Both the position numbers and the translations under genes were made by a program. From Chitinophaga sp. XS-30 (GTDB lineage: Bacteria; Bacteroidota; Bacteroidia; Chitinophagales; Chitinophagaceae), in the NCBI RefSeq assembly GCF_008086345.1, contig NZ_CP043006.1, positions 618,032 to 682,031 of the forward strand: a DNA stretch of 64,000 bases. The letters run 5' to 3'. Shown piece after piece: positions 1 to 64,000 of the stretch. Each line of letters opens with the position of its first letter. Position 1 is the stretch's first letter. Below the pieces are notes generated by a model, which searched no databases, was not told the origin of the DNA, and saw nothing but the letters and a program-made list of their open reading frames with translations.

Positions 1-72
1 TTTCGTAATTCATTACCTATGCTTGAAGTCAATTTTGCGCTAAAATAATTCTTTTTCTTAATTCAAATAGTC

Positions 73-624
73 TCAAAGATGAAGAGGTTGTGTGGGCAAT
101 TCGCTCGCCGCATGCTCAAAAAAACCTTCCAGCTCACTGAATACATCGCGGAAAACCGGCAATACTTTGCCGATATGCTCCATAACCCAGGGCCCGAGCG
201 GCTCTATCCACGCATAGACGGCCGATTGCAGCTTGATTTCAGGGCTGAGCCAGTACAGCTGATTGGCCAGCCATAACATCACGCTGTAAATGACCGTGTA
301 CACGATACCGTAAAGCAGTATGCCGCCCAGCCGGTTCAGCCATCCCAGCATGGACCATTGCACGATCTTTTCGAGAAATGCAGCGCCGAGCCGCACAATG
401 ATCACCACCACCAGGAAAATGGCGATAAAGCTGATCACCGGCCACCAACGGCCATGCATACCCGATTGTTCCAGATACGAGGCCAGAACGGCAGATAATT
501 TCAGCGCCGCGGCCATCCCAAGTACAAACGCCACGAGGGAAAATACCGCTACGATCAGACCGCGGGTAAATCCCTTGTAGATGGCAAAGGCCAGGATAAT
601 GGCAAACAGGATGTCGATGGCCAC
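73..624 (-). CDS. CvpA family membrane protein
   Basis: Small integral membrane protein of 183 residues, the usual CvpA size, with four hydrophobic segments at about 3-20, 22-43, 62-83 and 97-120 and a polar C-terminal tail. The small-residue motif GWLNRLGG (94-101) before the last segment is typical of the family. CvpA proteins are inner-membrane proteins linked in other bacteria to colicin V production and envelope stress; the molecular role is not settled. The gene lies 13 nt downstream of the YqeY-like gene on the same strand, so the two are probably co-transcribed. The family call is firm; the function here is unknown. Confidence 0.85.
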   Translation of the reverse strand: MAIDILFAIILAFAIYKGFTRGLIVAVFSLVAFVLGMAAALKLSAVLASYLEQSGMHGRWWPVISFIAIFLVVVIIVRLGAAFLEKIVQWSMLGWLNRLGGILLYGIVYTVIYSVMLWLANQLYWLSPEIKLQSAVYAWIEPLGPWVMEHIGKVLPVFRDVFSELEGFFEHAASELPTQPLHL

Positions 625-637
625 GGGCCGGATTTGA

Positions 638-1090
638 TTATTTGGTCAATAATTCCTTCACCAGCGCGGAGATCACTTTTCCATCCGCTTTGCCGGCGAG
701 CTGTTTGGTGGCAACACCCATCACCTTGCCCATATCGGCCGGGGAAGATGCGCCGGTGGTGGCGATAATATCTGTCAATACTGCCCGGATCTCCGATGCT
801 TCCATTTGCTTCGGCAAATAACGCTCGATCACGGCCAGTTCTTCCTCTTCCTTCTTTGCCAGGTCTTCCCGGTTCTGCTGCCGGAATATATCCAGCGAAT
901 CTTTCCGTTGCTTCGCAAGCTTTTGCAGCAGCTTCATTTCATCGGCTTCTGAAAGCTCGGCGGGCGCCCCTTCCGAGGTTTTCGCCAGCAATACAGCTGC
1001 CTTGATAGCCCTGAGGGCGCGCAATTCGGCTTCTGCTTTTGCCAGCATGGCGGTTTTGATGGCACTGTTGATTTGCTGTTCTAATGACAT
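638..1090 (-). CDS. GatB/YqeY domain-containing protein
   Basis: This 150-residue protein matches the free-standing YqeY family, related to the tRNA-binding tail domain of the GatB subunit of Asp/Glu-tRNA amidotransferase. Visible hallmarks are R-x-x-AIK near residue 27, the LPKQM motif in the middle, GKVMG, and the C-terminal GKADGK-x-IS segment. The family is thought to bind tRNA or tRNA-like partners, but free-standing members have no proven reaction. It sits 11 nt downstream of gldC and just upstream of cvpA, suggesting a three-gene operon. Confidence 0.9.
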   Translation of the reverse strand: MSLEQQINSAIKTAMLAKAEAELRALRAIKAAVLLAKTSEGAPAELSEADEMKLLQKLAKQRKDSLDIFRQQNREDLAKKEEEELAVIERYLPKQMEASEIRAVLTDIIATTGASSPADMGKVMGVATKQLAGKADGKVISALVKELLTK

Positions 1091-1101
1091 ATGGTGTGTT
1101 T

Positions 1102-1449
1102 TTACTGGTCCTGGTTCTTCAGTTTTTCTTCGAATTTCTTGTAAAAGTCCGTGGCGAACGTCCGCAGATCATTGGCAAGGTCCGCATACGGCGTGGCACG
1201 CTGATAGGTATCCGCCATGGTCATCATGGTCTGGTAAAAGAAATCTGCCATTTCATCCACCATCATTTCCTTGGTCCACAGGTCTATCCGGAGCGCTGTT
1301 TTGTCCGCCCCGTCCCAAAAGGCCACCATCATTGCCTTTGCCTTGTTCATACGGTCTGCCGTACTGTCGGACGCTGTCCATTCTATGCTTTCCGGCACTT
1401 TGTTCTCATCCAGCGCTACCTGTATCTGTATGGAAGATTTTTTTGTCAT
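1102..1449 (-). CDS. gldC: Gliding motility protein GldC
   Basis: A 115-residue soluble protein without a signal peptide, matching GldC in length and sequence pattern (N-terminal beta strands beginning TKKSSIQIQVALDENKVPE, an acidic DELM-like middle, and a Lys-rich end). GldC is encoded in gliding and many non-gliding Bacteroidota and contributes to efficient gliding in Flavobacterium johnsoniae; it is thought to be cytoplasmic and its activity is unknown. Here it heads the probable operon gldC, yqeY-like, cvpA rather than sitting beside gldB. A candidate -7 element on the minus strand (TATTTTTG, 1469-1476) lies just upstream, without a clear -33 partner. Confidence 0.88.
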   Translation of the reverse strand: MTKKSSIQIQVALDENKVPESIEWTASDSTADRMNKAKAMMVAFWDGADKTALRIDLWTKEMMVDEMADFFYQTMMTMADTYQRATPYADLANDLRTFATDFYKKFEEKLKNQDQ

Positions 1450-1495
1450 TATATCTGATTTGAAAAAGCAAAAATACGTTTTTTGTCATGCTTGT

Positions 1496-2566
1496 TCAGG
1501 ATGTGATGGTACGCCCGAGCATAACGGCAGCTTCGTCCCAGCTGGAAATGCGCGGAATATGTGCCATCAGCCTGCTTCTCAGCAGTTCATCCTTATAAAG
1601 TGCGCCCATTTTTTCCGAGAGGTCGGTAATGTCCCCCGCCACAGCATTCAGTGCGGCATCCCCACCGGCTTCCGGTGAAGCCCCTGCGTGGATCACGACT
1701 GCAGGCACTTCGCAGCGGAGGGCGGTATAGACCGGTACGGGCAGGCCGTCCGCCCCGGCAGTGTGCACAATGGCGTAAGCTGCGGCAACCAGGCGTGCCA
1801 GGATACCTTCGTCCGGCTGTTGCAGCCAGATCACATCATCCCGGAACTTGTAGGTCTGCAGCGCCTCCGCTATTTCCTCGCCGGCAGATGTCAGCCGGCC
1901 GGTCAATACCAGCTTCATACCGGAGCGGAGCCGTTTCTTCAGCAGGGAAAAAGCTTTCAGCAGGGGAATGATGTTATTATCCGGGTGAATGCTCCCCACG
2001 GCGATAAAATACTCCATTCCCGCGGCATATTCCCGTTTCACTGCTTCCCTTTCCTCCCAGTTGAGCGGCATATAGGCTTCGGCAACGCCAGGCGGCAGAA
2101 ATTCCATCTGGCCATCCAGCCCGCCAAAACGTTTATTTATCTGCTCCCGCATGAATGCCGAGAACAGGGAAATGCTCCTGTAGCTGCGGATATACCGGGA
2201 AGCTGCCACGGTATCCAGCAGGGCGGTATTGCGGGTGAGCACGAGGAATGCCGGAAGCCCCTCCGGTACCGGCAACAGGTCGTCGAAGCACAGCAGCCGG
2301 TCGATCCTGTATTTCTTCAGCGCCCGCGGCCATTGCCGGCGGCGCCAGATATACCGGCCCGGACCGTTGTTCAGCCAGGGTTTCAGCGTTACCAGCTGTG
2401 CATTTGGAGGAAGAGGGCGGGGAAGTGCGCCCGGTCTGTCTGCGATCAGCAAAAATTCGATCCCGGGATGCAGGTTGCACAAGCGGTACAACATTTCACT
2501 GGCCACATTCCCGGTATCGGCAGGAGTATCCTGCAGCAACGGGGAAGCATTAACGGCTATTCGCAT
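1496..2566 (-). CDS. Glycosyltransferase, GT-B fold, GT4-like
   Basis: The protein has 356 residues and a GT-B arrangement: an N-terminal acceptor half starting MRIAVNASPLLQD and a C-terminal nucleotide-sugar half (about 185-340) with the VGSIHPDNN and LVLTGRL strands typical of GT4 enzymes. It should transfer a sugar from a nucleotide donor to a glycan or lipid in the cytoplasm. One oddity is that the donor-site segment reads GADGLPVPVYTAL, so the second Glu of the usual EX7E motif is replaced by Val. It may be a divergent or weak enzyme. The gene stands alone, with gldC downstream on the same strand. Donor and acceptor cannot be told from sequence. Confidence 0.75.
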   Translation of the reverse strand: MRIAVNASPLLQDTPADTGNVASEMLYRLCNLHPGIEFLLIADRPGALPRPLPPNAQLVTLKPWLNNGPGRYIWRRRQWPRALKKYRIDRLLCFDDLLPVPEGLPAFLVLTRNTALLDTVAASRYIRSYRSISLFSAFMREQINKRFGGLDGQMEFLPPGVAEAYMPLNWEEREAVKREYAAGMEYFIAVGSIHPDNNIIPLLKAFSLLKKRLRSGMKLVLTGRLTSAGEEIAEALQTYKFRDDVIWLQQPDEGILARLVAAAYAIVHTAGADGLPVPVYTALRCEVPAVVIHAGASPEAGGDAALNAVAGDITDLSEKMGALYKDELLRSRLMAHIPRISSWDEAAVMLGRTITS

Positions 2567-2665
2567 GGTCTTGTGTTTCTTTTCACCAGCTGCAAACCTA
2601 GGGAAAAGCGGTTAAATATGCTATTGCATGCACAGCCGTTGCGCTATGATATGGAGAAAGGGTAA

Positions 2666-3103
2666 CTACGGCACCTTGTTCATCACCCCGAAGCGGAATG
2701 TTTTGGTATTGGACGGTTTGGTGTTGGAGGTTACCGTCACCACGATCTTCGCCACCTGCAGGCTTGGAAGATTGATCAAAGTTATATCGGTGCTGCCACC
2801 GGTACCGGCCACCGCAGCATTCTGTGCGATCACTTCACCGGCGGGATTGGTAGCCGTTATGGTGATGGTGTACCCCTCCGGCGGCAAGGGCGTGGAGGTA
2901 ACATTCACCGTTACACCCAGGGTATTCCCCTGCGCGGCATTGTTATCCTGGTTAAGATTGATATTGGGAATGGTGATGGCCAGTTCGGCTTCCTGGGCAG
3001 GAGGCGTCACCGGAGTGCCGTCATCTTTTTTCTTTTTCTTGCAGCCGCCGGCCATTACAGCCAATGCGCAGCATATGATGAGGAAGTACTTTTTAAAGGG
3101 CAT
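2666..3103 (-). CDS. Small surface lipoprotein, beta-rich, unknown function
   Basis: The 145-residue product begins with a lipoprotein signal peptide ending in the lipobox MAGGC (Cys21), followed by a run of five Lys, two Asp and a Pro-rich linker. The rest (about 40-145) alternates short beta strands with Thr/Val/Asn-rich loops, consistent with a single immunoglobulin-like or transthyretin-like domain. I do not recognise a named family. The charged residues right after Cys may influence whether the protein stays in the inner leaflet or is exported to the surface, but this is inference. It lies between the glycosyltransferase and the permease on the same strand without obvious coupling. Confidence 0.7.
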   Translation of the reverse strand: MPFKKYFLIICCALAVMAGGCKKKKKDDGTPVTPPAQEAELAITIPNINLNQDNNAAQGNTLGVTVNVTSTPLPPEGYTITITATNPAGEVIAQNAAVAGTGGSTDITLINLPSLQVAKIVVTVTSNTKPSNTKTFRFGVMNKVP

Positions 3104-3177
3104 ACATAGTTCGGATTGAAAAACACTTTAAAATTATAAAAAATAATAATACCGATCAAGTATCGGCCCAAAATACC

Positions 3178-4329
3178 TTAAATACGGCCCTTTACGTCCA
3201 TCGCATCCCGCAGACCGTTACCCAACAGATTGAAAGCCAGCACCAGCAGCATGATTGCGATACCGGGGGCCAGGGCCAGAAGCGGGTTATGGGTAATGAT
3301 GAAATTGTAGTTTTCCTTGATCATCAGGCCCCAGGAGGGCTGCGGTGGCTGTACCCCCACGCCCAGGAAGCTCAGACCGGCCTCTACCACAATAGCGGTG
3401 GCGAAATTGCTGGCGGCCACCACCATCACCGGGCCGAGGATATTCGGCAGGATATGGCGGACGATCGTGCGCACATGCCCGTAACCGAGCGCCCTGGTGG
3501 CTTCCACAAACTGCAATTCCCGCAGGCTCAGCACTTGCCCGCGGATGATACGGGCTACGTTCACCCACATGGTAAGCCCTACCGCAATGAACACCTGCCA
3601 GAATCCCTTTCCGAGCGCCAGCGTGATCGCAAAAACGAGCAGCAGCGTAGGTACGCTCCATATCACATTGATCAGCCACATCACGGCTTCATCCGTAGCG
3701 CCCCGGAAATAACCGGCAATGGCGCCGAGGAAGATGCCGATGGTCAGGGAAATGATCACAGCAATGCACCCGACGCTCAGGCTTACGCGGGTACCGGCCA
3801 GCAGGCGGCTCAGGATGTCCCGCCCGAACTTGTCGGTCCCCAGATAGAAACGCCGCTCGAAAAGATGTTCCTGTTCCACCTGCCGCCGCAATAGCGCGGT
3901 ATCCTTTCCGGGCACATCCTTTCCGTAAACGACCCTGGCGAGCGGCCAGGCTTCCTCAACAGTGGTGCCTTCATCCACATATTTCTGCACGAAAATGGAA
4001 TCGCCTTTAAAGCGGTGGGATACCAGCGGAACGAATGTCACCTTATCTTCCCTGCCGTTCACGAGATGATGGAACCAGCTGCGCTCCGGCGGCGGAGGGG
4101 ATTTCCGGATGGCCAGCATGCTGATCCGGAAGCCGGGTTTCTGCCCGCTGACCTCCAGGAGCATGCGGTTGGCATAAGGCGTCTGGTCCGGCGCCAGGAA
4201 ATAGGCAAAAATGCCGGCCAGCAATGCCAGCAATATCACTGTCAGCCCGGCCATGGCGCCCTTGTTGCGCCGGAGCCGTTTCCAGGCTTGTCGGGAAAAA
4301 GATGATGCGGAACGGGCCATGACGCCCAA
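3178..4329 (-). CDS. ABC transporter permease, DppC/OppC type, with periplasmic insert
   Basis: Membrane subunit of a peptide or nickel-type ABC importer, 383 residues. One membrane helix lies at about 26-48. An extra soluble stretch of roughly 115 residues follows, and then the standard DppC core begins at LGTDKFGRDILSRLL and carries five more helices. The coupling-helix (EAA) motif is EATRALGYGHVR and the protein ends with the usual LLGNGLRDAMD segment. DppC proteins normally lack the long insert and pair with a DppB permease, two ATPases and a binding protein; none of these is in the window. Partners must be encoded elsewhere. Substrate unknown. Confidence 0.88.
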   Translation of the reverse strand: MGVMARSASSFSRQAWKRLRRNKGAMAGLTVILLALLAGIFAYFLAPDQTPYANRMLLEVSGQKPGFRISMLAIRKSPPPPERSWFHHLVNGREDKVTFVPLVSHRFKGDSIFVQKYVDEGTTVEEAWPLARVVYGKDVPGKDTALLRRQVEQEHLFERRFYLGTDKFGRDILSRLLAGTRVSLSVGCIAVIISLTIGIFLGAIAGYFRGATDEAVMWLINVIWSVPTLLLVFAITLALGKGFWQVFIAVGLTMWVNVARIIRGQVLSLRELQFVEATRALGYGHVRTIVRHILPNILGPVMVVAASNFATAIVVEAGLSFLGVGVQPPQPSWGLMIKENYNFIITHNPLLALAPGIAIMLLVLAFNLLGNGLRDAMDVKGRI

Positions 4330-4666
4330 GTTAAAGCAAAGAAGGGATTATTTCTTCATTTAACCGTGAACGTTATACCCGCAAATTTCCCGGCCGCCCC
4401 TCAAATTGCGTTTTATTATACTCGTAAAATAGCTTAATTTTTATGCAGACACAGAAAGACGTTTTGCATAGTGAATGTTTCCCTGGCAAAATGCCTTGGC
4501 CAGGACAGAAGACACGAGAATAGCAGGCATATCATTATACCTTGAACAGAGATCACAAAGAAGACAATTTAGCTGGCACAGTCAGGCACAGTAACCGTCC
4601 TGTTAGCCGTTTACACCCTCAATCCGTTTGTACGTAACCATTTTTATAACCATTAAACATTTATTT
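4330..4666. other. Intergenic region between divergent permease and terpene synthase
   Basis: This 337-nt AT-rich gap must contain the promoters of both divergent genes. I find no convincing TTTG/TAnnTTTG pair, no small ORF worth calling and no strong hairpin. An in-frame TTG at 4628 could extend the terpene synthase, but the ATG at 4667 fits the family better. Confidence 0.5.
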
Positions 4667-5659
4667 ATGCTTAAGACCAAAATCCCGCAGATTTTCTGCC
4701 CGTTCCCTTCTATGCTCAATCCCTTTGCCAATGAAGCAGAACTCCACACTGCAGACTGGGTACATCATTTTGAGCTGGTAAGATCCGAAAAGGCTCGTGA
4801 ACGCTTTCGCAGAGCGCGTTTTGCCATGTTGTCGTCCCGTGCATTCCCTACGGCCGGGCGTTTCAAACTCTGCATCGCCGCAGAATTCAACACATGGCTT
4901 TTCCTGCTGGATGACAAAAACGACGAATCCCGCTTCGGCAAGCGGGACTTCCTGGAAATGGTGCATTCCTTCGTGACCATGATCCTCAAGAACAACCAGG
5001 TAGTGGCCCCCGAAGAGGGGATGCCGCTGGCCAACAGCTTCGCGGATCTCTGGAAACGCCTGAAAAAGATCAGCAGCCCGGCCTGGCAACAGCGCTTTGA
5101 AAAAAGCATGGTCGATTACATGGATGCATGCCTCTGGGAAGTGGACAACCGCATCCGCCACGAGGCGCCGTCCGTAAAGGACTACATCGAAAAACGACCC
5201 TATACCGGCGCATTGTATGCGGATATAGAGCTGATCGAAGTGCTGGAAAGCATCTACCTCCCGGAGGAAGTACGGCTGCATGAAACCGTTGTGCAACTGG
5301 CCCTGGCCTGCAACAACGTGGTCTGCTGGGCAAATGACCTCTTTTCATTCGACAAGGAACGTCGCCAGGGAGATGTACACAACCTGGTAACGGTATTGAA
5401 AGAAGAAAGGGAACTGGACCTGGAAGAAGCGCTGGCCGAAACGGCCAGGATGCATGATGCCGAAGTACGGCGGTTCATCACCCTCAGCGAAAACCTGCCT
5501 TCATTCGGCGCTGAGGTGAATGAAGAGTTGCAGCGGTATATCAGCGTGCTGAAAGCCTGGATGCGGGCTAATCTGGACTGGAGCTTCCAGGACACGGCGC
5601 GTTACCGCATGAATATCACGGAAACGGCCAACGGCAACTGGATGATCTCACAATTCTGA
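4667..5659 (+). CDS. Class I terpene synthase
   Basis: A 330-residue all-alpha terpene cyclase that should ionise a linear prenyl diphosphate (farnesyl or geranylgeranyl) with three Mg2+ ions and cyclise it in the cytoplasm. The Asp-rich motif is DDKNDE (82-87). The NSE triad is complete: N223, D224, S227 and E231 in NDLFSFDKE. The C-terminal Arg-Tyr pair (R312, Y313), which senses diphosphate in bacterial enzymes, is present. Length is normal for a single-domain bacterial cyclase. I chose the ATG at 4667 over an upstream TTG because the N-terminus then begins in the usual IPxxFCPFP segment. No prenyltransferase, P450 or methyltransferase is nearby, so the gene is stand-alone. Product cannot be predicted; Chitinophaga relatives are known to make sesqui- and diterpenes. 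Confidence 0.92.
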   Translation: MLKTKIPQIFCPFPSMLNPFANEAELHTADWVHHFELVRSEKARERFRRARFAMLSSRAFPTAGRFKLCIAAEFNTWLFLLDDKNDESRFGKRDFLEMVHSFVTMILKNNQVVAPEEGMPLANSFADLWKRLKKISSPAWQQRFEKSMVDYMDACLWEVDNRIRHEAPSVKDYIEKRPYTGALYADIELIEVLESIYLPEEVRLHETVVQLALACNNVVCWANDLFSFDKERRQGDVHNLVTVLKEERELDLEEALAETARMHDAEVRRFITLSENLPSFGAEVNEELQRYISVLKAWMRANLDWSFQDTARYRMNITETANGNWMISQF

Positions 5660-5673
5660 TCCCGGAGGGGCGC

Positions 5674-6819
5674 CTATTTCACCTGGCGCCCCTTCCATTC
5701 ATAACTGCCGAACTTGCCCAGCCATCCGGCCACTACGACATAAATGATATGGAAGGGCTGCCCGGGAATGAACCAGGGCAGCAGGGAACGCTTTTGGAAA
5801 AAAACCGCCACCGGCACAAGAAACACCAGTTCCAACACTACCTTGTAGGCCAGCAATCCTAGGAGCCAGTACCATATTTCCGGGCGGAAAATGGCTACCG
5901 CGGCCATCAGCAGCAGGACCACATTCCAGATGTACACCAGCACCAGCACCCGCGTGATCCTTTTATCCTCGTATTTGTCCGCCTTGGACGACCAGCGGAT
6001 ACGCTGCTGCATGAAGGCGGAAAGATCGTTCACCGGCAGCGTGCGCACCACGGCATCCCGGCTTTTGAGATACATCACGCCATCCGGGTAGGCATGATAT
6101 ATCTTGTACATCAGCAGCATGTCATCCCCCGAAGCGATCATATCTATTCCCATGAATCCGCCCACGGCTTCGAATGCGCTCTTTTCATAGGCCAGGTTCG
6201 CCCCGTTGCACATGGTCCCCGTCTGCAGATAAGCCACTGCCCCGGTTATGCCCTGCATGGTCATGAAATCGAGGGACTGCAGCCTGGTAAAAAAGCTGTT
6301 CTCCCCATGATAGGCCACCGGCGCCGCAATAAAGCGCGGATGATAGGTTTCGTAGAATTTCACGATGGTTTCCAGCCAGCGGGAACCCATTACGCAATCC
6401 GCGTCCGTTGTAACAATAAGATGGCCCGTAGCTTCCCGGATAGCCAGCTCTATCGCTTTCTTTTTATAGGAATTGAGGCGCTGCTCGGCATTGAGATGGT
6501 CGCTCATGCGGATAAGGCGGACATTCTGGGCAGGAAAAAACTTCACCACGTCGGCCGTGCCGTCAGCCGAAAAATCATCCACCACGATCACTTCGAACAG
6601 GTTGGATGGATAACTCTGCTGCTGCAGGGCTTCCAGCAGCAAAGGAAGATTCTTTTCCTCGTCGCGCGCTGGAATGACAACAGATACCGTTGTATTAAAG
6701 GTATAGGCATGGCGGTTAGGGCGGAATAACTTCAGCCGGCTCCAGCCGTAACTGTAGGATACCATCAAAATACCGTATAAAAACGCAAGGCCAAGGGCAA
6801 TAATCAATAAGGCATCCAT
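5674..6819 (-). CDS. Glycosyltransferase family 2, membrane-bound
   Basis: The 381-residue enzyme has one N-terminal membrane helix (about 3-21), a cytoplasmic GT2 domain (about 44-280) and about three C-terminal helices. GT2 motifs are clear: VSVVIPARDEE at the nucleotide-binding start, VDDFS with the Asp pair 81-82, the metal-binding DAD (139-141), a GDD acceptor-base region and the Q-x-x-RW motif (QQRIRW). The arrangement resembles processive or lipid-glycosylating synthases that work on the inner face of the inner membrane. It starts 3 nt after the stop of the upstream alpha/beta hydrolase, so the two form an operon. Sugar and acceptor are unknown. Confidence 0.88.
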   Translation of the reverse strand: MDALLIIALGLAFLYGILMVSYSYGWSRLKLFRPNRHAYTFNTTVSVVIPARDEEKNLPLLLEALQQQSYPSNLFEVIVVDDFSADGTADVVKFFPAQNVRLIRMSDHLNAEQRLNSYKKKAIELAIREATGHLIVTTDADCVMGSRWLETIVKFYETYHPRFIAAPVAYHGENSFFTRLQSLDFMTMQGITGAVAYLQTGTMCNGANLAYEKSAFEAVGGFMGIDMIASGDDMLLMYKIYHAYPDGVMYLKSRDAVVRTLPVNDLSAFMQQRIRWSSKADKYEDKRITRVLVLVYIWNVVLLLMAAVAIFRPEIWYWLLGLLAYKVVLELVFLVPVAVFFQKRSLLPWFIPGQPFHIIYVVVAGWLGKFGSYEWKGRQVK

Positions 6820-6822
6820 GCT

Positions 6823-7632
6823 TTACTCCTTCCTTAAATTTTTTCTGATAATAAATCCCGCTGACTCCGTCAGCAACTGATGCCCTTTCTCCAGCACCAC
6901 GATCTTGCAGGGGAAACTCCCGTCTGCAAAACGTTCGCCGAGCACCGGCGGGATCACACGATCGTAACGTCCGAAAAGCATGACCGTATCAATATCGTAC
7001 CGGGCCATCATTTCCCTGCACCGGCGTTTGGACGGCATCATTTTCCGCATATTGGTCCACACATCATATACAAGCTGGCGCTTTTCCAGTGCATTCATCC
7101 TGTGCAATACAAATTTGTGCACGCTTTCATTGAGCAGTTTCCATTTTCGTCCGATGGAGAGCAACCTGAAAAACAGGGCCGGGTTGCGGGTATTGTACAG
7201 GAATATCCTGTTGCCCAGCCGTGTTTGCGTGGCGATCATATGCCAGGGATTGTTCTTCAATCCGTCCGGTGCCAGCAGCACCACATGGTTGATACTGGCG
7301 GCCATCTTCTCTACAATACATAACGACAGCCGGCCACCCATACTATAACCCATAAGTGAGAACCTTTGTTTGCCAAACCGCTCCAATATTTTCACGGTCA
7401 GCGCTTCCAGGTCCGCCCGCTCCACATCACGCCCTTCATTCCAGCGGGTTTGGCCATGAAAGGGCATATCTAACGCCACTATAGTGAAGATATTGCCCAA
7501 AGCCGCTTCCATACAGGCAAAATGCGATGCGCTCTCCCCGAAACCATGGAAACAGATAAGCAGTTCGCTCCCCGAACCGGTGGTCATTCCGGAAAATTCA
7601 CTTTGCAGGTATGGCAGGCGAAGTTCGTGCAT
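6823..7632 (-). CDS. Alpha/beta hydrolase
   Basis: A 269-residue soluble alpha/beta hydrolase. The oxyanion-hole segment is CFHGFGES, the nucleophile elbow is GYSMGG, the probable acid lies in FGRYDRVIP and the catalytic His in EKGHQLL, in the correct order. Candidate activities are ester, thioester or lactone hydrolysis; nothing narrows this further. It is the first gene of a two-gene operon with the GT2 enzyme, which hints at a role in making or trimming an acylated glycolipid, but that is inference. It is divergent from the acyl-CoA dehydrogenase gene, with an 83-nt gap. Confidence 0.85.
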   Translation of the reverse strand: MHELRLPYLQSEFSGMTTGSGSELLICFHGFGESASHFACMEAALGNIFTIVALDMPFHGQTRWNEGRDVERADLEALTVKILERFGKQRFSLMGYSMGGRLSLCIVEKMAASINHVVLLAPDGLKNNPWHMIATQTRLGNRIFLYNTRNPALFFRLLSIGRKWKLLNESVHKFVLHRMNALEKRQLVYDVWTNMRKMMPSKRRCREMMARYDIDTVMLFGRYDRVIPPVLGERFADGSFPCKIVVLEKGHQLLTESAGFIIRKNLRKE

Positions 7633-7715
7633 GGTTCAAACAAACGGCAATTTTAATCAACTTTTGCCAATTGGTATAATTCCGGTAAATTGGGAGTAGA
7701 CTAAATTTTAGCAAG

Positions 7716-9509
7716 ATGGATACCGCGGTTACCGGCAAAGCAGCCTTGAAAGGCGCAGAATTCCTCGTCAGGGAAACATTACCCTCCGAAATTTTTATTC
7801 CCGAAGATTTTTCAGAAGAGCAGTTAATGATCAGGGAGATGGCAGAACAATTCCTGACAAAAGAAGTAACGCCGGTGCTGGACCGGCTGGACAAACTGGA
7901 AGAGGGGCTGATGACCGCTCTGCTGGACAAGGCCGGGGAGCAGGGATTGCTCGGCGCGGCCTTTCCGGAAGCTTACGGCGGGCTGGGCAAGGATTTTATC
8001 ACCGCCACCCTCATCAATGAATCCCTGGGTGCAGGGCATTCCTTTTCAGTGGCCATGGCTGCCCATAACGGCATCGGCTCGCTGCCCATCCTCTATTTCG
8101 GCACGGAAGAGCAGAAACAGCAATATATTCCCAAACTGGCCTCCGGCGAAATGAAAGGCGCCTACGCCCTCACGGAACCCAACTCCGGCTCGGACGCCCT
8201 CAGCGCCAAAACCACCGCAAAGCTGGATGCGGACGGCAAACATTATCTCATCAACGGGCAGAAATGCTGGATCACCAATTCCGGCTTCGCCGATGTGTTC
8301 ACCGTTTTCGCCAAAATAGACGGGGACAAGTTCACCGCCTTCATCGTGGATAAAGATACCCCCGGCTTCACGCTCGGCGCGGAAGAGCACAAAATGGGCA
8401 TCAAAGGGTCCTCCACCCGCCAGATCTACTTCCAGGACGCAAAAGTACCGGTGGCAAACGTACTGGGCGAGATCGGCAAAGGCCACCTCATCGCTTTCAA
8501 CATCCTCAACATCGGCCGCCTGAAACTCTGCGCGGCGGCACTGGGCGGCGCAAAAGGCAGTATGAACATCGCCATCAACTACGCCAACACCCGGGAACAG
8601 TTTAAACAACCCATCGCCAACTTCGGCGCCATCAAACATAAACTCGCCGAAATGGCTATCCGCATCTGGGTGTGCGAATCGGCGCTGTACCGCACGTCAC
8701 AGCTCATTGAACAGAAAGAGCAGGAACTGCTGAAAGAAGGCAAAGCCTTCAATGAAGCCCTGCTGGGCGCGGCGGAAGAATATGCGGTGGAATGCGCCAT
8801 GCTGAAAGTGAACGGCTCCGAGGTGCTGGACTTTGTTGTGGATGAAGGCGTGCAGATACACGGCGGCAACGGTTTCAGCGATGAATATGTGATATCCAAA
8901 GCCTACCGGGACTCCCGCATCAACCGCATTTTTGAAGGCACCAACGAGATCAACCGCCTCCTCACGCTGGACATGACCCTCAAACGTGCCATGAAAGGCA
9001 AGCTGGACCTGATGACTCCCGCTATGAACGTCATGAAAGAGCTGATGAGCATCCCTGATTTCGGGAATGATGATGAAAGCCCTTTCGCCAAAGAAAGAAA
9101 GATCATCACGAATATGAAAAAGGCCATCCTCATGACAGCCGGCGCTGCCGCGCAGAAACTGATGATGCAGCTTGAATCGGAACAGGAAATACTGATGAAT
9201 ATCGCGGACATGGCCATCGAAACTTTCATCTGCGAAAGCGCACTGCTGCGCCTGATGAAACTTACCGACCTCAGAGGCGCCGATGCGGCGGCCCTGCAGG
9301 CGGATATGGTACGCACCTACCTCACCGATGCGGCGGACCGGGTCAATAAATCCGGCAAAGACGCCATCAACGGTTTTGCGGAAGGAGATGAGCAACGGAT
9401 GATGCTGCTGGGACTGAAACGCTTTACCAAAACCGAGCCTTTCAATACCAAGGCGGCACGGCGGCGGGTGGCGGACAAGCTGATCGCGGAAAATAAATAT
9501 ACATTCTGA
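7716..9509 (+). CDS. Acyl-CoA dehydrogenase with C-terminal extension (VLCAD-like)
   Basis: FAD-dependent enzyme that introduces the alpha-beta double bond in acyl-CoA, the first step of beta-oxidation. It has 597 residues: helical N-terminal domain (about 35-150), beta middle domain with YALTEPNSGSDA, C-terminal helical domain with IFEGTNEINR containing the catalytic Glu (about 407), and an extra helical tail (about 430-597) as in very-long-chain dehydrogenases. The tail normally supports dimerisation or membrane contact in long-chain enzymes, so a long-chain substrate is likely. Neighbours on both sides are on the other strand, so it is monocistronic, and a strong terminator follows. Confidence 0.93.
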   Translation: MDTAVTGKAALKGAEFLVRETLPSEIFIPEDFSEEQLMIREMAEQFLTKEVTPVLDRLDKLEEGLMTALLDKAGEQGLLGAAFPEAYGGLGKDFITATLINESLGAGHSFSVAMAAHNGIGSLPILYFGTEEQKQQYIPKLASGEMKGAYALTEPNSGSDALSAKTTAKLDADGKHYLINGQKCWITNSGFADVFTVFAKIDGDKFTAFIVDKDTPGFTLGAEEHKMGIKGSSTRQIYFQDAKVPVANVLGEIGKGHLIAFNILNIGRLKLCAAALGGAKGSMNIAINYANTREQFKQPIANFGAIKHKLAEMAIRIWVCESALYRTSQLIEQKEQELLKEGKAFNEALLGAAEEYAVECAMLKVNGSEVLDFVVDEGVQIHGGNGFSDEYVISKAYRDSRINRIFEGTNEINRLLTLDMTLKRAMKGKLDLMTPAMNVMKELMSIPDFGNDDESPFAKERKIITNMKKAILMTAGAAAQKLMMQLESEQEILMNIADMAIETFICESALLRLMKLTDLRGADAAALQADMVRTYLTDAADRVNKSGKDAINGFAEGDEQRMMLLGLKRFTKTEPFNTKAARRRVADKLIAENKYTF

Positions 9510-9527
9510 TATTTTTCAACAGACTGA

Positions 9528-9562
9528 GGGCTGACTAAAGGGATCTCCCTTTTAGTCAGCCC
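9528..9562 (+). terminator. Intrinsic terminator, probably bidirectional
   Basis: Perfect 12-bp inverted repeat GGGCTGACTAAA / TTTAGTCAGCCC with further GGGA/TCCC pairing inside the loop. It lies in the 78-nt gap between the convergent acyl-CoA dehydrogenase and phosphoesterase genes and can serve both. Confidence 0.85.
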
Positions 9563-9587
9563 TTATTCCAGCTCCGGGGAACATCCA

Positions 9588-11195
9588 TTATTTCACTGCG
9601 GGCAATGCTATGGGGTGATCTACCCTCAGCATCCGTTCGCCGGTGAAAGTTCTGCCGAACATATCCGTTGCGCGGACCTGCAGTTGATGTGTACCTACGG
9701 GCAGTTCCGTGCTCACCGCCCCTTTCCACAGGTGGGAGCAGATCACGGCATCGGAAGGCCTTCTGCCGGGCATCAGGGAATCCACCTGGTCCCAGCGCAG
9801 GTAACGTTCGTAATAAGAAGGATCGATGCGCTCTTCTTTACGCAAGGGTGTCCATTGCCCGTCATCCACACGATATTCCAGCTTGCTGTTCTCATCGCCG
9901 GTGAAGAAGTTCACATAGAAATCGGCTCTCGTATCTTTACGGTGACCGATCACTTTCGGCGCGAATATGCTCATCTGGTAAGTGGAGTCCTTACCGGCCA
10001 CTTTGTAGTCTACAGTGTAGGAGTTTCCGTGAACATTCAAAAACAGGTATCCTTTCTCCGTGCCATCTCTCATGGTGGCGAATGGTACGTTATGTTCATC
10101 CAGTTCACCGGAATACCAGTCGCCGGAAGTTGTGCCCGCATTGAATTCATGCAGCGGCTTTTCCTGCAGCCAACCTTCTTCCTTTGTATAAAAATTTTGT
10201 TTTTGCAAGTGGGTATGGCCGCTAAGCATCAATACATGCTTGTGATCTTTCAGATAGCTGAAGAGCTGTTCACGATCTTCGCTCCGGAAAGCACGTCCTT
10301 TCATGGGAATGTGAAAAGCGATCACCACCAGCTTCCCCGTGTCCGTATTCGCAAGATCATTCTTTACAAACTCCAGCTGATCTTCGCGAAACCCGCCCCA
10401 GTAGCCGCTATTCTTGCGGGGGTCCGGAGAAAGGATGTTGTCCAGCACAATAAAATGGGCATTCCCGTATTCAAAGGCATAGTTCGCAGGGCCAAAATGC
10501 GCTTCGTAGCTTTCGTCTGACAGCGCGTCTGTAACCCCCTGACCAAAGTTCAGGTCGTGATTGCCTACCATATTATACCAGGTAAGGCCCAGTACAGCCA
10601 TCTCCTTTTTGTAATCGCTGAAAAGATGGAGGTTATCACCTACAAGGTCTCCCAGGCTCATGCCAAAAGCCACGTTCTTCACTCCTTTTACTTCTTCCAG
10701 GATGCCTTTGCGGAACCAGTCGATATCCTGCTGCGAGTACACCTGCGGATCACCGAAAACCAGCGCACGGAATTGCGCCGGCTCTTCCTGCCGGATGAGT
10801 GCGAAATTCACTTCCTTCGGCAGCGGGCCGGTAGGTTTCACACCGGGATAACGCAGGCTGGCGGGAGAGCCGCCCGGTTTATGGATGTAATAGAACTGCG
10901 GAAGCATCATGGCGTCCACTGGTACGCGATAACCGGAAGGCTTGATCACAAACAGGATGTCGTCGTTCCCGACCGGTAATTCATATCGCCCGTTCCCGTC
11001 TGTTTTCACTATCTGCCTGCCGTTACTGACGGCCACGCCGGGGATGCCCGCTTCCTGTTTGTCTTTCCTGCCATTGCCGTTTTTGTCTGTATAGACGAAT
11101 CCTTTTGCCGTTTGTGCTGCTGCGCCGGCCACACTTGCCAGGCCCAGTACGCTTGTTATGATAGCGGCACGGCTCCATTTACTAAATGTATGCAT
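9588..11195 (-). CDS. Secreted calcineurin-like metallophosphoesterase
   Basis: The 535-residue protein has an N-terminal signal peptide (1-27), a small beta-sandwich domain (about 31-110) starting GFVYTDKNGNG, a central metallophosphoesterase domain and a beta-rich C-terminal domain. Metal-binding motifs are GDPQ (DxQ where DxH is usual), GDLVGD, GNHD and GHTH. The three-domain layout matches the family with dedicated calcineurin-like N- and C-terminal domains. It should hydrolyse phosphomono- or diesters in the periplasm or at the surface. It is the last gene of the sigma-FecR-SusC-SusD locus, 14 nt downstream of the DUF3863-like gene, suggesting that the imported ligand carries phosphate. 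Confidence 0.9.
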   Translation of the reverse strand: MHTFSKWSRAAIITSVLGLASVAGAAAQTAKGFVYTDKNGNGRKDKQEAGIPGVAVSNGRQIVKTDGNGRYELPVGNDDILFVIKPSGYRVPVDAMMLPQFYYIHKPGGSPASLRYPGVKPTGPLPKEVNFALIRQEEPAQFRALVFGDPQVYSQQDIDWFRKGILEEVKGVKNVAFGMSLGDLVGDNLHLFSDYKKEMAVLGLTWYNMVGNHDLNFGQGVTDALSDESYEAHFGPANYAFEYGNAHFIVLDNILSPDPRKNSGYWGGFREDQLEFVKNDLANTDTGKLVVIAFHIPMKGRAFRSEDREQLFSYLKDHKHVLMLSGHTHLQKQNFYTKEEGWLQEKPLHEFNAGTTSGDWYSGELDEHNVPFATMRDGTEKGYLFLNVHGNSYTVDYKVAGKDSTYQMSIFAPKVIGHRKDTRADFYVNFFTGDENSKLEYRVDDGQWTPLRKEERIDPSYYERYLRWDQVDSLMPGRRPSDAVICSHLWKGAVSTELPVGTHQLQVRATDMFGRTFTGERMLRVDHPIALPAVK

Positions 11196-11209
11196 ATCGG
11201 GTATTTCGT

Positions 11210-12619
11210 TTATTGTTTTTGTTTTTCGAAGAGTTGCGGATAATATTTCCGGATCAGGCGCTGATCAGCTGCATCCAGTTCATTCAATAGTTTCGGCTTG
11301 TCCTGCGGCCGCAGGCCCTTCTGATTCATTACGTTGATGAGGCTCCAGTCTTTGACCGGCCGGCCCGGTGAAGGATCTGCGGGTTCTTTGGCTTTGAGGT
11401 CGTAGCGGGTAAAGTCGATCACATAGGTGGGCGAGCCTTTGATATGCCAGTCGCGCTGCAGGGCCAGCCTGAATTCCTTGTTCATGAACCATTTGATCTC
11501 CAGGTTATTGTAGGAATCTCCCAGCCCCGAGCCACGCTCCACGAACCGGTAGTTCCAGTCGTTGCCCGACCTGTGTTTTTCGCGCCACATGGTACCGAAT
11601 TCTCCGAAAGACACAAATTGCACATCCGGCCAGCGTTTCTTCGTATCCGTTACCCACATTTCCATAGCCTTGCAAATAAATTCCTGTCCAAATTCATGTA
11701 CCATCTGTGCTTCCCATATATTGGTCACCCAGCCAAAGCCGTTCAGTTCCACACCCTTATCGAAGTGGATGGATTGCGTATGCATCACTTCGCGGTGCCC
11801 GAGCTCAAGGCCCCAGCCTTTGTAAGTTTCTATCGGCCCTACGCCCCTGCGGCTGTTGTAGCCCGTGATCTGGTGCCCATTCTGCCCGCTGCGCCGTGCA
11901 CAAATAAAATCCATCGTCCAGCCATCAAGGTTCACGCAATCGATAAAATCCTCTTTTCCCTGCGCCGGCTTGCAGAAATGTTCGGCAGAGGGATAGAAAG
12001 GATAGGATGGCGAACCGTCTGCGCCACCCCCATCAATGTTGTGCTGGCTCCAGATCACGGCATGCGCTGCGTGGATATTCTCTTTCTCGGCCAGGTACCG
12101 CAGGTTGTCCGCCGCAAGAAATCCGCCGATAACGGATTGGGGACGGTAGCCTTTACCCACCATCCCGGAGATCAGCTGTATGGCTTCCGACATTTCACGG
12201 TTCACCCGTTCCCGGGGCAGGTACATTGCCGGAAAATATCCCGGGAAATAGGTCACCTCATCGCCATACTTTTGCTGACAGGCTACTACGTAATCGCGGA
12301 TCTGTTTATAATTCTCCCGCTGATCTTCCAGTGCGTTCATGGTGAATCCCCATGTCAGGCGCCCATCCGGATTGTTCTTCGCGAATGCTGTTCGCAATGC
12401 CTGCACACCTTCCAGTGTATGCCAGTTCCCTTCATCCCGGGGGTGCAGTTTTACATCGCGGGATACTTCCCAGGGCGTTGTGCGGATCATGATACAAAGG
12501 GTCACAAATCGCTTGCCGTCTATTTCATTCGCCTTGGAAACGTTGGTCAGTGTGGAGAAAAGAAGCATGAGCAGCAGGCTTTTCAGCAAGCCGGTGGGTT
12601 TCAGATGCAGATATTTCAT
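11210..12619 (-). CDS. Secreted DUF3863-like protein
   Basis: This 469-residue protein has a signal peptide (about 1-30, cleaved near SKANE). The mature part contains many conserved-looking aromatic, His and Asp residues (for example EVSRDVKLHPRDE, WSQHNIDGG, FGEFGTMWREKHR), suggesting an enzyme with a barrel fold related to carbohydrate-active or deacetylase-like proteins. It resembles the Bacteroidota DUF3863/DUF3864 proteins, but I assign that from memory of sequence style and cannot confirm it. It lies between SusD and the phosphoesterase, so it probably acts on the ligand taken up by the SusC/SusD pair. No reaction is known. Confidence 0.6.
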   Translation of the reverse strand: MKYLHLKPTGLLKSLLLMLLFSTLTNVSKANEIDGKRFVTLCIMIRTTPWEVSRDVKLHPRDEGNWHTLEGVQALRTAFAKNNPDGRLTWGFTMNALEDQRENYKQIRDYVVACQQKYGDEVTYFPGYFPAMYLPRERVNREMSEAIQLISGMVGKGYRPQSVIGGFLAADNLRYLAEKENIHAAHAVIWSQHNIDGGGADGSPSYPFYPSAEHFCKPAQGKEDFIDCVNLDGWTMDFICARRSGQNGHQITGYNSRRGVGPIETYKGWGLELGHREVMHTQSIHFDKGVELNGFGWVTNIWEAQMVHEFGQEFICKAMEMWVTDTKKRWPDVQFVSFGEFGTMWREKHRSGNDWNYRFVERGSGLGDSYNNLEIKWFMNKEFRLALQRDWHIKGSPTYVIDFTRYDLKAKEPADPSPGRPVKDWSLINVMNQKGLRPQDKPKLLNELDAADQRLIRKYYPQLFEKQKQ

Positions 12620-12643
12620 GTATATTAAAATATTGGTAAAAAG

Positions 12644-12671
12644 AAGGCCGCCGGGTATTACCGGCAGCCTT
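12644..12671 (-). terminator. Terminator or attenuator inside the SusCD locus
   Basis: Stem AAGGCCGCCGG / CCGGCAGCCTT (one mismatch, 6-nt loop) followed on the minus strand by a T-rich run. It lies between the susD-like stop and the DUF3863-like start. It would let the cell make more SusC/SusD than downstream enzymes, a common arrangement in Sus-type operons. Confidence 0.75.
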
Positions 12672-12685
12672 TTCTTGCATTATGA

Positions 12686-14356
12686 TCACTGCCACCCCGG
12701 GTTATTGGGCGCCAGGTTCGGGTTCAGGAAGATCTCGTCCAGCGGAATGGGGCTGGAGTAGTGTTTAGGATTCACGAAAGTACGGGCAGACAGGGGTTCC
12801 ACGACCAGAAATCCATTTTCGTCTACCAGGCCTGGGTTGCCGTCATTCAGCACATTCTGCGCTTCGTACTGGGAGCCTTTATATTTGATGCCTTTTACCG
12901 GCTGCGCCAGCTCTGCTTCCGCGGTCTTCCAGCGGCGGATGTCATCGCGCCGGAAACCTTCAAATGCAAGCTCGATCGTGCGTTCGCGGCGGATCTCGTC
13001 AAGCATGTTCATATTATTGGCCATTACGAATTCGTTCGTCAGCGGCGGCATTTTAACCCCTTCGCGATTGCGGATCACATTGATCGTGCTGTTCAGCACA
13101 TCGTTGCTGATGCTGCCGTTTTTTTCAAACGTTGCTTCTGCAAGTATGAGCAGTACTTCCGGATAGCGGATGAGATGCACATCGAAAGTTGACTGGCCTG
13201 AACCGGCAGCCCTTACTTCCGTCATAAACTTCCAAAGCTTGTAACCAGTACGTGTTTCAGGTCTTACACTGAAAGCCGGGCTGCAGACGAAGGCCCCGTC
13301 TGTGCTCAGGAAGCTGGTGCCGGGGATCAGAATGGTCTGGCGCATGCGCGGGTCCCGGTCCTGGAACTCATCTTCCATTTGTGCGTAGCCATGAAAGCCG
13401 GATGCCGCGTTCTGGATCGGCAAACCCGTAGTCTTCATCAGGTACATGTCCACCAGTTTTTTGGTGGGAGAACCGCGCCATCCCCAGTACACGGAACTGC
13501 CGGTGGAGTGCATGCGGATATCAAGCGCATAGCGGTTCGCGAAGATAGATTCCGGTGAATCATCTCCCCGGTCGATGAACGTGTGACGATAGCTGTCCGC
13601 GCCCGCACCTTCAAACAGGTGATATTGCTGGCTTTCGATCACACGGGTAGCAGCGCTGATCGCCTGGCCGAGCAACTGGTCTGCATCAGTACGGTGGCTG
13701 TGATATTTTGCCCAGGTACCCGCAAATAACGCTACTCTTGCCTTCAGCGCGAGCGCGGCGCCTTGTGTAACACGGCCAAGGTCTGTCGCCGCCAGTTCGC
13801 TTTGCTTGGGCAACTTCGCTGCCGCTGTTTCCAGTTCCGCCAGTATAAAGTCTTCCACAACGGCCTGCGGTTCTCTTTTGCCATAGAGCTCAGGAGACTG
13901 GGTGTTCAATACTTTTGTGAGAACAGGCACGCTGTTGAATTTCTTCATCAGGCGCCAGTGGTTGTACGCCCTGAAGAAACGGGCCTCCGCCACAAAGCGT
14001 TGCACCTGTACGGAATCAACTCCGCTATATTCCTGTCCTTTTTCGATGATCTTGTTACAGTTCCGCAAGTCCGTGAACCGGTCGCTCCAGTCGCCATCTG
14101 CATTCAGTGCACTATAAGAGCCGTTGCTGACATTGTTCGGGTTCAATTCAAAGGAGATATCGCTATTCACGTCCTGCACTCCCAATGTTTCAATGTTGCT
14201 GTACAACTGGTTGGCGGCTTTTTTATAGTCGGCAGCACTTACCCAGAACTGGCTGTCGTCCAGCGAGTCTTTCGGTCTCAGATCTATGTCCTGGCACCCT
14301 GCGGCAGCAACGAACAACGCCGCGGCACTTGCCATTTTCCCAATATATTTCTTCAT
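12686..14356 (-). CDS. SusD/RagB family outer-membrane nutrient-binding lipoprotein
   Basis: Surface lipoprotein of 556 residues, a normal SusD length. The signal peptide ends in AAAGC (Cys21), followed by DIDLRPKDSLDDSQFW, the typical SusD opening. The helical TPR-like half (about 60-240) and the C-terminal half with RYPEVLLILAEATFEKNG and ERTIELAFEGFRRDDIRRW are characteristic. SusD proteins form the lid over a SusC channel and capture glycans or peptides at the cell surface. The partner SusC lies 19 nt upstream. Ligand specificity cannot be read from the sequence, and no glycoside hydrolase is encoded beside it. Confidence 0.95.
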   Translation of the reverse strand: MKKYIGKMASAAALFVAAAGCQDIDLRPKDSLDDSQFWVSAADYKKAANQLYSNIETLGVQDVNSDISFELNPNNVSNGSYSALNADGDWSDRFTDLRNCNKIIEKGQEYSGVDSVQVQRFVAEARFFRAYNHWRLMKKFNSVPVLTKVLNTQSPELYGKREPQAVVEDFILAELETAAAKLPKQSELAATDLGRVTQGAALALKARVALFAGTWAKYHSHRTDADQLLGQAISAATRVIESQQYHLFEGAGADSYRHTFIDRGDDSPESIFANRYALDIRMHSTGSSVYWGWRGSPTKKLVDMYLMKTTGLPIQNAASGFHGYAQMEDEFQDRDPRMRQTILIPGTSFLSTDGAFVCSPAFSVRPETRTGYKLWKFMTEVRAAGSGQSTFDVHLIRYPEVLLILAEATFEKNGSISNDVLNSTINVIRNREGVKMPPLTNEFVMANNMNMLDEIRRERTIELAFEGFRRDDIRRWKTAEAELAQPVKGIKYKGSQYEAQNVLNDGNPGLVDENGFLVVEPLSARTFVNPKHYSSPIPLDEIFLNPNLAPNNPGWQ

Positions 14357-14375
14357 GACTTGATGTATTAATGGA

Positions 14376-17300
14376 TTAGAAAACTACGTTTACGCCGAAC
14401 GAATAATTACGGGTAAAAGGATAAGCGGCGATACCACCCTCATCTTCAGGGTCCCAGCCGCCCGGCGCGTTATGCACTTCGAACAGGTCTTCACCGCTGA
14501 AGTAAAAACGTACTCTGTCGATCTTCATTTTCCGGATATACTTTTTCGGTACGGTATAGCCAATCTGAAGGTTCTTCATACGCACATACCCCACTTTGAA
14601 TCTCGTATTGGTAGAAGCGTTGTAGTTATAGAACCGTCTGCCGGTGAGCGTGATAGCCGGATATTTGGCATCCGTGCGCTCGGGTGTCCAGGTTTTGCCG
14701 TAGAAATATTCCGGAGACTGGAACCAGGGCTGTGCGAAAGGCATGGCAGCATCTCCCTGCAGGAACATTGTGCGGCGGCCAATACCCTGAATGAAGGTGC
14801 TGAAGTCGAAGCCTTTGTACCCCGCACCGAGGTTCACACCAAAATTATAACGCGGGTTCATATCGCCGAGGTAAACTACATCGCCGGAGCCGGGCTTACC
14901 ATCGCCGAGTACGGACAACCTGCCATCGCCATCGAGGTCCAGATACTTCGCATCTCCTACTTTCAGTTCCGTCTGCACCTGGCCTTCATTCGGGAAGCGC
15001 TTGCGATACTCCTGCAAGTCTGTTTCATTCTGGATGATACCATCAAATACATACCCGAAGAAAGAATTGGTGGAATACCCCAGCGGTGTTCTGTTCAGTC
15101 CGAGGCCGATCAGGTTATTGCCGATACGGCTCGCCACCTTGTTCCTGGCATCGCTCACGTTAACACGTACACTATAGTTGAAATCGCCGGCCTGGTCTCT
15201 CCAGCCCAGCGCAACTTCCCAGCCTTTGATCTCCAGGCGGCCACTATTGGTAGCAGGCGCTGCGATACCGAGCATAGAAGGATAGGAAACGGGGATGAGC
15301 ATGTTCCTGTTCTCTTTCCAGAAATAGTCGAATGAACCATACAGCCGGTCTTTCAGCAAACTGAAGTCGATCCCGACGTTCTTTGATATGATAGTTTCCC
15401 AGGTACGGTCGGCAGATACGAGGTTGGACTGGCGGGCCATCTGGTCGCGCTGCGCAGCACCGAAGGGATAATAGTTGGTAGCGATGGAGATCAGCTCGAT
15501 GTAGTCATAAAAACCGATACCGGACTGGTTGCCCATTTCACCATAAGACGCCCTGAATTTCAGGTCGTCGAAGATATTGAGATGCTTGACAAAGCTTTCT
15601 TCTCCTGCACGCCAGGTAACGTTCACGCCCGGAAAGTAACCCCAGCGGGAATCCGATGCAAAACGGGAAGTTCCGTCTGCACGCAGGGTTGCTTCAAGGA
15701 GGTATTTGTTGGCGAAGCCATAGTTTACGCGGCCAAAGAAGGAGTTGATCGTCCATGCATTGCCTTCACTGGAAGCATCTGCACCAACCTGGCTACCCAA
15801 AGACAATGGCATGGAAACCTGCTGATCGAAGTTGATACGTTTTGCCCACAGGCGGTCGTAGTTGTTAGACTCGTTCGCCGCGCCGGCCATAAGACCAACG
15901 TCGTGCCTGCCGAAATTCTTTTTGTATTCCGCATAAAGGGTAAAGTTCTTATACAGGTTCTTGAAATAGTTGCGTTCCGCACTGTTCGGCCTTCTGGCGA
16001 TACGGTGGTTCACATTATCCCAGTTGTAATTGTAGATCATCTTCTGAACGATGTAGTTATCGCCATCGTTCTTGCGCACCACCGCACGGCCTATCAGGTT
16101 CAGGCCCTTGATCACCTGCCAGGTCAGCTGGTTGTTGAAGGTGAAATTACCGGTCGTGGAACGGGTATCGCCACCTTCCTGCAAAACCTGCGCGGGGTTA
16201 TCGAAACCTTCGAAAGTATAGAAGTTGCCGGCAGGATTATATACAGGGGCCCAGCTGCGGGTTTTGTAGATCAGCTCCCATACGTTCTGCCCGTAGCCGA
16301 TCACAGAAGCGTAGTTGCGGTCACCGCCTTCGTAAGACAGGTTCAGATCATACTGCAGCCCCTTTCTCAGCTCCACATTGGCTTTCATCCTGGCGTAATA
16401 ACGTTTGTCGTTATCCACCCCGAATTTCGGGAGACCATTTTCGGCTACGTGACCGAGAGAGATCATGTAGGAATATTTGTCGCCACCACCGGTAAGGCGG
16501 AGGTTGTAGTTCTGCAGGCTGCCATTGCCAATAACATGCTCGTTCCAGTTCTGGTCCCTGAAGAATTTATTGTAACCGGACCATCTTCCCCAGCGTGCCG
16601 CGGGCAATACTTCATCGCTGCCGGCGAGTATTTTCTGCAGTTCATCCCTGGTGTATTCTACAGGAAAGGAGCCATCTGATATCTCAAGTCCCATTACGGC
16701 GTGCTCGTACAAGCCTGCCGGTTTTTTCAACAATGCGGGTGTTTTCAGGGAGTAGAACGCATCTACCCCTATCTTCAATGGCTGGTTGCGGCGACCGCCC
16801 CGGGTGGTAATAAGGATCACACCATCGGATGCACGGGCGCCGTAGATAGCGGCTGTACCATCTTTCAATACAGATACGCTTTCGATGTCCGCCGGATTGA
16901 TGAGGTTGATATCACCTTCTGCTCCATCGATCAGTACGAGCGGCATACCACCATTGATAGACGAGATATCTCTTACACGCAGTGCAGGTGTGCTGCCGGG
17001 AGCGCCGCCGCTGCGCACTACCGTGAGGCCGGGCACCACGCCTTGCAGGGCGTTGGCCGCGTTACGCACCGGGCGCGATTCAAAAGCTTTAGCGTCCGCT
17101 GTTGCTATAGCACCGCCGAGGTTCGCACGCTTTACGGTACCATAACCGATCGCTACTACTTCATTCATGTCGAATGCCTGCGCTTTCATCTGTATGTTCA
17201 CGGTCTTGCGGCCACCGATCGCTTCCTCCTGCGCTGCATAACCTATGTAGGTGAACACAAGCGTCTGTTCCAGATCGGATACCGTGAGGGTATAATGACC

Positions 17301-17813
17301 CTTTTCATCCGTAGCGGTGCCCACACTGGTGCCTTTTACCATAACGCTTACACCGGGGATCGGCTCGCCGGAACCATCGGTTGTTACCGTACCGGAAACA
17401 ACGGCATCTGCTTTAGCTTCGCGGTCAGCCGCAGATAACGGCGTGAGAATGATATCCCTGTCTACCACTTTATATCCTACATTGGATTGCCTGAACAATT
17501 CGTTCAGTATTGCAAAGACAGGCTTCCTGAAAGCCTTCACAGAAACATTCCTGGAAACGTCCACCATTTCCCCGTTGTAGAAGAAACGGAATTCAGACTG
17601 TTTCTCTATTTCATCCAGGATATCCACAATCCTTTTATTCCTGATATCCAGCGACAGCTTTGTGTGCTGTGCGTAGGAATAATTGGAGAAAGCTACATTC
17701 ACTGAAAGTAGCATAAACGCCAACAGCAACTTCATAGCAGGAAGTATTTTAGTTAGATTGAGATTAGAAAGACGAAGTCCCCCAGCTCCATTGACATGAG
17801 CTAATTTTTTCAT
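14376..17813 (-). CDS. SusC/RagA family TonB-dependent transporter with STN signalling domain
   Basis: The 1145-residue outer-membrane transporter begins with a signal region, then an STN domain (about 50-122, LSLDIRNKRIVDILDEIEKQ), a carboxypeptidase-regulatory-like beta domain (about 138-215), the plug domain with the SusC signature VLKDGTAAIYGARASDGV, and a beta-barrel ending NYSFGVNVVF. It imports ligand captured by SusD, powered by TonB-ExbBD. The STN domain contacts a FecR anti-sigma factor in the periplasm and signals occupancy, and the FecR and ECF sigma genes are directly upstream. This is therefore a self-regulated uptake locus. Confidence 0.96.
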   Translation of the reverse strand: MKKLAHVNGAGGLRLSNLNLTKILPAMKLLLAFMLLSVNVAFSNYSYAQHTKLSLDIRNKRIVDILDEIEKQSEFRFFYNGEMVDVSRNVSVKAFRKPVFAILNELFRQSNVGYKVVDRDIILTPLSAADREAKADAVVSGTVTTDGSGEPIPGVSVMVKGTSVGTATDEKGHYTLTVSDLEQTLVFTYIGYAAQEEAIGGRKTVNIQMKAQAFDMNEVVAIGYGTVKRANLGGAIATADAKAFESRPVRNAANALQGVVPGLTVVRSGGAPGSTPALRVRDISSINGGMPLVLIDGAEGDINLINPADIESVSVLKDGTAAIYGARASDGVILITTRGGRRNQPLKIGVDAFYSLKTPALLKKPAGLYEHAVMGLEISDGSFPVEYTRDELQKILAGSDEVLPAARWGRWSGYNKFFRDQNWNEHVIGNGSLQNYNLRLTGGGDKYSYMISLGHVAENGLPKFGVDNDKRYYARMKANVELRKGLQYDLNLSYEGGDRNYASVIGYGQNVWELIYKTRSWAPVYNPAGNFYTFEGFDNPAQVLQEGGDTRSTTGNFTFNNQLTWQVIKGLNLIGRAVVRKNDGDNYIVQKMIYNYNWDNVNHRIARRPNSAERNYFKNLYKNFTLYAEYKKNFGRHDVGLMAGAANESNNYDRLWAKRINFDQQVSMPLSLGSQVGADASSEGNAWTINSFFGRVNYGFANKYLLEATLRADGTSRFASDSRWGYFPGVNVTWRAGEESFVKHLNIFDDLKFRASYGEMGNQSGIGFYDYIELISIATNYYPFGAAQRDQMARQSNLVSADRTWETIISKNVGIDFSLLKDRLYGSFDYFWKENRNMLIPVSYPSMLGIAAPATNSGRLEIKGWEVALGWRDQAGDFNYSVRVNVSDARNKVASRIGNNLIGLGLNRTPLGYSTNSFFGYVFDGIIQNETDLQEYRKRFPNEGQVQTELKVGDAKYLDLDGDGRLSVLGDGKPGSGDVVYLGDMNPRYNFGVNLGAGYKGFDFSTFIQGIGRRTMFLQGDAAMPFAQPWFQSPEYFYGKTWTPERTDAKYPAITLTGRRFYNYNASTNTRFKVGYVRMKNLQIGYTVPKKYIRKMKIDRVRFYFSGEDLFEVHNAPGGWDPEDEGGIAAYPFTRNYSFGVNVVF

Positions 17814-17934
17814 ACTTTTGTAAAGCTTTTTTGAAGTAAAGAATTAACTGATTGTTAGTTTTTGGCACGGGAACATGGTCGCATATGTTTCCGTGTTTTC
17901 TTTTGCGGATGTTGATTACGTTGTCATAAGTATT

Positions 17935-19092
17935 TTATTTAAGTTCTACGATCGTTTTCTTCCCCTTTGTCAGGGTGCTGTAGCGGATGTTGGATGAGAG
18001 CTGCATATAGTCCAGCACTTTTTTCAGCGGCTTGTCTTCAAACGTTCCGGTAAACGTGTACTGATAGATCGCTTTGTTCCTCATTTCAAATGACACATTG
18101 TAGAAGCGGGACAATTTTTCCAGTACTTCCTTCATGGGCGTCCGGCGAAATACCAGCCGCTCGTACACCCAATCCGTTTCCCTGTCTGTATTCACGGCAA
18201 GCACCTGCAACTGATGATCGCGTGTGGAATAGATGGCCTTCTGGGAAGGTTTGAGCAACTGCCAGCCGGATGTTTTTCCGGTTTTCAGCGCTACACTGCC
18301 AGACACAAGCGTGGCCTGCAGGGTATCGCTATCCTGCCAGGCGGAGATATTGAAGCTGGTGCCCAGCACACGGACCATCATGTGCTCGTTTGCCGTCTTC
18401 ACAACGAAAGGCCAGTTCGCGGCCCGGCTTACTTCAAAATATGCTTCACCGGACATCCTGGCCATACGCAAGTCTTCCCTGAACCTGACGGGGTAGGTGA
18501 CCGCACTGGCGGCGTTGATCCAGATACGGGTACTGTCTGGCAGCACCACCCGGTATCGTTGGCCCGGAGCGGTCAGGAGCGTGTGTTCTGCAATGGAGGC
18601 AGTTGCTCCCCGGGATTCGTAGCGAACTTCACGGTCGTGAATGTAAATGCGCGTGCTTTCATCGAGTATGACCGTACTGTCAGCAACGGCCTCCAGGTCG
18701 ATATCAGTCCCATCCGCAAGATGTAATCGTGAACGTTCTGGTGTGTTATGTAGTGAAGCAAGTGCCGGCTGCCCGGTTATGGATGCCAGATGCTTTTGCC
18801 CGTTATGCCGGATCAGGAAAACAGACAACGCCCCTAACAGGCAGGCAGCGGCTGCTCCGGATAACCAGTAACGCAATGATCTGACCTTCGTTACCGCAGC
18901 GGGCGGTTCCAGCTTCCGGCGGAGCTGCTGCAGCGATCGGACTGCGAAGCGCTCCACCAGCTCATCCGGCAAGGGTTTTTCCGGCACATCCAATTGTGCC
19001 AGCCAGTTGGCAATTGCCTGTTTTTCCTCTGCTGTGGCAGTGCCTTTCCGATACCTGTCGAAAAGGGCCTTTATTCTTTTTTTGTCCTCCAT
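17935..19092 (-). CDS. FecR family anti-sigma factor
   Basis: The 385-residue regulator has a cytoplasmic N-terminal helical domain (about 1-45) that would hold the sigma factor, one membrane helix (about 87-106), a periplasmic FecR domain (about 115-235) and a C-terminal DUF4974-type domain (about 310-385, TPMKEVLEKLSRFYNVSFEM). It transmits the signal from the STN domain of the neighbouring SusC to the ECF sigma factor. It is encoded 48 nt downstream of the sigma gene and upstream of susC, the standard order for these systems. Confidence 0.95.
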   Translation of the reverse strand: MEDKKRIKALFDRYRKGTATAEEKQAIANWLAQLDVPEKPLPDELVERFAVRSLQQLRRKLEPPAAVTKVRSLRYWLSGAAAACLLGALSVFLIRHNGQKHLASITGQPALASLHNTPERSRLHLADGTDIDLEAVADSTVILDESTRIYIHDREVRYESRGATASIAEHTLLTAPGQRYRVVLPDSTRIWINAASAVTYPVRFREDLRMARMSGEAYFEVSRAANWPFVVKTANEHMMVRVLGTSFNISAWQDSDTLQATLVSGSVALKTGKTSGWQLLKPSQKAIYSTRDHQLQVLAVNTDRETDWVYERLVFRRTPMKEVLEKLSRFYNVSFEMRNKAIYQYTFTGTFEDKPLKKVLDYMQLSSNIRYSTLTKGKKTIVELK

Positions 19093-19140
19093 GCTATTAG
19101 TAATAAGCAGAGAGAGAGCAAAAGGCCTATAAGTTTTGTG

Positions 19141-19764
19141 TTAAGGATTTATTAACCATATCATGAACATCAGTTCCGCCGGGGTGAGAGAAGTGTCTGA
19201 TACAGCGTGGCGGATGCGGTTCATGGCCTGGTTCACCTGGTTTTTGACAGTTTTGGGGGATAACTCCAGTTCCTGGGCAATGTCTTTGATACTATTATTT
19301 CCATCCCTGCTCATGAGAAAAACGATCTTCATTCTCTGCGGCATTTCGTCGATAGTACGTTTCACCAGTTCCATCACGGCCTCATATTGTATATTGATCT
19401 CGCGGGCTTCCTGTTCATCGGGGATCCCTTCCTGCCCGATCTTCAGGAACTCCCCGAACAGCCGTGCGTGCTTTTCCCGGAAGCCCCTGGTGCGGAAATA
19501 CCCGCACAATTTGAACCAGAGCCGGTTGCGAAGCCATGCATCGAGCGTATTGGGTACATGCAATGTTTCACGCTTTTCCCATATCTCCATGAACATCTCC
19601 TGTAAAAGATCGAACGCTTCATCCTCATCGCCGGTTTTTTTTACTGCCATGCGAAAGAGCGTAGCGTAATGTTGCTGATGCATGTCCTCAAAAGCCTGGT
19701 AATCCGTTTGACGGATGCGTTCCACCAGGTCATGTCCTTGTGCTGGTTCCATCGCCGCAAACAT
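19141..19764 (-). CDS. ECF RNA polymerase sigma factor
   Basis: A 207-residue ECF sigma factor of the Bacteroidota FecI-like type. Region 2 spans about 25-95 (AFDLLQEMFMEIWEKRE), and region 4 about 135-192 contains the helix-turn-helix IKDIAQELELSPKTVKNQVN. It ends in a hydrophobic tail (PAELMFMIWLINP), often seen in this subfamily. It should direct transcription of the downstream susC-susD-enzyme operon when FecR is inactivated. A second in-frame Met four codons later is a possible alternative start. It is divergent from the amidase gene. Confidence 0.95.
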   Translation of the reverse strand: MFAAMEPAQGHDLVERIRQTDYQAFEDMHQQHYATLFRMAVKKTGDEDEAFDLLQEMFMEIWEKRETLHVPNTLDAWLRNRLWFKLCGYFRTRGFREKHARLFGEFLKIGQEGIPDEQEAREINIQYEAVMELVKRTIDEMPQRMKIVFLMSRDGNNSIKDIAQELELSPKTVKNQVNQAMNRIRHAVSDTSLTPAELMFMIWLINP

Positions 19765-19862
19765 ACCGCTTGCATATTAATTTCACGTTAACTGCTGAAA
19801 CGCGCTTACGCCGGTAACATCTTTTCCGCTTGTTTGTTATATTGTTATAATTTTATGTCGTT

Positions 19863-21623
19863 ATGAACAAATGGTCAGGAGGAGTCATGCTGCTGGCGGT
19901 CATGCTGGCAACACCAACGCTCGCGCAGGAGAAAAGTTTTATCCGCCTCACGCAACCCGGAAGGCAGAACAGTTCGGTCACCACCGCCCGCCAGTTTCTC
20001 GTGGGCAGCACCTGCAAAAGCTGCAGCCTGTATGTGAATGATGAACTGCAAAAGGTGTATCCTACCGGCGCATTTGCCATTGAGGTGGAGTTGGACGAAG
20101 GCAACAATCCTTTTGTGATCAGATCCGTCAGCTCCGCCGGTGATGCCATATCGCGGACCGTAAGCTTCAGCTATCACCCGCCGCAGGCACCGGAGCCGGT
20201 GCACTCCGTCGATATTGCTTACATCCAGACCTTCCCTGAAGGCAACCTCACCGTTGCGCCGGGAGACCTTGTCAAATTCCGGGTAAAAGCCCTCCCCGGC
20301 GGAACCGTTACCGTAGGCAACAACTTCACCCTCACAGAGCTGCCCGTCAGCGGCAGCCAGACGATGCCGGGCATTTACCAGGGCACCTATTCCGTACAAT
20401 GCAGCGATCCCATGATCAATGGGCGCGCTTTGCCTGTTGTGCTGAAAAGCGGCGACCGGGAGATCCGCCGCAACACCACTTACAGCTTCACCCTGATGGA
20501 CCCGCAGGCCCAGCCCGTTATCGGCAAAACCACCGGCGATGCCCCTTTCCTCAAATACGGTCTGGGGGAAGACCGCCTTGGCGGCGCCAGGATGGAATAC
20601 CTGGATACTGCCGTGCTGCTGAATATCACAGGTAAAGTAGGGAACGACTACCGGGTAAAGCTTGCCAAAAATCTTAATGCCTATATTCCGCAGGAACAGG
20701 TGAAACTGCTGCCACCTGGCAACTTTCCACCTTCCTCGCTGAGCAACTCCTGGCGCGTATGGGGAGATGAGCGTTTCGATTACGTGACCATCAGCTTCGC
20801 GCAAAAACTTCCCTACCGCAGCCTGCAGCAGATCGCTCCAGCCCGCATCGTGCTGGACGTATTCGGCGCCACCGCCAATACCAACTGGATCACCCAGCTG
20901 GAAAATGCAAAAGAGATCAAAAACGTGTATTACGAACAACTGGAAGATGATATCCTCCGCGTGAACATCGAGCTGAAACACGCCCAGCACTGGGGCTACC
21001 AGATCTACTACAGCGGCAGCGCCCTTACCGTGAAGGTGAAACGCCCGCCCGCAAAACCGGGCCTCGCCAAACTGACCATTGCCGTGGACGCAGGGCATGG
21101 CGGCAGGAACGCGGGCGCACAAGGCCCCACCGGCGTATATGAAAAGGCAATGACGCTTGCCGTGGCGGCACAGCTGCAAAAAGCGCTGCTGGCCGAAGGC
21201 GCCAAAGTACTGATGACAAGAGTGAATGATTCTTATGTGGACAATAACTACCGCGTAGTGTCTTACCGGGACAAGGACCCCGATCTCCTGGTGAGCATTC
21301 ACCTCAATTCAGCCGCAGATCCCATCCGCATCAAAGGCACCAGCACCTATTACAAACACATCGGCTTCCGCCCCCTGAGCCAGCATATCTACAAACACCT
21401 GCTGGACCTGGGGCTGAACGAATTCGGCAATATCGGCAGCTTCAACTTTGCGCTCAACAGTCCCACCGAATACCCCAATGTACTGGTGGAAACGCTTTTT
21501 CTCAGCAATCCCGAGGATGAAATGCTGATCCTGGATGCCGGGTTCCGCAAAAAACTGGCGGACAAGATCGTGCTGGGTTTGAAGGATTTTGTGGCTGCAG
21601 CCGTGGCATCACCGCAAAACTGA
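19863..21623 (+). CDS. N-acetylmuramoyl-L-alanine amidase
   Basis: Periplasmic or surface peptidoglycan hydrolase of 586 residues with a signal peptide (1-21). The C-terminal Amidase_3 domain (about 400-580) carries zinc ligands H412 (DAGHGG), E427 and H480 (SIHLNS) and the catalytic E543 (VETLFLSN). The long N-terminal part includes beta-rich segments, one resembling an SH3-like or AMIN-type wall-binding module (about 230-280). It cleaves the bond between MurNAc and L-Ala in peptidoglycan during division or remodelling. It is monocistronic and divergent from the sigma factor gene. Confidence 0.93.
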   Translation: MNKWSGGVMLLAVMLATPTLAQEKSFIRLTQPGRQNSSVTTARQFLVGSTCKSCSLYVNDELQKVYPTGAFAIEVELDEGNNPFVIRSVSSAGDAISRTVSFSYHPPQAPEPVHSVDIAYIQTFPEGNLTVAPGDLVKFRVKALPGGTVTVGNNFTLTELPVSGSQTMPGIYQGTYSVQCSDPMINGRALPVVLKSGDREIRRNTTYSFTLMDPQAQPVIGKTTGDAPFLKYGLGEDRLGGARMEYLDTAVLLNITGKVGNDYRVKLAKNLNAYIPQEQVKLLPPGNFPPSSLSNSWRVWGDERFDYVTISFAQKLPYRSLQQIAPARIVLDVFGATANTNWITQLENAKEIKNVYYEQLEDDILRVNIELKHAQHWGYQIYYSGSALTVKVKRPPAKPGLAKLTIAVDAGHGGRNAGAQGPTGVYEKAMTLAVAAQLQKALLAEGAKVLMTRVNDSYVDNNYRVVSYRDKDPDLLVSIHLNSAADPIRIKGTSTYYKHIGFRPLSQHIYKHLLDLGLNEFGNIGSFNFALNSPTEYPNVLVETLFLSNPEDEMLILDAGFRKKLADKIVLGLKDFVAAAVASPQN

Positions 21624-22169
21624 CACGGCCGGTAAGGCCGCACACCGGATTTCCATGCCCTGAGCGCCGCATCGCGGCAAAACAGATCCCGCTCCACAGC
21701 CATCCTACGAAAAAGGCCCCCGGTGAAGGAGGCCCCTGCAAATCACCGCAACGGTTTACCCGTTTACGGCATTTCCATATCCAGAACAAACCGGCTTGAT
21801 AGCCATTACCAGTACCTGGCGGCGATAGTTCCGTATCATGACATTGACTGATAAGGTGGTACTGATAAGTGGCTACTATATTTCACGGGTTAATGGCAGG
21901 TAATTGATGGCATAAAAATGGAATTTCCCGCCCGGTAAGCCAATACTCATTTATAGGTATTTTTCCATTTGACAGATTTGTGTCATGCTGATGATTATCC
22001 TACTATATTAGTAGATTAATAAGTATCTTTGCAGGCGTTTATTTTGTACCTTTAGCGCTATACATTTGATAAACACGTCTTTATACGCCAGCCAGATATC
22101 CGTCAAACAGCGGAATATTGGGAAGAGCGGGTGAATTCGTAACTTTGATGCTCAAATTATCCGTAAACA
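21624..22169. other. Long intergenic region upstream of korB
   Basis: This 546-nt gap contains no credible gene on either strand, although the usual partner gene korA would be expected here. A short hairpin without a T-run (21626-21640) follows the amidase stop. Closer to korB are two inverted repeats, TGACA-N6-TGTCA (21970-21985) and CTACTA-TAT-TAGTAG (22000-22014), then a -7 element. About 130 nt of untranslated leader follow. Confidence 0.6.
22000..22031 (+). promoter_or_regulatory. Candidate korB promoter with operator-like palindrome
   Basis: TATCTTTG (22024-22031) matches the Bacteroidota -7 consensus TAnnTTTG. The perfect palindrome CTACTATATTAGTAG (22000-22014) occupies the place of the -33 element, and no TTTG is present there. 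This suggests a promoter that needs or is blocked by a regulator. Based on pattern only. Confidence 0.45.
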
Positions 22170-23204
22170 ATGTCAACTACAGCTATCCCTCCGCAACCAT
22201 TAACGGCCAAGGACTTTGCGACGGACCAGGAAGTACGCTGGTGCCCGGGTTGCGGGGACTACTCCATATTGAAACAGGTTCAGACCATCATGCCCGGGTT
22301 AGGCATACCCCGTGAGAATATTGTGATCGTTTCGGGTATCGGGTGTTCCTCCCGTTTTCCGTATTACATGAATACTTTCGGCATGCACTCGATCCACGGC
22401 CGCGCCACCGCTATCGCTTCCGGGCTTAAGGCTACCCGCCCCGAGCTGAGCGTATGGATCGTTACCGGTGACGGTGACGGGCTTTCTATCGGGGGCAATC
22501 ACACCATACACCTGCTGCGCCGTAACTTTGATGTGAACATCATGCTGTTCAACAACCAGATATACGGCCTCACAAAAGGACAGTATTCACCCACATCGGA
22601 AACGAACAAGGTCACCAAAAGCACGCCCTTCGGCAGTATAGATCATCCCTTCAACCCCATGGCCCTGGCTATGGGAGCGGACGCTACCTTTATTGCCCGC
22701 AGTATGGACCGTGATCCGAAACACCTGCAGGAAATGCTCAAACGCAGCCATGCCCATAAAGGCGCTTCTTTCCTGGAGATCTATCAGAACTGCAACATCT
22801 TTAATGACGGCGCTTTTGAAGTGTTCACCGAAAAATCCAGCAAACCGGAAGAAGCTATCTTCGTTGAACATGGCCAACCGCTGGTATTCGGCGCCCAAAA
22901 GAACAAAGGCGTCCGCCTCGATGGCCACCGCCCGGTAGTGGTGAACCTGGACGAAGGCTTCAGCACCAGCGATCTCTGGATTCATGACGAACAGGACTTC
23001 GGCAAAGCCCAGATACTCACCCGCATGTTCGACGATCCCCGTATCGAAGGACACCTGCCACGGCCGTTCGGGGTATTCTACCAGATCTTCAGGCCCACAT
23101 ACGACGATATCATGCTCAGCCAGCTGCAGGATGCCGCCGCCAAACGCGGTCCGGGCAACCTGGATAAACTCCTGGCCGGCAATGAAACCTGGACCATAAG
23201 CTAA
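22170..23204 (+). CDS. korB: 2-oxoacid:ferredoxin oxidoreductase, beta subunit
   Basis: Thiamine-diphosphate and iron-sulfur subunit of a 2-oxoacid (probably 2-oxoglutarate) ferredoxin oxidoreductase, 344 residues. Four cysteines fit the single 4Fe-4S cluster: C25 and C28 (CPGCG), C59 (GIGCSSR) and C208 (QNCN). The ThDP/Mg motif is GDGDGLSIGGNH and is followed by NNQIYGLTKGQ. The enzyme works as an alpha-beta complex that converts 2-oxoacid and CoA to acyl-CoA, CO2 and reduced ferredoxin. The alpha subunit gene is normally directly upstream but is missing here, so it must be elsewhere. The 2-oxoglutarate assignment is likely but not proven. Confidence 0.92.
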   Translation: MSTTAIPPQPLTAKDFATDQEVRWCPGCGDYSILKQVQTIMPGLGIPRENIVIVSGIGCSSRFPYYMNTFGMHSIHGRATAIASGLKATRPELSVWIVTGDGDGLSIGGNHTIHLLRRNFDVNIMLFNNQIYGLTKGQYSPTSETNKVTKSTPFGSIDHPFNPMALAMGADATFIARSMDRDPKHLQEMLKRSHAHKGASFLEIYQNCNIFNDGAFEVFTEKSSKPEEAIFVEHGQPLVFGAQKNKGVRLDGHRPVVVNLDEGFSTSDLWIHDEQDFGKAQILTRMFDDPRIEGHLPRPFGVFYQIFRPTYDDIMLSQLQDAAAKRGPGNLDKLLAGNETWTIS

Positions 23205-23224
23205 ACGCAAACGCTGACAGATAA

Positions 23225-23255
23225 AAAAAGAGAAGGCATCACACCTTCTCTTTTT
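23225..23255 (+). terminator. Intrinsic terminator between korB and lysE-type gene
   Basis: Perfect stem AAAAAGAGAAGG / CCTTCTCTTTTT with a 7-nt loop. A- and T-runs at both ends let it stop the convergent korB and LysE transcripts. Confidence 0.9.
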
Positions 23256-23282
23256 GCATTTTATACGGTTGCTTTGGTTAAA

Positions 23283-23921
23283 TCAATGCGTAAAATTACC
23301 ATCCCCGAACATCACCTGGTACAGCAATACTAGGCCGAATATGATCATGCATACACCCGCCACACGGTTCAGCCAGATCACGTTCGTCAGCGTCAGCTTG
23401 TGACGGATCTTGTCAGACACAAATACTTTAAGGATATCAGCGGACAGCACGAACAGCAGGCAGACGCTGTACATGGTAAAACGGTGGCTGACGGAAGTAG
23501 GCGCATTGGCTACGCAGACGCCCAGCCAGAAGATAATAACACCGGGGTTGAGCGTGTTCATCAGCCATCCCCCCAGCCATATCTTCGCATAATCACGGGT
23601 ACTGAACATTTCCGGGGGCTCATCGCCGGTAGTGATCTTTACTTTTTTGAACAGCAGGCCATAAACGCCCATACCTATCAGCAGAATACCGCCGCTGATA
23701 CCGATAATACTGGTGTAAGCCCCGAGATTGCTGATAAAGGAGGTGGCGAGATTGCCCAGCAACACGAACATGATATCGCTTCCGGAAACTCCCAGCGCAA
23801 AGCTGATACCCGCCCTGAACCCGTTGCTGATGCTATACTTGATAATAGCAAAGATCACGGGCCCGACCGATACAGATAAAAACATTCCCAATCCTAATCC
23901 AGCTATGATGGCGGCTATCAT
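23283..23921 (-). CDS. LysE family translocator (amino-acid exporter)
   Basis: Inner-membrane exporter of 212 residues with about six hydrophobic segments and the typical N-terminal GLGLGMFLSVSVGPV and SNGFRAGISFALGVSGSD segments of the LysE/RhtB family. These proteins export amino acids or related small molecules using the proton gradient. The gene starts 14 nt after the GH3-like gene on the same strand, so the two are probably one transcript. That pairing makes an amino-acid conjugate or its precursor a conceivable substrate, but this is inference. Confidence 0.9.
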   Translation of the reverse strand: MIAAIIAGLGLGMFLSVSVGPVIFAIIKYSISNGFRAGISFALGVSGSDIMFVLLGNLATSFISNLGAYTSIIGISGGILLIGMGVYGLLFKKVKITTGDEPPEMFSTRDYAKIWLGGWLMNTLNPGVIIFWLGVCVANAPTSVSHRFTMYSVCLLFVLSADILKVFVSDKIRHKLTLTNVIWLNRVAGVCMIIFGLVLLYQVMFGDGNFTH

Positions 23922-23935
23922 GTATCAAATAACGG

Positions 23936-25477
23936 TTATGCTTTCACGCCTGCTTTGGTGGTCAGAAATTGTTCCCAGTCAGCCAGCTTCGCGCCTTTCA
24001 TCACCCTGGGGAACTTATTCATGGCGCCTTCCTTGCCTTTGCAGCGCAGATAATCCAGGAATACCTGGTTCGGCAGCACTTCCACAAAAACTTCCTTCAG
24101 CGCCGATGTACGCTCCACCGCATAGTCGTCATTCACCTCGCTCAGCGTCTGGTCAATGATCTCCCTCACTTTAGCGGCATCTACATTAGCGGCATCCGTA
24201 CCAATATACCAGCGGTGCGCGAACAGATTTTCATACGAAAAGCCTGCTACCGTAAATTCCCGGATGGTGACGCCCAGTTTCTTCTGCACATTGTCGATGG
24301 CCTTGTTCATATTATCGATGCTCATATGCTCTCCGGCCAGGCTAAGGAACTGCTTTGTACGGCCAACGATGGTGATCTCATGTTCCTTTACGGAAGTGAA
24401 TTTCACGACGTCGCCGATCAGGTAACGCCAGGCGCCGGCACAGGTAGACAGCATTACAGCATATTCCACATCTTCCACCACTTCGTGGATCATGTAAGAC
24501 TTGGGATTGGGCCGTACTTCGCCGTCAGCATCAAAATTCTCCTCGTTAAAAGGAATGAACTCATAAAAGATGCCTGCGTTCAGCACCAGCTTGATGCCCC
24601 TAACACCCGGACGGGCCTGGAACCCGAAAGAGCCTTCGGAGGCCATGTAAGTCTCGATAAAGGTAATAGGCTTCCCAAGCAGCTTCTGAAAACTGTCCCG
24701 GTAAGGCTCAAAGCTCACCCCACCGTGGATGTAGATGGCCAGGTTGGGCCATATTTCGTGTATATTCCTGACGTTGTGGTATTTGATGATCTCTTCCAGC
24801 ACGATCTGTACCCATGCCGGTACACCGCAGACCGTACCTACGTCCCAATGCGGGGCTTTCCGTACGATCAGCTTGATACGCTGCTCCCAGTTGGGTTTCC
24901 GGGAAATGCTGCCGCCGGGTTTATAGAACCGGCGGAACCATTTGGGGATGTTCTTGGCCTGGATACCGCTCATATCTCCCTCGTAATAATCCCCTTTTTC
25001 AAACAGGGAGGTAGTGCCGCCGAGCATGAGGATGCCCTTCTCGAAGGATTTCGGAGGCACATTGAAGTTCACCATGGAATACAGCTGCTTCACGCCCACC
25101 TTTTTCACGGTCCTGAGCATATCCCTTGTAACGGGAATATGTTTGCTGGCGGATTCGGAAGTACCGGAGCTGAGGGCGAAATATTTTACCTTTTCGGGCC
25201 AGCTGACATTCGCCACCCCATCCAGGCATTTATGCCACCATTCCGCATGCATTTTGTTGTAGTTATGCACGGGAACCTTCTGCCGGAACTGGCTCACCCA
25301 GGTAGGGCTGTTCAATATCTGCTCGTATCCATAATGTTCACCAAACTGGGTATGCTTGGCTTTCTCCAGCAACCGCCGCAATACCTGCAACTGATACTGC
25401 CGGGGCGTTCCCAATTTGAAAGTGAACTTCTTTCTTATCCGCAGGGATCTGGAAATTAGATTACCAATGATGGCCAT
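23936..25477 (-). CDS. GH3 family acyl-adenylating enzyme
   Basis: The 513-residue protein belongs to the GH3 auxin-responsive family of the adenylate-forming superfamily. Plant members join carboxylic acids such as auxin or jasmonate to amino acids through an acyl-AMP intermediate. The ATP/AMP-binding motif is SSGTSESASKHIPVT (about 104-118), the second motif is YMASEGSFGFQ, and LIGDVVKFTS lies near the hinge. Bacterial GH3 proteins are widespread in Bacteroidota but their substrates are largely unknown. It is transcribed with a LysE exporter. A -7-like element (TATTTTTG, 25503-25510 on the minus strand) lies upstream. Confidence 0.92.
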   Translation of the reverse strand: MAIIGNLISRSLRIRKKFTFKLGTPRQYQLQVLRRLLEKAKHTQFGEHYGYEQILNSPTWVSQFRQKVPVHNYNKMHAEWWHKCLDGVANVSWPEKVKYFALSSGTSESASKHIPVTRDMLRTVKKVGVKQLYSMVNFNVPPKSFEKGILMLGGTTSLFEKGDYYEGDMSGIQAKNIPKWFRRFYKPGGSISRKPNWEQRIKLIVRKAPHWDVGTVCGVPAWVQIVLEEIIKYHNVRNIHEIWPNLAIYIHGGVSFEPYRDSFQKLLGKPITFIETYMASEGSFGFQARPGVRGIKLVLNAGIFYEFIPFNEENFDADGEVRPNPKSYMIHEVVEDVEYAVMLSTCAGAWRYLIGDVVKFTSVKEHEITIVGRTKQFLSLAGEHMSIDNMNKAIDNVQKKLGVTIREFTVAGFSYENLFAHRWYIGTDAANVDAAKVREIIDQTLSEVNDDYAVERTSALKEVFVEVLPNQVFLDYLRCKGKEGAMNKFPRVMKGAKLADWEQFLTTKAGVKA

Positions 25478-25563
25478 TAACTGCGTTTCTTGTTTTAAAA
25501 TGCAAAAATAGTTAATTCGTATGTAATTAAGGGGAAGTTGGCGAAGCTTCGTAACTTAGCGCC

Positions 25564-26334
25564 ATGCTAAAATCAACGTTACTCAAAGCTACACAAGCCG
25601 GTGCAAAAGTTTTACAGGAATATTTTAACGGTACTTTCACAGTTTCCCACAAAGATACCATCAATAACCTGGTAACCGAAGCCGATAAAAAAGCCGAAGA
25701 AGCGATCATTACCACCATCCGGGAGGATTATCCCGACCATTATATCCTCAGCGAGGAGATCGGGGAGATCAAAAAGGACTCTTCCATTAAATGGATCATC
25801 GATCCGATAGACGGCACCGTGAATTTTGCCCATGGCATTCCCATCTGCTGCGTAAGCATAGGGGTGGAGCAGGACGGGGAGATGATCCTCGGCGCGGTGT
25901 ACAACCCCCTGATGAATGAATTGTTCTTTGCCCAGAAAGGTTTTGGCGCTACGTTGAACGACAAGCTCATCAGCGTTTCCCGGAAAACCGATATGTCCAG
26001 TGCCTGCCTCGTTACCGGTTTCCCCTACAATTGGGAGGAAGCCGCCAATAACCCGCTTAATGTCTTTGAGCGCTTCATCCGCCAGGGTTTGCCGGTACGC
26101 CGCCTTGGCTCAGCCGCCATCGACCTTTGCTGGGTAGCCTGCGGCCGCTTTGATGGCTTCTGGGAGCATCATCTGAACCCCTGGGATTCCGCTGCCGGTT
26201 ATCTCATCGTAGAGGAAGCAGGCGGCAAAGTGACGGATTTCAACGGTAATGCCTATTCCCCATACCAGAAGAAGATCCTGGCCACCAACGGCCATATTCA
26301 TGCAGACCTGCTGAAAGAGATCAACAGTATTTAA
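25564..26334 (+). CDS. Inositol monophosphatase family protein
   Basis: Mg-dependent, lithium-sensitive-type phosphatase of 256 residues. The metal-binding residues are Glu64-Glu65 (LSEEIGE) and the signature DPIDGT (80-85), with the C-terminal WDSAAGYLIVEEAGG motif complete. Family members dephosphorylate inositol phosphates, fructose-1,6-bisphosphate or 3'-phosphoadenosine compounds, and the sequence does not decide between them. It is followed after 7 nt by thiL on the same strand, so the two are co-transcribed. Confidence 0.93.
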   Translation: MLKSTLLKATQAGAKVLQEYFNGTFTVSHKDTINNLVTEADKKAEEAIITTIREDYPDHYILSEEIGEIKKDSSIKWIIDPIDGTVNFAHGIPICCVSIGVEQDGEMILGAVYNPLMNELFFAQKGFGATLNDKLISVSRKTDMSSACLVTGFPYNWEEAANNPLNVFERFIRQGLPVRRLGSAAIDLCWVACGRFDGFWEHHLNPWDSAAGYLIVEEAGGKVTDFNGNAYSPYQKKILATNGHIHADLLKEINSI

Positions 26335-26341
26335 AACAATC

Positions 26342-27370
26342 ATGGAAGAGAGAACAGAAATCAATGACCTCGGGGAGTTCGGCCTGATCGACTACCTGAC
26401 CCGCAATATCGAGATCAGCAATGCCGGCACCATCCTCGGCGTAGGGGACGATGCCGCCGTGATCGACCACTTCGGCAAACAAACCGTTATATCTACGGAC
26501 ATGCTGGTGGAGGGCATTCATTTTGACCTGATGTACACCCCGCTGAAACACCTCGGCTACAAATCGGTTATCGTGAACCTGTCGGACATCTATGCCATGA
26601 ATGCCACGCCCACGCACATTACGCTGAGCCTGGCCTTCTCCAACCGCTTCTCGCTGGAAGCGCTCACCGAGTTTTATGACGGCGTATATGCGGCCTGCGA
26701 CAAGTATAAGGTAGACCTGATCGGCGGGGATACCACCTCCTCCCAGAAAGGTTTTGTGATCAGCGTTACCGCCATCGGCGAAGTGGCGCCGGACAAGTTC
26801 GTGAAACGTTCCACCGCACAAAAAGGCGATCTGCTTTGCGTGTCCGGCGACCTGGGTGCCGCCTACCTCGGCCTCACCATACTGGAAAGGGAAAAACAGA
26901 TCTTCCTGGAAAACCCCAATATCCAGCCGGACCTGGAAAGCCAGACCTATGTGATCGGCCGCCAGCTGAAACCCGAAGCCCGTCACGATATTATCTCCTT
27001 CCTGGCCGGCAAGGAGATCACCCCTACCGCCATGATGGACGTCAGCGACGGCCTCAGCTCGGATATCCTCCACATCTGTAAACAAAGCGAACTGGGCTGC
27101 GTGCTGTATGAGGAGAAGATACCTGTGCATGACGACAGCCGCCAGCTGGCCATGAAACTCGGCCTCGATCCCACTGCCTGCGCACTGAGCGGCGGAGAGG
27201 ATTATGAACTGCTGTTCACCATGAAACAGGAAGATTATGACAAGATCACGCTGAATGAAGAGATCGCCGTGATCGGTTATATGACCGATGCCGCAGAAGG
27301 AGCGCACATCATCACCCAGAGCAACAACAAGCACCAGATCACCGCACAGGGCTGGAACGCGTTCAAATAA
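26342..27370 (+). CDS. thiL: Thiamine-monophosphate kinase
   Basis: The 342-residue ThiL phosphorylates thiamine monophosphate to thiamine diphosphate, the last step of cofactor synthesis, in the cytoplasm. The ATP and Mg ligands are visible in GVGDDAAVI, STDMLVEGIHFD, SDIYAMNA, GGDTTSSQKG and DVSDGLSSD, and SGGEDYELLF near the C-terminus completes the family pattern. It is the second gene of an operon with an inositol-monophosphatase-family enzyme. No other thiamine genes are in the window. Confidence 0.95.
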   Translation: MEERTEINDLGEFGLIDYLTRNIEISNAGTILGVGDDAAVIDHFGKQTVISTDMLVEGIHFDLMYTPLKHLGYKSVIVNLSDIYAMNATPTHITLSLAFSNRFSLEALTEFYDGVYAACDKYKVDLIGGDTTSSQKGFVISVTAIGEVAPDKFVKRSTAQKGDLLCVSGDLGAAYLGLTILEREKQIFLENPNIQPDLESQTYVIGRQLKPEARHDIISFLAGKEITPTAMMDVSDGLSSDILHICKQSELGCVLYEEKIPVHDDSRQLAMKLGLDPTACALSGGEDYELLFTMKQEDYDKITLNEEIAVIGYMTDAAEGAHIITQSNNKHQITAQGWNAFK

Positions 27371-27391
27371 CCGCGGGGCCGGCCAGGCAGA

Positions 27392-29056
27392 TCACTCCAC
27401 CACCAGCTTCAAACCCTGGCTGTTGTGGGTCGGGTCCAGCTCCGGCATGGCCGTTACGCCTATTTTCAGCGTGTATTTCCCTTTTTCCTGCGGCGCCTTT
27501 ACCTGTAACTGCACGCTATCCCGCAGCAATGCGTCGGACAGCAACAGATCGCCTTCCACAACGGAGCTCCAGTCCTCTCCCTTTCGCAGGATGTATCCAA
27601 CGCGCGCATCGTTCAGCTTCACGGGGGAAGCATACCCGTTCCTGACCCCGAAGGTCAATGGAAGCGTTTCTCCCGGAGCGGCGTGAAATTCCGTTTCCGC
27701 CGGTACGAACTGTATCAGGGAGTAGGAGTAATAGGGCGAATACGTTTTGAGATAAAGTTTCCCCTGGGGCCGGGTAAGGCTGTCTGTATAAGTAAAAGAA
27801 CCCGGGTGGTTGGAGACCAGCAATACCTCCTTTCCCCACAACTCCTCTTCCGTCTGCCAGTAGTTATATTGACTGCGGCGGGAAAACACACTGTTCAGGC
27901 TATACGAAACTCCTCCGGCATAATACAGGTATTTGGAAGGGGCCTGGTAACTGTTCAGGAACACCACCGGCCGGCCCGCTGCTTTGGCTGCCACTGCCGC
28001 CGTCCACTCCCGGTTATGATGGATCTCCGGCCGAACTTCCACACCCGGCATAAAATCCCACACCAGGTACACCCGTGCGATCAGCACGAGTATCAGCGAA
28101 GGCCATAAGGTGATCTTCAATATTCTCCTTGAAAGCCCTTGCCGCACGATGGTCTGGTGTGCCAGGATCAGCAGCGGCGCAAACACCATCACCGTCCAGT
28201 TAGCCTCCACGCGGCCTTTGAATGTGCTGAAGAGGAAGAACACCAGTACGCCGATCAGGCTGTACTTCAACGCTCTTTCAAAATTATTGCTCTGCACCTG
28301 GGAACGGAAAGCGTAATACAACAACAGCCAGCCGATCAGCGGGCCGAACAGCAATACCTGCCCCAGCACATAATCCAGCGTGTAGCTGATATCGTAAGAA
28401 GAAGCGTTCCTTTCCACAAGATGGTACTGCAGGGAGGGAAAGTCATGCGCATATTGCCAGTAGAGGTGAGGGAAGAACAGTATCGTGGTAATGATCACGG
28501 CAATATAATAGCGGTAAGCCCTCAGCAGGTGGATATTGGCGATCAGTGTAAAGAACACCAGCAATATGCCATGGTATTTGCTGTAAAACATCAGCGCCAT
28601 GCTGAGCCCCAGCAGAAAGGTGTTCTTCCAGCTCTGGGATTCCAGGAAGTTGCGGTAGATATAAAAATAGAGGGTGGCAAAGAAGATCAGGGGAATATCC
28701 GGTACGGCCAGCATCCCGCCGAGCTGCATGGCCCCCATGCCGGCGAGGATCAGGTAGAGCACCCGGTTGTTCTTTTGCGGGATCATTTTATCTACCAGTA
28801 CCAGGGTAAGCACATTCATCACGATCATGCCCAGGCGGATGCCCAATTCATTATGGAAAAGCGCATACCCCGCCTTGATCAGCAGCGCGATCATGGGCGG
28901 ATGATCGAAATACCCCCAGTCGAGGTGACCGGAATAAACCCAGTAATACGCCTCATCGTCCAGCAGCTCCGTAAAGGCAGCCTGCAGGATGGCCAGGACG
29001 GCCCAGGCTGTCCATACAAGATTCTTATACTGGTCTTTGGTAAAAAAGCGGATCAT
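27392..29056 (-). CDS. Glycosyltransferase family 39 (ArnT/PMT-like)
   Basis: Multi-span membrane glycosyltransferase of 554 residues that would use a polyprenyl-phosphate sugar donor on the periplasmic side. The catalytic Asp-Glu pair lies in LLDDEAYYWVYSGHLDWGYFD (about 31-51) in the first periplasmic loop, followed by the HPPM segment. About nine to ten hydrophobic helices follow, then a soluble beta-rich C-terminal domain (about 430-554). Lipid A, protein or another surface glycan could be the acceptor. It is convergent with thiL with only a 21-nt gap and no terminator that I can see. Confidence 0.9.
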   Translation of the reverse strand: MIRFFTKDQYKNLVWTAWAVLAILQAAFTELLDDEAYYWVYSGHLDWGYFDHPPMIALLIKAGYALFHNELGIRLGMIVMNVLTLVLVDKMIPQKNNRVLYLILAGMGAMQLGGMLAVPDIPLIFFATLYFYIYRNFLESQSWKNTFLLGLSMALMFYSKYHGILLVFFTLIANIHLLRAYRYYIAVIITTILFFPHLYWQYAHDFPSLQYHLVERNASSYDISYTLDYVLGQVLLFGPLIGWLLLYYAFRSQVQSNNFERALKYSLIGVLVFFLFSTFKGRVEANWTVMVFAPLLILAHQTIVRQGLSRRILKITLWPSLILVLIARVYLVWDFMPGVEVRPEIHHNREWTAAVAAKAAGRPVVFLNSYQAPSKYLYYAGGVSYSLNSVFSRRSQYNYWQTEEELWGKEVLLVSNHPGSFTYTDSLTRPQGKLYLKTYSPYYSYSLIQFVPAETEFHAAPGETLPLTFGVRNGYASPVKLNDARVGYILRKGEDWSSVVEGDLLLSDALLRDSVQLQVKAPQEKGKYTLKIGVTAMPELDPTHNSQGLKLVVE

Positions 29057-29139
29057 AGTGCCGCGAAGTTAGGCAAGTTCACCGGGAATTTCAGCGGAAA
29101 CAGCAGCAGTGCGCCGGCCGGGACATGGCGCCGCGGCCG

Positions 29140-29931
29140 CTACAGGATCATGAAACGGTCGGCATCCTTCATGAAAGGGAATTTCGCGCGCAGGTCATCC
29201 AGGTGTGAGCGGGAAAGGGTATAGGTGAAAACATCCTCATCATGCGCCTTGTGGTAGATGATCTCCCCCACCGGGTCTATAAGGCTGGTATCACCGCTGT
29301 GATAGATGTTGTTGCCATCATTGCCCACGCGGTTCACGCCGATGGCGTAACACTGGTTCTCGATGGCCCTGGCCTGCAGCAAAGCTCTCCAGGGTGTGCT
29401 GCGGCGTTCCGGCCAGTTGGCCACGTTCACCAGCACATCATATGCGGGATTGCCGTCTTCCTGTATGGTATTGCGCGCCCAAACCGGGAAACGAAGGTCG
29501 TAGCAGATATTCAGGCAGATCTTCCAACCCTTCACCTGCGCGATCAGGCGCTTATCTCCCGCTCTGTAGTGATTGTGCTCATCAGCGAATGCAAACAGAT
29601 GACGCTTGTCATACGTACCGTAAGTGCCGTTAGGCAGCATCCAGATCAGGCGGTTGAAATACGCTCCGTTCTCTTCAATGATAAGGCTCCCTGTGATGAT
29701 CACGTTCTTTTCCCTGGCTTTCTGCTTCATCCACTGCACGGCGCTGCCGTCCATGGTTTCTGCCAGCCGGGAAGATTGCATGCTGAAACCGGTGCTGAAC
29801 ATCTCCGGCAGCACGATCACCTCCGTACGCGTTTTGATGGAATCGATCTTTTGACCGAACATGGCCAGGTTTGCCGGAATATCTTCCCAGTGAAGATCAG
29901 CTTGAATAAGCGAAACGGTTAAATCAGACAT
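29140..29931 (-). CDS. Omega-amidase-like nitrilase superfamily amidohydrolase
   Basis: A 263-residue C-N hydrolase with the complete Glu-Lys-Cys triad: E43 (LPEMF), K109 (YDKRHLF) and C143 (NICYDLRFPVW). The sequence style matches YafV/Nit2 omega-amidases, which hydrolyse 2-oxoglutaramate and 2-oxosuccinamate, toxic by-products of glutamine and asparagine transamination. It is cytoplasmic. A candidate -7 element (TAATTTTG on the minus strand, 29959-29966) lies just upstream. Confidence 0.9.
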   Translation of the reverse strand: MSDLTVSLIQADLHWEDIPANLAMFGQKIDSIKTRTEVIVLPEMFSTGFSMQSSRLAETMDGSAVQWMKQKAREKNVIITGSLIIEENGAYFNRLIWMLPNGTYGTYDKRHLFAFADEHNHYRAGDKRLIAQVKGWKICLNICYDLRFPVWARNTIQEDGNPAYDVLVNVANWPERRSTPWRALLQARAIENQCYAIGVNRVGNDGNNIYHSGDTSLIDPVGEIIYHKAHDEDVFTYTLSRSHLDDLRAKFPFMKDADRFMIL

Positions 29932-30004
29932 ATCACATTAATTACTGCAAAACGCTGTCAAAATTACGATGTGTTGGATTAGAAAGTTTTGAATTATTGC
30001 GCTT

Positions 30005-30469
30005 TTATGCTTCCATTTTTGCGATTTCTTCAATGGCATCCCGTGCCAGATCGTACTCAAAACCTCTCTGCAACAGGAATTGAAGGGTTTTATACTGCCT
30101 TTTCGGGGGTTTTTCGGCCGATAATGACCGGTACTTCCGGCCGGCAAGCGCCAGCAGGGTTTTCCCGTAATCTTCCTCCCCGATGTCCGCCAGCGCTTTT
30201 TTGATGCAGTAAACGGAGACCTGTCTTTGTTTCAGGGCCATGGTGATCTTCTTTCTTCCCCATTGCTGCATCCTGAATTTGCCGCCGGCAAAGGCAATGG
30301 CATATCGCTCTTCGTTAAGAAAATTCTCTTCTACCAGGTGCGCGATGGCATTTTCCAGTTCATCTCCGCGCAGGCCAAGTTCCCGGCCCTTCTCCCGTAC
30401 TTCCGTATGGCAGCGTTCCTGGTAGGCACAATAATGGCGCAGTTTGAGTATCGCTGCATTCATCATCAT
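30005..30469 (-). CDS. recX: Regulatory protein RecX
   Basis: The 154-residue all-helical protein fits RecX: tandem three-helix repeats, with features such as CHTEVREKGRELG, LVEENFLNEERYA and the FQQWGRKKI-like segment KFRMQQWGRKKI. RecX binds the RecA filament and limits its extension. Unusually, it is not beside recA but 1 nt downstream of a UvrD-type helicase gene on the same strand, which links two factors that restrain or dismantle RecA filaments. Confidence 0.9.
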   Translation of the reverse strand: MMMNAAILKLRHYCAYQERCHTEVREKGRELGLRGDELENAIAHLVEENFLNEERYAIAFAGGKFRMQQWGRKKITMALKQRQVSVYCIKKALADIGEEDYGKTLLALAGRKYRSLSAEKPPKRQYKTLQFLLQRGFEYDLARDAIEEIAKMEA

Positions 30470-30470
30470 C

Positions 30471-32789
30471 CTAACTATTCCGTATGATCATCAGTTTAGC
30501 GTAGTTCAGCATGATCTTTTTTTCACCGCCGGCTTTCGGGAATACCACGGTGGCGATGCGGTTGTTCGGAGCGCCTTCGAGGTTCAATATCTTTCCGAAG
30601 CCGAATTTCTGATGCTCTACATCCATGCCCGGTTCCATGGCGGAGGGATCATCCGCTGTAAAGTTCGGGCTGGGGGTATGGCTGCTCACCGCACCGGCAG
30701 ATACCGGTCTGGATACAGTTCTGGTTGGGGTGGACGGCTGCGCCGGCGCTTTCCGTTTGTCGAACATGCCGCCCCAGGAAACACCGCCGCCAACGTTCCC
30801 GCTGTTACGGATGCCACCGGCATAACTCCGGTCGATATACTGCTCCGGCATTTCTTCCAGGAAACGGCTGGCCTCATTCTGCTGCAGCTGCCCGAAACGG
30901 TAGCGGCTGTTGGCGTAAGTGAGGAACAGGCGGGACTTTGCACGGGTAACGGCCACATAGAACAACCGGCGTTCTTCTTCCAGTTCTTCACGGGAATTGA
31001 TGGACATGCCACTGGGAAACAGGCTTTCCTCCAGGCCCACCGTGAATACCACCGGAAATTCCAGCCCTTTTGCCGCGTGAATGGTCATCAGCTTCACTAC
31101 ATCGCTGTCTTCTTCGTTGCCCTGGTCCGCATCCGTGAGCAGCGTGATCTGCTGCAGATAGCTGCCGAGACTTTTATCCAGCAGTTCGCCGTCTTCCGTA
31201 GGGGTTTCCGTAAACTCCTTGATAGAGTTCAGCAACTCCTGTATGTTCTCGTAACGGGCAAGCCCTTCGGTAGTTTTGTCGTTGAACAGTTCCTTGACGA
31301 TATTGGTGGATTTACCAACCTGTACCGCTACATCGTATGCATTCTGTTTTTCAAGCTGCACGCGGAAGCTGTGCATCATGGTAACGAAGTTGCTGATCGC
31401 TTCCAGGGTGCCGCCTTTAAACCCGAATTCACGGGCATTTTCCAATACCTGCCAGAAAGTGATGTTCTGCTCGTTGCTGTAAATCGTTATCTTTTCGATG
31501 GTGGTTTTGCCAATGCCGCGCACAGGATAGTTGATGATCCTTTTGATGCTTTCCTCATCGCGGGGATTGATGATCACACGAAGATAGGCCAGGAAGTCCT
31601 TGATCTCCTTGCGCTGATAGAACGAGATGCCGCCGTAGATCCGGTACGGGATGGCCATTTTTCGAAGGCTTTCCTCAAAGGAACGGCTTTGCGCATTGGT
31701 ACGGTAAAGGATGGCGAATTCCCTGTTCGCATAATGATTGCGCAATTTCTGCTCCGCAATGGTATCCGCCACAAATTTGCCTTCCTCGTTATCCGTATTG
31801 GTGCGTACCAGTTTGATCTTGTCGCCTTCCAGGTTGTCCGTCCACAGATTCTTTTCTATCTGCCCCTTGTTTTTGGAGATCACTTCATTCGCCACATTGA
31901 GGATGGACTTGGTGCTGCGGTAATTCTGTTCCAGCTTCACCACTTTTACATCGTCATAATCTTTTTCGAACTGCAGGATATTCTGGATGGTGGCGCCGCG
32001 GAACGAGTAAATGCTCTGTGCATCATCCCCAACCACGCAAATATTTTCATGCACCGCGCCCAGCAGCTTGACGATCTCGTACTGCGCGGGGTTGGTATCC
32101 TGATACTCATCGATCATGATGTACCGGAACTTGTGCTGATATTTTGCGAGCACTTCCGGGAAGCCTTTCAGCAGCACGTACATTTTGTACAGCAGATCAT
32201 CAAAGTCCATAGCGCCGTTCTTGAAGCAGCGCTTGGCGTACATATCGTATATTTTGCCTACCAGCGGGCGGTTGGCGCGCTGATCTTCCTGCTGTACATA
32301 GTAATCATGCTGATATTCTTCCGGGCTCATGAGGCTGTTCTTGGCCGCGGAGATGCGGTTGTACACCAGGTTGGGCTTGTAATGCTTGTCATCCAGGTTC
32401 AGCTCGTTCACGATGGTCTTTACCACACTCTTCGCATCATCTGCATCATAAATGGTAAAGTCGCTCGGATAGCCCAGCTTCGGCGCATCGCTGCGGAGCA
32501 GGCGGGCAAAGACGGAGTGGAAAGTGCCGATATAGAGATTGCGCGCCTCATTACCGCCAAGTATTTTCTCCACCCTTTCTTTCATTTCCTTTGCCGCCTT
32601 GTTGGTAAATGTCAACGCCAGTATATTGAAGGCGTCCACCCCGTTCCGCATCAGGTGGGCGATCCTTGTTGTCAGTACTTTTGTTTTACCTGAACCGGCG
32701 CCTGCAATGATCATCAGCGGGCCATTGATGGCCGTTACCGCTTCGCGTTGCCGTTCGTTCAGATCGTCTAGATAGTTTGCCTTCATCAA
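30471..32789 (-). CDS. UvrD/PcrA-type superfamily 1 DNA helicase
   Basis: ATP-dependent 3'-5' helicase of 772 residues. The Walker A motif is AGAGSGKT (29-36), Walker B is IDEYQDTN, motif III is GDDAQSIYSFRGA, motif V is TIHAAKGLEFPVVF and motif VI is RRLFYVAVTRAK. The C-terminal tail (about 650-772) is Gly/Ser-rich and then contains a VEHQKFGFGKI segment, the small Tudor-like fold that contacts RNA polymerase in PcrA. It acts in nucleotide-excision and mismatch repair and in clearing RecA or stalled RNA polymerase. It is translationally close to recX. Confidence 0.95.
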   Translation of the reverse strand: MMKANYLDDLNERQREAVTAINGPLMIIAGAGSGKTKVLTTRIAHLMRNGVDAFNILALTFTNKAAKEMKERVEKILGGNEARNLYIGTFHSVFARLLRSDAPKLGYPSDFTIYDADDAKSVVKTIVNELNLDDKHYKPNLVYNRISAAKNSLMSPEEYQHDYYVQQEDQRANRPLVGKIYDMYAKRCFKNGAMDFDDLLYKMYVLLKGFPEVLAKYQHKFRYIMIDEYQDTNPAQYEIVKLLGAVHENICVVGDDAQSIYSFRGATIQNILQFEKDYDDVKVVKLEQNYRSTKSILNVANEVISKNKGQIEKNLWTDNLEGDKIKLVRTNTDNEEGKFVADTIAEQKLRNHYANREFAILYRTNAQSRSFEESLRKMAIPYRIYGGISFYQRKEIKDFLAYLRVIINPRDEESIKRIINYPVRGIGKTTIEKITIYSNEQNITFWQVLENAREFGFKGGTLEAISNFVTMMHSFRVQLEKQNAYDVAVQVGKSTNIVKELFNDKTTEGLARYENIQELLNSIKEFTETPTEDGELLDKSLGSYLQQITLLTDADQGNEEDSDVVKLMTIHAAKGLEFPVVFTVGLEESLFPSGMSINSREELEEERRLFYVAVTRAKSRLFLTYANSRYRFGQLQQNEASRFLEEMPEQYIDRSYAGGIRNSGNVGGGVSWGGMFDKRKAPAQPSTPTRTVSRPVSAGAVSSHTPSPNFTADDPSAMEPGMDVEHQKFGFGKILNLEGAPNNRIATVVFPKAGGEKKIMLNYAKLMIIRNS

Positions 32790-32902
32790 TCAGAAAATTT
32801 CAGGCGTAAAAATACGATTTGAGGGGCGGATCACGAAACTTATAAATGTTGCAGCGCTTTCACCGGCCGGACGAGGTTATGCGGCTCCCGGCCATCCATA
32901 AA

Positions 32903-32938
32903 AAAAGGACTGCACCGGTTTTGCGGCACAGTCCTTTT
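32903..32938 (-). terminator. Terminator of the M28 peptidase gene
   Basis: Stem AAAAGGACTG / CAGTCCTTTT with extra CCG/CGG pairing in the loop and T-runs on the minus strand. It lies 24 nt beyond the peptidase stop. Confidence 0.85.
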
Positions 32939-32961
32939 ACTTATAGTTAAAAGCCTTGTTT

Positions 32962-34515
32962 TTATTTTTCGTCCCGGTCCACCTTCAGGCGCTCTTCCCG
33001 GTTGGCGATCTCCCAGGCGGTATGGAACACCAGCCGGGCCCGTTTCTCCAGCATGGGATAGCTGATCTTGTCCGGCGTATCACCTGCGCCATGGTAGTCG
33101 GGATGCACGCCGTTGAAATAAAATATGATGGGTATCTTATGCTGCGCGAACATGTAATGGTCCGAGCGGTAATAGAAACGGTTGGGATCATTCGGATCAT
33201 TGTATTTGTAATCCAGGTCAAGCCCTACATTTTCATTCGCCGCTTCGCTGACGGGGCGGAGATCTGAGCTGAGCTTGTTGTCCCCGATGATATACACGTA
33301 ATTGCTGTCCTGCGCATGATCTTTGTCTATCCTGCCGATCATATCGATATTGAGGTCCGCTACCGTATTGGCCAGCGGGTACACCGGATGATCTGTATAG
33401 TAACGGGAGCCCAGCAAGCCTTTCTCTTCCCCGCTTACCGTCATGAACACAATACTGCGACGGGGCCCTTTACCGGCTTTTTTTGCTTTCATGAAAGCTT
33501 CCGCCATGGCTATTACCGCCACGGTGCCGGAACCGTCATCGTCCGCACCGGGATGTATCTTCCCATTGATCACGCCGATATGGTCATAGTGTGCGGTAAT
33601 GAAAAGGTATTCGTCTTTTTTGTCCGTGCCGGGAAGAATGCCCAGCACATTGCTTGATTTTATTTCGGCGGAGCCTTTTTTAAACACCAGGTCCGTGATC
33701 TGCCCGTTGACAGGCTGTAAAGCAGCGGCGGGGTCTTTCAGTGCGGCAGCGAGCGTGGCATATGGTGTGCCGAGTATCGCCGTAGCCATATCCGCTGAAA
33801 TGAAATACGAGTTGGGGATGTATTCCATGGTGGTCATTTCCTGGAAATACAGGCCGGTCCGGCGAACACGGTTGCCCGCCCTGGCGATCTGCGCCGCATT
33901 GGACGTAACGATGAACACGGCCTTTGCCCCTTTGCCCCCGGCGGTACGCAGCTTATTGCGCAAGGTGGAAAGGGTGGTCTGCCCTTCAGCAAGCGGGAAC
34001 ATGGCCTCGCCATCCGCATTCAGCGGCACCCCTTCCGCAAGCATAACGATCTTGTCCGTTACATCCAGTCCCTTATAGTTATCATACGCTTCGTTGCTAA
34101 CGCCGTATCCGGCAAACACCACGCCCGTTGAGGATAGCGTCTGATTGCTGTTATCGCGCAGGCTGTTGTAGAAATCCCTGCCGAATGTGAAGGTCTTTCC
34201 GCCAGCTTTGATCGTACCGGTGTTGATGGTATCCTGGAAAAGGCTGAATGGCTGTTCCCATTTACCGTCCGCGGCAGGTTGCAGGCCGGCTTGTTTGAAT
34301 TTTTCGGTAATGAATGCGGCCGCTTTGTATTGCCCGGGCTGCCCCGTTTCCCTTCCCTGCATTTCGTCACCGGCAATAATGTAGAGGTTCTTTTTAAGGC
34401 CGTTTGCCGTGATGCTGTTGGCAAAGGGCACCGCGGCGGTGCCCGGGGCTGCAAGCTGAGCGCAGGCTGTTATCGTACCGGCCAGCAGACCCGCCAGGAG
34501 CGTAATATTTTTCAT
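32962..34515 (-). CDS. Secreted M28 family zinc metallopeptidase
   Basis: Aminopeptidase of the M28 family with a signal peptide (MKNITLLAGLLAG, cleaved near CAQLA), a protease-associated domain insert (about 110-250) and a peptidase domain. Zinc ligands are in ITAHYDHIG, PGADDDGSG, SGEEKGLLGS and NIDMIGR, with the last His in YRSDHYMFA. It should trim N-terminal residues from peptides outside the cytoplasm. I start at the Met at 34515 because the 19 residues before it in the longer frame would spoil the signal peptide. It is monocistronic, with terminators on both sides. Confidence 0.93.
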   Translation of the reverse strand: MKNITLLAGLLAGTITACAQLAAPGTAAVPFANSITANGLKKNLYIIAGDEMQGRETGQPGQYKAAAFITEKFKQAGLQPAADGKWEQPFSLFQDTINTGTIKAGGKTFTFGRDFYNSLRDNSNQTLSSTGVVFAGYGVSNEAYDNYKGLDVTDKIVMLAEGVPLNADGEAMFPLAEGQTTLSTLRNKLRTAGGKGAKAVFIVTSNAAQIARAGNRVRRTGLYFQEMTTMEYIPNSYFISADMATAILGTPYATLAAALKDPAAALQPVNGQITDLVFKKGSAEIKSSNVLGILPGTDKKDEYLFITAHYDHIGVINGKIHPGADDDGSGTVAVIAMAEAFMKAKKAGKGPRRSIVFMTVSGEEKGLLGSRYYTDHPVYPLANTVADLNIDMIGRIDKDHAQDSNYVYIIGDNKLSSDLRPVSEAANENVGLDLDYKYNDPNDPNRFYYRSDHYMFAQHKIPIIFYFNGVHPDYHGAGDTPDKISYPMLEKRARLVFHTAWEIANREERLKVDRDEK

Positions 34516-34586
34516 GGGTTGATGTTTAATCTGGCTTAAAATTAAGGTTTGCCGGGTAAGTACCGCTACCATTCATCTAAAAAGAC

Positions 34587-34622
34587 AAAAAGAGGCTGCG
34601 GAACAGTACCGCAACCTCTTTC
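34587..34622 (-). terminator. Terminator of rpiB
   Basis: Stem AAAGAGGCTGCGG / CCGCAACCTCTTT with one mismatch and a 7-nt loop. It lies just beyond the rpiB stop on the minus strand. Confidence 0.8.
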
Positions 34623-34642
34623 TAATATGATCTGTCTGTCTA

Positions 34643-35101
34643 TTACATGCAGGCGATCTTCTTTACCCGGTTCTCATGCCGACCGCCTTCAAATGGCGTA
34701 TCCATGAAAATGTCCACCATTTCACGCGCCGTCGTAAGATCTACGAAGCGGGCGGGTATGCACAATACATTGGCGTCATTATGACTGCGGGCCAGTCTTG
34801 CCAGCTCATCGCCCCAGCAAATGGCGGCACGGATCTGCTGGTGTTTGTTGGCGGTAATGGCCACGCCATTGCCGCTGCCGCAGATCAGGATGCCGAAGGC
34901 GTAATCGCCCGATTCCACTGCTGTTGCTACAGGATGAGCAAAGTCAGGATAATCCACCGAGTCCGCCGAAGGCGCACCGAAGTCCTTTATCAGCATACCC
35001 TTTCCTTCCAGATAAGAGATCACTTCCTCTTTATATTCATATCCCGCATGGTCTGAACCGATCGCTACCGGCAATGCAAGATTAAAAGTAGTTTGTTCCA
35101 T
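34643..35101 (-). CDS. rpiB: Ribose 5-phosphate isomerase B
   Basis: A 152-residue RpiB-type isomerase of the pentose-phosphate pathway, interconverting ribose 5-phosphate and ribulose 5-phosphate. Substrate and catalytic residues lie in GSDHAGYEYK, ICGSGNGVAITANKH (with the catalytic Cys) and CWGDELARLARSHNDANVL. Length is standard. It follows tatC on the same strand after 33 nt and has its own terminator, so a tatC-rpiB transcript is plausible. Confidence 0.95.
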   Translation of the reverse strand: MEQTTFNLALPVAIGSDHAGYEYKEEVISYLEGKGMLIKDFGAPSADSVDYPDFAHPVATAVESGDYAFGILICGSGNGVAITANKHQQIRAAICWGDELARLARSHNDANVLCIPARFVDLTTAREMVDIFMDTPFEGGRHENRVKKIACM

Positions 35102-35134
35102 ACAACCCGATTTTAGGCGTTTAATATTTATTCA

Positions 35135-35980
35135 TCAGGACCATTCTTCCTGTTCTTTCTTTTCTTTCTCTTTATACACTTTTGCCGATATAAAGATACT
35201 GATCTCATACAAGAGGTAGAGCGGAACGAACACCAATATCTGGTCGATCACATCGGGCGGGGTGATGATCGCGGCCAGGATAAGGATCACTACGATGGCG
35301 TGACGGCGGTAACTGCGCATGAAATCCGGTGTGAGCAGCCCCAGTTTGGTGAGGAAATATACCAGGATAGGCATTTCGAACAATACCCCCATTCCCAGGA
35401 TGATCTGGGACATGAGGCCGAAATAATCATCGATAAAGAATTCGTTCTTGATCACTTCCGACACGGTGTAGCTGGCCAGGAAGTTGATCATGAAAGGCGC
35501 TATCAGCAGGTAGCTGAATGCTATGCCCATGAGGAACTGCAGGCTGATCCAGAAGATAATGCCCTGGGAGCCTTTGGCCTCATTTTCCTTCAATGCCGGC
35601 CTGATGAAGCGCCAGAACTCGTAACAGATGTAAGGGAAGGCCCCTATAAAGCCCAGGATGAATGCCATTTTGAACTGCAACATGATCTGTCCGGCCATTT
35701 TGTAGTTCTGGAAATTGATTTCCGGGGGCACCAGGCACAACTTGTCTCCCAGGCCTATGGCATGGCTTAAACTGCACATCCACTGATAAGTCGGGAAATC
35801 CGGCCGTGTAGGTCCGAAAACAACATTGGTCAGGATCCACTCCGTAAAAACAAAACCCAGGATGCTGACGGTAACAATGGCAATGGCAGACCTTACAATA
35901 TGCCAGCGTAATTCTTCCAGATGGTCAAAAAACGACATCTCTGCCTTGTTCTCACTATTCGAGAATAATTTCTTTAACAT
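35135..35980 (-). CDS. tatC: Sec-independent protein translocase TatC
   Basis: Inner-membrane receptor subunit of the twin-arginine pathway, 281 residues with six helices. Family hallmarks are FDHLEELRWHIVRS near the N-terminus (with the essential Glu), FPYICYEFWRFIRPALKENE in the middle and the conserved Pro-rich first periplasmic loop. It recognises RR signal peptides of folded exported proteins with TatA. The charged C-terminal tail is Lys/Glu-rich. No tatA gene is in the window, so it lies elsewhere. Confidence 0.95.
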   Translation of the reverse strand: MLKKLFSNSENKAEMSFFDHLEELRWHIVRSAIAIVTVSILGFVFTEWILTNVVFGPTRPDFPTYQWMCSLSHAIGLGDKLCLVPPEINFQNYKMAGQIMLQFKMAFILGFIGAFPYICYEFWRFIRPALKENEAKGSQGIIFWISLQFLMGIAFSYLLIAPFMINFLASYTVSEVIKNEFFIDDYFGLMSQIILGMGVLFEMPILVYFLTKLGLLTPDFMRSYRRHAIVVILILAAIITPPDVIDQILVFVPLYLLYEISIFISAKVYKEKEKKEQEEWS

Positions 35981-36606
35981 GCTATATGTACGTAGATAAT
36001 CAGGATCACAAATATAGTATGTGCCCGGTGAATACTAAATGCCCAAAAACGCTGTAAGGTAAAATAAAAAGAGGAGGAAATGGAAACAGGGATCAGTTGG
36101 GACAAAAAAAAGAGCCAGCCCGAGAAGAATCAAGAGCCGGCCTTTCATCCATTGTTTGTTAACCCCAAAAAAGTTGAATTCGAGAATGTCTTTTATCGCT
36201 ACTGTTATAATTATAACTCTATCCTATAATGGCAAGCTATTGAGATATAAGTTACGACTGTCACAGAGCTTTTAAATTTCTAAAACAAAAATAGAAAGAA
36301 ATATCGTATTATCAATGTTACAACAAAGTTTTTTACAACCTTTTAACAAAAATCAAATTATTGTGTTACGAATCAGGCACTACGGTAATTCAATTCGTGT
36401 TAATTTACTACTACTGCTATCAAAAACGATTTAGCACACTATCCGGTCTTGCTGCATTTCCCTGAAAGTAACGTTTTTTTAACCCGTTGTATTACAGCAT
36501 CTAAAGATAAGAAAGAACTTTTTAAATGCGATAATTTTTCAGTTTTCCCCGCTTTCCGGGTGATCCCTGTCTTTACTATCCTGCAATTTTCGAGCCGAAA
36601 CCCGTT
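35981..36606. other. Long AT-rich intergenic region between CNNM gene and tatC
   Basis: This 626-nt stretch is AT-rich compared with its neighbours and has no ORF I would call. On the minus strand TATTTTTG (36286-36293), preceded after 19 nt by TTG (36313-36315), is a possible promoter pointing towards tatC. It would give a leader of about 300 nt or a separate small RNA. A near-repeat of GAGCCAGCC / GAGCCGGCC (36111-36142) sits next to an A-run but is a direct, not inverted, repeat, so it is not a terminator. Confidence 0.45.
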
Positions 36607-37876
36607 TTAATTCAGGATTTTCATCTTTACCATCTCTATCCGGGTATCCGTTACGTTCAGGACATCGAACTCATAGTCATCTATAATAATGCGCTCTTTC
36701 AGGCGCGGGATGGTCTCGTAATGGGAAATGATGTAGCCCGAGAGGGTTTCGCTGCCATCTTCAGGGAAGTCGAAGCCATAACGTTCATTCAGATAGTCCA
36801 GTTCCAGCCGGCCGGAGAAGATGTATTCCCTTTCCGCGATCTGTTTTTCCACGAACTCTTCCACATCATGTTCATCCTTGATATCGCCGAATATCTCTTC
36901 CAGCACGTCTTCTATGGTCACAATACCTGCTGTTCCGCCAAATTCGTCCACCACCCAGGCAATGCTTCTTCTTTCTTTGTTGAATTTGCCCAGCAGATCG
37001 ATGGCGCTCATGGTTTCGGGCACCGCCAGAATGGGATGGATCACTGAACGGATATCCGGCGGGCTTTTGAACATATCCAGCTGATGCACGTATCCGAGAA
37101 TATTATCGATATTATGTTCGTAGATAATGATCTTGGACAGTTTGGTGTCGATGAATTTGCGATGGGCCTGTTCAATGGTAGCGCTGATATCCAGGGCTTC
37201 TATTTCCTTCCGGGGGATGAGGCAGCCGCGGATCTTCACATGAACGAGGCTCAATGCGTTCTCGAACAGTTCGGTATTCAGTTCCTGTCCGTCCCCCATG
37301 TGCTGCTGGCTCTGGCGGATGAAGTACTCCACGTCCACCCGGGCAAACGAGCTTTTGTTCTCCGCAATGCGTACGTTAAAGAGGTATTTCAGCACCCATT
37401 CGGAAATGGATTCCAGCAGGTTGCCGATGATATAAAGCGGTTTGGACAGTACCGAAATGGGCAGGGCAAAAAAACCGAGCAACGCTTCGGGGCGGGAGCG
37501 GAAAATGCTGCGGGGGATGAAAAACCCGAAGAACAACACCAGCAAAGTAGCTACGGTGATTTCCAGGAACAGGGGAAATGGCAACGAACTGGGCCATCTC
37601 GCTCTCCGTCCACACCAGCGCCCATAAAGAATCCAGCCAGCCGGCCACCAGCATACTGTAGATCACGATGGCGATCGTCAGGCCAATAAGGCTTGTGGCG
37701 AGGAAACGGGCCGGATGCTCGTTAAAACCGGAAAGTATCTTGCCGGTGGCGCGCCCCTGCTTCTTCTTCAATTCTATACTCAACCTGTTCACATTGGCAA
37801 AAGCAGTCTCCATACCAGCGAAAAAGCCGGCTACAAGCACTACTATAACCAGTAAAACAATCGTATAAATATCCAT
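36607..37876 (-). pseudogene. Frameshifted CNNM/CorC hemolysin-family transporter gene
   Basis: Two overlapping minus-strand frames together make one protein of about 422 residues. The first frame (37876 down to about 37583) encodes a DUF21/CNNM membrane domain of about 98 residues with helices near 5-25 and 60-80. It then drifts into an unrelated tail ending at 37376. The second frame, open from about 37584 to 36607, resumes exactly with PFPLFLEITVATLLVLFFG, the third helix. It continues through paired CBS domains (IRGCLIPRKEIEALDIS, IVTIEDVLEEIFGDIKDE) and the CorC/HlyC C-terminal domain. One extra base or two missing bases near 37578-37585 explain the split. No slippery heptamer is visible. 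It is either a sequencing error or a recent inactivation. The intact family is linked to Mg/Co efflux. Confidence 0.85.
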
Positions 37877-37881
37877 CTAAA

Positions 37882-37911
37882 CAAAGATATGAAATTAGCT
37901 GACAGCAGCAA
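37882..37911 (-). promoter_or_regulatory. Candidate promoter of the CNNM gene
   Basis: On the minus strand TTG (37911-37909), 19 nt, TATCTTTG (37889-37882) fits the Bacteroidota consensus. The -7 element ends only 5 nt before the ATG at 37876, so a transcript from it would be almost leaderless. Pattern evidence only. Confidence 0.4.
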
Positions 37912-38022
37912 TGACCGGAAAATATAACGCCCGGCCGGCCGGAATGTTCACTGCTGTGGAGGTTTGCGGTTCCCTGGCAAAGTTGCCGGCCCGCCATGGG
38001 TCATCAGACGTGGCGGGAAGGC

Positions 38023-38595
38023 TTAGGGCCTGCCCAGGAAGTCCTTCACCAGCGCTTTCACCCCGGCATAGGCTTTGTCCAGCTCATCATTGACCACGAT
38101 ATGATCAAATTCATGGGCGAAAGACAGTTCATACCGGGCTTTGCCGAGCCGCTCCTCCAGCGAGGCCTGCGTTTCTGTGCCACGCTCGCCGAGGCGTATC
38201 CGCAGCGCTTCCAGCGAAGGGGGTTGTATAAAAATAGTGAGCGCTTTACCATGGTATTTTTCCTGGATGGACAGGGCGCCCTTCACATCAATATCCACAA
38301 GAGGATATTGCCCGTTGGCCCAGATGCGTTCCAGCTCACTTTTGAGCGTGCCGTAGTATTTACCGGCATATACCATTTCATATTCGGCAAAAGCGCCTTC
38401 ATCGATCCTGTTGTGAAATTCTTCGAGGGACAGGAAGTAATAATCCCTGCCGTGCACCTCGTTCTCCCGTGCGGAGCGGGTGGCGGCGGAAATGGAGAAC
38501 GCCAGCTCAGGCATCTCGCTGAGCAGTTTTCTTACAATGGTTGTTTTACCGGCCCCTGACGGCGCGGTGATGATAATGATCTTTTCAGAAGCCAT
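38023..38595 (-). CDS. gmk: Guanylate kinase
   Basis: Phosphorylates GMP to GDP with ATP; 190 residues. The P-loop is APSGAGKTTI (about 10-19), and the GMP-binding region contains SAATRSARENEVHGRDYYFLS, of normal spacing. The product feeds GTP and nucleotide-sugar synthesis. It starts directly after the murA stop with no spacer, so it is the third gene of the DUF4290-murA-gmk operon. Confidence 0.96.
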   Translation of the reverse strand: MASEKIIIITAPSGAGKTTIVRKLLSEMPELAFSISAATRSARENEVHGRDYYFLSLEEFHNRIDEGAFAEYEMVYAGKYYGTLKSELERIWANGQYPLVDIDVKGALSIQEKYHGKALTIFIQPPSLEALRIRLGERGTETQASLEERLGKARYELSFAHEFDHIVVNDELDKAYAGVKALVKDFLGRP

Positions 38596-39906
38596 TTACA
38601 CACGCTTGATATCTGCTCCCAGGTTGCGCAGGCGCTGATCGATGTATTGGTACCCGCGGTCTATCTGGTCAATGTTATGGATGGTGCTCTTTCCTTCGGC
38701 GCTCAGTGCAGCGATCAGCAGGGCTACGCCGGCGCGTATATCCGGGCTGCTCATGGTGATGCCCCGGAGCTTGTGCTGCCTGCCCAGGCCTATCACCGCG
38801 GCACGGTGCGGGTCGCAGAGAATGATCTGTGCGCCCATATCTATCAGCTTGTCCACAAAGAACAGGCGGCTTTCGAACATCTTCTGATGAACGAGCACGC
38901 TGCCTTTGGCCTGTGTGGCCACTACCAGCACGATGCTCAGCAGGTCAGGCGTAAAGCCCGGCCATGGATGGTCGTAAATGGTGAGGATAGAGCCGTCTAT
39001 AAAGGTCTGGATCTCATAGCTGTCCTGCTGCGGAATGTAGATGTCATCCCCTTTGATCTCCAGCTGAATGCCCAGTTGCCGGAACTTGTCCGGGATCACG
39101 CCAAGATGTTGCACGCCGGCATTCTTGATGGTGATCTCGCTTTGCGTCATGGCGGCAAGGCCGATGAAGGAGCCGATCTCGATCATATCCGGCAGCATGG
39201 CATGACTGCAGCCTTTGAGGGCGGAGACGCCTTCTATGGTGAGCATATTGGAACCTACGCCGCTGATCTTTGCGCCCATGCTGTTCAGCATCCGGCAAAG
39301 CTGCTGCAGATAAGGCTCACAGGCGGCGTTATAAATGGTAGTAACGCCCCCGGCAAGCGCCGCGGCCATCACAATATTGGCGGTACCGGTTACGGAAGGC
39401 TCGTCCAGCAGCATAAAAGCGCCTTTCAGCCCGCCTTTCGACTCCAGCCGGAAATAATTATCGTCATTATCATAAGCAAAAGCGGCCCCCAGTTTCTCGA
39501 AACCGATCACATGGGTATCCAGGCGGCGGCGGCCGATCTTGTCGCCTCCAGGTTTTGGAATATATGCTTTGCCGAAGCGGGCCAGGAGAGGGCCTGCCAT
39601 CATCACGGAACCGCGCAGGCGGCCGGATTTCTTTTTGAATTCGGCGCTTTCCAGGTATTCAAGATCAATATCGTCTGCCTGGAATTCGCAGGTGGCACGG
39701 TCTTTACGATCGACCTTCACACCAATATCCCCCAGCAACTCTATCAGCAGGTTGACGTCCAGGATATCCGGAATATTGCTGATGGTTACTTTTTCAGGTG
39801 TTAACAATACCGCGCTGATGATCTGTAATGCTTCATTCTTTGCTCCCTGCGGTATAATATCTCCTTTCAGCCGGTTACCACCCCTTACTTCGAAAACGCT
39901 GCTCAC
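38596..39906 (-). CDS. murA: UDP-N-acetylglucosamine 1-carboxyvinyltransferase, Asp-type active site
   Basis: First committed enzyme of peptidoglycan synthesis; it transfers enolpyruvate from PEP to UDP-GlcNAc. At 436 residues it is slightly longer than the E. coli enzyme, with the inside-out alpha-beta barrel pattern and the N-terminal GGNRLKGDIIPQGAKNEAL. In the active-site loop the usual Cys (Cys115 in E. coli, in PGGCxIG) is Asp122 here (KPGGDKIGRR; codon at 39541-39543). The same change occurs in naturally fosfomycin-resistant MurA of Mycobacterium, Chlamydia and Borrelia. Its start overlaps the end of the DUF4290 gene by 4 nt and gmk follows directly. Confidence 0.94.
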   Translation of the reverse strand: MSSVFEVRGGNRLKGDIIPQGAKNEALQIISAVLLTPEKVTISNIPDILDVNLLIELLGDIGVKVDRKDRATCEFQADDIDLEYLESAEFKKKSGRLRGSVMMAGPLLARFGKAYIPKPGGDKIGRRRLDTHVIGFEKLGAAFAYDNDDNYFRLESKGGLKGAFMLLDEPSVTGTANIVMAAALAGGVTTIYNAACEPYLQQLCRMLNSMGAKISGVGSNMLTIEGVSALKGCSHAMLPDMIEIGSFIGLAAMTQSEITIKNAGVQHLGVIPDKFRQLGIQLEIKGDDIYIPQQDSYEIQTFIDGSILTIYDHPWPGFTPDLLSIVLVVATQAKGSVLVHQKMFESRLFFVDKLIDMGAQIILCDPHRAAVIGLGRQHKLRGITMSSPDIRAGVALLIAALSAEGKSTIHNIDQIDRGYQYIDQRLRNLGADIKRV

Positions 39907-40613
39907 TTGTTCCTGTTTTTGTATTTGTTGTGTTTATTGCTTTTTCCAGCGTTATTGCTCTTGAATTTGTTCTGCTGGTAGGATTTGCGTTTGGCGCTGC
40001 CTGAGCCGCCTCCGGATACACGGAATTGCTGCTGATCGCTGCCGGCCAGGTTGTAAGATGGGCCGGGAGCTACATTCACAACACTGCTTCCTGCGCCCGG
40101 CTGATATTGCAGCGCTCCTTTCGAAATAATGGCCAGTTCTGTCTTGATGGCATCATCATGTACGCTTTCTTTGTGCCAGTTGGAATAGGCGAGTTTCATG
40201 TAATTGCCGACCACCTGGGTGAACGCTTCCTTCTTTTCAGGATTCTCTTCCTTTATCGCTTTGTCCATTACCATCTCCAGGTTCTTGCCGAAGTGACGGT
40301 TGCGGGGATATTTTTTCGGATAGGGCAGCCGCTCAGGTTTGGAACGCAGTGTTTCCTTTGTGGGAATGGGATAGGGGGAATCCACATCCAGCTTGAAGCC
40401 GGATACCAGGAAAAGGTGGTCCCAAAGCTTGTGCCGGAAGTCCTCTACGTTACGTAAATGCGGTTGCAGGGTGCCCATCAGTTCAATAACGGCCATTACC
40501 TGCTGCTGGCGATGCTCACGGTCTTTCAGGGTGAGGATATATTCGATCATGCGCTGGATATTCCTTCCATACTCGCGCATGATGAGGTGGTTGCGAGCGG
40601 TATTATATTCCAT
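39903..40613 (-). CDS. DUF4290 family protein
   Basis: The 236-residue protein is soluble and unknown in function, found in Bacteroidota just upstream of murA. Visible features are MEYNTARNHLIMREYGRNIQ at the N-terminus, a helical core to about 165, and a low-complexity basic tail rich in Gly, Ser, Lys and Asn (about 195-236) that may bind nucleic acid. The 4-nt overlap with murA suggests translational coupling and a housekeeping role near cell-wall synthesis, but no activity is known. Confidence 0.85.
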   Translation of the reverse strand: MEYNTARNHLIMREYGRNIQRMIEYILTLKDREHRQQQVMAVIELMGTLQPHLRNVEDFRHKLWDHLFLVSGFKLDVDSPYPIPTKETLRSKPERLPYPKKYPRNRHFGKNLEMVMDKAIKEENPEKKEAFTQVVGNYMKLAYSNWHKESVHDDAIKTELAIISKGALQYQPGAGSSVVNVAPGPSYNLAGSDQQQFRVSGGGSGSAKRKSYQQNKFKSNNAGKSNKHNKYKNRNK

Positions 40614-40730
40614 TTCAGTATTTTAAACGTCTGTAAAGTTGTTGATTAACAGCCATATGCCTTGGTGCAGAACGGCCTCAGGTGCAGTTAAGCTTCCTGC
40701 AAACCTAACGAAAAATATTACATTTACGCC

Positions 40731-41516
40731 ATGAAACTGTCATTAGCCGGAAAAACCGCCGTGATATGCGGCGGATCGCAGGGGCTTGGCCTCGCATCAG
40801 CCAGGGAACTGGCCTTCCTGGGCGCCTCCTGTATCCTGCTCGCCAGGAGCGAGTCAACCCTGAAAGCCGCCGCCGCCACGCTGGATGTGAGCCAGGGACA
40901 GCAGCACGACTACTATATCGTGGATTTCCAGTATCCTGACAAGGTTAGCCAGACCATTCGCGTGATCACGGACAAACAGGTGGTGCATATTCTCGTCAAC
41001 AACACCGGCGGCCCTTCGGGTGGCCCTATTGTAGCGGCCGAGGGCGGCGCTTTCCTGAAGGCATTCGAAATGCATGTGGTATGCAACCAGTTGCTGGCGC
41101 AGGCGGTGATCCCCGGCATGAAAGCCAGCGGGTACGGCAGGATCATCCAGATCATTTCCACCTCCGTGAAAACACCGCTGAAAAATCTCGGCGTTTCCAA
41201 TACCATCCGTGCAGCAGTAGCCAGCTGGGCCAAGACCTTGGCAAATGAGCTGGCGCCCTTTGGCATTACCGTCAACAACGTGCTTCCCGGCTCCATGACC
41301 ACAGACCGGCTGCGCAGCCTGTTCCGCTCTTCCGCGGAAGCCAGGGGCATAACGGAAGATGAGGTGTCGGAGGAATGGCGGAACGAGATCCCCATGCAGC
41401 GTTTTGGCGATCCTGCCGAATTCGGCGCAGCGGTAGCCTTCCTGGCTTCCCCCGCGGCATCCTATATCACCGGCATCAATCTGCCGGTGGACGGCGGCAA
41501 AACACCATCCCTGTAA
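40731..41516 (+). CDS. SDR family oxidoreductase lacking the catalytic Tyr
   Basis: A 261-residue short-chain dehydrogenase/reductase with a Rossmann fold. The cofactor motif is GGSQGLGLA (TGxxxGxG-type) and NNTGG is the structural motif. At the position of the catalytic YxxxK the sequence reads GVSNTIRAAVASWAK, so the Tyr is replaced within an SNxxR pattern that recurs in a subgroup of FabG-like SDRs. The fold and NAD(P) binding are secure, but the reaction may differ from a classic ketoreductase or be absent. It is monocistronic, divergent from the DUF4290 operon and upstream of the tryptophan dioxygenase gene by 138 nt. Confidence 0.88.
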   Translation: MKLSLAGKTAVICGGSQGLGLASARELAFLGASCILLARSESTLKAAAATLDVSQGQQHDYYIVDFQYPDKVSQTIRVITDKQVVHILVNNTGGPSGGPIVAAEGGAFLKAFEMHVVCNQLLAQAVIPGMKASGYGRIIQIISTSVKTPLKNLGVSNTIRAAVASWAKTLANELAPFGITVNNVLPGSMTTDRLRSLFRSSAEARGITEDEVSEEWRNEIPMQRFGDPAEFGAAVAFLASPAASYITGINLPVDGGKTPSL

Positions 41517-41654
41517 ACATCCATCCGTTTATTTCCTTACTTTTACGGCGATGAATATCTGGAAAAACATCATTAAAAGTCCCACCTGACCGCTTCCGGG
41601 CCTGAATGGCCATTGCCTTTTTTATTTCAACCAACCCTTTAATTGATTCTCTGT

Positions 41655-42695
41655 ATGAGCAGAAAAGATGTGAACTATGGTGAGTATCTGCACCTTGACC
41701 AGATACTGCATGCGCAATTCCCGGAAAGTGACAGGCTCCATATGCCTGCACATGATGAAATGCTGTTTATCGTGATCCACCAGGCTTATGAGCTGTGGTT
41801 CAAGCAACTGTTATATGAAGTGGAATCCGTGGCGGGCATTATGAAAAAACCGGCGCTGAACGATAACTCCCCTGAACTGCAAACGGTGGTGCACCGGCTT
41901 TCCCGGATGGTGACCATCCTGAAAGTGCTTGTGCACCAGATCGATATCATGGAAACGATGACGCCGATGGACTTCCTCGATTTCCGCGATATGCTGCGGC
42001 CGGCCTCCGGCTTTCAAAGCTGGCAGTTCAAAGTGCTGGAAGCAAGGCTGGGACTGAAGTATGAGCATCGTTACGGCCAGGAATATTACCTCTCCCAGCT
42101 GAAAGCAGAGCAGGTGGCCGGTATCCGCCAGGCGGAAAGTGAAAGGTCTGTGTTGCAGCTGCTGAATGACTGGCTGGAAAGGACGCCTTTCTTTGATGAA
42201 CCGGAGAACTGGGTGAACTATCAGCCGGTTACCCATACCGGCCATGAGGCCGGCGAGCATATTTTCTGGAACGATTACCGGCAGATCTACGCCAGCAGCC
42301 TGGCCGATGCAGAACAAAGCAACCGCGAACATTTCAATAAAGTATTCTCCGGCGATACCGGAAAAGGTCTGTCACCCAAAGCCTGCCGGGCGGCGCTGTT
42401 CATTATGCTATACCGCGGCTATCCATTGCTGCAGCTGCCATTCCAGCTGCTGAACAGCCTGCTGGAGATCGACGAGCAGTTAAGCACATGGCGCTACCGG
42501 CACATGAGCATGGTGCACAGGATGATCGGCACCCGAATAGGAACGGGCGGCAGTACAGGCAGAGATTACCTGAAAGGCGCGCTGGACAAGCATTATATCT
42601 TTGCAGATATTGCAGGGTTGACAAGCTTCCTGATTGAAAGGAGAAAGCTGCCGGGCCTTAGTCATGAAATGGAGAGAAGACTGGGGTTCCTGTGA
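41655..42695 (+). CDS. Tryptophan 2,3-dioxygenase
   Basis: Heme enzyme that opens the indole ring of L-tryptophan to N-formylkynurenine, the first step of the kynurenine pathway. From the ATG at 41655 it has 346 residues. Substrate-binding motifs are HQAYELWFKQLLYE and DFRDMLRPASGFQS, and the proximal heme His lies in HMSMVHRMIGTRIGTGGSTG. The TTG at 41643 would add four residues and is less likely. A large hairpin follows the stop. The rest of the kynurenine pathway is not in the window; an Lrp-type regulator gene is convergent. Confidence 0.94.
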   Translation: MSRKDVNYGEYLHLDQILHAQFPESDRLHMPAHDEMLFIVIHQAYELWFKQLLYEVESVAGIMKKPALNDNSPELQTVVHRLSRMVTILKVLVHQIDIMETMTPMDFLDFRDMLRPASGFQSWQFKVLEARLGLKYEHRYGQEYYLSQLKAEQVAGIRQAESERSVLQLLNDWLERTPFFDEPENWVNYQPVTHTGHEAGEHIFWNDYRQIYASSLADAEQSNREHFNKVFSGDTGKGLSPKACRAALFIMLYRGYPLLQLPFQLLNSLLEIDEQLSTWRYRHMSMVHRMIGTRIGTGGSTGRDYLKGALDKHYIFADIAGLTSFLIERRKLPGLSHEMERRLGFL

Positions 42696-42709
42696 TGACA
42701 GTCTTTTTA

Positions 42710-42748
42710 CAACATAAAGGGTGGCGGTGACCGTCATCCTTTATGTTG
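42710..42748 (+). terminator. Strong stem-loop after tryptophan dioxygenase gene
   Basis: Perfect 11-bp stem CAACATAAAGG / CCTTTATGTTG with an internal CGGT/ACCG pair. No long T-run follows on either strand, so termination is likely but not certain. It separates two convergent genes. Confidence 0.6.
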
Positions 42749-42776
42749 CAGTAATTCATACACGGTGGAAAATCCC

Positions 42777-43244
42777 CTATTCTACCACGTTAATGGTGCG
42801 GGTAAAGCTCTCTTCAAGCGAAATAAATGTTTCGGTGCGTTCGATCCCTTTGATCTTTTGGAGTTCGTCGTGCAGCACACGGCGCAGGGAAGAGATATCC
42901 TTGCAGATGATCTCGGCAAACATGCTCCAGCCGCCAGTGGTGTAATTCAGCCGGACAATTTCAGGCATTTTACGTAATTCCTTGGCTACCGTGTCGTACA
43001 TGGAACTCTTTTCCAGGAAAATGCCGATAAACGCGATCACGTCATAGCCGATCATTTTTAAATCCACATGCAATCTCGTACCTTTAACAATACGCAGTTC
43101 CTGTAGTTTCTTCATACGCACGTGGATCGTTCCGCCTGAAACGAAGAGCTTCTTCCCAAGGTCAGCATAAGAGATTTCTGCGTTAGACATCATCTCACTG
43201 ATGATCTGAAGGTCCAGTTTGTCAATATTCAAATTGTGGCTCAT
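42777..43244 (-). CDS. Lrp/AsnC family transcriptional regulator
   Basis: A 155-residue regulator with an N-terminal winged helix-turn-helix (about 5-62, EISYADLGKKLFVSGGTIHVRMKKL is the HTH region) and a C-terminal RAM effector domain (about 70-150). Lrp-type proteins usually bind amino acids and control amino-acid metabolism. It is convergent with the tryptophan dioxygenase gene, so control of that gene is possible but unproven. Its promoter lies in the AT-rich gap that also holds the promoter of the tRNA-like RNA. Confidence 0.93.
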   Translation of the reverse strand: MSHNLNIDKLDLQIISEMMSNAEISYADLGKKLFVSGGTIHVRMKKLQELRIVKGTRLHVDLKMIGYDVIAFIGIFLEKSSMYDTVAKELRKMPEIVRLNYTTGGWSMFAEIICKDISSLRRVLHDELQKIKGIERTETFISLEESFTRTINVVE

Positions 43245-43327
43245 TTTGACAAAGTGTTTTTGAATGTTTTAAACTTATATGCAAATATTTAAAAAATATC
43301 GAAATTTCCAAAATTTCCCTTAAAATA

Positions 43328-43359
43328 TTTGCAAAAAATACCCCCTCTCTTTAGATTTG
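43328..43359 (+). promoter_or_regulatory. Promoter of the tRNA-like transcript
   Basis: TTTG (43328-43331), 20 nt, TAGATTTG (43352-43359) is a full match to the Bacteroidota housekeeping promoter TTTG-N19/21-TAnnTTTG. Transcription should start near 43366. The next feature downstream is the tRNA-like domain, with a terminator at 43589-43625. Confidence 0.8.
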
Positions 43360-43445
43360 CATTATTGTTATTGACAACAAGCCCAGTCCAGACAAGCTGG
43401 TTCAGTGCCCGAAAGTAGCATTTAAACGGCAGTCGGATTAAACTT

Positions 43446-43587
43446 TGTGGGATGATGGAACTGGCAGACATGCCCTCTCGTCTCGGGGGTGAGGATCACG
43501 GGATAAACGTAGCGTAATGGGTTGACCACTAATCTTATTTGTGCTATGGCTAACCGCCTCGTGTAGGTTCGACTCCTACTCCTACAG
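43446..43587 (+). tRNA. tRNA-like RNA (class II, Leu/Ser style) with giant variable region
   Basis: All but one part of a tRNA can be drawn. The acceptor stem TGTGGGA (43446-43452) pairs with TCCTACA (43580-43586), with one G-U pair. T8-G9 is followed by a 3-bp D stem ATG/CAT with loop GAACTGGCAGA, typical of tRNA-Leu. A 5-bp anticodon stem CCCTC/GGGGG follows. The T arm GTAGG-TTCGACT-CCTAC is perfect. The discriminator base is G (43587), and CCA is not encoded. Two parts are abnormal. The anticodon loop is TCGTCTC, with C instead of T at position 33 and nominal anticodon GTC. The variable region is 73 nt (43490-43562), closed by GAGG/CCTC with an inner GGTTG-x-CCA hairpin. Total length is 142 nt against 85-95 for normal class II tRNAs. 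It has its own promoter and terminator. It may be a functional odd tRNA, a regulatory tRNA mimic or a decayed gene. Confidence 0.5.
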
Positions 43588-43588
43588 C

Positions 43589-43625
43589 AAAAAAGGCTGT
43601 ACCAAACGTTGGTACAGCCTTTTTT
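43589..43625 (+). terminator. Intrinsic terminator of the tRNA-like transcript
   Basis: Perfect 17-bp stem AAAAAAGGCTGTACCAA / TTGGTACAGCCTTTTTT with a 3-nt loop and a T-run. It begins two bases after the discriminator base, so the RNA is a free-standing transcript not joined to trmB. Confidence 0.95.
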
Positions 43626-43687
43626 TATTTCTTCCTTACTCCTTCTCATCATGCCCTGCCGGCCAATTTTACTATTTTTGCCGCCTC

Positions 43688-44398
43688 ATGGGACAAAAGA
43701 AATTACAACGGTTCGCAGAAATAGAGACTTTCCCGAATGTGCTCATCTATCCGGAAAGGATGCAGGGCAAGTGGCCTGAACACTTTGGGAACAGTCATCC
43801 GCTGACATTGGAACTGGCCTGCGGAAAAGGGGATTACACCCTGGGCCTGGCCCGCCTGTACCCGGAACGGAACTTTATGGGGGTAGACGTGAAAGGCAAC
43901 CGCATCTGGCGGGGCGCCAAAACTGCGCTCACGGAGCAACTCGGCAATGTGGCCTTCCTGCGCACCCAGATCGATAAACTGCCGGATTATTTTCTGCCGG
44001 GGGAAGTAAAAGAGATATGGATCACCTTCCCGGACCCTTTCCTCCGGAAGTCCAGGGCCCGGCACCGGCTCACACATCCCAGGTTCCTGGGCCTTTACCA
44101 GCAGGTATTGGTTCCCGGAGGCACGGTGAACCTCAAAACGGATTCCCCCCAGCTGTACAAATTCACCCGAATGGTGATCGCCGCTACCGGCTGTACCCTG
44201 CTGGAAGACATTCCGGATGTGTACGCACAACAAAATATCGATCCGCTGCTGCGCATCCGGACCTTTTATGAAGGCATGCACCTGGCGGACGGCAGAACCA
44301 TCCGCTTCCTTAAATTTGTATTGCCCGCACAACCGATAGACTGGAAAGCGGTAAAACTGGATATGGACGATGAAGAAAGCGCTGGAGGAGAACATTGA
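43688..44398 (+). CDS. trmB: tRNA (guanine-N7)-methyltransferase
   Basis: Methylates G46 in the variable region of tRNAs using S-adenosylmethionine; 236 residues from the ATG at 43688. The frame is open further upstream, but those codons run into the terminator and tRNA-like RNA. The SAM-binding motif is LELACGKGDYTLGLA, and the tRNA-binding motif is TFPDPFLRKSRARHRLTHP. The gene lies 62 nt after the terminator of the tRNA-like RNA and overlaps the DUF5522 gene by 29 nt. It is notable that a variable-region-modifying enzyme sits beside a tRNA-like RNA with an abnormal variable region, though this may be chance. Confidence 0.93.
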   Translation: MGQKKLQRFAEIETFPNVLIYPERMQGKWPEHFGNSHPLTLELACGKGDYTLGLARLYPERNFMGVDVKGNRIWRGAKTALTEQLGNVAFLRTQIDKLPDYFLPGEVKEIWITFPDPFLRKSRARHRLTHPRFLGLYQQVLVPGGTVNLKTDSPQLYKFTRMVIAATGCTLLEDIPDVYAQQNIDPLLRIRTFYEGMHLADGRTIRFLKFVLPAQPIDWKAVKLDMDDEESAGGEH

Positions 44399-44567
44399 TT
44401 TCTATTATAACGAGCAGGGTTATGTAGTGCTCACTGAAAAGTATCACCGGGAAAGGGGATACTGCTGTGGAAATGGCTGCCTGCACTGTCCTTTTGATTA
44501 TGAAAAAGTCCCCGAAAATAAAAGAAGCCTCCTCCGGGAAGCCCGGCGGAAAGGCGGGAACGGCTAA
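44370..44567 (+). CDS. DUF5522 family cysteine-rich small protein
   Basis: The 65-residue protein has the pattern GYCCGNGCLHCPF (about 30-42), with four cysteines spaced CC-x3-C-x2-C that could bind zinc or an iron-sulfur cluster, and a basic C-terminus. This matches the small DUF5522 family of Bacteroidota. It overlaps trmB upstream and the alkyltransferase-like gene downstream in different frames, so translation of the three is probably coupled. Function unknown. Confidence 0.85.
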   Translation: MKKALEENIDFYYNEQGYVVLTEKYHRERGYCCGNGCLHCPFDYEKVPENKRSLLREARRKGGNG

Positions 44568-44979
44568 AAAAACGGCCGGAACGCAGAAAACCGGAAGAAC
44601 AATCGCAACAAAGCAAACGGCTGACAAGGCGCCCACTTTCCTGGATGCCGTGTATGATATCGTACGCCGCATTCCCCGGGGGCGCGCCACAAGCTATGGC
44701 GCCATCGCAGAAGCCGCCGGCATCCGCCTCTCCGCCCGCATGGTAGGCTGGGCCATGAATGCCGCCGGCCGCGCCAACCCGCCTGTACCGGCCCACCGGG
44801 TCGTGAACAGCAAAGGGCTGCTCACCGGCAAACATCACTTCTCCACACCTACCCTCATGCAGGAACTGCTGGAAAATGAAGGCATACTGGTGGAAAACGA
44901 CCAGATCCAAAATTTCAGCACTGTTTTCTGGGACCCGGGGGAACTGCAGGGAAAAGGAAAAACAAAAAAGAAGAAATAG
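44500..44979 (+). CDS. Alkyltransferase-like (ATL) DNA-binding protein
   Basis: A 159-residue protein with a Lys/Ala/Thr-rich N-terminal extension (1-45) and an MGMT-type domain (about 46-145). The methyl-acceptor motif of repair enzymes, PCHRVV, is PAHRVV here, so the acceptor Cys is Ala. Such ATL proteins cannot repair O6-alkylguanine by themselves but bind it and hand it to nucleotide-excision repair. The Arg finger is present in LSARMVGWAMN. I prefer the start at 44500; the Met at 44467 would add 11 residues. It overlaps DUF5522 by 68 nt in another frame. Confidence 0.9.
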   Translation: MKKSPKIKEASSGKPGGKAGTAKKTAGTQKTGRTIATKQTADKAPTFLDAVYDIVRRIPRGRATSYGAIAEAAGIRLSARMVGWAMNAAGRANPPVPAHRVVNSKGLLTGKHHFSTPTLMQELLENEGILVENDQIQNFSTVFWDPGELQGKGKTKKKK

Positions 44980-45022
44980 AATATCTTTACAACAGCATAG
45001 GATCTGATCTCATAAAAATGAT

Positions 45023-45466
45023 ATGTCTGTATTAAAACTCAAGCTGGACCAGGAGCAGCTGGTTGAAGATTTTTTTGAGGATACCTGGCTGGCCGGCATC
45101 ATGTCTCCCGCAAGGGATTTCCAGCTGTGCTGGCAGATCAATCAACAACTGGGATATGATTTTCGCGTTAACAATTTACTGGAGATCAAGCTGACAAAAA
45201 ACCGCCGCTCCTTTTACTTTACAGTATTCGAATACCTGGAGCTTACCAAATCTGCCGCACATTATTTGTACAATAATCACTGCAAGGCCGAATTCCTTCT
45301 GCCGGAACTGAAGCATGTGGACTATATCTGGCTGATCAAAGGAAACTATTACCAGGCGGCAGATGTAAAGAGCCTGATAGAGCAATGCAGGAAAGCAGAG
45401 CTGGTTCAGCTGGTCACTTTGCTGGACATGAAAGACATTAAAAACAAGATCAATCTGATCTTTTAG
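45023..45466 (+). CDS. IPExxxVDY family protein
   Basis: The 147-residue soluble protein carries the family signature in the form LPELKHVDYIWLIKG (about 92-106). The rest is mixed alpha-beta without recognisable catalytic motifs. The family is confined mostly to Bacteroidota and has no known role. It lies 43 nt downstream of the ATL gene and 53 nt upstream of the pterin dehydratase gene on the same strand. Confidence 0.88.
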   Translation: MSVLKLKLDQEQLVEDFFEDTWLAGIMSPARDFQLCWQINQQLGYDFRVNNLLEIKLTKNRRSFYFTVFEYLELTKSAAHYLYNNHCKAEFLLPELKHVDYIWLIKGNYYQAADVKSLIEQCRKAELVQLVTLLDMKDIKNKINLIF

Positions 45467-45519
45467 ATAACGCATCTGATTTCATCATGTGGACGTAACC
45501 CAGAAGCATCAATCCCGTT

Positions 45520-45783
45520 ATGCTCCATCAAACCTTATTATGTATGTGGCAGGAAAAAGATCATCAACTGTTTCGCGCTTTCCGGTTCCCTGACTTCAGG
45601 GAAGCCTTTGCATTCATGACAAAAGTAGCCCTGGTCGCGGAAAAAATGGATCATCATCCCACGTGGACCAATACCTATGACCGGGTGGAGATATACCTTT
45701 CCACACACAGCGCAGGAAATACCGTAACAGAAAAGGACCATGCACTGGCTAAAGCGATAGACGATCTTTATGAACCATCCTGA
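45520..45783 (+). CDS. phhB: 4a-hydroxytetrahydrobiopterin dehydratase
   Basis: Small dehydratase of 87 residues that recycles the pterin cofactor of aromatic amino-acid hydroxylases. The catalytic signature is EKMDHHPTW followed by Y, TH and D at the expected spacing ([14 protein letters not shown]). A Met eight codons downstream is an alternative start. No phenylalanine hydroxylase is nearby, so it may have another pterin-related role. Its end overlaps the start of the sensor kinase gene by 14 nt. Confidence 0.88.
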
Positions 45784-47854
45784 CCGTTTTCTGTTCATCT
45801 TCCTGCTGTTCTGCAGTTCCCTGCTTTCCCTTACCCGCGCAACGGCACAAGACACGCTGGCTATTGACTTTACCGGACCGGCAGACCGGCTGGACCTCCG
45901 TGCCTTTACCGGTGTGTATCACGACCGGGATGAGGCCTTCAACATGCAGGATTTCGGGTCCATGCCATTTGTTCCGGACACCGCCGTCTTTCATATGCAC
46001 AAACGGCCGCTGCATCATGTCAACAACATCTGGCTGAAGTTCACCATCAGGAATACCGGCGCAACGGATACCACGCTTTACCTGTTTACCGGTTACCACG
46101 ATGAAATGGAATGGTTCACCCCCGGGGCGGATGGGAGTTATAACAGAGCGGTACATACCGGTCTTATGATAGATGATGGGGATGTGGATCGATGGGGGCG
46201 CTATGCATTTCCCGTGAAAGTAGCCGCCGGCCATACCAGCACTTTTTACCTGCATATCATCAATCATCTTTACCGGGAGAACAGGCTGATGCCGGTATTG
46301 TATGACGCGCTGCACTACGCGGAGCACAGGCAGGTACATGCCGATCATTTCAAAAGGGAAGCCCTGGTGATACAGGTGCTCATCGGCATGCTGCTGGTAT
46401 TGCTCTGCATCACACTGATCAATTACACCCAGTTGCCTGACCGTTCCTCGCTCTATTTCGCGGCTTATATCCTGGGGCTGATCCTGTTCTTTGCTTTACG
46501 GCTGGAATCAAAGCCTTTCCAGCTCTCTTTCTTCCATTTCTGGCCCATGCTGAAATATTACTGGGACATTCCGGCGATATTGTTCTGCTTCTATCTGGCA
46601 CCGCTCGTCTTCGGGAATATTTTCCTCAGCCTGCGCGAGCGTTATCCGCTGATGGAAAGATGCTACCGGTACGGCGCCATTTTCATGGGCATCCTGATCG
46701 TACTGTTCCTGGGGATCATTGCCCTTGGGGAGTTCCAGGTGCCGGCCATGATCTACTCCTGGTTCCACATGTTCTCCATCATACCCCTGGGTATTTCATT
46801 CCTTGCGCTCGCCCGCAGAACCCGGCATCACCCGCTGGTGCGTTTCTTTCTGCTGGGATCGCTGAGCGTGTTCTTCCTCTCCGTCTGGTCTTTCATTGTG
46901 AATAAGGAGCCCGTGGGCCTGACAAGCATTCCCGAACTGACGGCCCCGAATTACATCATCCTGGCAGGCATTCTGCTGCAGGCCATGTTCTATGCGGCGG
47001 GGTTAAGCTACCGGAACAAGCTGGTGCACCAGGAAAGGACCAAGACCCAGGAAATGCTGATCCGCCAGCTGAACAAGAACAAAGAACTGCAACGGAAGCT
47101 GAACGAGCAGCTGGAGGAACTGGTAAAGGAGCAGACCACCGAGATACTGAGAAAAAAGCAGGAACTGGAAGAACAGCGCAAGCTGCAGCTGGAAGTGGAG
47201 TACAGCAAGAAACTGGCGGAGATAGAGCTGAAGGCCATCCGTGCGCAGATCAACCCGCACTTCATCTTCAACTGCCTCAATTCCATCCAGCTGTTCGTGA
47301 TGCAGCGGGACTATGAGCATGCGCAAAAATATCTTTCCGATTTTTCATACCTCATCCGCAAAACGCTGGACTTCTCACGCCGCAATTTTATCTCCCTGTC
47401 AGACGAAATTACTTACTTAAATACCTATCTTGGGCTGGAGAAGATGCGGTTTGAGCAGAAGATGTTTTACGAGGTCATTGTTGATCCCAGGATAGCGGCC
47501 GCCGAACTGGAAGTACCGGCCATGCTGCTGCAACCCTATGTTGAGAATGCGGTAAAACATGGCATGACGAACCCGGACCACCCCAGCGGCATGCTCATTA
47601 TCCGGTTCAACCAGTTGGAGCCGGATATGCTGGAGTGCGTGATCGAGGATAACGGTATAGGCATAGCACGTTCGAAAGCCATGCGCTCCATGCCCTCGCA
47701 TCACCAGTCGTCCGGCATGGAGATCAGCCTCAACCGGGCGGAACTGCTGAACAAAATGTATAACACAGGCATCCAGATAGAAATTATTGATAAATCAGAT
47801 AAACAGGCCAGCGACAGCGGAACCATCATCAGGATATTGATACCCCAGTTATAG
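45770..47854 (+). CDS. LytS-type sensor histidine kinase with 7TMR-DISM sensor
   Basis: The 694-residue kinase begins with a signal peptide (cut near ATAQD), then an extracellular 7TMR-DISM beta domain (about 30-175), seven membrane helices (about 195-415), a long coiled coil (about 420-485, rich in Gln, Glu and Lys) and a His_kinase domain. The phosphorylated His is H497 in [14 protein letters not shown]. The ATP-binding N and G boxes are VENAVKHG and EDNGIGIA. It should sense an external, perhaps carbohydrate, signal and phosphorylate the LytTR regulator encoded 24 nt downstream. Confidence 0.94.
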
Positions 47855-47878
47855 TTGACCTGAGCCAATTAAATACAT

Positions 47879-48625
47879 ATGATCCGCGCAGTAATCATAG
47901 ATGATGAACGGAATAGCAGGGACATTATTTCCCTGATGCTGGGCAAGTACTGCCCGGAAATAGAAGCCGTAGGCACCGCCGCAAATTGCCGCGATGGTAT
48001 TGAACAGATCCACCTGCATAAACCCCAGCTGGTATTTCTCGATCTTGAAATGCCGGATGGCACTGGTTTCGATGTGCTGGCCGGAGCATACGATGCGTCT
48101 TTCGAAGCTATTTTCGTTACCGCATTCGAGAAACGCTTTCTGCATGCCATCCGTTTAAGTGAAGTGGAACTGATCCTCAAACCGATCGATAAAGAAAGCC
48201 TGCTGCAGGCGGTTGGCACTGTCGTGAAACGCATCAGCCACCAGCAGCAGCATGAACGTTACCAGGTACTGCTCTCCAATTTCTCCAAACCGGAAGGGGA
48301 TGTACGGCGGCTCGTACTGCCTTCTCCCGATGGGCCGGAAGCGGTGATACCGGTGGAAGACATTTACTACCTGGAGGGCTACGCTGAGAAAACCGTGTTT
48401 TATCTGCCGGATGGAAAAGTACTGGCTTCCCGCCGGCCATTCCGCTATTATACGGAGCTTTTTGCGAACATGCGCTTCTATCAGACCACGAACCACCAGA
48501 TGGTACAGTTGCCGCAGATACAGCGTATAGATCATGAACAGAACAAGCTGCATCTGAAAGATGGTCTCGTACTGGATGTAACGGACCGCCGCAAACGCGA
48601 GCTGGTGAACATGCTGAAGCAGTGA
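47879..48625 (+). CDS. LytTR family response regulator
   Basis: A 248-residue response regulator with an N-terminal receiver domain (1-120; phospho-acceptor D55 in LVFLDLEMPDG, acidic pair D8-D9, Lys in ILKPIDKES) and a C-terminal LytTR DNA-binding domain (about 140-245, IYYLEGYAEKTVFYL). It is the partner of the preceding LytS-type kinase. Target genes are unknown; the two genes just downstream are convergent, so it does not obviously control neighbours. Confidence 0.95.
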   Translation: MIRAVIIDDERNSRDIISLMLGKYCPEIEAVGTAANCRDGIEQIHLHKPQLVFLDLEMPDGTGFDVLAGAYDASFEAIFVTAFEKRFLHAIRLSEVELILKPIDKESLLQAVGTVVKRISHQQQHERYQVLLSNFSKPEGDVRRLVLPSPDGPEAVIPVEDIYYLEGYAEKTVFYLPDGKVLASRRPFRYYTELFANMRFYQTTNHQMVQLPQIQRIDHEQNKLHLKDGLVLDVTDRRKRELVNMLKQ

Positions 48626-48629
48626 TCGC

Positions 48630-49823
48630 TTACAGCCACCATCCCATCAGGATACAGGCAATGACAATGAAAGGCGAAGGCACACGGGAGAAATACAACA
48701 GCCCGAGCGTACCGGTCATGATCAGGAGATTATACCAGGTGGGGCTGACGGAGAGGAAAAGGATAAAAGTGGCCGCCCACATGATACCCACCACCACGGC
48801 ATTGATCCCTTCCAGCGCGCGGTAGATGATCACATGTTTTTTCAGGTTATTCCATATCGGGAAGAAGAACAGCACGAGCAGCATGCTTGGCAGGAAAATG
48901 GCGATGGGCGCCAGGATGCAGCCCAGAAACTGGTAACCTGTACCCAGGTTCCGCATGACCATCCCACCCACAAAAGCCGCCAGGGAAAAGGTGGGGCCGG
49001 GCAGGGCGCGCATGATCCCCGCGCCGGTAAGCAGTTCTTCGGCAGTCATGAACTGGGACTTCGTACGGGTAACATACTGCTCCAGCAACATCGCTATCAG
49101 GATGTCGCCACCGCCGAAAACCAGGCTGCCGAAACGGTAAAAGTTCTCGAAAAGGTTGAAAGGGCGGCGGGTGATCCAGTCGTTCGTACGCGCGAGTTCG
49201 GACAGGAACCCCGCCAGCAGGAAGATCGTGGCGAAGAGCCAGAGGTTGCTCCATTGTATCTTTTTACGTTTCCCCTCAATATCCGGGATACGTTTGTTGC
49301 TGAAATTGGAAATGATGCCGCCGAGGATGATCAGGGCGGGGAAGGTCCAGGGAGATTTGATGAAGAAAGCGGTCAGCATCGCCACCAGCATGATCCCCAC
49401 CGTAGCCATATTCTGTATGCTCACCTTGCAGGCTTTGATGCCCCCGTATGCCAGGAACCCGACCGCCATCGGCTGCACATACCTGAAAATATCCACATTC
49501 AGCGCCCGCTTGTCAAAATACTGCAGCAGAAAACTGAGAGAGCCCATCAGCAGGCAGGCGGGCGTTATCCAGATGGCCAGCGTCACTACCGCCAACGGCA
49601 ATCCACCGCGCTTGTACCCGATGAGGGTCAAGGTTTGCGATGAAGAAGCCCCGGGCAACAGCTGGCAAAATGCATTATACTCCATCAGCTCCTGCTCCGT
49701 TACGTCTTTCCGTTGCTGCACAAAGGTTTTCATCATCATCGCCAGGTGCCCCTGCGGCCCTCCGAAAGCGGTGAAACTGTGCAACAATACGGCCCTCAAA
49801 AATGACATGTGACGTAAAAACAC
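48630..49823 (-). CDS. chrA: ChrA-type chromate transporter
   Basis: Inner-membrane transporter of 397 residues with two homologous halves of about six helices each. The N-terminal CHR motif is [11 protein letters not shown], and the second half has [11 protein letters not shown] and [14 protein letters not shown]. ChrA proteins pump chromate out of the cell in resistant bacteria; in many genomes the physiological anion is unknown. It is monocistronic, convergent with the response regulator with a 4-nt gap. No chrB regulator is present. Confidence 0.92.
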
Positions 49824-49988
49824 TATTGGATCGGATATAACTGCCGAATATGCGGTAAAATACTGAATTTTTCAAATCACAGCCCCAATAACCAGGGATT
49901 TGAGGCATAGAACTTGTACTTCCAATCGTGACGGCAAACCGTTCTGTTCGTTTAGCCGTTTATGGTATTATGACCTCAAATTCATGAT

Positions 49989-51035
49989 ATGTTGCGATTC
50001 TCACTGGCACTTTTGCTGCTTATCAGCACCGCAGGTACCCGGGCACAGTCCACCGGCTACAACAGCGCCGCCCACTGGTCCAACTTCTCTTTCCAGTCCG
50101 TAGCCGCCCGTCCTGATACCGCTGGGGACACCTGCCTGGTATTCGTCAGCAACCGCCATGTGATGGCGGACAGTCTCCGCTTTGTGGATGAATCGCTGGA
50201 TACGGCAGCACTCAAATATTTTTTCCTGCAGAAACAGCAGGGCAAATGGAACGTGTACAAGGCTTCCTCGCTGGACGAGGCGATGGAAAACCTGCCCGCC
50301 AGGAAAGATATTGTGGTGTACGCGGAAGGCATGGGCAAGGTATTCACCGCCAATGTGGAAAGGGCACGGCTGATGAGCGCCCAGTATAATGTGAATGTAG
50401 TGATGTTCGACTATGCCAGCATCAACACTACATACAAACCCGCAAAAAACTTCCGGTTCGCCAGGGAGAATGCCCGCCTGTCTGCCGCACACTACCTTTC
50501 CCTGCTGAAGGAACTACGGCGGGCCCGGATGGATAATGCAACATGGATCAGCGGTTTGAAGCTTTCTACGTTCTACCACAGTATGGGTAATATCATCCTC
50601 GAAAAAATGATCACGGAACATGATATCAGCAGCATCAACGACACGCCTTTTATTGATAACCTGGTGATCAACGCCGCCTGTGTACCCATGAAACAGCACA
50701 GGGAATGGCTCGAAAAAGTACGGTTCGCAAAGCAGGTGTATATACATTACAACCATACGGACCTGCAGCTGAAAGGGGCGCACCTGCTTACCATGAAAAG
50801 GCAGCTGGGAGAAAAGATCCCGGGGAAACGGCGGACAGCACATGCGATCTATGTCAACTTTCATGACATCGCCGGTTTCCGGCACAGCTACTTTATGAAC
50901 TTCCCGTACATTGGATACAAACTGACACCGGCGATGATCCGTTATTTTTCCAGGCTGTTCACCGGACAGGACATTTCCCCGCAGGAAGTCACGGCCCTGT
51001 TAACCACCCCTGGGACCGGGACCGGCAGCATGTAG
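49989..51035 (+). CDS. Secreted alpha/beta-hydrolase-like protein, unknown function
   Basis: The 348-residue protein has a signal peptide (1-19, cut near TRAQS). A possible nucleophile elbow FYHSMGN (about 198-204) matches x-x-H-S-M-G-N of DUF900-type alpha/beta hydrolases, and VVYAEGM and VVMFDYAS fit core strands of that fold. Possible His partners occur in NFHDIAGFRHS. I do not recognise a named family. It would act in the periplasm or outside. It is convergent with the 2OG-Fe(II) oxygenase gene, 4 nt away. Confidence 0.65.
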   Translation: MLRFSLALLLLISTAGTRAQSTGYNSAAHWSNFSFQSVAARPDTAGDTCLVFVSNRHVMADSLRFVDESLDTAALKYFFLQKQQGKWNVYKASSLDEAMENLPARKDIVVYAEGMGKVFTANVERARLMSAQYNVNVVMFDYASINTTYKPAKNFRFARENARLSAAHYLSLLKELRRARMDNATWISGLKLSTFYHSMGNIILEKMITEHDISSINDTPFIDNLVINAACVPMKQHREWLEKVRFAKQVYIHYNHTDLQLKGAHLLTMKRQLGEKIPGKRRTAHAIYVNFHDIAGFRHSYFMNFPYIGYKLTPAMIRYFSRLFTGQDISPQEVTALLTTPGTGTGSM

Positions 51036-51039
51036 CGTT

Positions 51040-51996
51040 TTATTTTTTCAGCCCTATTTCACGCAGCCTTTCGTCCAGATACTCGCCGGCGGTAATGGGT
51101 TCGTATGCCAGCGGATGCTTGTCGTCCACGCAGCTGCTGAGGCAACTCAGGTCCATACCCGATTTCGGATGAAGGAAGAAGGGAATGGAAAACCGGGAGG
51201 TGCCCCATAATTCACGCGGAGGATTAACCACGCGATGGGTAGTGGATTTAAGACGGTTGTTGGTCAGCCTTTGCAGCATATCCCCCACATTCACCACGAT
51301 CTGTTCCGGCAGTGATGTCACAGGTACCCAGTTGCCCTGCTTGTCCTGTATCTGCAGGCCGTCCGCAGAGGCGCCGACCAGCAGGGTAATAAGGTTGATG
51401 TCCTCATGCTGCTCCGCTCGGATGGCCGATTTCGGTTCCTGTGTGATGGGGGGATAATGAATAGCGCGAAGGATGGAATTGCCGTTATGGATCTTGTCAT
51501 CAAAATAATGCTCATCCAGGCCGAGATATAAAGCGATGGCTTGCAGGAGCGCCCGGCCGGACTGCTCAAAGCCCCGGTAGGCTTTAAAGAAAGTGGGCGT
51601 GAAAGCCGGCACTTCTTTTACCTGCACATTGTCAGGATACTCTGCTTTGACAGGATCATTGTCTTCCACCGACTGGCCGAACTGGAAGAACTCTTTCAGG
51701 TCCGGCGCATCAAACCCTTTGGCATGTTCTTTTCCGAAGGAAGTGTAGCCGCGCTGGCCCGCCAGCTCCGGGATCTCATAGCTGTGCTTGGTTGCAGCCG
51801 GCAATCTGAAAAACTCCTGAACATACTTGTACAGATCAGCGATCAACTCATCGGGAATGCCGTGGTTCCTGACCGCCACAAAGCCCACTTCTTCATAAGC
51901 TTTTCCAAGTTGTGCCACAAAAGCAGCCTTGCGCGCGGGATCGCCGGAAGTGAAGTCCGCCAGGTCTACGGACGGAATGGTGTTAACGGTAGCCAT
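51040..51996 (-). CDS. 2-oxoglutarate/Fe(II) oxygenase, isopenicillin N synthase family
   Basis: The 318-residue non-heme iron oxygenase has an N-terminal DIOX_N domain (about 8-125) and a C-terminal jelly-roll. The iron ligands are H and D in EQHEDINL and the distal H in STTHRVVNPP; RFSIPFF contains the Arg-x-Ser pair that binds 2-oxoglutarate. Family members include bacterial and plant hydroxylases and desaturases. The substrate is unknown. It lies 44 nt downstream of exbD on the same strand, but a functional link is unlikely. Confidence 0.9.
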   Translation of the reverse strand: MATVNTIPSVDLADFTSGDPARKAAFVAQLGKAYEEVGFVAVRNHGIPDELIADLYKYVQEFFRLPAATKHSYEIPELAGQRGYTSFGKEHAKGFDAPDLKEFFQFGQSVEDNDPVKAEYPDNVQVKEVPAFTPTFFKAYRGFEQSGRALLQAIALYLGLDEHYFDDKIHNGNSILRAIHYPPITQEPKSAIRAEQHEDINLITLLVGASADGLQIQDKQGNWVPVTSLPEQIVVNVGDMLQRLTNNRLKSTTHRVVNPPRELWGTSRFSIPFFLHPKSGMDLSCLSSCVDDKHPLAYEPITAGEYLDERLREIGLKK

Positions 51997-52040
51997 ATAG
52001 TATTGTGTTTGGAATACTATAAAGATACGGGAAAAGCCAT

Positions 52041-52571
52041 CTATTCCCCCAGCATCCTCAACTCCGTTCCGGAAATATCCACCAGCGCAAATCTGGCCAC
52101 GCGGTTGATCTTCATCTCGTCCAGCGCATCCACCACATTACGGTACTGTGCGCCCGGTGAGGCTTTGACGGAAACCACCAGCTGGTCCGCATCGCCATAC
52201 AGCTGAGCCACCTTTTGCTGTTTCGCACGGATCACTTCCCCGATGCCTTTACCGGGTGAAAAGCTGCTGCGGTGTATGACCGGCGGCGCGACAGGATCAT
52301 CCCCCTGCCCATCGTACCAGGAAATGGAGTTGTTGGCGCCAACCAGCAGCGTAAGGGATTTGCTGGCCCCTACCGGCATAGGAGGCCCGTCCGCCGGCAT
52401 GATGAGGGACAGGGAACGCGGTTTGCTCATGGTGGTAGTGAGCATGAAAAAAGTGATCAGCAGGAATCCGAGGTCTACCATCGGCGTCATATCTACCCTT
52501 GTAGATAATTTCTTGCTGCGCCTGCCGCCGCGCCGGCGGCCGCTTTCAGCCTGGGTGTTCATTTCAGCCAT
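52041..52571 (-). CDS. exbD: ExbD/TolR family biopolymer transport protein
   Basis: A 176-residue inner-membrane protein with a basic N-terminus (GRRRGGRRSKK), one membrane helix (about 31-52) containing the conserved proton-pathway Asp in TPMVDLGFLLITFFML, and a periplasmic domain. With ExbB it forms the motor that powers TonB or Tol. ExbB is absent from both sides, so this is a solitary or secondary copy. The insert after the helix (about 75-120) is longer than in classical ExbD. The window also holds a SusC transporter that would need such a motor. Confidence 0.88.
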   Translation of the reverse strand: MAEMNTQAESGRRRGGRRSKKLSTRVDMTPMVDLGFLLITFFMLTTTMSKPRSLSLIMPADGPPMPVGASKSLTLLVGANNSISWYDGQGDDPVAPPVIHRSSFSPGKGIGEVIRAKQQKVAQLYGDADQLVVSVKASPGAQYRNVVDALDEMKINRVARFALVDISGTELRMLGE

Positions 52572-52782
52572 AAGAGATGTTTTTTGGGTAAACCGGCAAC
52601 GGGTGCGAAACCCGTTGCCGGTTTAAAATAACACACACTTATTACAGTGTTTTGCTCAATGCAAAAGAGATGCGGGAAGGGGATGTTTCCATAAAAGAAT
52701 CCTGCAGCGGCATGGCATGTAAATGCACAGATTCAGCATAACGGCCGGGAGAATAAAAAAACGCGGGAGGCTGCACATAAAA

Positions 52783-52813
52783 CAGGGGTGTACCTTTTAT
52801 GGATACACCCCTG
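52783..52813 (-). terminator. Terminator of asnS
   Basis: Perfect 10-bp stem CAGGGGTGTA / TACACCCCTG with an 11-nt loop, followed on the minus strand by TTTTA. It lies just beyond the asnS stop. Confidence 0.85.
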
Positions 52814-52840
52814 CTGTTATATTCATCGGAATATGCCTTG

Positions 52841-54277
52841 TTAAAACTCCGCGTTCTTGGGTGTGCGCGGGAAGGGGATCACATCGCGGATATTGGTCAT
52901 GCCGCTGACGAACAGCACCAGGCGTTCGAAACCAAGACCAAAACCGGAATGGGGCGCAGTGCCGAAACGGCGGGTATCCAGGTACCAGCTCAGCTCTTCC
53001 ACCGGAACGTTCATGGCTTTCATGCGTTCCACCAGTTTTTCGTAGCTCTCTTCCCGTTGTGAACCGCCAACGATCTCACCGATGCCGGGGAAGAGAATAT
53101 CCATGGCCCGGACGGTTTTGCCGTCGTCATTGCGTTTCATGTAGAATGATTTGATGGCGGCGGGGTAATCCGTCAGGATCACCGGCTTTTTGAAATGTTT
53201 TTCCACCAGGTAACGCTCATGCTCGCTCTGCAGATCAGCCCCCCATTCTTCCACGATGTACTGGAATTTCTTGTTCTTGTTGGGTTTGCTGTTCTTCAGG
53301 ATGTCGATAGCCGTTGTATAGGTGATGCGTTCAAACTTGTTGTTCAGCACAAATTCCAGCTTCTCGATCAATCCCATTTCACTGCGTTCCTGCTGGGGTT
53401 TCTGCTTTTCTTCATCGGCCAGGCGTTGCGCCAGGAAGTCCAGGTCTTCCCGGTTATGCTGCAGTGCGTAGCCGATCACGTATTTGATGAATTTCTCGGC
53501 AAGGTCCATATTATCGTTCAGGTCGTAGAACGCCATTTCCGGCTCTATCATCCAGAACTCGGCGAGGTGGCGGGCGGTGTTGGAGTTTTCCGCACGAAAG
53601 GTAGGCCCGAAAGTGTAGATCTCCCCGAATGCCATGGCGCCCAGCTCACCTTCCAGCTGGCCGGATACGGTGAGGTTGGTGGAACGGCCGAAGAAGTCCT
53701 CTTTAAAATCGATCTCTCCTTCCGCGTTCCGGGGCGGATTTTTCAGGTCCAGCGTGGTTACGCGGAACATTTCCCCGGCGCCTTCCGCATCGGAGGCGGT
53801 GATGATAGGGGTATGCAGGTACACGAAGCCCTTATCATTAAAGAACTGGTTTACGGCGAAGGCCAGGGAATGGCGCAGGCGGAAAACGGCGCCAAATGTG
53901 TTGGTCCGGAAGCGCAGGTGTGCGATCTCCCGCAGGAATTCCAGGCTTTGTTTCTGGGGCTGTATGGGGTAAGCCTCCGCATCGCAGTCGCCCAGCACTT
54001 CGAGTACAGCAGCTTTCAGTTCCAGCTTCTGCCCTTTGCCCAGGGAAGGTATCACCTCTCCGGTAACGCTGATGGCGGCACCGCGGGTGAGCCGCCGGAA
54101 TTCAGCGGGGTCCATTTGTTCCGGGTCTACCACGATCTGCAGGTTATTATTGGTAGAGCCATCGTTCAATGCTATAAACTGGTTGTTACGGAAAGTGCGT
54201 ATCCATCCCTTTACCGTTACTGCATAGTTTGTCTGGTCGCTGGACAAGATCTGTTTGATCTTCACTCTTTGGCTCAT
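52841..54277 (-). CDS. asnS: Asparaginyl-tRNA synthetase
   Basis: Class IIb aminoacyl-tRNA synthetase charging tRNA-Asn, 478 residues from the Met at 54277; the frame extends 10 codons further but [11 protein letters not shown] is the natural start. It has an N-terminal OB-fold anticodon-binding domain (about 1-115), motif 2 with [19 protein letters not shown] and motif 3 with [15 protein letters not shown]. Length and motifs are standard. It is monocistronic and divergent from rho. Confidence 0.96.
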
Positions 54278-54307
54278 ATCAATAATAAATTTTATAATGA
54301 GTTGCAA

Positions 54308-54687
54308 AAATAATGTTTTCTCCCGATGCCCGGGGGCTGTTTTTCCGGCTTCCGGGGGTGTTGGAAATGGCGCGCGATTTGCAATAGAACCGGAGGTAAC
54401 CGTTATGGGTTCAGGGATACAAACATTCTGTTAAAATTATATACATTAACAGTAAGCGCTCAATATTTATTTGGAGAATACTAAAACTTGTTTTAATCTT
54501 GTATTTATAATCTGTCTGATTAAGTTCCAATTTACCACCTTCATCAGCAGTCCTTAACTCAAAGCGATCCCTATCAATTTAATGATCAAAGCTTTATTAT
54601 TGACTCAAAACAATTATTTATTAATTGGTGTATGTTGGTATGCAGTGGTACCCACCTCACGACACTTCTAAAATTTGACAAACGCAG
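54308..54687. other. Long leader region upstream of rho
   Basis: This 380-nt AT-rich gap lies between the divergent asnS and rho genes. I see no ORF. An imperfect -7 element (TAAAATTTG, 54669-54677) lies close to the rho start. The long gap would allow a transcribed leader, and rho is autoregulated through its leader in E. coli, but nothing in the sequence proves this here. Confidence 0.4.
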
Positions 54688-56415
54688 ATGATGTACGACA
54701 TCTTACAACTGAACGACATGCTCGTTCCTGAACTGCTTGATATTGCAGAAAAGCTGGACATTCCGAACGCCAAAAAACTCGACAAGCAAGCACTGATCTA
54801 TAAAATACTCGATAAACAGGCTGTAATAGCATCCGAAGAGCAGCAGGGAGGCGACGAAAAGAAGACAAGGAAGCGAAAGGCTGCCACTAAAAAGGAAGAT
54901 AACGATAGCCCCGCCACCCCCGCAGAACAAACTCCATCAGAAGAAAAACCTGCCGCCAAAAAAGGAAGAAAGCCCGCCACCAGCAAAGCAGCATCCAAAC
55001 CGGAAGAAGAAGAGAAAGAAAAACCGAAACCTGCAGCAGCAGCCGCGGCAGCTCCTCAGAAACGCAAGCTCGATATAGATCTGGATATTCCCTCCCTCAC
55101 GTTTGATGACGATGATGATATTGTATTGCCGGCATTATCCGACGAAGAAGAGGAAGAAGAGATCGCATTACCGGAAGAAGAACTGGCGGACGATGATGAC
55201 TTCGTGACCGCGCAGGACCCTGTGGCAGCGCCGGTCAAGCAACAACAGCAACCCGGCGGGCATAAATACCCGAAGAAAGAACCTATGTTCAACATAGAGT
55301 TCGATGGGGTGATCCTCAGTGAAGGGGTGCTGGAAATGATGCCGGACGGTTATGGTTTCCTCCGTTCTTCCGATTACAACTACCTCAGTTCCCCTGATGA
55401 TATTTATGTATCTCCTTCCCAGATCAAACTGTTCGGGCTGAAGACCGGTGATACCGTACGCGGTTCCGTTCGTCCGCCGAAAGAAGGAGAGAAATATTTT
55501 GCATTGCTGAAAGTGGAGACCATCAACGGCAAATCCCCGGAGGAAGTGCGCGACCGTGTACCTTTCGACTATCTGACACCGTTGTTCCCTTTCGAAAAAC
55601 TGACGCTCACCACCACCTCCAATAACTACTCCACCCGTATCATGGATATGTTCACCCCGATCGGTAAAGGCCAGCGTGGCCTGATCGTGGCGCAACCCAA
55701 GGTGGGTAAGACCATGTTACTGAAAGAAGTAGCGAACGCCATCGCCACCAACCATCCGGATATCTATCTGATGGTGGTGCTGATCGATGAACGTCCGGAA
55801 GAGGTGACCGATATGGAACGCAGTGTAAAAGCGGAAGTGATCGCCTCCACTTTTGATGAGCCGGCGGAAAAACACGTAAAAGTCTCCGCCATAGCTCTGC
55901 AGAAAGCCAAAAGGTTGGTGGAATGCGGCCACGATGTAGTGATCCTGCTGGATTCCATTACCCGTCTTGCCCGCGCACACAACACCGTGGCCCCTGCTTC
56001 CGGCAAGGTACTGAGCGGTGGTGTGGAAGCCAACGCCATGCAGAAACCAAAACAGTTCTTCGGCGCCGCCCGTAAAATAGAGAACGGCGGATCGCTCACC
56101 ATCCTGGCTACCGCCCTGATAGACACCGGCTCCAAAATGGATGAGGTGATCTTTGAAGAATTCAAAGGTACCGGTAATATGGAACTGGCGCTGGATCGCA
56201 GACTGGCTAACCGCCGTATCTTCCCGGCCATTGACGTTACCGCTTCCTCTACCCGCCGCGATGACCTGCTGCTGGAAAAAGAAATGCTTTCCCGCATTTA
56301 CATCCTGCGCAATCACCTGGCGGATATGAACACGGAAGAAACCATGAACTTCATGCTGCAGCATATGAGAGGCACACGGAACAACGAAGAATTCCTGATC
56401 TCCATGAGCAGGTAA
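54688..56415 (+). CDS. rho: Transcription termination factor Rho with long acidic/basic insert
   Basis: Hexameric RNA-dependent ATPase that ends untranslated transcripts. The protein has 575 residues against about 420 in E. coli. The N-terminal helical domain (1-50) is followed by a low-complexity insert of about 150 residues: Lys/Ala/Pro-rich (about 55-125), then a strongly acidic stretch (about 138-172). The RNA-binding cold-shock domain (about 205-280, [15 protein letters not shown]) and ATPase domain follow, with Walker A PKVGKT (337-342) and Walker [17 protein letters not shown]. Such inserts occur in Rho of several phyla and can bind RNA or promote phase separation. It is monocistronic with a strong terminator. 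Confidence 0.96.
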
Positions 56416-56434
56416 AAACATATTCAGATCATGC

Positions 56435-56466
56435 AAAAGGGTGTATCAGGTCCGATACACCCTTTT
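56435..56466 (+). terminator. Intrinsic terminator of rho
   Basis: Perfect stem AAAAGGGTGTATC / GATACACCCTTTT with a 6-nt loop and T-run, 19 nt after the rho stop. Confidence 0.92.
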
Positions 56467-56498
56467 TATTTGTCTCTCCGTGAGTACATCCTTCACTG

Positions 56499-56532
56499 AA
56501 AAAGGCCCTGGTCAGCTGACCGGGGCCTTTTT
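56499..56532 (-). terminator. Terminator of the mini-lipoprotein pair
   Basis: Near-perfect inverted repeat AAAAAGGCCCTGGTCAG / CTGACCGGGGCCTTTTT with A/T runs on both sides. It faces the minus-strand lipoprotein genes and backs up the rho terminator. Confidence 0.85.
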
Positions 56533-56571
56533 ACTTTCACATGGCTAAACATGCACCTCTACCTTCAATCG

Positions 56572-56748
56572 TCATATATGTGGGTATGCTATGGTCGTTT
56601 CCGTAATCACCTGCTGTTCCATCACAAAAGGGCCGTGCGGCGGGCGTGGAGGTTTCGGTGGCTTGGGTGGCAGTTTTGGCGTTGCACAACTTACCCCGAT
56701 GATCAATATTGCACCAACAGCGACTGATGCGCTCCATATCTTTTTCAT
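56572..56748 (-). CDS. Mini-lipoprotein, Pro-rich (second of a tandem pair)
   Basis: A 58-residue product with a lipoprotein signal ending in IIGVSC (Cys21), then a Pro/Lys repeat of the form PPKPPKPPRPP and a short tail. The mature peptide is only about 38 residues, which suits a structural or tethering role at the membrane, but no family is recognised. I start at the second Met (56748), which gives a clean MKKIW signal. It begins 11 nt after the stop of the upstream mini-lipoprotein of identical length. Confidence 0.6.
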   Translation of the reverse strand: MKKIWSASVAVGAILIIGVSCATPKLPPKPPKPPRPPHGPFVMEQQVITETTIAYPHI

Positions 56749-56759
56749 ACACTGCATTT

Positions 56760-56936
56760 TTAATGTTGTTTCTTTTGCTGGCCCGGTGCAAACGGCTTCG
56801 CTGATTTCGTACCATACATCTTCTTCGCCTGCCCCGGCGGAATGCGGTTACCCTGCGAATCATGGTACACGGTACAACTGCCGAAGACAATAGCGGTTGC
56901 CAGCAAACACGATAATATGATCCTGTTGTTTTTCAT
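56760..56936 (-). CDS. Mini-lipoprotein with PPGQAKK motif (first of a tandem pair)
   Basis: A 58-residue ORF read directly from the minus strand; it is too short for a 60-residue cutoff. It starts MKNNRIILSCLLATAIVFG and has the lipobox VFGSC (Cys21). The mature part is basic and contains RIPPGQAKKMYGTKSAKPF, then APGQQKKQH. The paired PPGQ/APGQ and Lys-rich blocks resemble a recurring Bacteroidota mini-lipoprotein type of unknown function. Signal peptide, lipobox, full-length frame and tandem partner make it a real gene in my view. It is co-oriented with the Pro-rich lipoprotein downstream. Confidence 0.65.
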   Translation of the reverse strand: MKNNRIILSCLLATAIVFGSCTVYHDSQGNRIPPGQAKKMYGTKSAKPFAPGQQKKQH

Positions 56937-57050
56937 TGACTGGTTATTATTTCACAAGTGGTATTGCCAAAACTCTGCCAAAGTCGCCCGAAATGAAAAA
57001 AGCATTGCCGGTCAAACAGCAATGCTTTCAAAAAAAGAGTAATAGTTAGA

Positions 57051-57668
57051 TTAGAACAGGAAGCTCACACCCAGCTGGAACTGTTGGGTGAACGCAAAAT
57101 CAAAAGCGCTGCTTTTGGATTTGATGTCCGATCCTTCTGCTTCTGAAGTGGTGTTAGCATAGCTCAGGCCACCGAAAACACCTTCGATCACGAAGCATTT
57201 GGTAACGAAATAGCTGATACCCGGCTGAACATTGGCGTAGATACCGCTGTTGCTGGACACCTTGTCCCCATCCTGCTTGGTCTGGCCGAAACCATAACCA
57301 ACATTAGCTTCACCAAAGAAGGCAAATTTGGAACCGCCGATCACATGGTAGTTACGAACAAAAACACCAGGAATGATCATGGTAGTATTGCGCTTGTCCT
57401 CAACCCCTGCAACTTCATCTTTGCTGGTGAAGAAATTGGTTTCCGCCATTACACCGATCATCCATTTGTCGCTCAAAGCATAACCAACTTTCGGGCTGAT
57501 AAAGAACTCGGTGGTCGTCATCTTGTCATCTGTTGCGTCATTTTCCTTGGAGGATGTTGTGCTGATGCCAACGCCTCCACCTACAAGAAAATCACCTTTA
57601 GCTACCTGTGCTTTCGCAAACTGAGTTCCAAACAGGCCCACTACGGCCAAAACGATCATTTTTTTCAT
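57051..57668 (-). CDS. Outer-membrane beta-barrel protein (porin-like)
   Basis: A 205-residue protein with a signal peptide (1-20, cut near AKAQV). It shows alternating hydrophobic strands typical of an eight-stranded beta-barrel, for example GDFLVGGGVGISTTS, KVGYALSDKWMIGVMAETNFF and the C-terminal FTQQFQLGVSFLF ending in Phe. It fits the outer-membrane beta-barrel family common in Bacteroidota. Function unknown, perhaps structural. Monocistronic. Confidence 0.85.
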   Translation of the reverse strand: MKKMIVLAVVGLFGTQFAKAQVAKGDFLVGGGVGISTTSSKENDATDDKMTTTEFFISPKVGYALSDKWMIGVMAETNFFTSKDEVAGVEDKRNTTMIIPGVFVRNYHVIGGSKFAFFGEANVGYGFGQTKQDGDKVSSNSGIYANVQPGISYFVTKCFVIEGVFGGLSYANTTSEAEGSDIKSKSSAFDFAFTQQFQLGVSFLF

Positions 57669-57772
57669 CTGTCGTACAATTTAATTTTTGATTATGTCAA
57701 ATAATTGATTCCGCTGTTCATGTTTCTACATACATGCCAATCGGGGGAAGAAGAAGCTGGTTGTATCCGTGG

Positions 57773-58381
57773 TTATCTTAAGCCGTTAAAGAATATGGTC
57801 AGTACCATCTTTTCACGGTGCATAAATTCTTTTATATTTTCTGTATGATGAAGTTCAAAACCCTGGGCCTGCCACTTGCACCAGATCACCCACAAACCAA
57901 ATAACACATGCACCAGCATTTCGGCGGTCTTTTCGGGATCATGCTGCGGCGATATCTCCCCATCTGCAATTCCCTTGCGTATCCAGGCTGCCAGAAAACG
58001 GCTCTCCGCCTGCTGTACCAGCTCGCCTACCTGCCGCTGAAGGTTGCCGGGCTTTTCCCGCACCCATTCGTGCACACCAAACAGGAAATGATATTCCTGC
58101 AGTATCTTTTCTTTCAGCGTCAGATACCTGTCCATCACCAACTGTACCGTTACCGGCCCTTCCAGGAAACTGCTGACGTCCGCAAAACAACGGGAAACGA
58201 TCCTTTCGATCACCGCCACATAAATGCGGTCTTTATCCGGGAAATAATAATATAAAGATCCTTTGGACATGTCCAGGTCCCCTGCAATCTCCCCCATGGT
58301 CGTCTTGGCCAGCCCATAGCGCGAAAAGCGCTTTAGCGCAGCTTCCAGTATCACTTCCCTTTTTTGATCCTGTTCAGCCAT
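57773..58381 (-). CDS. TetR/AcrR family transcriptional regulator
   Basis: A 202-residue repressor with an N-terminal helix-turn-helix (about 8-55, LAKTTMGEIAGDLDMSKGSLYYYF) and a helical ligand-binding domain with no recognised ligand. An inverted repeat TTTGACC / GGTCAAA lies at its own transcription start, so it probably represses itself. No efflux pump or enzyme gene is adjacent, so the controlled function lies elsewhere or is the gene's own expression. Confidence 0.93.
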   Translation of the reverse strand: MAEQDQKREVILEAALKRFSRYGLAKTTMGEIAGDLDMSKGSLYYYFPDKDRIYVAVIERIVSRCFADVSSFLEGPVTVQLVMDRYLTLKEKILQEYHFLFGVHEWVREKPGNLQRQVGELVQQAESRFLAAWIRKGIADGEISPQHDPEKTAEMLVHVLFGLWVIWCKWQAQGFELHHTENIKEFMHREKMVLTIFFNGLR

Positions 58382-58402
58382 GAAAAGAAGTACAAAGAAC
58401 CT

Positions 58403-58456
58403 TTTGACCTTTTGACTTTGCGGGTCAAATGTACGAAGTGTTTTGAAACTGCCAAA
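58403..58456 (-). promoter_or_regulatory. TetR gene promoter with overlapping operator
   Basis: On the minus strand TTTG (58456-58453), 19 nt, TACATTTG (58433-58426) is a full Bacteroidota promoter. Its start site falls near 58419. The inverted repeat TTTGACC (58403-58409) / GGTCAAA (58423-58429), with an extra half-site TTTGAC at 58411-58416, covers the -7 element and start site, as expected for an autorepressor operator. Confidence 0.7.
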
Positions 58457-58726
58457 AGAATTTACCGCGGAATTTAAAAAAACTTAAAAATATGACATGC
58501 ATAATCATATTGTTAAGCAAATGTAAATAAATATTTTAATTGTGCATATGTAATTTGATAAAGATTTGTTAAAACAGGCACAGGGGGCTATCCGGGGTGG
58601 TTGGTGCCATGCCTAATGTTTACTAGTTAAAAATTGCCGGGTTCAAACCGGGGTCAACGGGTTTGTCAGGTATCCGTTTCCCGGGCAACGCAGTATCGGC
58701 ATTGCCCGGGAAAACGGCAAATGAGC
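58457..58726. other. Remaining intergenic DNA between the TetR and DHS-like genes
   Basis: The rest of this 345-nt gap is AT-rich next to the TetR promoter and richer in GC towards the DHS-like stop. The imperfect repeat GTTTCCCGGGCAACG / CATTGCCCGGGAAAAC (58676-58712) can form a hairpin with a CCCGGG core and may end the DHS-like transcript. No ORF is visible. Confidence 0.45.
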
Positions 58727-59701
58727 TTACCAGCCCAACAGGTATGCAAAGATCAGCGGCGCAACGATGGTGGCGTCTGATTCCACAATAAACTTGGGTG
58801 TATGGATATCCAGCTTGCCCCAGGTGATCTTTTCATTGGGCACGGCGCCGGAGTAGGAACCGTAGGAGGTGGTGGAATCGGATATCTGGCAGAAGTAACT
58901 CCAGAAAGGCACGTCATGCCATTCCAGGTCCTGGTACATCATCGGTACCACACAGATAGGGAAATCTCCCGCAATGCCCCCACCGATCTGGAAGAAACCT
59001 ACGCCCTTGCCGGAAGAGTTCTTGCGGTACCAGTCGCTCAGTTCCACCATATATTCAATACCGCTCTTCATGGTGCTGGCCTTCAGTTCTCCTTTTATGC
59101 AGTAGGAAGCGAAGATATTGCCCATGGTGCTGTCTTCCCATCCGGGTACAACAATGGGAATGTTCTTTTCCGCCGCAGCGATCATCCAGCTGTTTTTCGG
59201 ATCGATCTCGTAATGCTCTTTCATGACGCCGCTAAGCAGCAGTTTATACATGTATTCATGAGGAAAATAGCGTTCACCGTTGCTTTCCGCGTCTTTCCAT
59301 ATCTTGTAAATATGCTGTTGTATGCGGCGGAAGGCTTCTTCCTCCGGAATGCAGGTGTCTGTTACGCGGTTAAAGCCGCCTTCCAGCAGTTTCCATTCAT
59401 CTTCCGGGCTCAGGTCGCGGTAGTGGGGAACGCGTTTGTAATGCGTATGCGCCACCAGGTTCATGATATCTTCCTCCAGGTTGGCGCCGGTGCAGGAGAT
59501 GATATCCACTTTCCCCTGGCGGATCATTTCTGCAAAGGAAATGCCCAGTTCCGCCGTGCTCATGGCGCCGGCGAGGGTTACCATCATTTTACCGCCTTCC
59601 AGCAGATGTGTTTCATACCCCTTTGCCGCATCTACCAGCGCCGCGGCGTTAAAATGGCGGTAATGATGCTGGATAAACTGAGAGATCGGTCCTTTATTCA
59701 T
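58727..59701 (-). CDS. Deoxyhypusine synthase family protein
   Basis: NAD-dependent aminobutyl-transfer enzyme homologue of 324 residues from the Met at 59701. In eukaryotes and archaea deoxyhypusine synthase modifies a Lys of eIF5A using spermidine; bacteria lack that substrate, and some bacterial homologues make homospermidine instead. The residue matching the catalytic Lys of the human enzyme (K329, in WGK) is K296 here, in ITWGKLD, so the imine chemistry is possible. Other conserved parts are LAGAMSTAELG and SCTGANLEEDIMNLVAH. Polyamine metabolism is therefore the best guess. It is downstream of a small secreted protein gene but separated by a terminator. Confidence 0.9.
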   Translation of the reverse strand: MNKGPISQFIQHHYRHFNAAALVDAAKGYETHLLEGGKMMVTLAGAMSTAELGISFAEMIRQGKVDIISCTGANLEEDIMNLVAHTHYKRVPHYRDLSPEDEWKLLEGGFNRVTDTCIPEEEAFRRIQQHIYKIWKDAESNGERYFPHEYMYKLLLSGVMKEHYEIDPKNSWMIAAAEKNIPIVVPGWEDSTMGNIFASYCIKGELKASTMKSGIEYMVELSDWYRKNSSGKGVGFFQIGGGIAGDFPICVVPMMYQDLEWHDVPFWSYFCQISDSTTSYGSYSGAVPNEKITWGKLDIHTPKFIVESDATIVAPLIFAYLLGW

Positions 59702-59752
59702 AACAGTACAGTATTTTCTTCGTTTAAGCCGCAAAGGTAAGATAAAGACATA

Positions 59753-59785
59753 AAAAAAACCGTTCCGGGAAAACGGAACGGTTAT
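59753..59785 (-). terminator. Terminator of the 148-residue secreted protein gene
   Basis: Stem AACCGTTCCG / CGGAACGGTT with a short A-rich loop and a T-run on the minus strand formed by AAAAAAA at 59751-59759. Confidence 0.85.
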
Positions 59786-59828
59786 GACTGATTAAACTAA
59801 AACTAAAACCTGTTGGTGTGACTGTGTA

Positions 59829-60275
59829 CTACGCTTTTTGTAATTTCTTGAGGGTGGTAACATAACCGGAAGACTGCGCTTTCAGCACGGTCCAGTGTGT
59901 TTCGCTTTCGAGCGTAACAACATAGGTGGTCGTGTCGTTAGCGTCATACTCCACTACGCTGTGTATACGCTGGTCAGGGAACTTCTTCATCAGTTTGGTA
60001 ATAACATTCAGCGGCAGTTCGCTGTCCGTAATGTAACGGGACGTAGCGAGCAGGTTGCCTTCATTGTCAAAATGCGCGGTTACCTTGGAGGTATTGATCG
60101 TGAATTTGGCAACATACTTGTCCTTGGTGCTGTACCAGGATACATCTTCTGCTCCTACAAATTCTTTGTTAAAGGCATCCATCACTTTTTTGTTGCTGAC
60201 GGAATTGTCTCTGGCTACTACGGCGCTGCTGGTAAATACCGCAACGAGGGTAAGAATGGCGATAATTTTTTTCAT
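59829..60275 (-). CDS. Small secreted protein, PepSY-like
   Basis: The 148-residue protein has a signal peptide (1-21, cut near VVARD). The mature part repeats the pattern of a short helix followed by strands (for example FNKEFVGAEDVSWYSTKDKYVAKF), typical of Bacteroidota PepSY-like or putative beta-lactamase-inhibitor-like domains. It probably sits in the periplasm and binds rather than catalyses. Function unknown. Monocistronic, ended by a hairpin. Confidence 0.7.
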   Translation of the reverse strand: MKKIIAILTLVAVFTSSAVVARDNSVSNKKVMDAFNKEFVGAEDVSWYSTKDKYVAKFTINTSKVTAHFDNEGNLLATSRYITDSELPLNVITKLMKKFPDQRIHSVVEYDANDTTTYVVTLESETHWTVLKAQSSGYVTTLKKLQKA

Positions 60276-60688
60276 GGCGGAAAAGTTTTATCTGGTTTAG
60301 TGTTTAAAAAAATTGTTTGTGATTACGGTGTAAAAGTACTCCGGTGGCAAGCGGTTGGCAAGCGAATCTTTAGGAGTGGTGCTGCAAGATTAAATCAATG
60401 TTATGCATGTTATCACGCTTACCTGAAAGCATCTGGAGGGGATCGCTGCAAGCCAATACAGCAAAGGAGTTGAGCGGAAAGAGCAAATGTTGCACGGACA
60501 AGGGTTAAGACTTTGTTAAAGTGGAATGCTGGTGACAACTGGTAGTGTACGGCAAGCGTTTTTCAAAAGCGGACACTTATTCCCGGAAGCGGACACCATC
60601 GCAGATAAGTCTTATCTTGGAAAGGAGGAAACGTCCTGTTTATCAGGTCTCCGCCGTTCATAACTTATCTTTTACCGTTCAACAGCCC
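60276..60688. other. Intergenic region with repeats upstream of acpH
   Basis: This 413-nt gap between divergent genes has no convincing ORF. It contains the direct repeat AAGCGGACAC (60567-60576 and 60587-60596, period 20), a perfect palindrome AGATAAG-T-CTTATCT (60603-60617), and GGCAAGCG twice near 60343-60362. These look like regulator-binding sites for the acpH-like gene or remnants of a repeat element. Confidence 0.5.
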
Positions 60689-61279
60689 ATGAATTATCTC
60701 GCACACGCCTACCTTTCTTTTCATGATCCGGCCATTACCGTTGGCCAGCTGATCGCGGATTTTGTGAAAGGGAAACAGATCGATTCCTATGATAAAAGGA
60801 TACAGCAGGGCATCCGGCTGCATCGCGCACTGGATGAGTTTACGGACGGCCATCCGGCTACCCGTCAGGCCAATGCGGTGTTCCGGCCGGCCTGCGGCCC
60901 CTACGGCCCGGTGTTCATGGACGTGGTCTACGATCACTTCCTGGCCAATGATCCGGAACATTTCCCCGGGGACGCCCTGGCTGCCTTCGCCGCATCTGTG
61001 TACGACATACTGGTTACTTATGACAGCCAGCTGCCGCCGGAGTTCAGGCGGGTATCCGGGTATATGCGCAGCCAGAACTGGCTGTATCATTATCAGGAGA
61101 GAACCGGCATCTTCAGCAGTTTTTCCGGTATCATACGGAGAGCCCGGTATTTCGATAAACCCGCCACCGTTCCTTTTGCGGTATTTGAAGAGCATTACCG
61201 GACGCTGGAACTGTGTTACCGGCAATTTTTCCCGGACGCGCTGGACTATATGAAAAGCCGTTATGAGGGTATCGGGTAG
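60689..61279 (+). CDS. Acyl-carrier-protein phosphodiesterase family
   Basis: A 196-residue protein of the AcpH family from the ATG at 60689. In E. coli AcpH removes the 4'-phosphopantetheine arm from acyl carrier protein. HD-like metal-binding residues appear in MNYLAHAYLSF, ADFVKGK, IRLHRALDEFTDGHP and VVYDHFLAND, and the order and length match. It is monocistronic as far as I can see. The longer open frame from 60545 contains the palindrome and is unlikely to be translated. Confidence 0.88.
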   Translation: MNYLAHAYLSFHDPAITVGQLIADFVKGKQIDSYDKRIQQGIRLHRALDEFTDGHPATRQANAVFRPACGPYGPVFMDVVYDHFLANDPEHFPGDALAAFAASVYDILVTYDSQLPPEFRRVSGYMRSQNWLYHYQERTGIFSSFSGIIRRARYFDKPATVPFAVFEEHYRTLELCYRQFFPDALDYMKSRYEGIG

Positions 61280-61310
61280 CAGGAGCGTCCTTATATAATT
61301 ATATACTCCT

Positions 61311-61342
61311 TTTGAGGATTTTCTGAAAATCGCCTAGTTTTG
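61311..61342 (+). promoter_or_regulatory. Promoter of the DUF2911 gene
   Basis: TTTG (61311-61314), 20 nt, TAGTTTTG (61335-61342) fully matches the Bacteroidota consensus. The start site should be near 61349, about 31 nt before the ATG. A perfect 14-bp AT palindrome (TATATAATTATATA, 61292-61305) lies just upstream. Confidence 0.75.
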
Positions 61343-61379
61343 GGCATAAATTGATAAAACCATAAAGCATACACAGGTT

Positions 61380-61982
61380 ATGAACACGATCAAAGCACTA
61401 CTGGTAATAATAGGTTTGGCCGCCCTGCAACCGGCTCTGGGGCAGGAAAGGAAAATGCCGCCGATAGATCCCAGCCCGATGGACATGGCTTATTTCCCTG
61501 TAATGTACCCCTATGTGTGCAAGGTGAAAGGAGAGCCGGGTACCCTGGTGGCCCGTGCAGTGTTCAGCCGGCCGCAGAAAAAAGGCCGCCCGATCTTCGG
61601 GAACCTGGTGGAGTATGGCAAGGTATGGCGCCTTGGCGCAAATGAAGCAACGGAGGTTGAGTTTTACCGCCCGGTGATCATTGGCGGCAAGCAGGTGCCC
61701 AAAGGCCGGTACACCCTCTACGCCATCCCTGCTGAAGCGAAATGGACAGTCATCATCAACAAACAGACCGATATCTGGGGCGCCTATAAATATGAGCAAA
61801 GCCTGGACCTTGTGCGTACAGACGTACCCGTACGCGAGGCCGGCGAGGAACTGGAAGCCTTCAGCATGGTATTCGAAAAGGCTGCTTACGGCGCCAATCT
61901 GCTGATCGGATGGGACAAAACCCAGGTCAGCCTCCCCATCCGCTGGAATGATGCCGCCGCATCCGCCGCCAAAAAGAAATAA
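61380..61982 (+). CDS. Secreted DUF2911 domain protein
   Basis: A 200-residue protein with a signal peptide (1-21, cut near ALGQE). The DUF2911 domain is recognisable by the blocks SRPQKKGRPIFGNLVEYGK, WRLGANEATEVEF and PKGRYTLYAIP, all typical of this beta-sandwich family in Bacteroidota. It is periplasmic or secreted and probably binds ligands. The function is unknown. It has its own promoter and terminator. Confidence 0.9.
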   Translation: MNTIKALLVIIGLAALQPALGQERKMPPIDPSPMDMAYFPVMYPYVCKVKGEPGTLVARAVFSRPQKKGRPIFGNLVEYGKVWRLGANEATEVEFYRPVIIGGKQVPKGRYTLYAIPAEAKWTVIINKQTDIWGAYKYEQSLDLVRTDVPVREAGEELEAFSMVFEKAAYGANLLIGWDKTQVSLPIRWNDAAASAAKKK

Positions 61983-62003
61983 TATCCTGATATTCACTAC
62001 ATA

Positions 62004-62035
62004 ACAAAAGGCAGCGACGGTTCGCTGCCTTTTGT
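62004..62035 (+). terminator. Intrinsic terminator of the DUF2911 gene
   Basis: Perfect 14-bp stem ACAAAAGGCAGCGA / TCGCTGCCTTTTGT with a 4-nt loop, 21 nt after the stop codon. Confidence 0.9.
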
Positions 62036-62412
62036 ATTACATATATAGCTATAGGGAGAGATAGAAAGAAAAAAGCGGTAAGAATACCGCCTTCAGAAAT
62101 TTTTAACCATATCCTATGAAAAACCTACGGTAAAATTAGGCGATAAATGGCCAGGACAAAACCCGTTTCTGGTGAACGCATCAAATTTCCTCGTGACCGT
62201 CACATATCCCGAGGTATGGGACGGGCGGTCCGGGAAAATACCTGCCGGATTCCCCTGAAAGTGCGTAGTAATAAGCATTACAGCATTCCCGTAATACTAC
62301 GTAAGTGTTATAGTATAACTACGTATATCCACTATATATACCTCCGGTAATGGCAAAAACATCCCCATTTCCAAATTCGTTACCTTTGATAGTTCTTAAA
62401 ACAAAGCAAACC
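62036..62412. promoter_or_regulatory. Repeat-rich regulatory region upstream of the cystathionine gamma-synthase gene
   Basis: This 377-nt gap holds a cluster of symmetric elements: CGTAGTA (62264-62270) inverted against TACTACG (62295-62301), the direct repeat ACTACGTA (62296-62303 and 62318-62325), and between these copies the perfect palindrome GTTATA-G-TATAAC (62307-62319). A -7 element TACCTTTG (62381-62388) lies about 60 nt further on, with no TTTG at -33. The layout suggests an activator- or repressor-controlled promoter. A short hairpin GCGGTA/TACCGC is at 62075-62090. I cannot fit a known SAM riboswitch. Confidence 0.5.
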
Positions 62413-63552
62413 ATGAAGTTAGGTACTAAACTCATTCACGCGGGCGTTGAGCCGGACCCATCCACCGGCGCGATTATGACGCCCATCTTCCAGACTTCCA
62501 CCTATGTGCAGCGTGCGCCGGGCGATCATAAGGGCTACGAATATGCCCGTACGCAGAACCCCACGCGCCACGCCCTGCAAAATGCGCTGGCTGCCATTGA
62601 GAACGGAAAACATGGTCTTTGCTTCAGCAGCGGCATGGCTGCTACAGATGTGGTGATGAAATTGCTTTCCCCCGGCGATGAGGTGATCGCTTCCAGCGAC
62701 CTCTATGGCGGAAGCTACCGGGTTTTCACCAAGGTCTTCGCCCGTTACGGCATCCGGTTCCATTTCGTGGATATGCATGATGCACAGAACATTGTGCCTT
62801 TCATCAATGCACAAACGAAAATGATCTGGATAGAAACACCGACCAATCCTTTACTGAATATCATCGACATAGCGGCCTGCGCAGCCATCGCCAAAGAATA
62901 CAAGGTACTGCTGAGCGTAGACAATACTTTTGCATCTCCTTACCTCCAGAACCCGCTTGATCTTGGTGCGGATATTGTAGTGCATTCCGCAACGAAATAT
63001 CTCGGCGGACACAGCGATGTGGTGCATGGCGCGGTGATCGTAAAGGACGATGCGCTGGCGGAACAGCTGGCTTTCTTCCAGAATAGCTGCGGCGCCGTAC
63101 CCGGACCGCAGGATTGCTTCCTGGTATTACGCGGATTGAAGACCCTGCATGTGCGCATGCAGCGGCATTGCGAGAACGGAGAGGCCGTTGCCCGCTTCCT
63201 CCGGGAGCATCCTGCCGTAGGGAAAGTGTTATGGTGCGGTTTTGAAGATCATCCCAATCACGCCATTGCCAAAAAACAGATGCGGGGTTTCGGCGGCATG
63301 ATCTCTTTCTCCCTGAAGGATGACAGCCAGGCGGCTGCGCTCAAAGTGCTGAGCAGTACCAAACTGTTCTCCCTGGCCGAATCTCTCGGCGGCGTGGAGT
63401 CCCTCATCGGGCATCCTGCTACCATGACGCATGCCTCCATTCCAAGGGAAGAAAGGATCAGGAACGGACTGACGGACTCGCTGATGAGGCTGAGCGTAGG
63501 TATCGAAGATGCGACCGACCTGGTGGAAGATCTGAAGCAGGCTTTAGGCTAG
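62413..63552 (+). CDS. Cystathionine gamma-synthase family PLP enzyme
   Basis: Pyridoxal-phosphate enzyme of the Cys/Met metabolism family, 379 residues from the ATG at 62413, which is 25 nt after the -7 element; the longer frame from 62350 would start upstream of the promoter. The PLP-binding Lys is K195 in SATKYLGGHSD. Other family motifs are YARTQNPTRHALQNALA, SSGMAATDVVMKLLSPGDE and the C-terminal ESLGGVESLIGHPATMTHAS. It most likely makes cystathionine from an activated homoserine and Cys, or acts as a lyase; the two cannot be separated here. Upstream palindromes suggest regulation. Confidence 0.9.
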   Translation: MKLGTKLIHAGVEPDPSTGAIMTPIFQTSTYVQRAPGDHKGYEYARTQNPTRHALQNALAAIENGKHGLCFSSGMAATDVVMKLLSPGDEVIASSDLYGGSYRVFTKVFARYGIRFHFVDMHDAQNIVPFINAQTKMIWIETPTNPLLNIIDIAACAAIAKEYKVLLSVDNTFASPYLQNPLDLGADIVVHSATKYLGGHSDVVHGAVIVKDDALAEQLAFFQNSCGAVPGPQDCFLVLRGLKTLHVRMQRHCENGEAVARFLREHPAVGKVLWCGFEDHPNHAIAKKQMRGFGGMISFSLKDDSQAAALKVLSSTKLFSLAESLGGVESLIGHPATMTHASIPREERIRNGLTDSLMRLSVGIEDATDLVEDLKQALG

Positions 63553-63651
63553 TTAGCCGCCTGATTAGAAAAACCGGGAGAAACAGATTATTTTTAGCAG
63601 ATTACACCTACGTTCCGCTGTAAGCAGCGGCAGTCCATATACCATAACCGT

Positions 63652-64000
63652 ATGAAGTCCCAACAACTGAAAGATTTTCTCGATGCCAAAGCGGCATATT
63701 ACAATCAACCGGCATTCGTAGCCGGGGATCCCGTCAGCATTCCCCACCGCTACAGCCGGTTGCAGGATATAGAGATCGCTGCCCTGTTCGCCGCCATACT
63801 GGCCTGGGGCAACCGTACCACCATTATCAACAAGTGTACGGAACTGATGGAGCTCTTTGATAATGCACCCTACGATTTCATCCTGAACCACCAGGCCCAG
63901 GACCGGATGCGCCTGATGGGCTTCAAGCATCGCACCTTCAACGGGCTTGACCTGATGTATTTCGTGGAGTTCCTCCAGCATTACTATTCCAATGTGACCT
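63652..64000 (+). CDS. TIGR02757 family protein (partial, cut by window end)
   Basis: The first 116 residues are present and the frame is open at the window edge. The N-terminus, with FLDAKAAYYNQP, DPVSIPHRYS and AAILAWGNRT, matches TIGR02757 proteins, which are about 250 residues, widespread in Bacteroidota, and of unknown function. The AILAWGNR segment is reminiscent of helix-hairpin-helix DNA glycosylases. No signal peptide. It lies 99 nt after the cystathionine gamma-synthase gene on the same strand. Confidence 0.85.
   Translation, partial: MKSQQLKDFLDAKAAYYNQPAFVAGDPVSIPHRYSRLQDIEIAALFAAILAWGNRTTIINKCTELMELFDNAPYDFILNHQAQDRMRLMGFKHRTFNGLDLMYFVEFLQHYYSNVT

Follow-up and report, generated by a model that had tools for sequence, protein, structure and literature searches.

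A conserved tRNA-like RNA of 143 nt is encoded in Chitinophaga sp. XS-30, within the 64,000-nucleotide stretch of DNA analyzed here (the window), and is found mainly in one branch of Bacteroidota and in some large phages. We consider the chances somewhat better than even that this RNA receives aspartate from AspRS and, as a likely second step, is amidated by GatCAB, which would make it a dedicated non-decoding carrier for making asparagine. Sequence comparison points to this reading through conservation, covariation, identity elements split between two sets, an anticodon loop that has lost decoding features, linkage to an AsnC-like gene and co-occurrence with gatB, and a carrier would account for all of this evidence in the simplest way.

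The RNA occupies positions 43446–43588 on the plus strand, ends with G73-C74, and is delimited by conservation and by the covariation of its cloverleaf. Upstream, the window sequence reads TTTG-N20-TAGATTTG (43328–43359, plus strand; TTTG at 43328–43331 and TAGATTTG at 43352–43359), which we take to be a Bacteroidetes-type promoter motif; directly downstream lies an intrinsic terminator hairpin (43589–43625, plus strand). A first-pass annotation had described a free-standing tRNA-like RNA between promoter- and terminator-like motifs at 43328–43625; the sequence is as described, and the RNA proved to be conserved and covarying. Comparable signals flank other members of the family, with TTG-N17-23-TANNTTTG found in 68/144 distinct upstream sequences (100 mononucleotide shuffles gave a mean of 1.3) and a terminator-like hairpin following the RNA in 107/144 (4 in one shuffle set), and we infer transcription from the promoter-like motif. 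The presumed transcript would begin with an 80-nt leader (43366–43445, plus strand). This leader, also noted before, does precede the RNA but is not conserved, as BLASTN alignments begin after it, from about query position 76–87.

Within the window copy, the acceptor stem TGTGGGA/TCCTACA is followed by U8 G9 and by a D arm (43455–43471) with the stem AUG/CAU (A10 U11 G12/C23 A24 U25) and a Leu-like D loop GGCAGA, supported by D-stem covariation. The anticodon arm (43473–43489; stem CCCUC/GGGGG) carries the loop UCGUCUC with the nominal anticodon GUC, assigned with the help of loop counts in 66 distinct members. The variable region spans 73 nt (43490–43562) and consists of a base stem GAGG/CCUC, an inner 3-bp stem, the strands GGGAUAAAC and GGCUAAC and a GGGUUGACCAC hairpin, with covariation in the V-stem. 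The T arm GUAGG-UUCGACU-CCUAC, the 3′ acceptor strand, G73 and C74 complete the RNA (43563–43588; T-stem covariation and end counts), and all of these parts lie on the plus strand. G73-C74 closes 69/69 full-length member rows found by BLAST or the covariance model. Since C74 is also encoded by the listed tRNA genes of the XS-30 genome, the 3′ end of the RNA is that of an ordinary tRNA, and CCA is presumably completed as on those tRNAs. The same genome holds a second copy of the RNA.

The distribution of the RNA was followed at several taxonomic depths. Using a 271-nt query, BLASTN matched it in 79/79 Chitinophaga genomes, the best match starting in the tRNA-like part in all of them except the XS-30 genome itself and one other (G009), and in 203/294 genomes and 74/101 genera of the family sample. 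A covariance model built from 33 sequences separates members (at least 54 bits, about 100–215 nt) from ordinary class II tRNAs, which score at most 48.5 bits. It finds members in 68/395 genomes of the class sample, under 19 family labels by hand count, and among the 395 genomes sampled from the phylum, members beyond the class come from three genomes of one further family; these large searches applied strict filters and scored few candidates, so that a few genomes counted as lacking the RNA may be false negatives. Homologues and covariation, named as a check in the first-pass annotation, were thus both found. A pattern scan of named genomes returned at least 120 stretches with the RNA. The stretches listed belong, by title and presumed taxonomy, mostly to Chitinophagales, Cytophagales and Sphingobacteriales, and also include several titled merely Bacteroidetes, one Cellulophaga and two Ignavibacteria MAGs. 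A search for carriage on plasmids gave no match.

The RNA is also arranged in tandem, in arrays of two to five copies, and in some of these the units lie about 20 nt apart. In one head-to-tail array (L187) five copies of two forms of different length alternate, and in another (L168) three copies are separated by 13 nt between model matches and about 20 nt between units. Two partial copies (L149:979–1046 and 1297–1364, minus strand) retain the core of the variable arm together with the beginning of the T arm and lack the 5′ half; these two and a weak match in L184 were removed before members were counted.

The cloverleaf is supported by compensatory changes. In 33 family sequences, 98.8% of cells in the cloverleaf and variable-arm stems are paired, and the covariation score is 0.241, where shuffling gives 0.135 and sliding the partners no more than 0.094. 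In the 131 distinct members drawn from 100 loci, all four Watson-Crick types occur at acceptor pairs 3-70 and 4-69, anticodon pairs 29-41 and 30-40 and T pair 50-64, while D pair 10-25 takes three types (A-U, G-C and U-A, with U-U in 8/131). The poorest pairing is seen at T-stem 51-63 (114/131), 29-41 (118/131), 50-64 (119/131) and 10-25 (123/131). The V-stem pairs covary between A-U/G-C and G-C/A-U, in a variable region that ranges from 24 to 123 nt. The tRNA core is kept, with U8-G9 in 130/131 members, a D loop of GGCAGA, GGCAGC, GGTAGA, GGCAAA or GGAAGA in 131/131, and the T loop TTCGA in 127/131 and TTCAA in 2/131. By eye, many bacterial members share strands resembling GGAUAAAC and GGCUAAC, and viral members show variants of them. 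The D loop can be as long as 34 nt, long loops belonging to viral members, and hairpin-like D-loop insertions were seen in the viral members L308, L339, L342, L356 and L363.

Energy folding alone could not have revealed the RNA, because the folding energy of its tRNA-like part is unremarkable (z −0.94) and the minimum-energy fold is not the cloverleaf. RNAalifold, run on Chitinophagaceae sequences alone, favours two other hairpins in the D/anticodon region; the divergent members settle the fold as a cloverleaf. Three further candidates were set aside. A group I or other intron within a tRNA is rejected on the 24–123-nt range of the variable region and the covarying V-stem, and self-pairing between GUC in the loop and GAC in the GGGUUGACCAC hairpin is unlikely, the hairpin being absent from the short forms. 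A known Rfam family was likewise rejected: the proposed Rfam search gave no family at gathering score on the window copy, nor did any family, RF00005 included, reach it on members in seven related loci. A relaxed scan of the window RNA up to E 10 yielded 13 matches, mostly to the terminator hairpin and all below gathering scores, without a Y RNA among them; for the tmRNA model RF00023, which gave members no gathering match, it showed only a 17-nt T-arm fragment at 8.3 bits.

ARAGORN called no tRNA in the window or in three related loci (L112–L114), whereas it labels 94–98-nt viral forms as tRNA-Asp. That ARAGORN misses the RNA, and that partial copies lie near L149, could suggest a functionless tRNA copy, either selfish or decayed, decay being one of the possibilities raised at first. 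We give this reading a chance close to nil, as it is contradicted by the covariation, the presence in every genome of the genus sampled, the promoter- and terminator-like flanks and the near-invariant identity positions. Instead, the suggestion of a new class of odd tRNA has stood up, in the form of a conserved family with covarying stems whose tested copies escape both ARAGORN and Rfam.

Next, we analyzed the anticodon loop of 66 distinct members, all of them recovered with whole-length BLAST or the model, leaving out pattern-found members because the pattern fixes part of the loop. The loop follows the outline Y-N-G-U-C-Y-C, with G34 in 63/66, U35 and C36 in 66/66 each and C38 in 64/66, next to the G73 of 69/69 rows. 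These are the positions that the portion of PMC9976931 available to us gives as strong aspartate determinants (G73, G34, U35, C36 and C38). Position 37, by comparison, is U in 60, C in 3 and G in 3 members, hence a pyrimidine in 63/66 and a purine in 3/66, and position 33 is U in 53, G in 7 and C in 6. The C33 pointed out earlier is therefore present in the window copy but is a minority variant. In the ordinary tRNAs taken from viral stretches and the XS-30 genome, position 33 is U in 363/366 and position 37 a purine in 363/366; this set was found by ARAGORN, which is itself biased to normal loops. Canonical tRNA-Asp has the loop CTGTCAC in all 12 distinct sequences from the XS-30 genome and phage contigs; the commonest loops of the RNA, TTGTCTC and CTGTCTC (45/66), differ from it at position 37, and TTGTCTC also at 32. 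As G34, U35, C36 and C38 are near-invariant and U33 and purine-37 are not, the loop, to judge by these counts, has kept the positions read by AspRS and not those required on the ribosome.

These counts bear on the reading of the RNA as a long-armed aspartate isoacceptor that translates under some condition. The anticodon GUC, the normal T arm, G18-G19 and U8 agree with a decoding tRNA, as does its place among phage tRNA genes, where in 31 of 59 viral contigs an ordinary tRNA is no more than 10 nt away. We nevertheless regard decoding as distinctly unlikely, given that pyrimidine-37 (63/66) and a non-U33 (13/66) each have a counterpart in 3/366 ordinary tRNAs, that a canonical tRNA-Asp is already present in the XS-30 genome and in 11/15 tRNA-rich viral stretches, and that the aspartate pair G1-C72 is replaced by U1-A72.

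The acceptor end bears what would be an amidation mark. U1-A72 is found in 66/66 members, and position 20a is A in 66/66 when the D-loop GG is taken as 18-19. In the XS-30 genome, U1-A72 is confined to tRNA-Asn and tRNA-Gln, and tRNA-Asp has G1-C72. As stated in the accessible text of PMC9976931, U1-A72 lets GatCAB amidate Asp-tRNA-Asn, while G1-C72 and U20a bar Asp-tRNA-Asp. By these sequence criteria, the RNA unites identity sets that sit on separate tRNAs of its own genome. The combination of a Leu-like D loop with a G discriminator and GUC, remarked on at first sight, is confirmed and central to the interpretation; it can now be described as a Leu-like body bearing aspartate identity elements plus U1-A72. 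Two aspartate elements, G1-C72 and G10, are missing; the former is replaced by U1-A72, and position 10 is A, G or U. Position 34 is C or U in 3/66 members. These three divergent members (L179, L186 and L176, of families f70, f36 and f71) have a Glu-like YUC and may take another amino acid. As a separate observation, the XS-30 genome also contains an odd class II tRNA with the anticodon CCA and a badly paired acceptor end (L108:1927–2012; G000:C1:1481928–1482007), which scores 34.3 bits against RF00005; the ordinary tRNA-Trp of this genome is located elsewhere.

With its long arm and G73, the RNA could also be charged with serine by SerRS, as allo-tRNAs or tRNA-Sec are. Serine elements, according to the available part of PMC9976931, include G73, G2-C71 and a large variable region, and the allo-tRNA/tRNA-Sec group, as covered by the part of PMC7609411 at hand, shares an unusual class II structure, a long variable arm and G73 with the RNA, some allo-tRNAs even having GUC. 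Those tRNAs, however, have 8/4, 9/3 or 8/5 stems and are SerRS-charged, whereas the RNA has acceptor and T stems of 7 and 5 bp and a loop conserved as for AspRS. The nucleotide at N-1 is T in 60, C in 58, A in 12 and G in 1 of 131 members, so there is no constant eighth acceptor pair with G73. Position 72 is A and not C, C11-G24 occurs in 18/131 and G30-C40 in 12/131 members, and the conserved GUC and C38 would be left unexplained, since serine identity does not depend on the anticodon (PMC9976931, in the same part). We therefore rate serine charging as very improbable.

As a next step, we compared gene content in 80 genomes, hand-picked from 123 for completeness and family spread before any gatB result: 40 with a model match of at least 54 bits and 40 without a model match. 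One genome with a BLAST match and no model match (G202) lies outside this set. gatB is present in 40/40 RNA-bearing and 22/40 RNA-minus genomes, and GlnRS exceeds the cut-off in 29/40 and 22/40, respectively. Among GlnRS-bearing genomes of the class, gatB accompanies the RNA in 29/29 cases and occurs in 1/18 genomes without it (Fisher 6.6e-12, with kinship ignored); with four genomes from outside the class included, the counts are 29/29 and 5/22, the exceptions being G541 within the class and the four outside it. The contrast also holds within families, all genomes having GlnRS, with gatB in 8/8 against 0/3 genomes of one family (f1) and 5/5 against 0/2 of another (f61); genomes of one family, like tandem copies, are not independent. 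Where RNA-minus genomes of the families f70 and f24 keep gatB, GlnRS is absent, and these genomes would therefore need GatCAB for glutamine.

The XS-30 genome encodes AsnRS, GlnRS and a single AspRS of bacterial type; it also has gatB and one or more AsnB-family proteins. With AsnRS, GlnRS, a single bacterial-type AspRS and gatB all there, GatCAB is left without an obvious ordinary tRNA task in this genome. The AsnRS gene itself lies in the window (52841–54307, minus strand; TIGR00457 at 584 bits, cut-off 342.6), which gives the genome a direct route to Asn-tRNA. It is about 9 kb from the RNA, and in G091 an AsnRS gene lies within about 8 kb of the RNA. Among ten further genomes whose RNA flanks were examined, AsnRS was seen in that one; as AsnRS is confirmed in the XS-30 genome and G091 only, GatCAB could serve tRNA-Asn elsewhere.

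GatCAB might be retained to act on Asp-tRNA-Asn that a non-discriminating AspRS produces, with the RNA merely sharing its history. The text of PMC4206432, as far as it was accessible, discusses asparagine synthesis on tRNA-Asn, reports a non-discriminating AspRS with GatCAB for Bdellovibrio, and lists Bacteroidetes among the genera that have AsnRS, GlnRS and GatCAB and are without an asparagine synthetase. The U1-A72 of the XS-30 tRNA-Asn is in line with such a role. Because it leaves the aspartate identity and U1-A72 of the RNA unexplained, as well as its AsnC-like linkage, we find this account quite improbable.

We also considered whether the RNA stands in for asparagine synthetases. AsnB-family proteins exceed the cut-off in 68/80 genomes and in 33/40 RNA-bearing ones, XS-30 included, and AsnA does so in 2/40 RNA-bearing genomes. 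Genomes lacking AsnB were assigned from best E-values and the 68/80 tally, and on this basis the loss of both AsnA and AsnB is not tied to the RNA (7/40 RNA-bearing versus 5/40 RNA-minus genomes, p = 0.76). The absence of AsnA or AsnB as a general rule is thus not borne out, and with an AsnB-family protein in 33/40 of them the RNA is not generally the sole route to asparagine. The seven RNA-bearing genomes with neither enzyme above the cut-off were counted in favour of the carrier.

The genomic neighbourhood adds a regulator. In the window, an AsnC-like gene of the Lrp/AsnC family (42777–43244, minus strand) is divergent from the RNA; it contains the Pfam domains AsnC_trans_reg and HTH_AsnC-type, and its best PDB match is E. 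coli AsnC (2cg4, E 8.5e-32, against 5.1e-9 for Lrp). Among NCBIfam models, AsnC is the best family with 153 bits, below the cut-off of 227, and Lrp reaches 52 bits. E. coli AsnC controls asparagine synthetase A. An Lrp/AsnC-family gene is divergently adjacent to the RNA in 111 of 132 loci, with a median gap of 156 nt; the 132 include repeat fetches and hold 99 distinct intergenic sequences. Of the 111, 25 come from families other than that of the window (two of them repeats), under 14 family labels. In the remaining 21/132 loci, which include the second XS-30 copy and loci of f18 and f24, the regulator is not within reach. An AsnC-like gene was also found in 81 of the 120 named 8-kb stretches listed, where the RNA may sit near the edge of the stretch. 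Palindromes occur in 40/99 intergenic sequences against 13.4 in mononucleotide shuffles; as AsnC sites they were set aside, being merely suggestive given the AT-rich DNA. A TrmB (tRNA m7G46 methyltransferase) gene lies directly 3′ of the RNA in the window (43688–44398). TrmB homologues are near the RNA in 42/132 loci, every one from Chitinophagaceae, and because of this confinement trmB was rejected as a functional partner.

An AsnC-like neighbour suggests amino-acid regulation, which would also suit an aspartate-accepting decoy or sensor, charged or bound by AspRS, that tunes AspRS/tRNA-Asp or reports the aspartate/asparagine state, GatCAB not being its enzyme. The conservation of AspRS determinants and not of decoding features is in keeping with this idea. 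Yet it leaves the invariant U1-A72 and the co-occurrence with gatB unexplained, and the place of the RNA among phage tRNA genes better suits a useful product, so that we judge it unlikely. A mimic that sequesters synthetases, as the first-pass annotation had also considered, explains less of the evidence.

Besides bacteria, viruses carry the RNA. Its pattern, which fixes part of the loop, was found in 59 IMG/VR viral contigs, and 59/59 reach a model score of at least 55 bits, one of them cut by the end of the stretch. An ordinary tRNA lies within 1 kb of the viral RNA in 48/59 and within 10 nt in 31/59, the nearest being tRNA-Ser in 34/48; a tmRNA is present in 11 viral stretches, and a canonical tRNA-Asp in 11 of the 15 that hold at least ten other tRNAs. 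A viral form of 101 nt (L323, L327, L344, L348 and L349) has a short variable arm, A1-U72 and the loop TTGTCTC, and ARAGORN labels it tRNA-Asp among the copies listed. In GenBank, the RNA was found without annotation in one 636-kb record of an uncultured phage, and another viral query had no match in that collection.

The RNA can also be compared with known systems. Like tRNA-Asn and tRNA-Gln, the GatCAB substrates of indirect aminoacylation and the transamidosome, the RNA has U1-A72 and, by prediction, would pass through an amidated Asp-charged intermediate. It departs from them in GUC and C38, which should make it chargeable by an ordinary discriminating AspRS, in a loop unfit for decoding and a long variable-arm domain, and in a host that also has AsnRS and GlnRS. 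With tRNA-Asp it shares G34, U35, C36, C38 and G73, the commonest loops differing at 37 (and 32), whereas U1-A72, a Leu-like class II body, the 24–123-nt variable region and pyrimidine-37 set it apart. The 3-bp D stem, U8-G9, the D loop ending GGNAGA and the long variable arm are common to tRNA-Leu, which differs in having A73 and neither the Asp-type loop nor the extra variable-arm domain. The tmRNA is likewise tRNA-like, free-standing and carried by phages beside tRNAs; unlike it, the RNA possesses both a D stem and a complete anticodon arm, and no ORF for a tag was seen. Bacterial Y RNAs such as YrlA are non-coding RNAs with a tRNA-like module, in contrast to the complete cloverleaf found here, which is closed by its own 5′ and 3′ ends. 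In open-access PubMed Central texts we found no description of the RNA, nor is it mentioned in the accessible parts of PMC7609411 (unusual tRNAs), PMC8450103 (tRNAscan-SE) and PMC7162821 (huge phages).

For the preferred carrier, the following course can be proposed. The RNA would be transcribed, then processed and CCA-completed like tRNAs; AspRS would charge it with aspartate via G34, U35, C36, C38 and G73; and GatCAB, guided by U1-A72, would turn this aspartate into asparagine. Pyrimidine-37 and the variable-arm domain may keep the RNA off the ribosome, an exclusion that we propose because asparagine on a GUC tRNA would otherwise enter at aspartate codons. The AsnC-like protein would control the RNA, and asparagine would be released or passed to some acceptor. 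The RNA would thus be a second candidate substrate of GatCAB beside tRNA-Asn, with no need for a non-discriminating AspRS. The complete scheme, an RNA-based amino-acid factory aspartylated by ordinary AspRS, converted by GatCAB to Asn-RNA, releasing asparagine off the ribosome under an AsnC-type switch and copied by large phages for themselves, we put at a little short of even. Against the carrier stand the missing G1-C72 and G10, the 3/66 members with C or U at position 34, the viral A1-U72, a regulator scoring below the AsnC cut-off and the 21/132 loci without the regulator.

Altogether, these results reveal a widespread RNA family whose tested copies go unrecognized by ARAGORN and Rfam. Its carriage among phage tRNA genes suggests that the RNA matters during infection, where, as a guess, phages might gain a supply of asparagine. 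If the carrier reading is true, this would be, to our knowledge, the first case of a tRNA-like RNA that serves to make an amino acid and not to decode. It would also explain why many Bacteroidota retain GatCAB despite having GlnRS and, where checked, AsnRS, a pattern raised in the part of PMC4206432 available to us. In that case, tRNA-dependent amino-acid synthesis would be separable from decoding.
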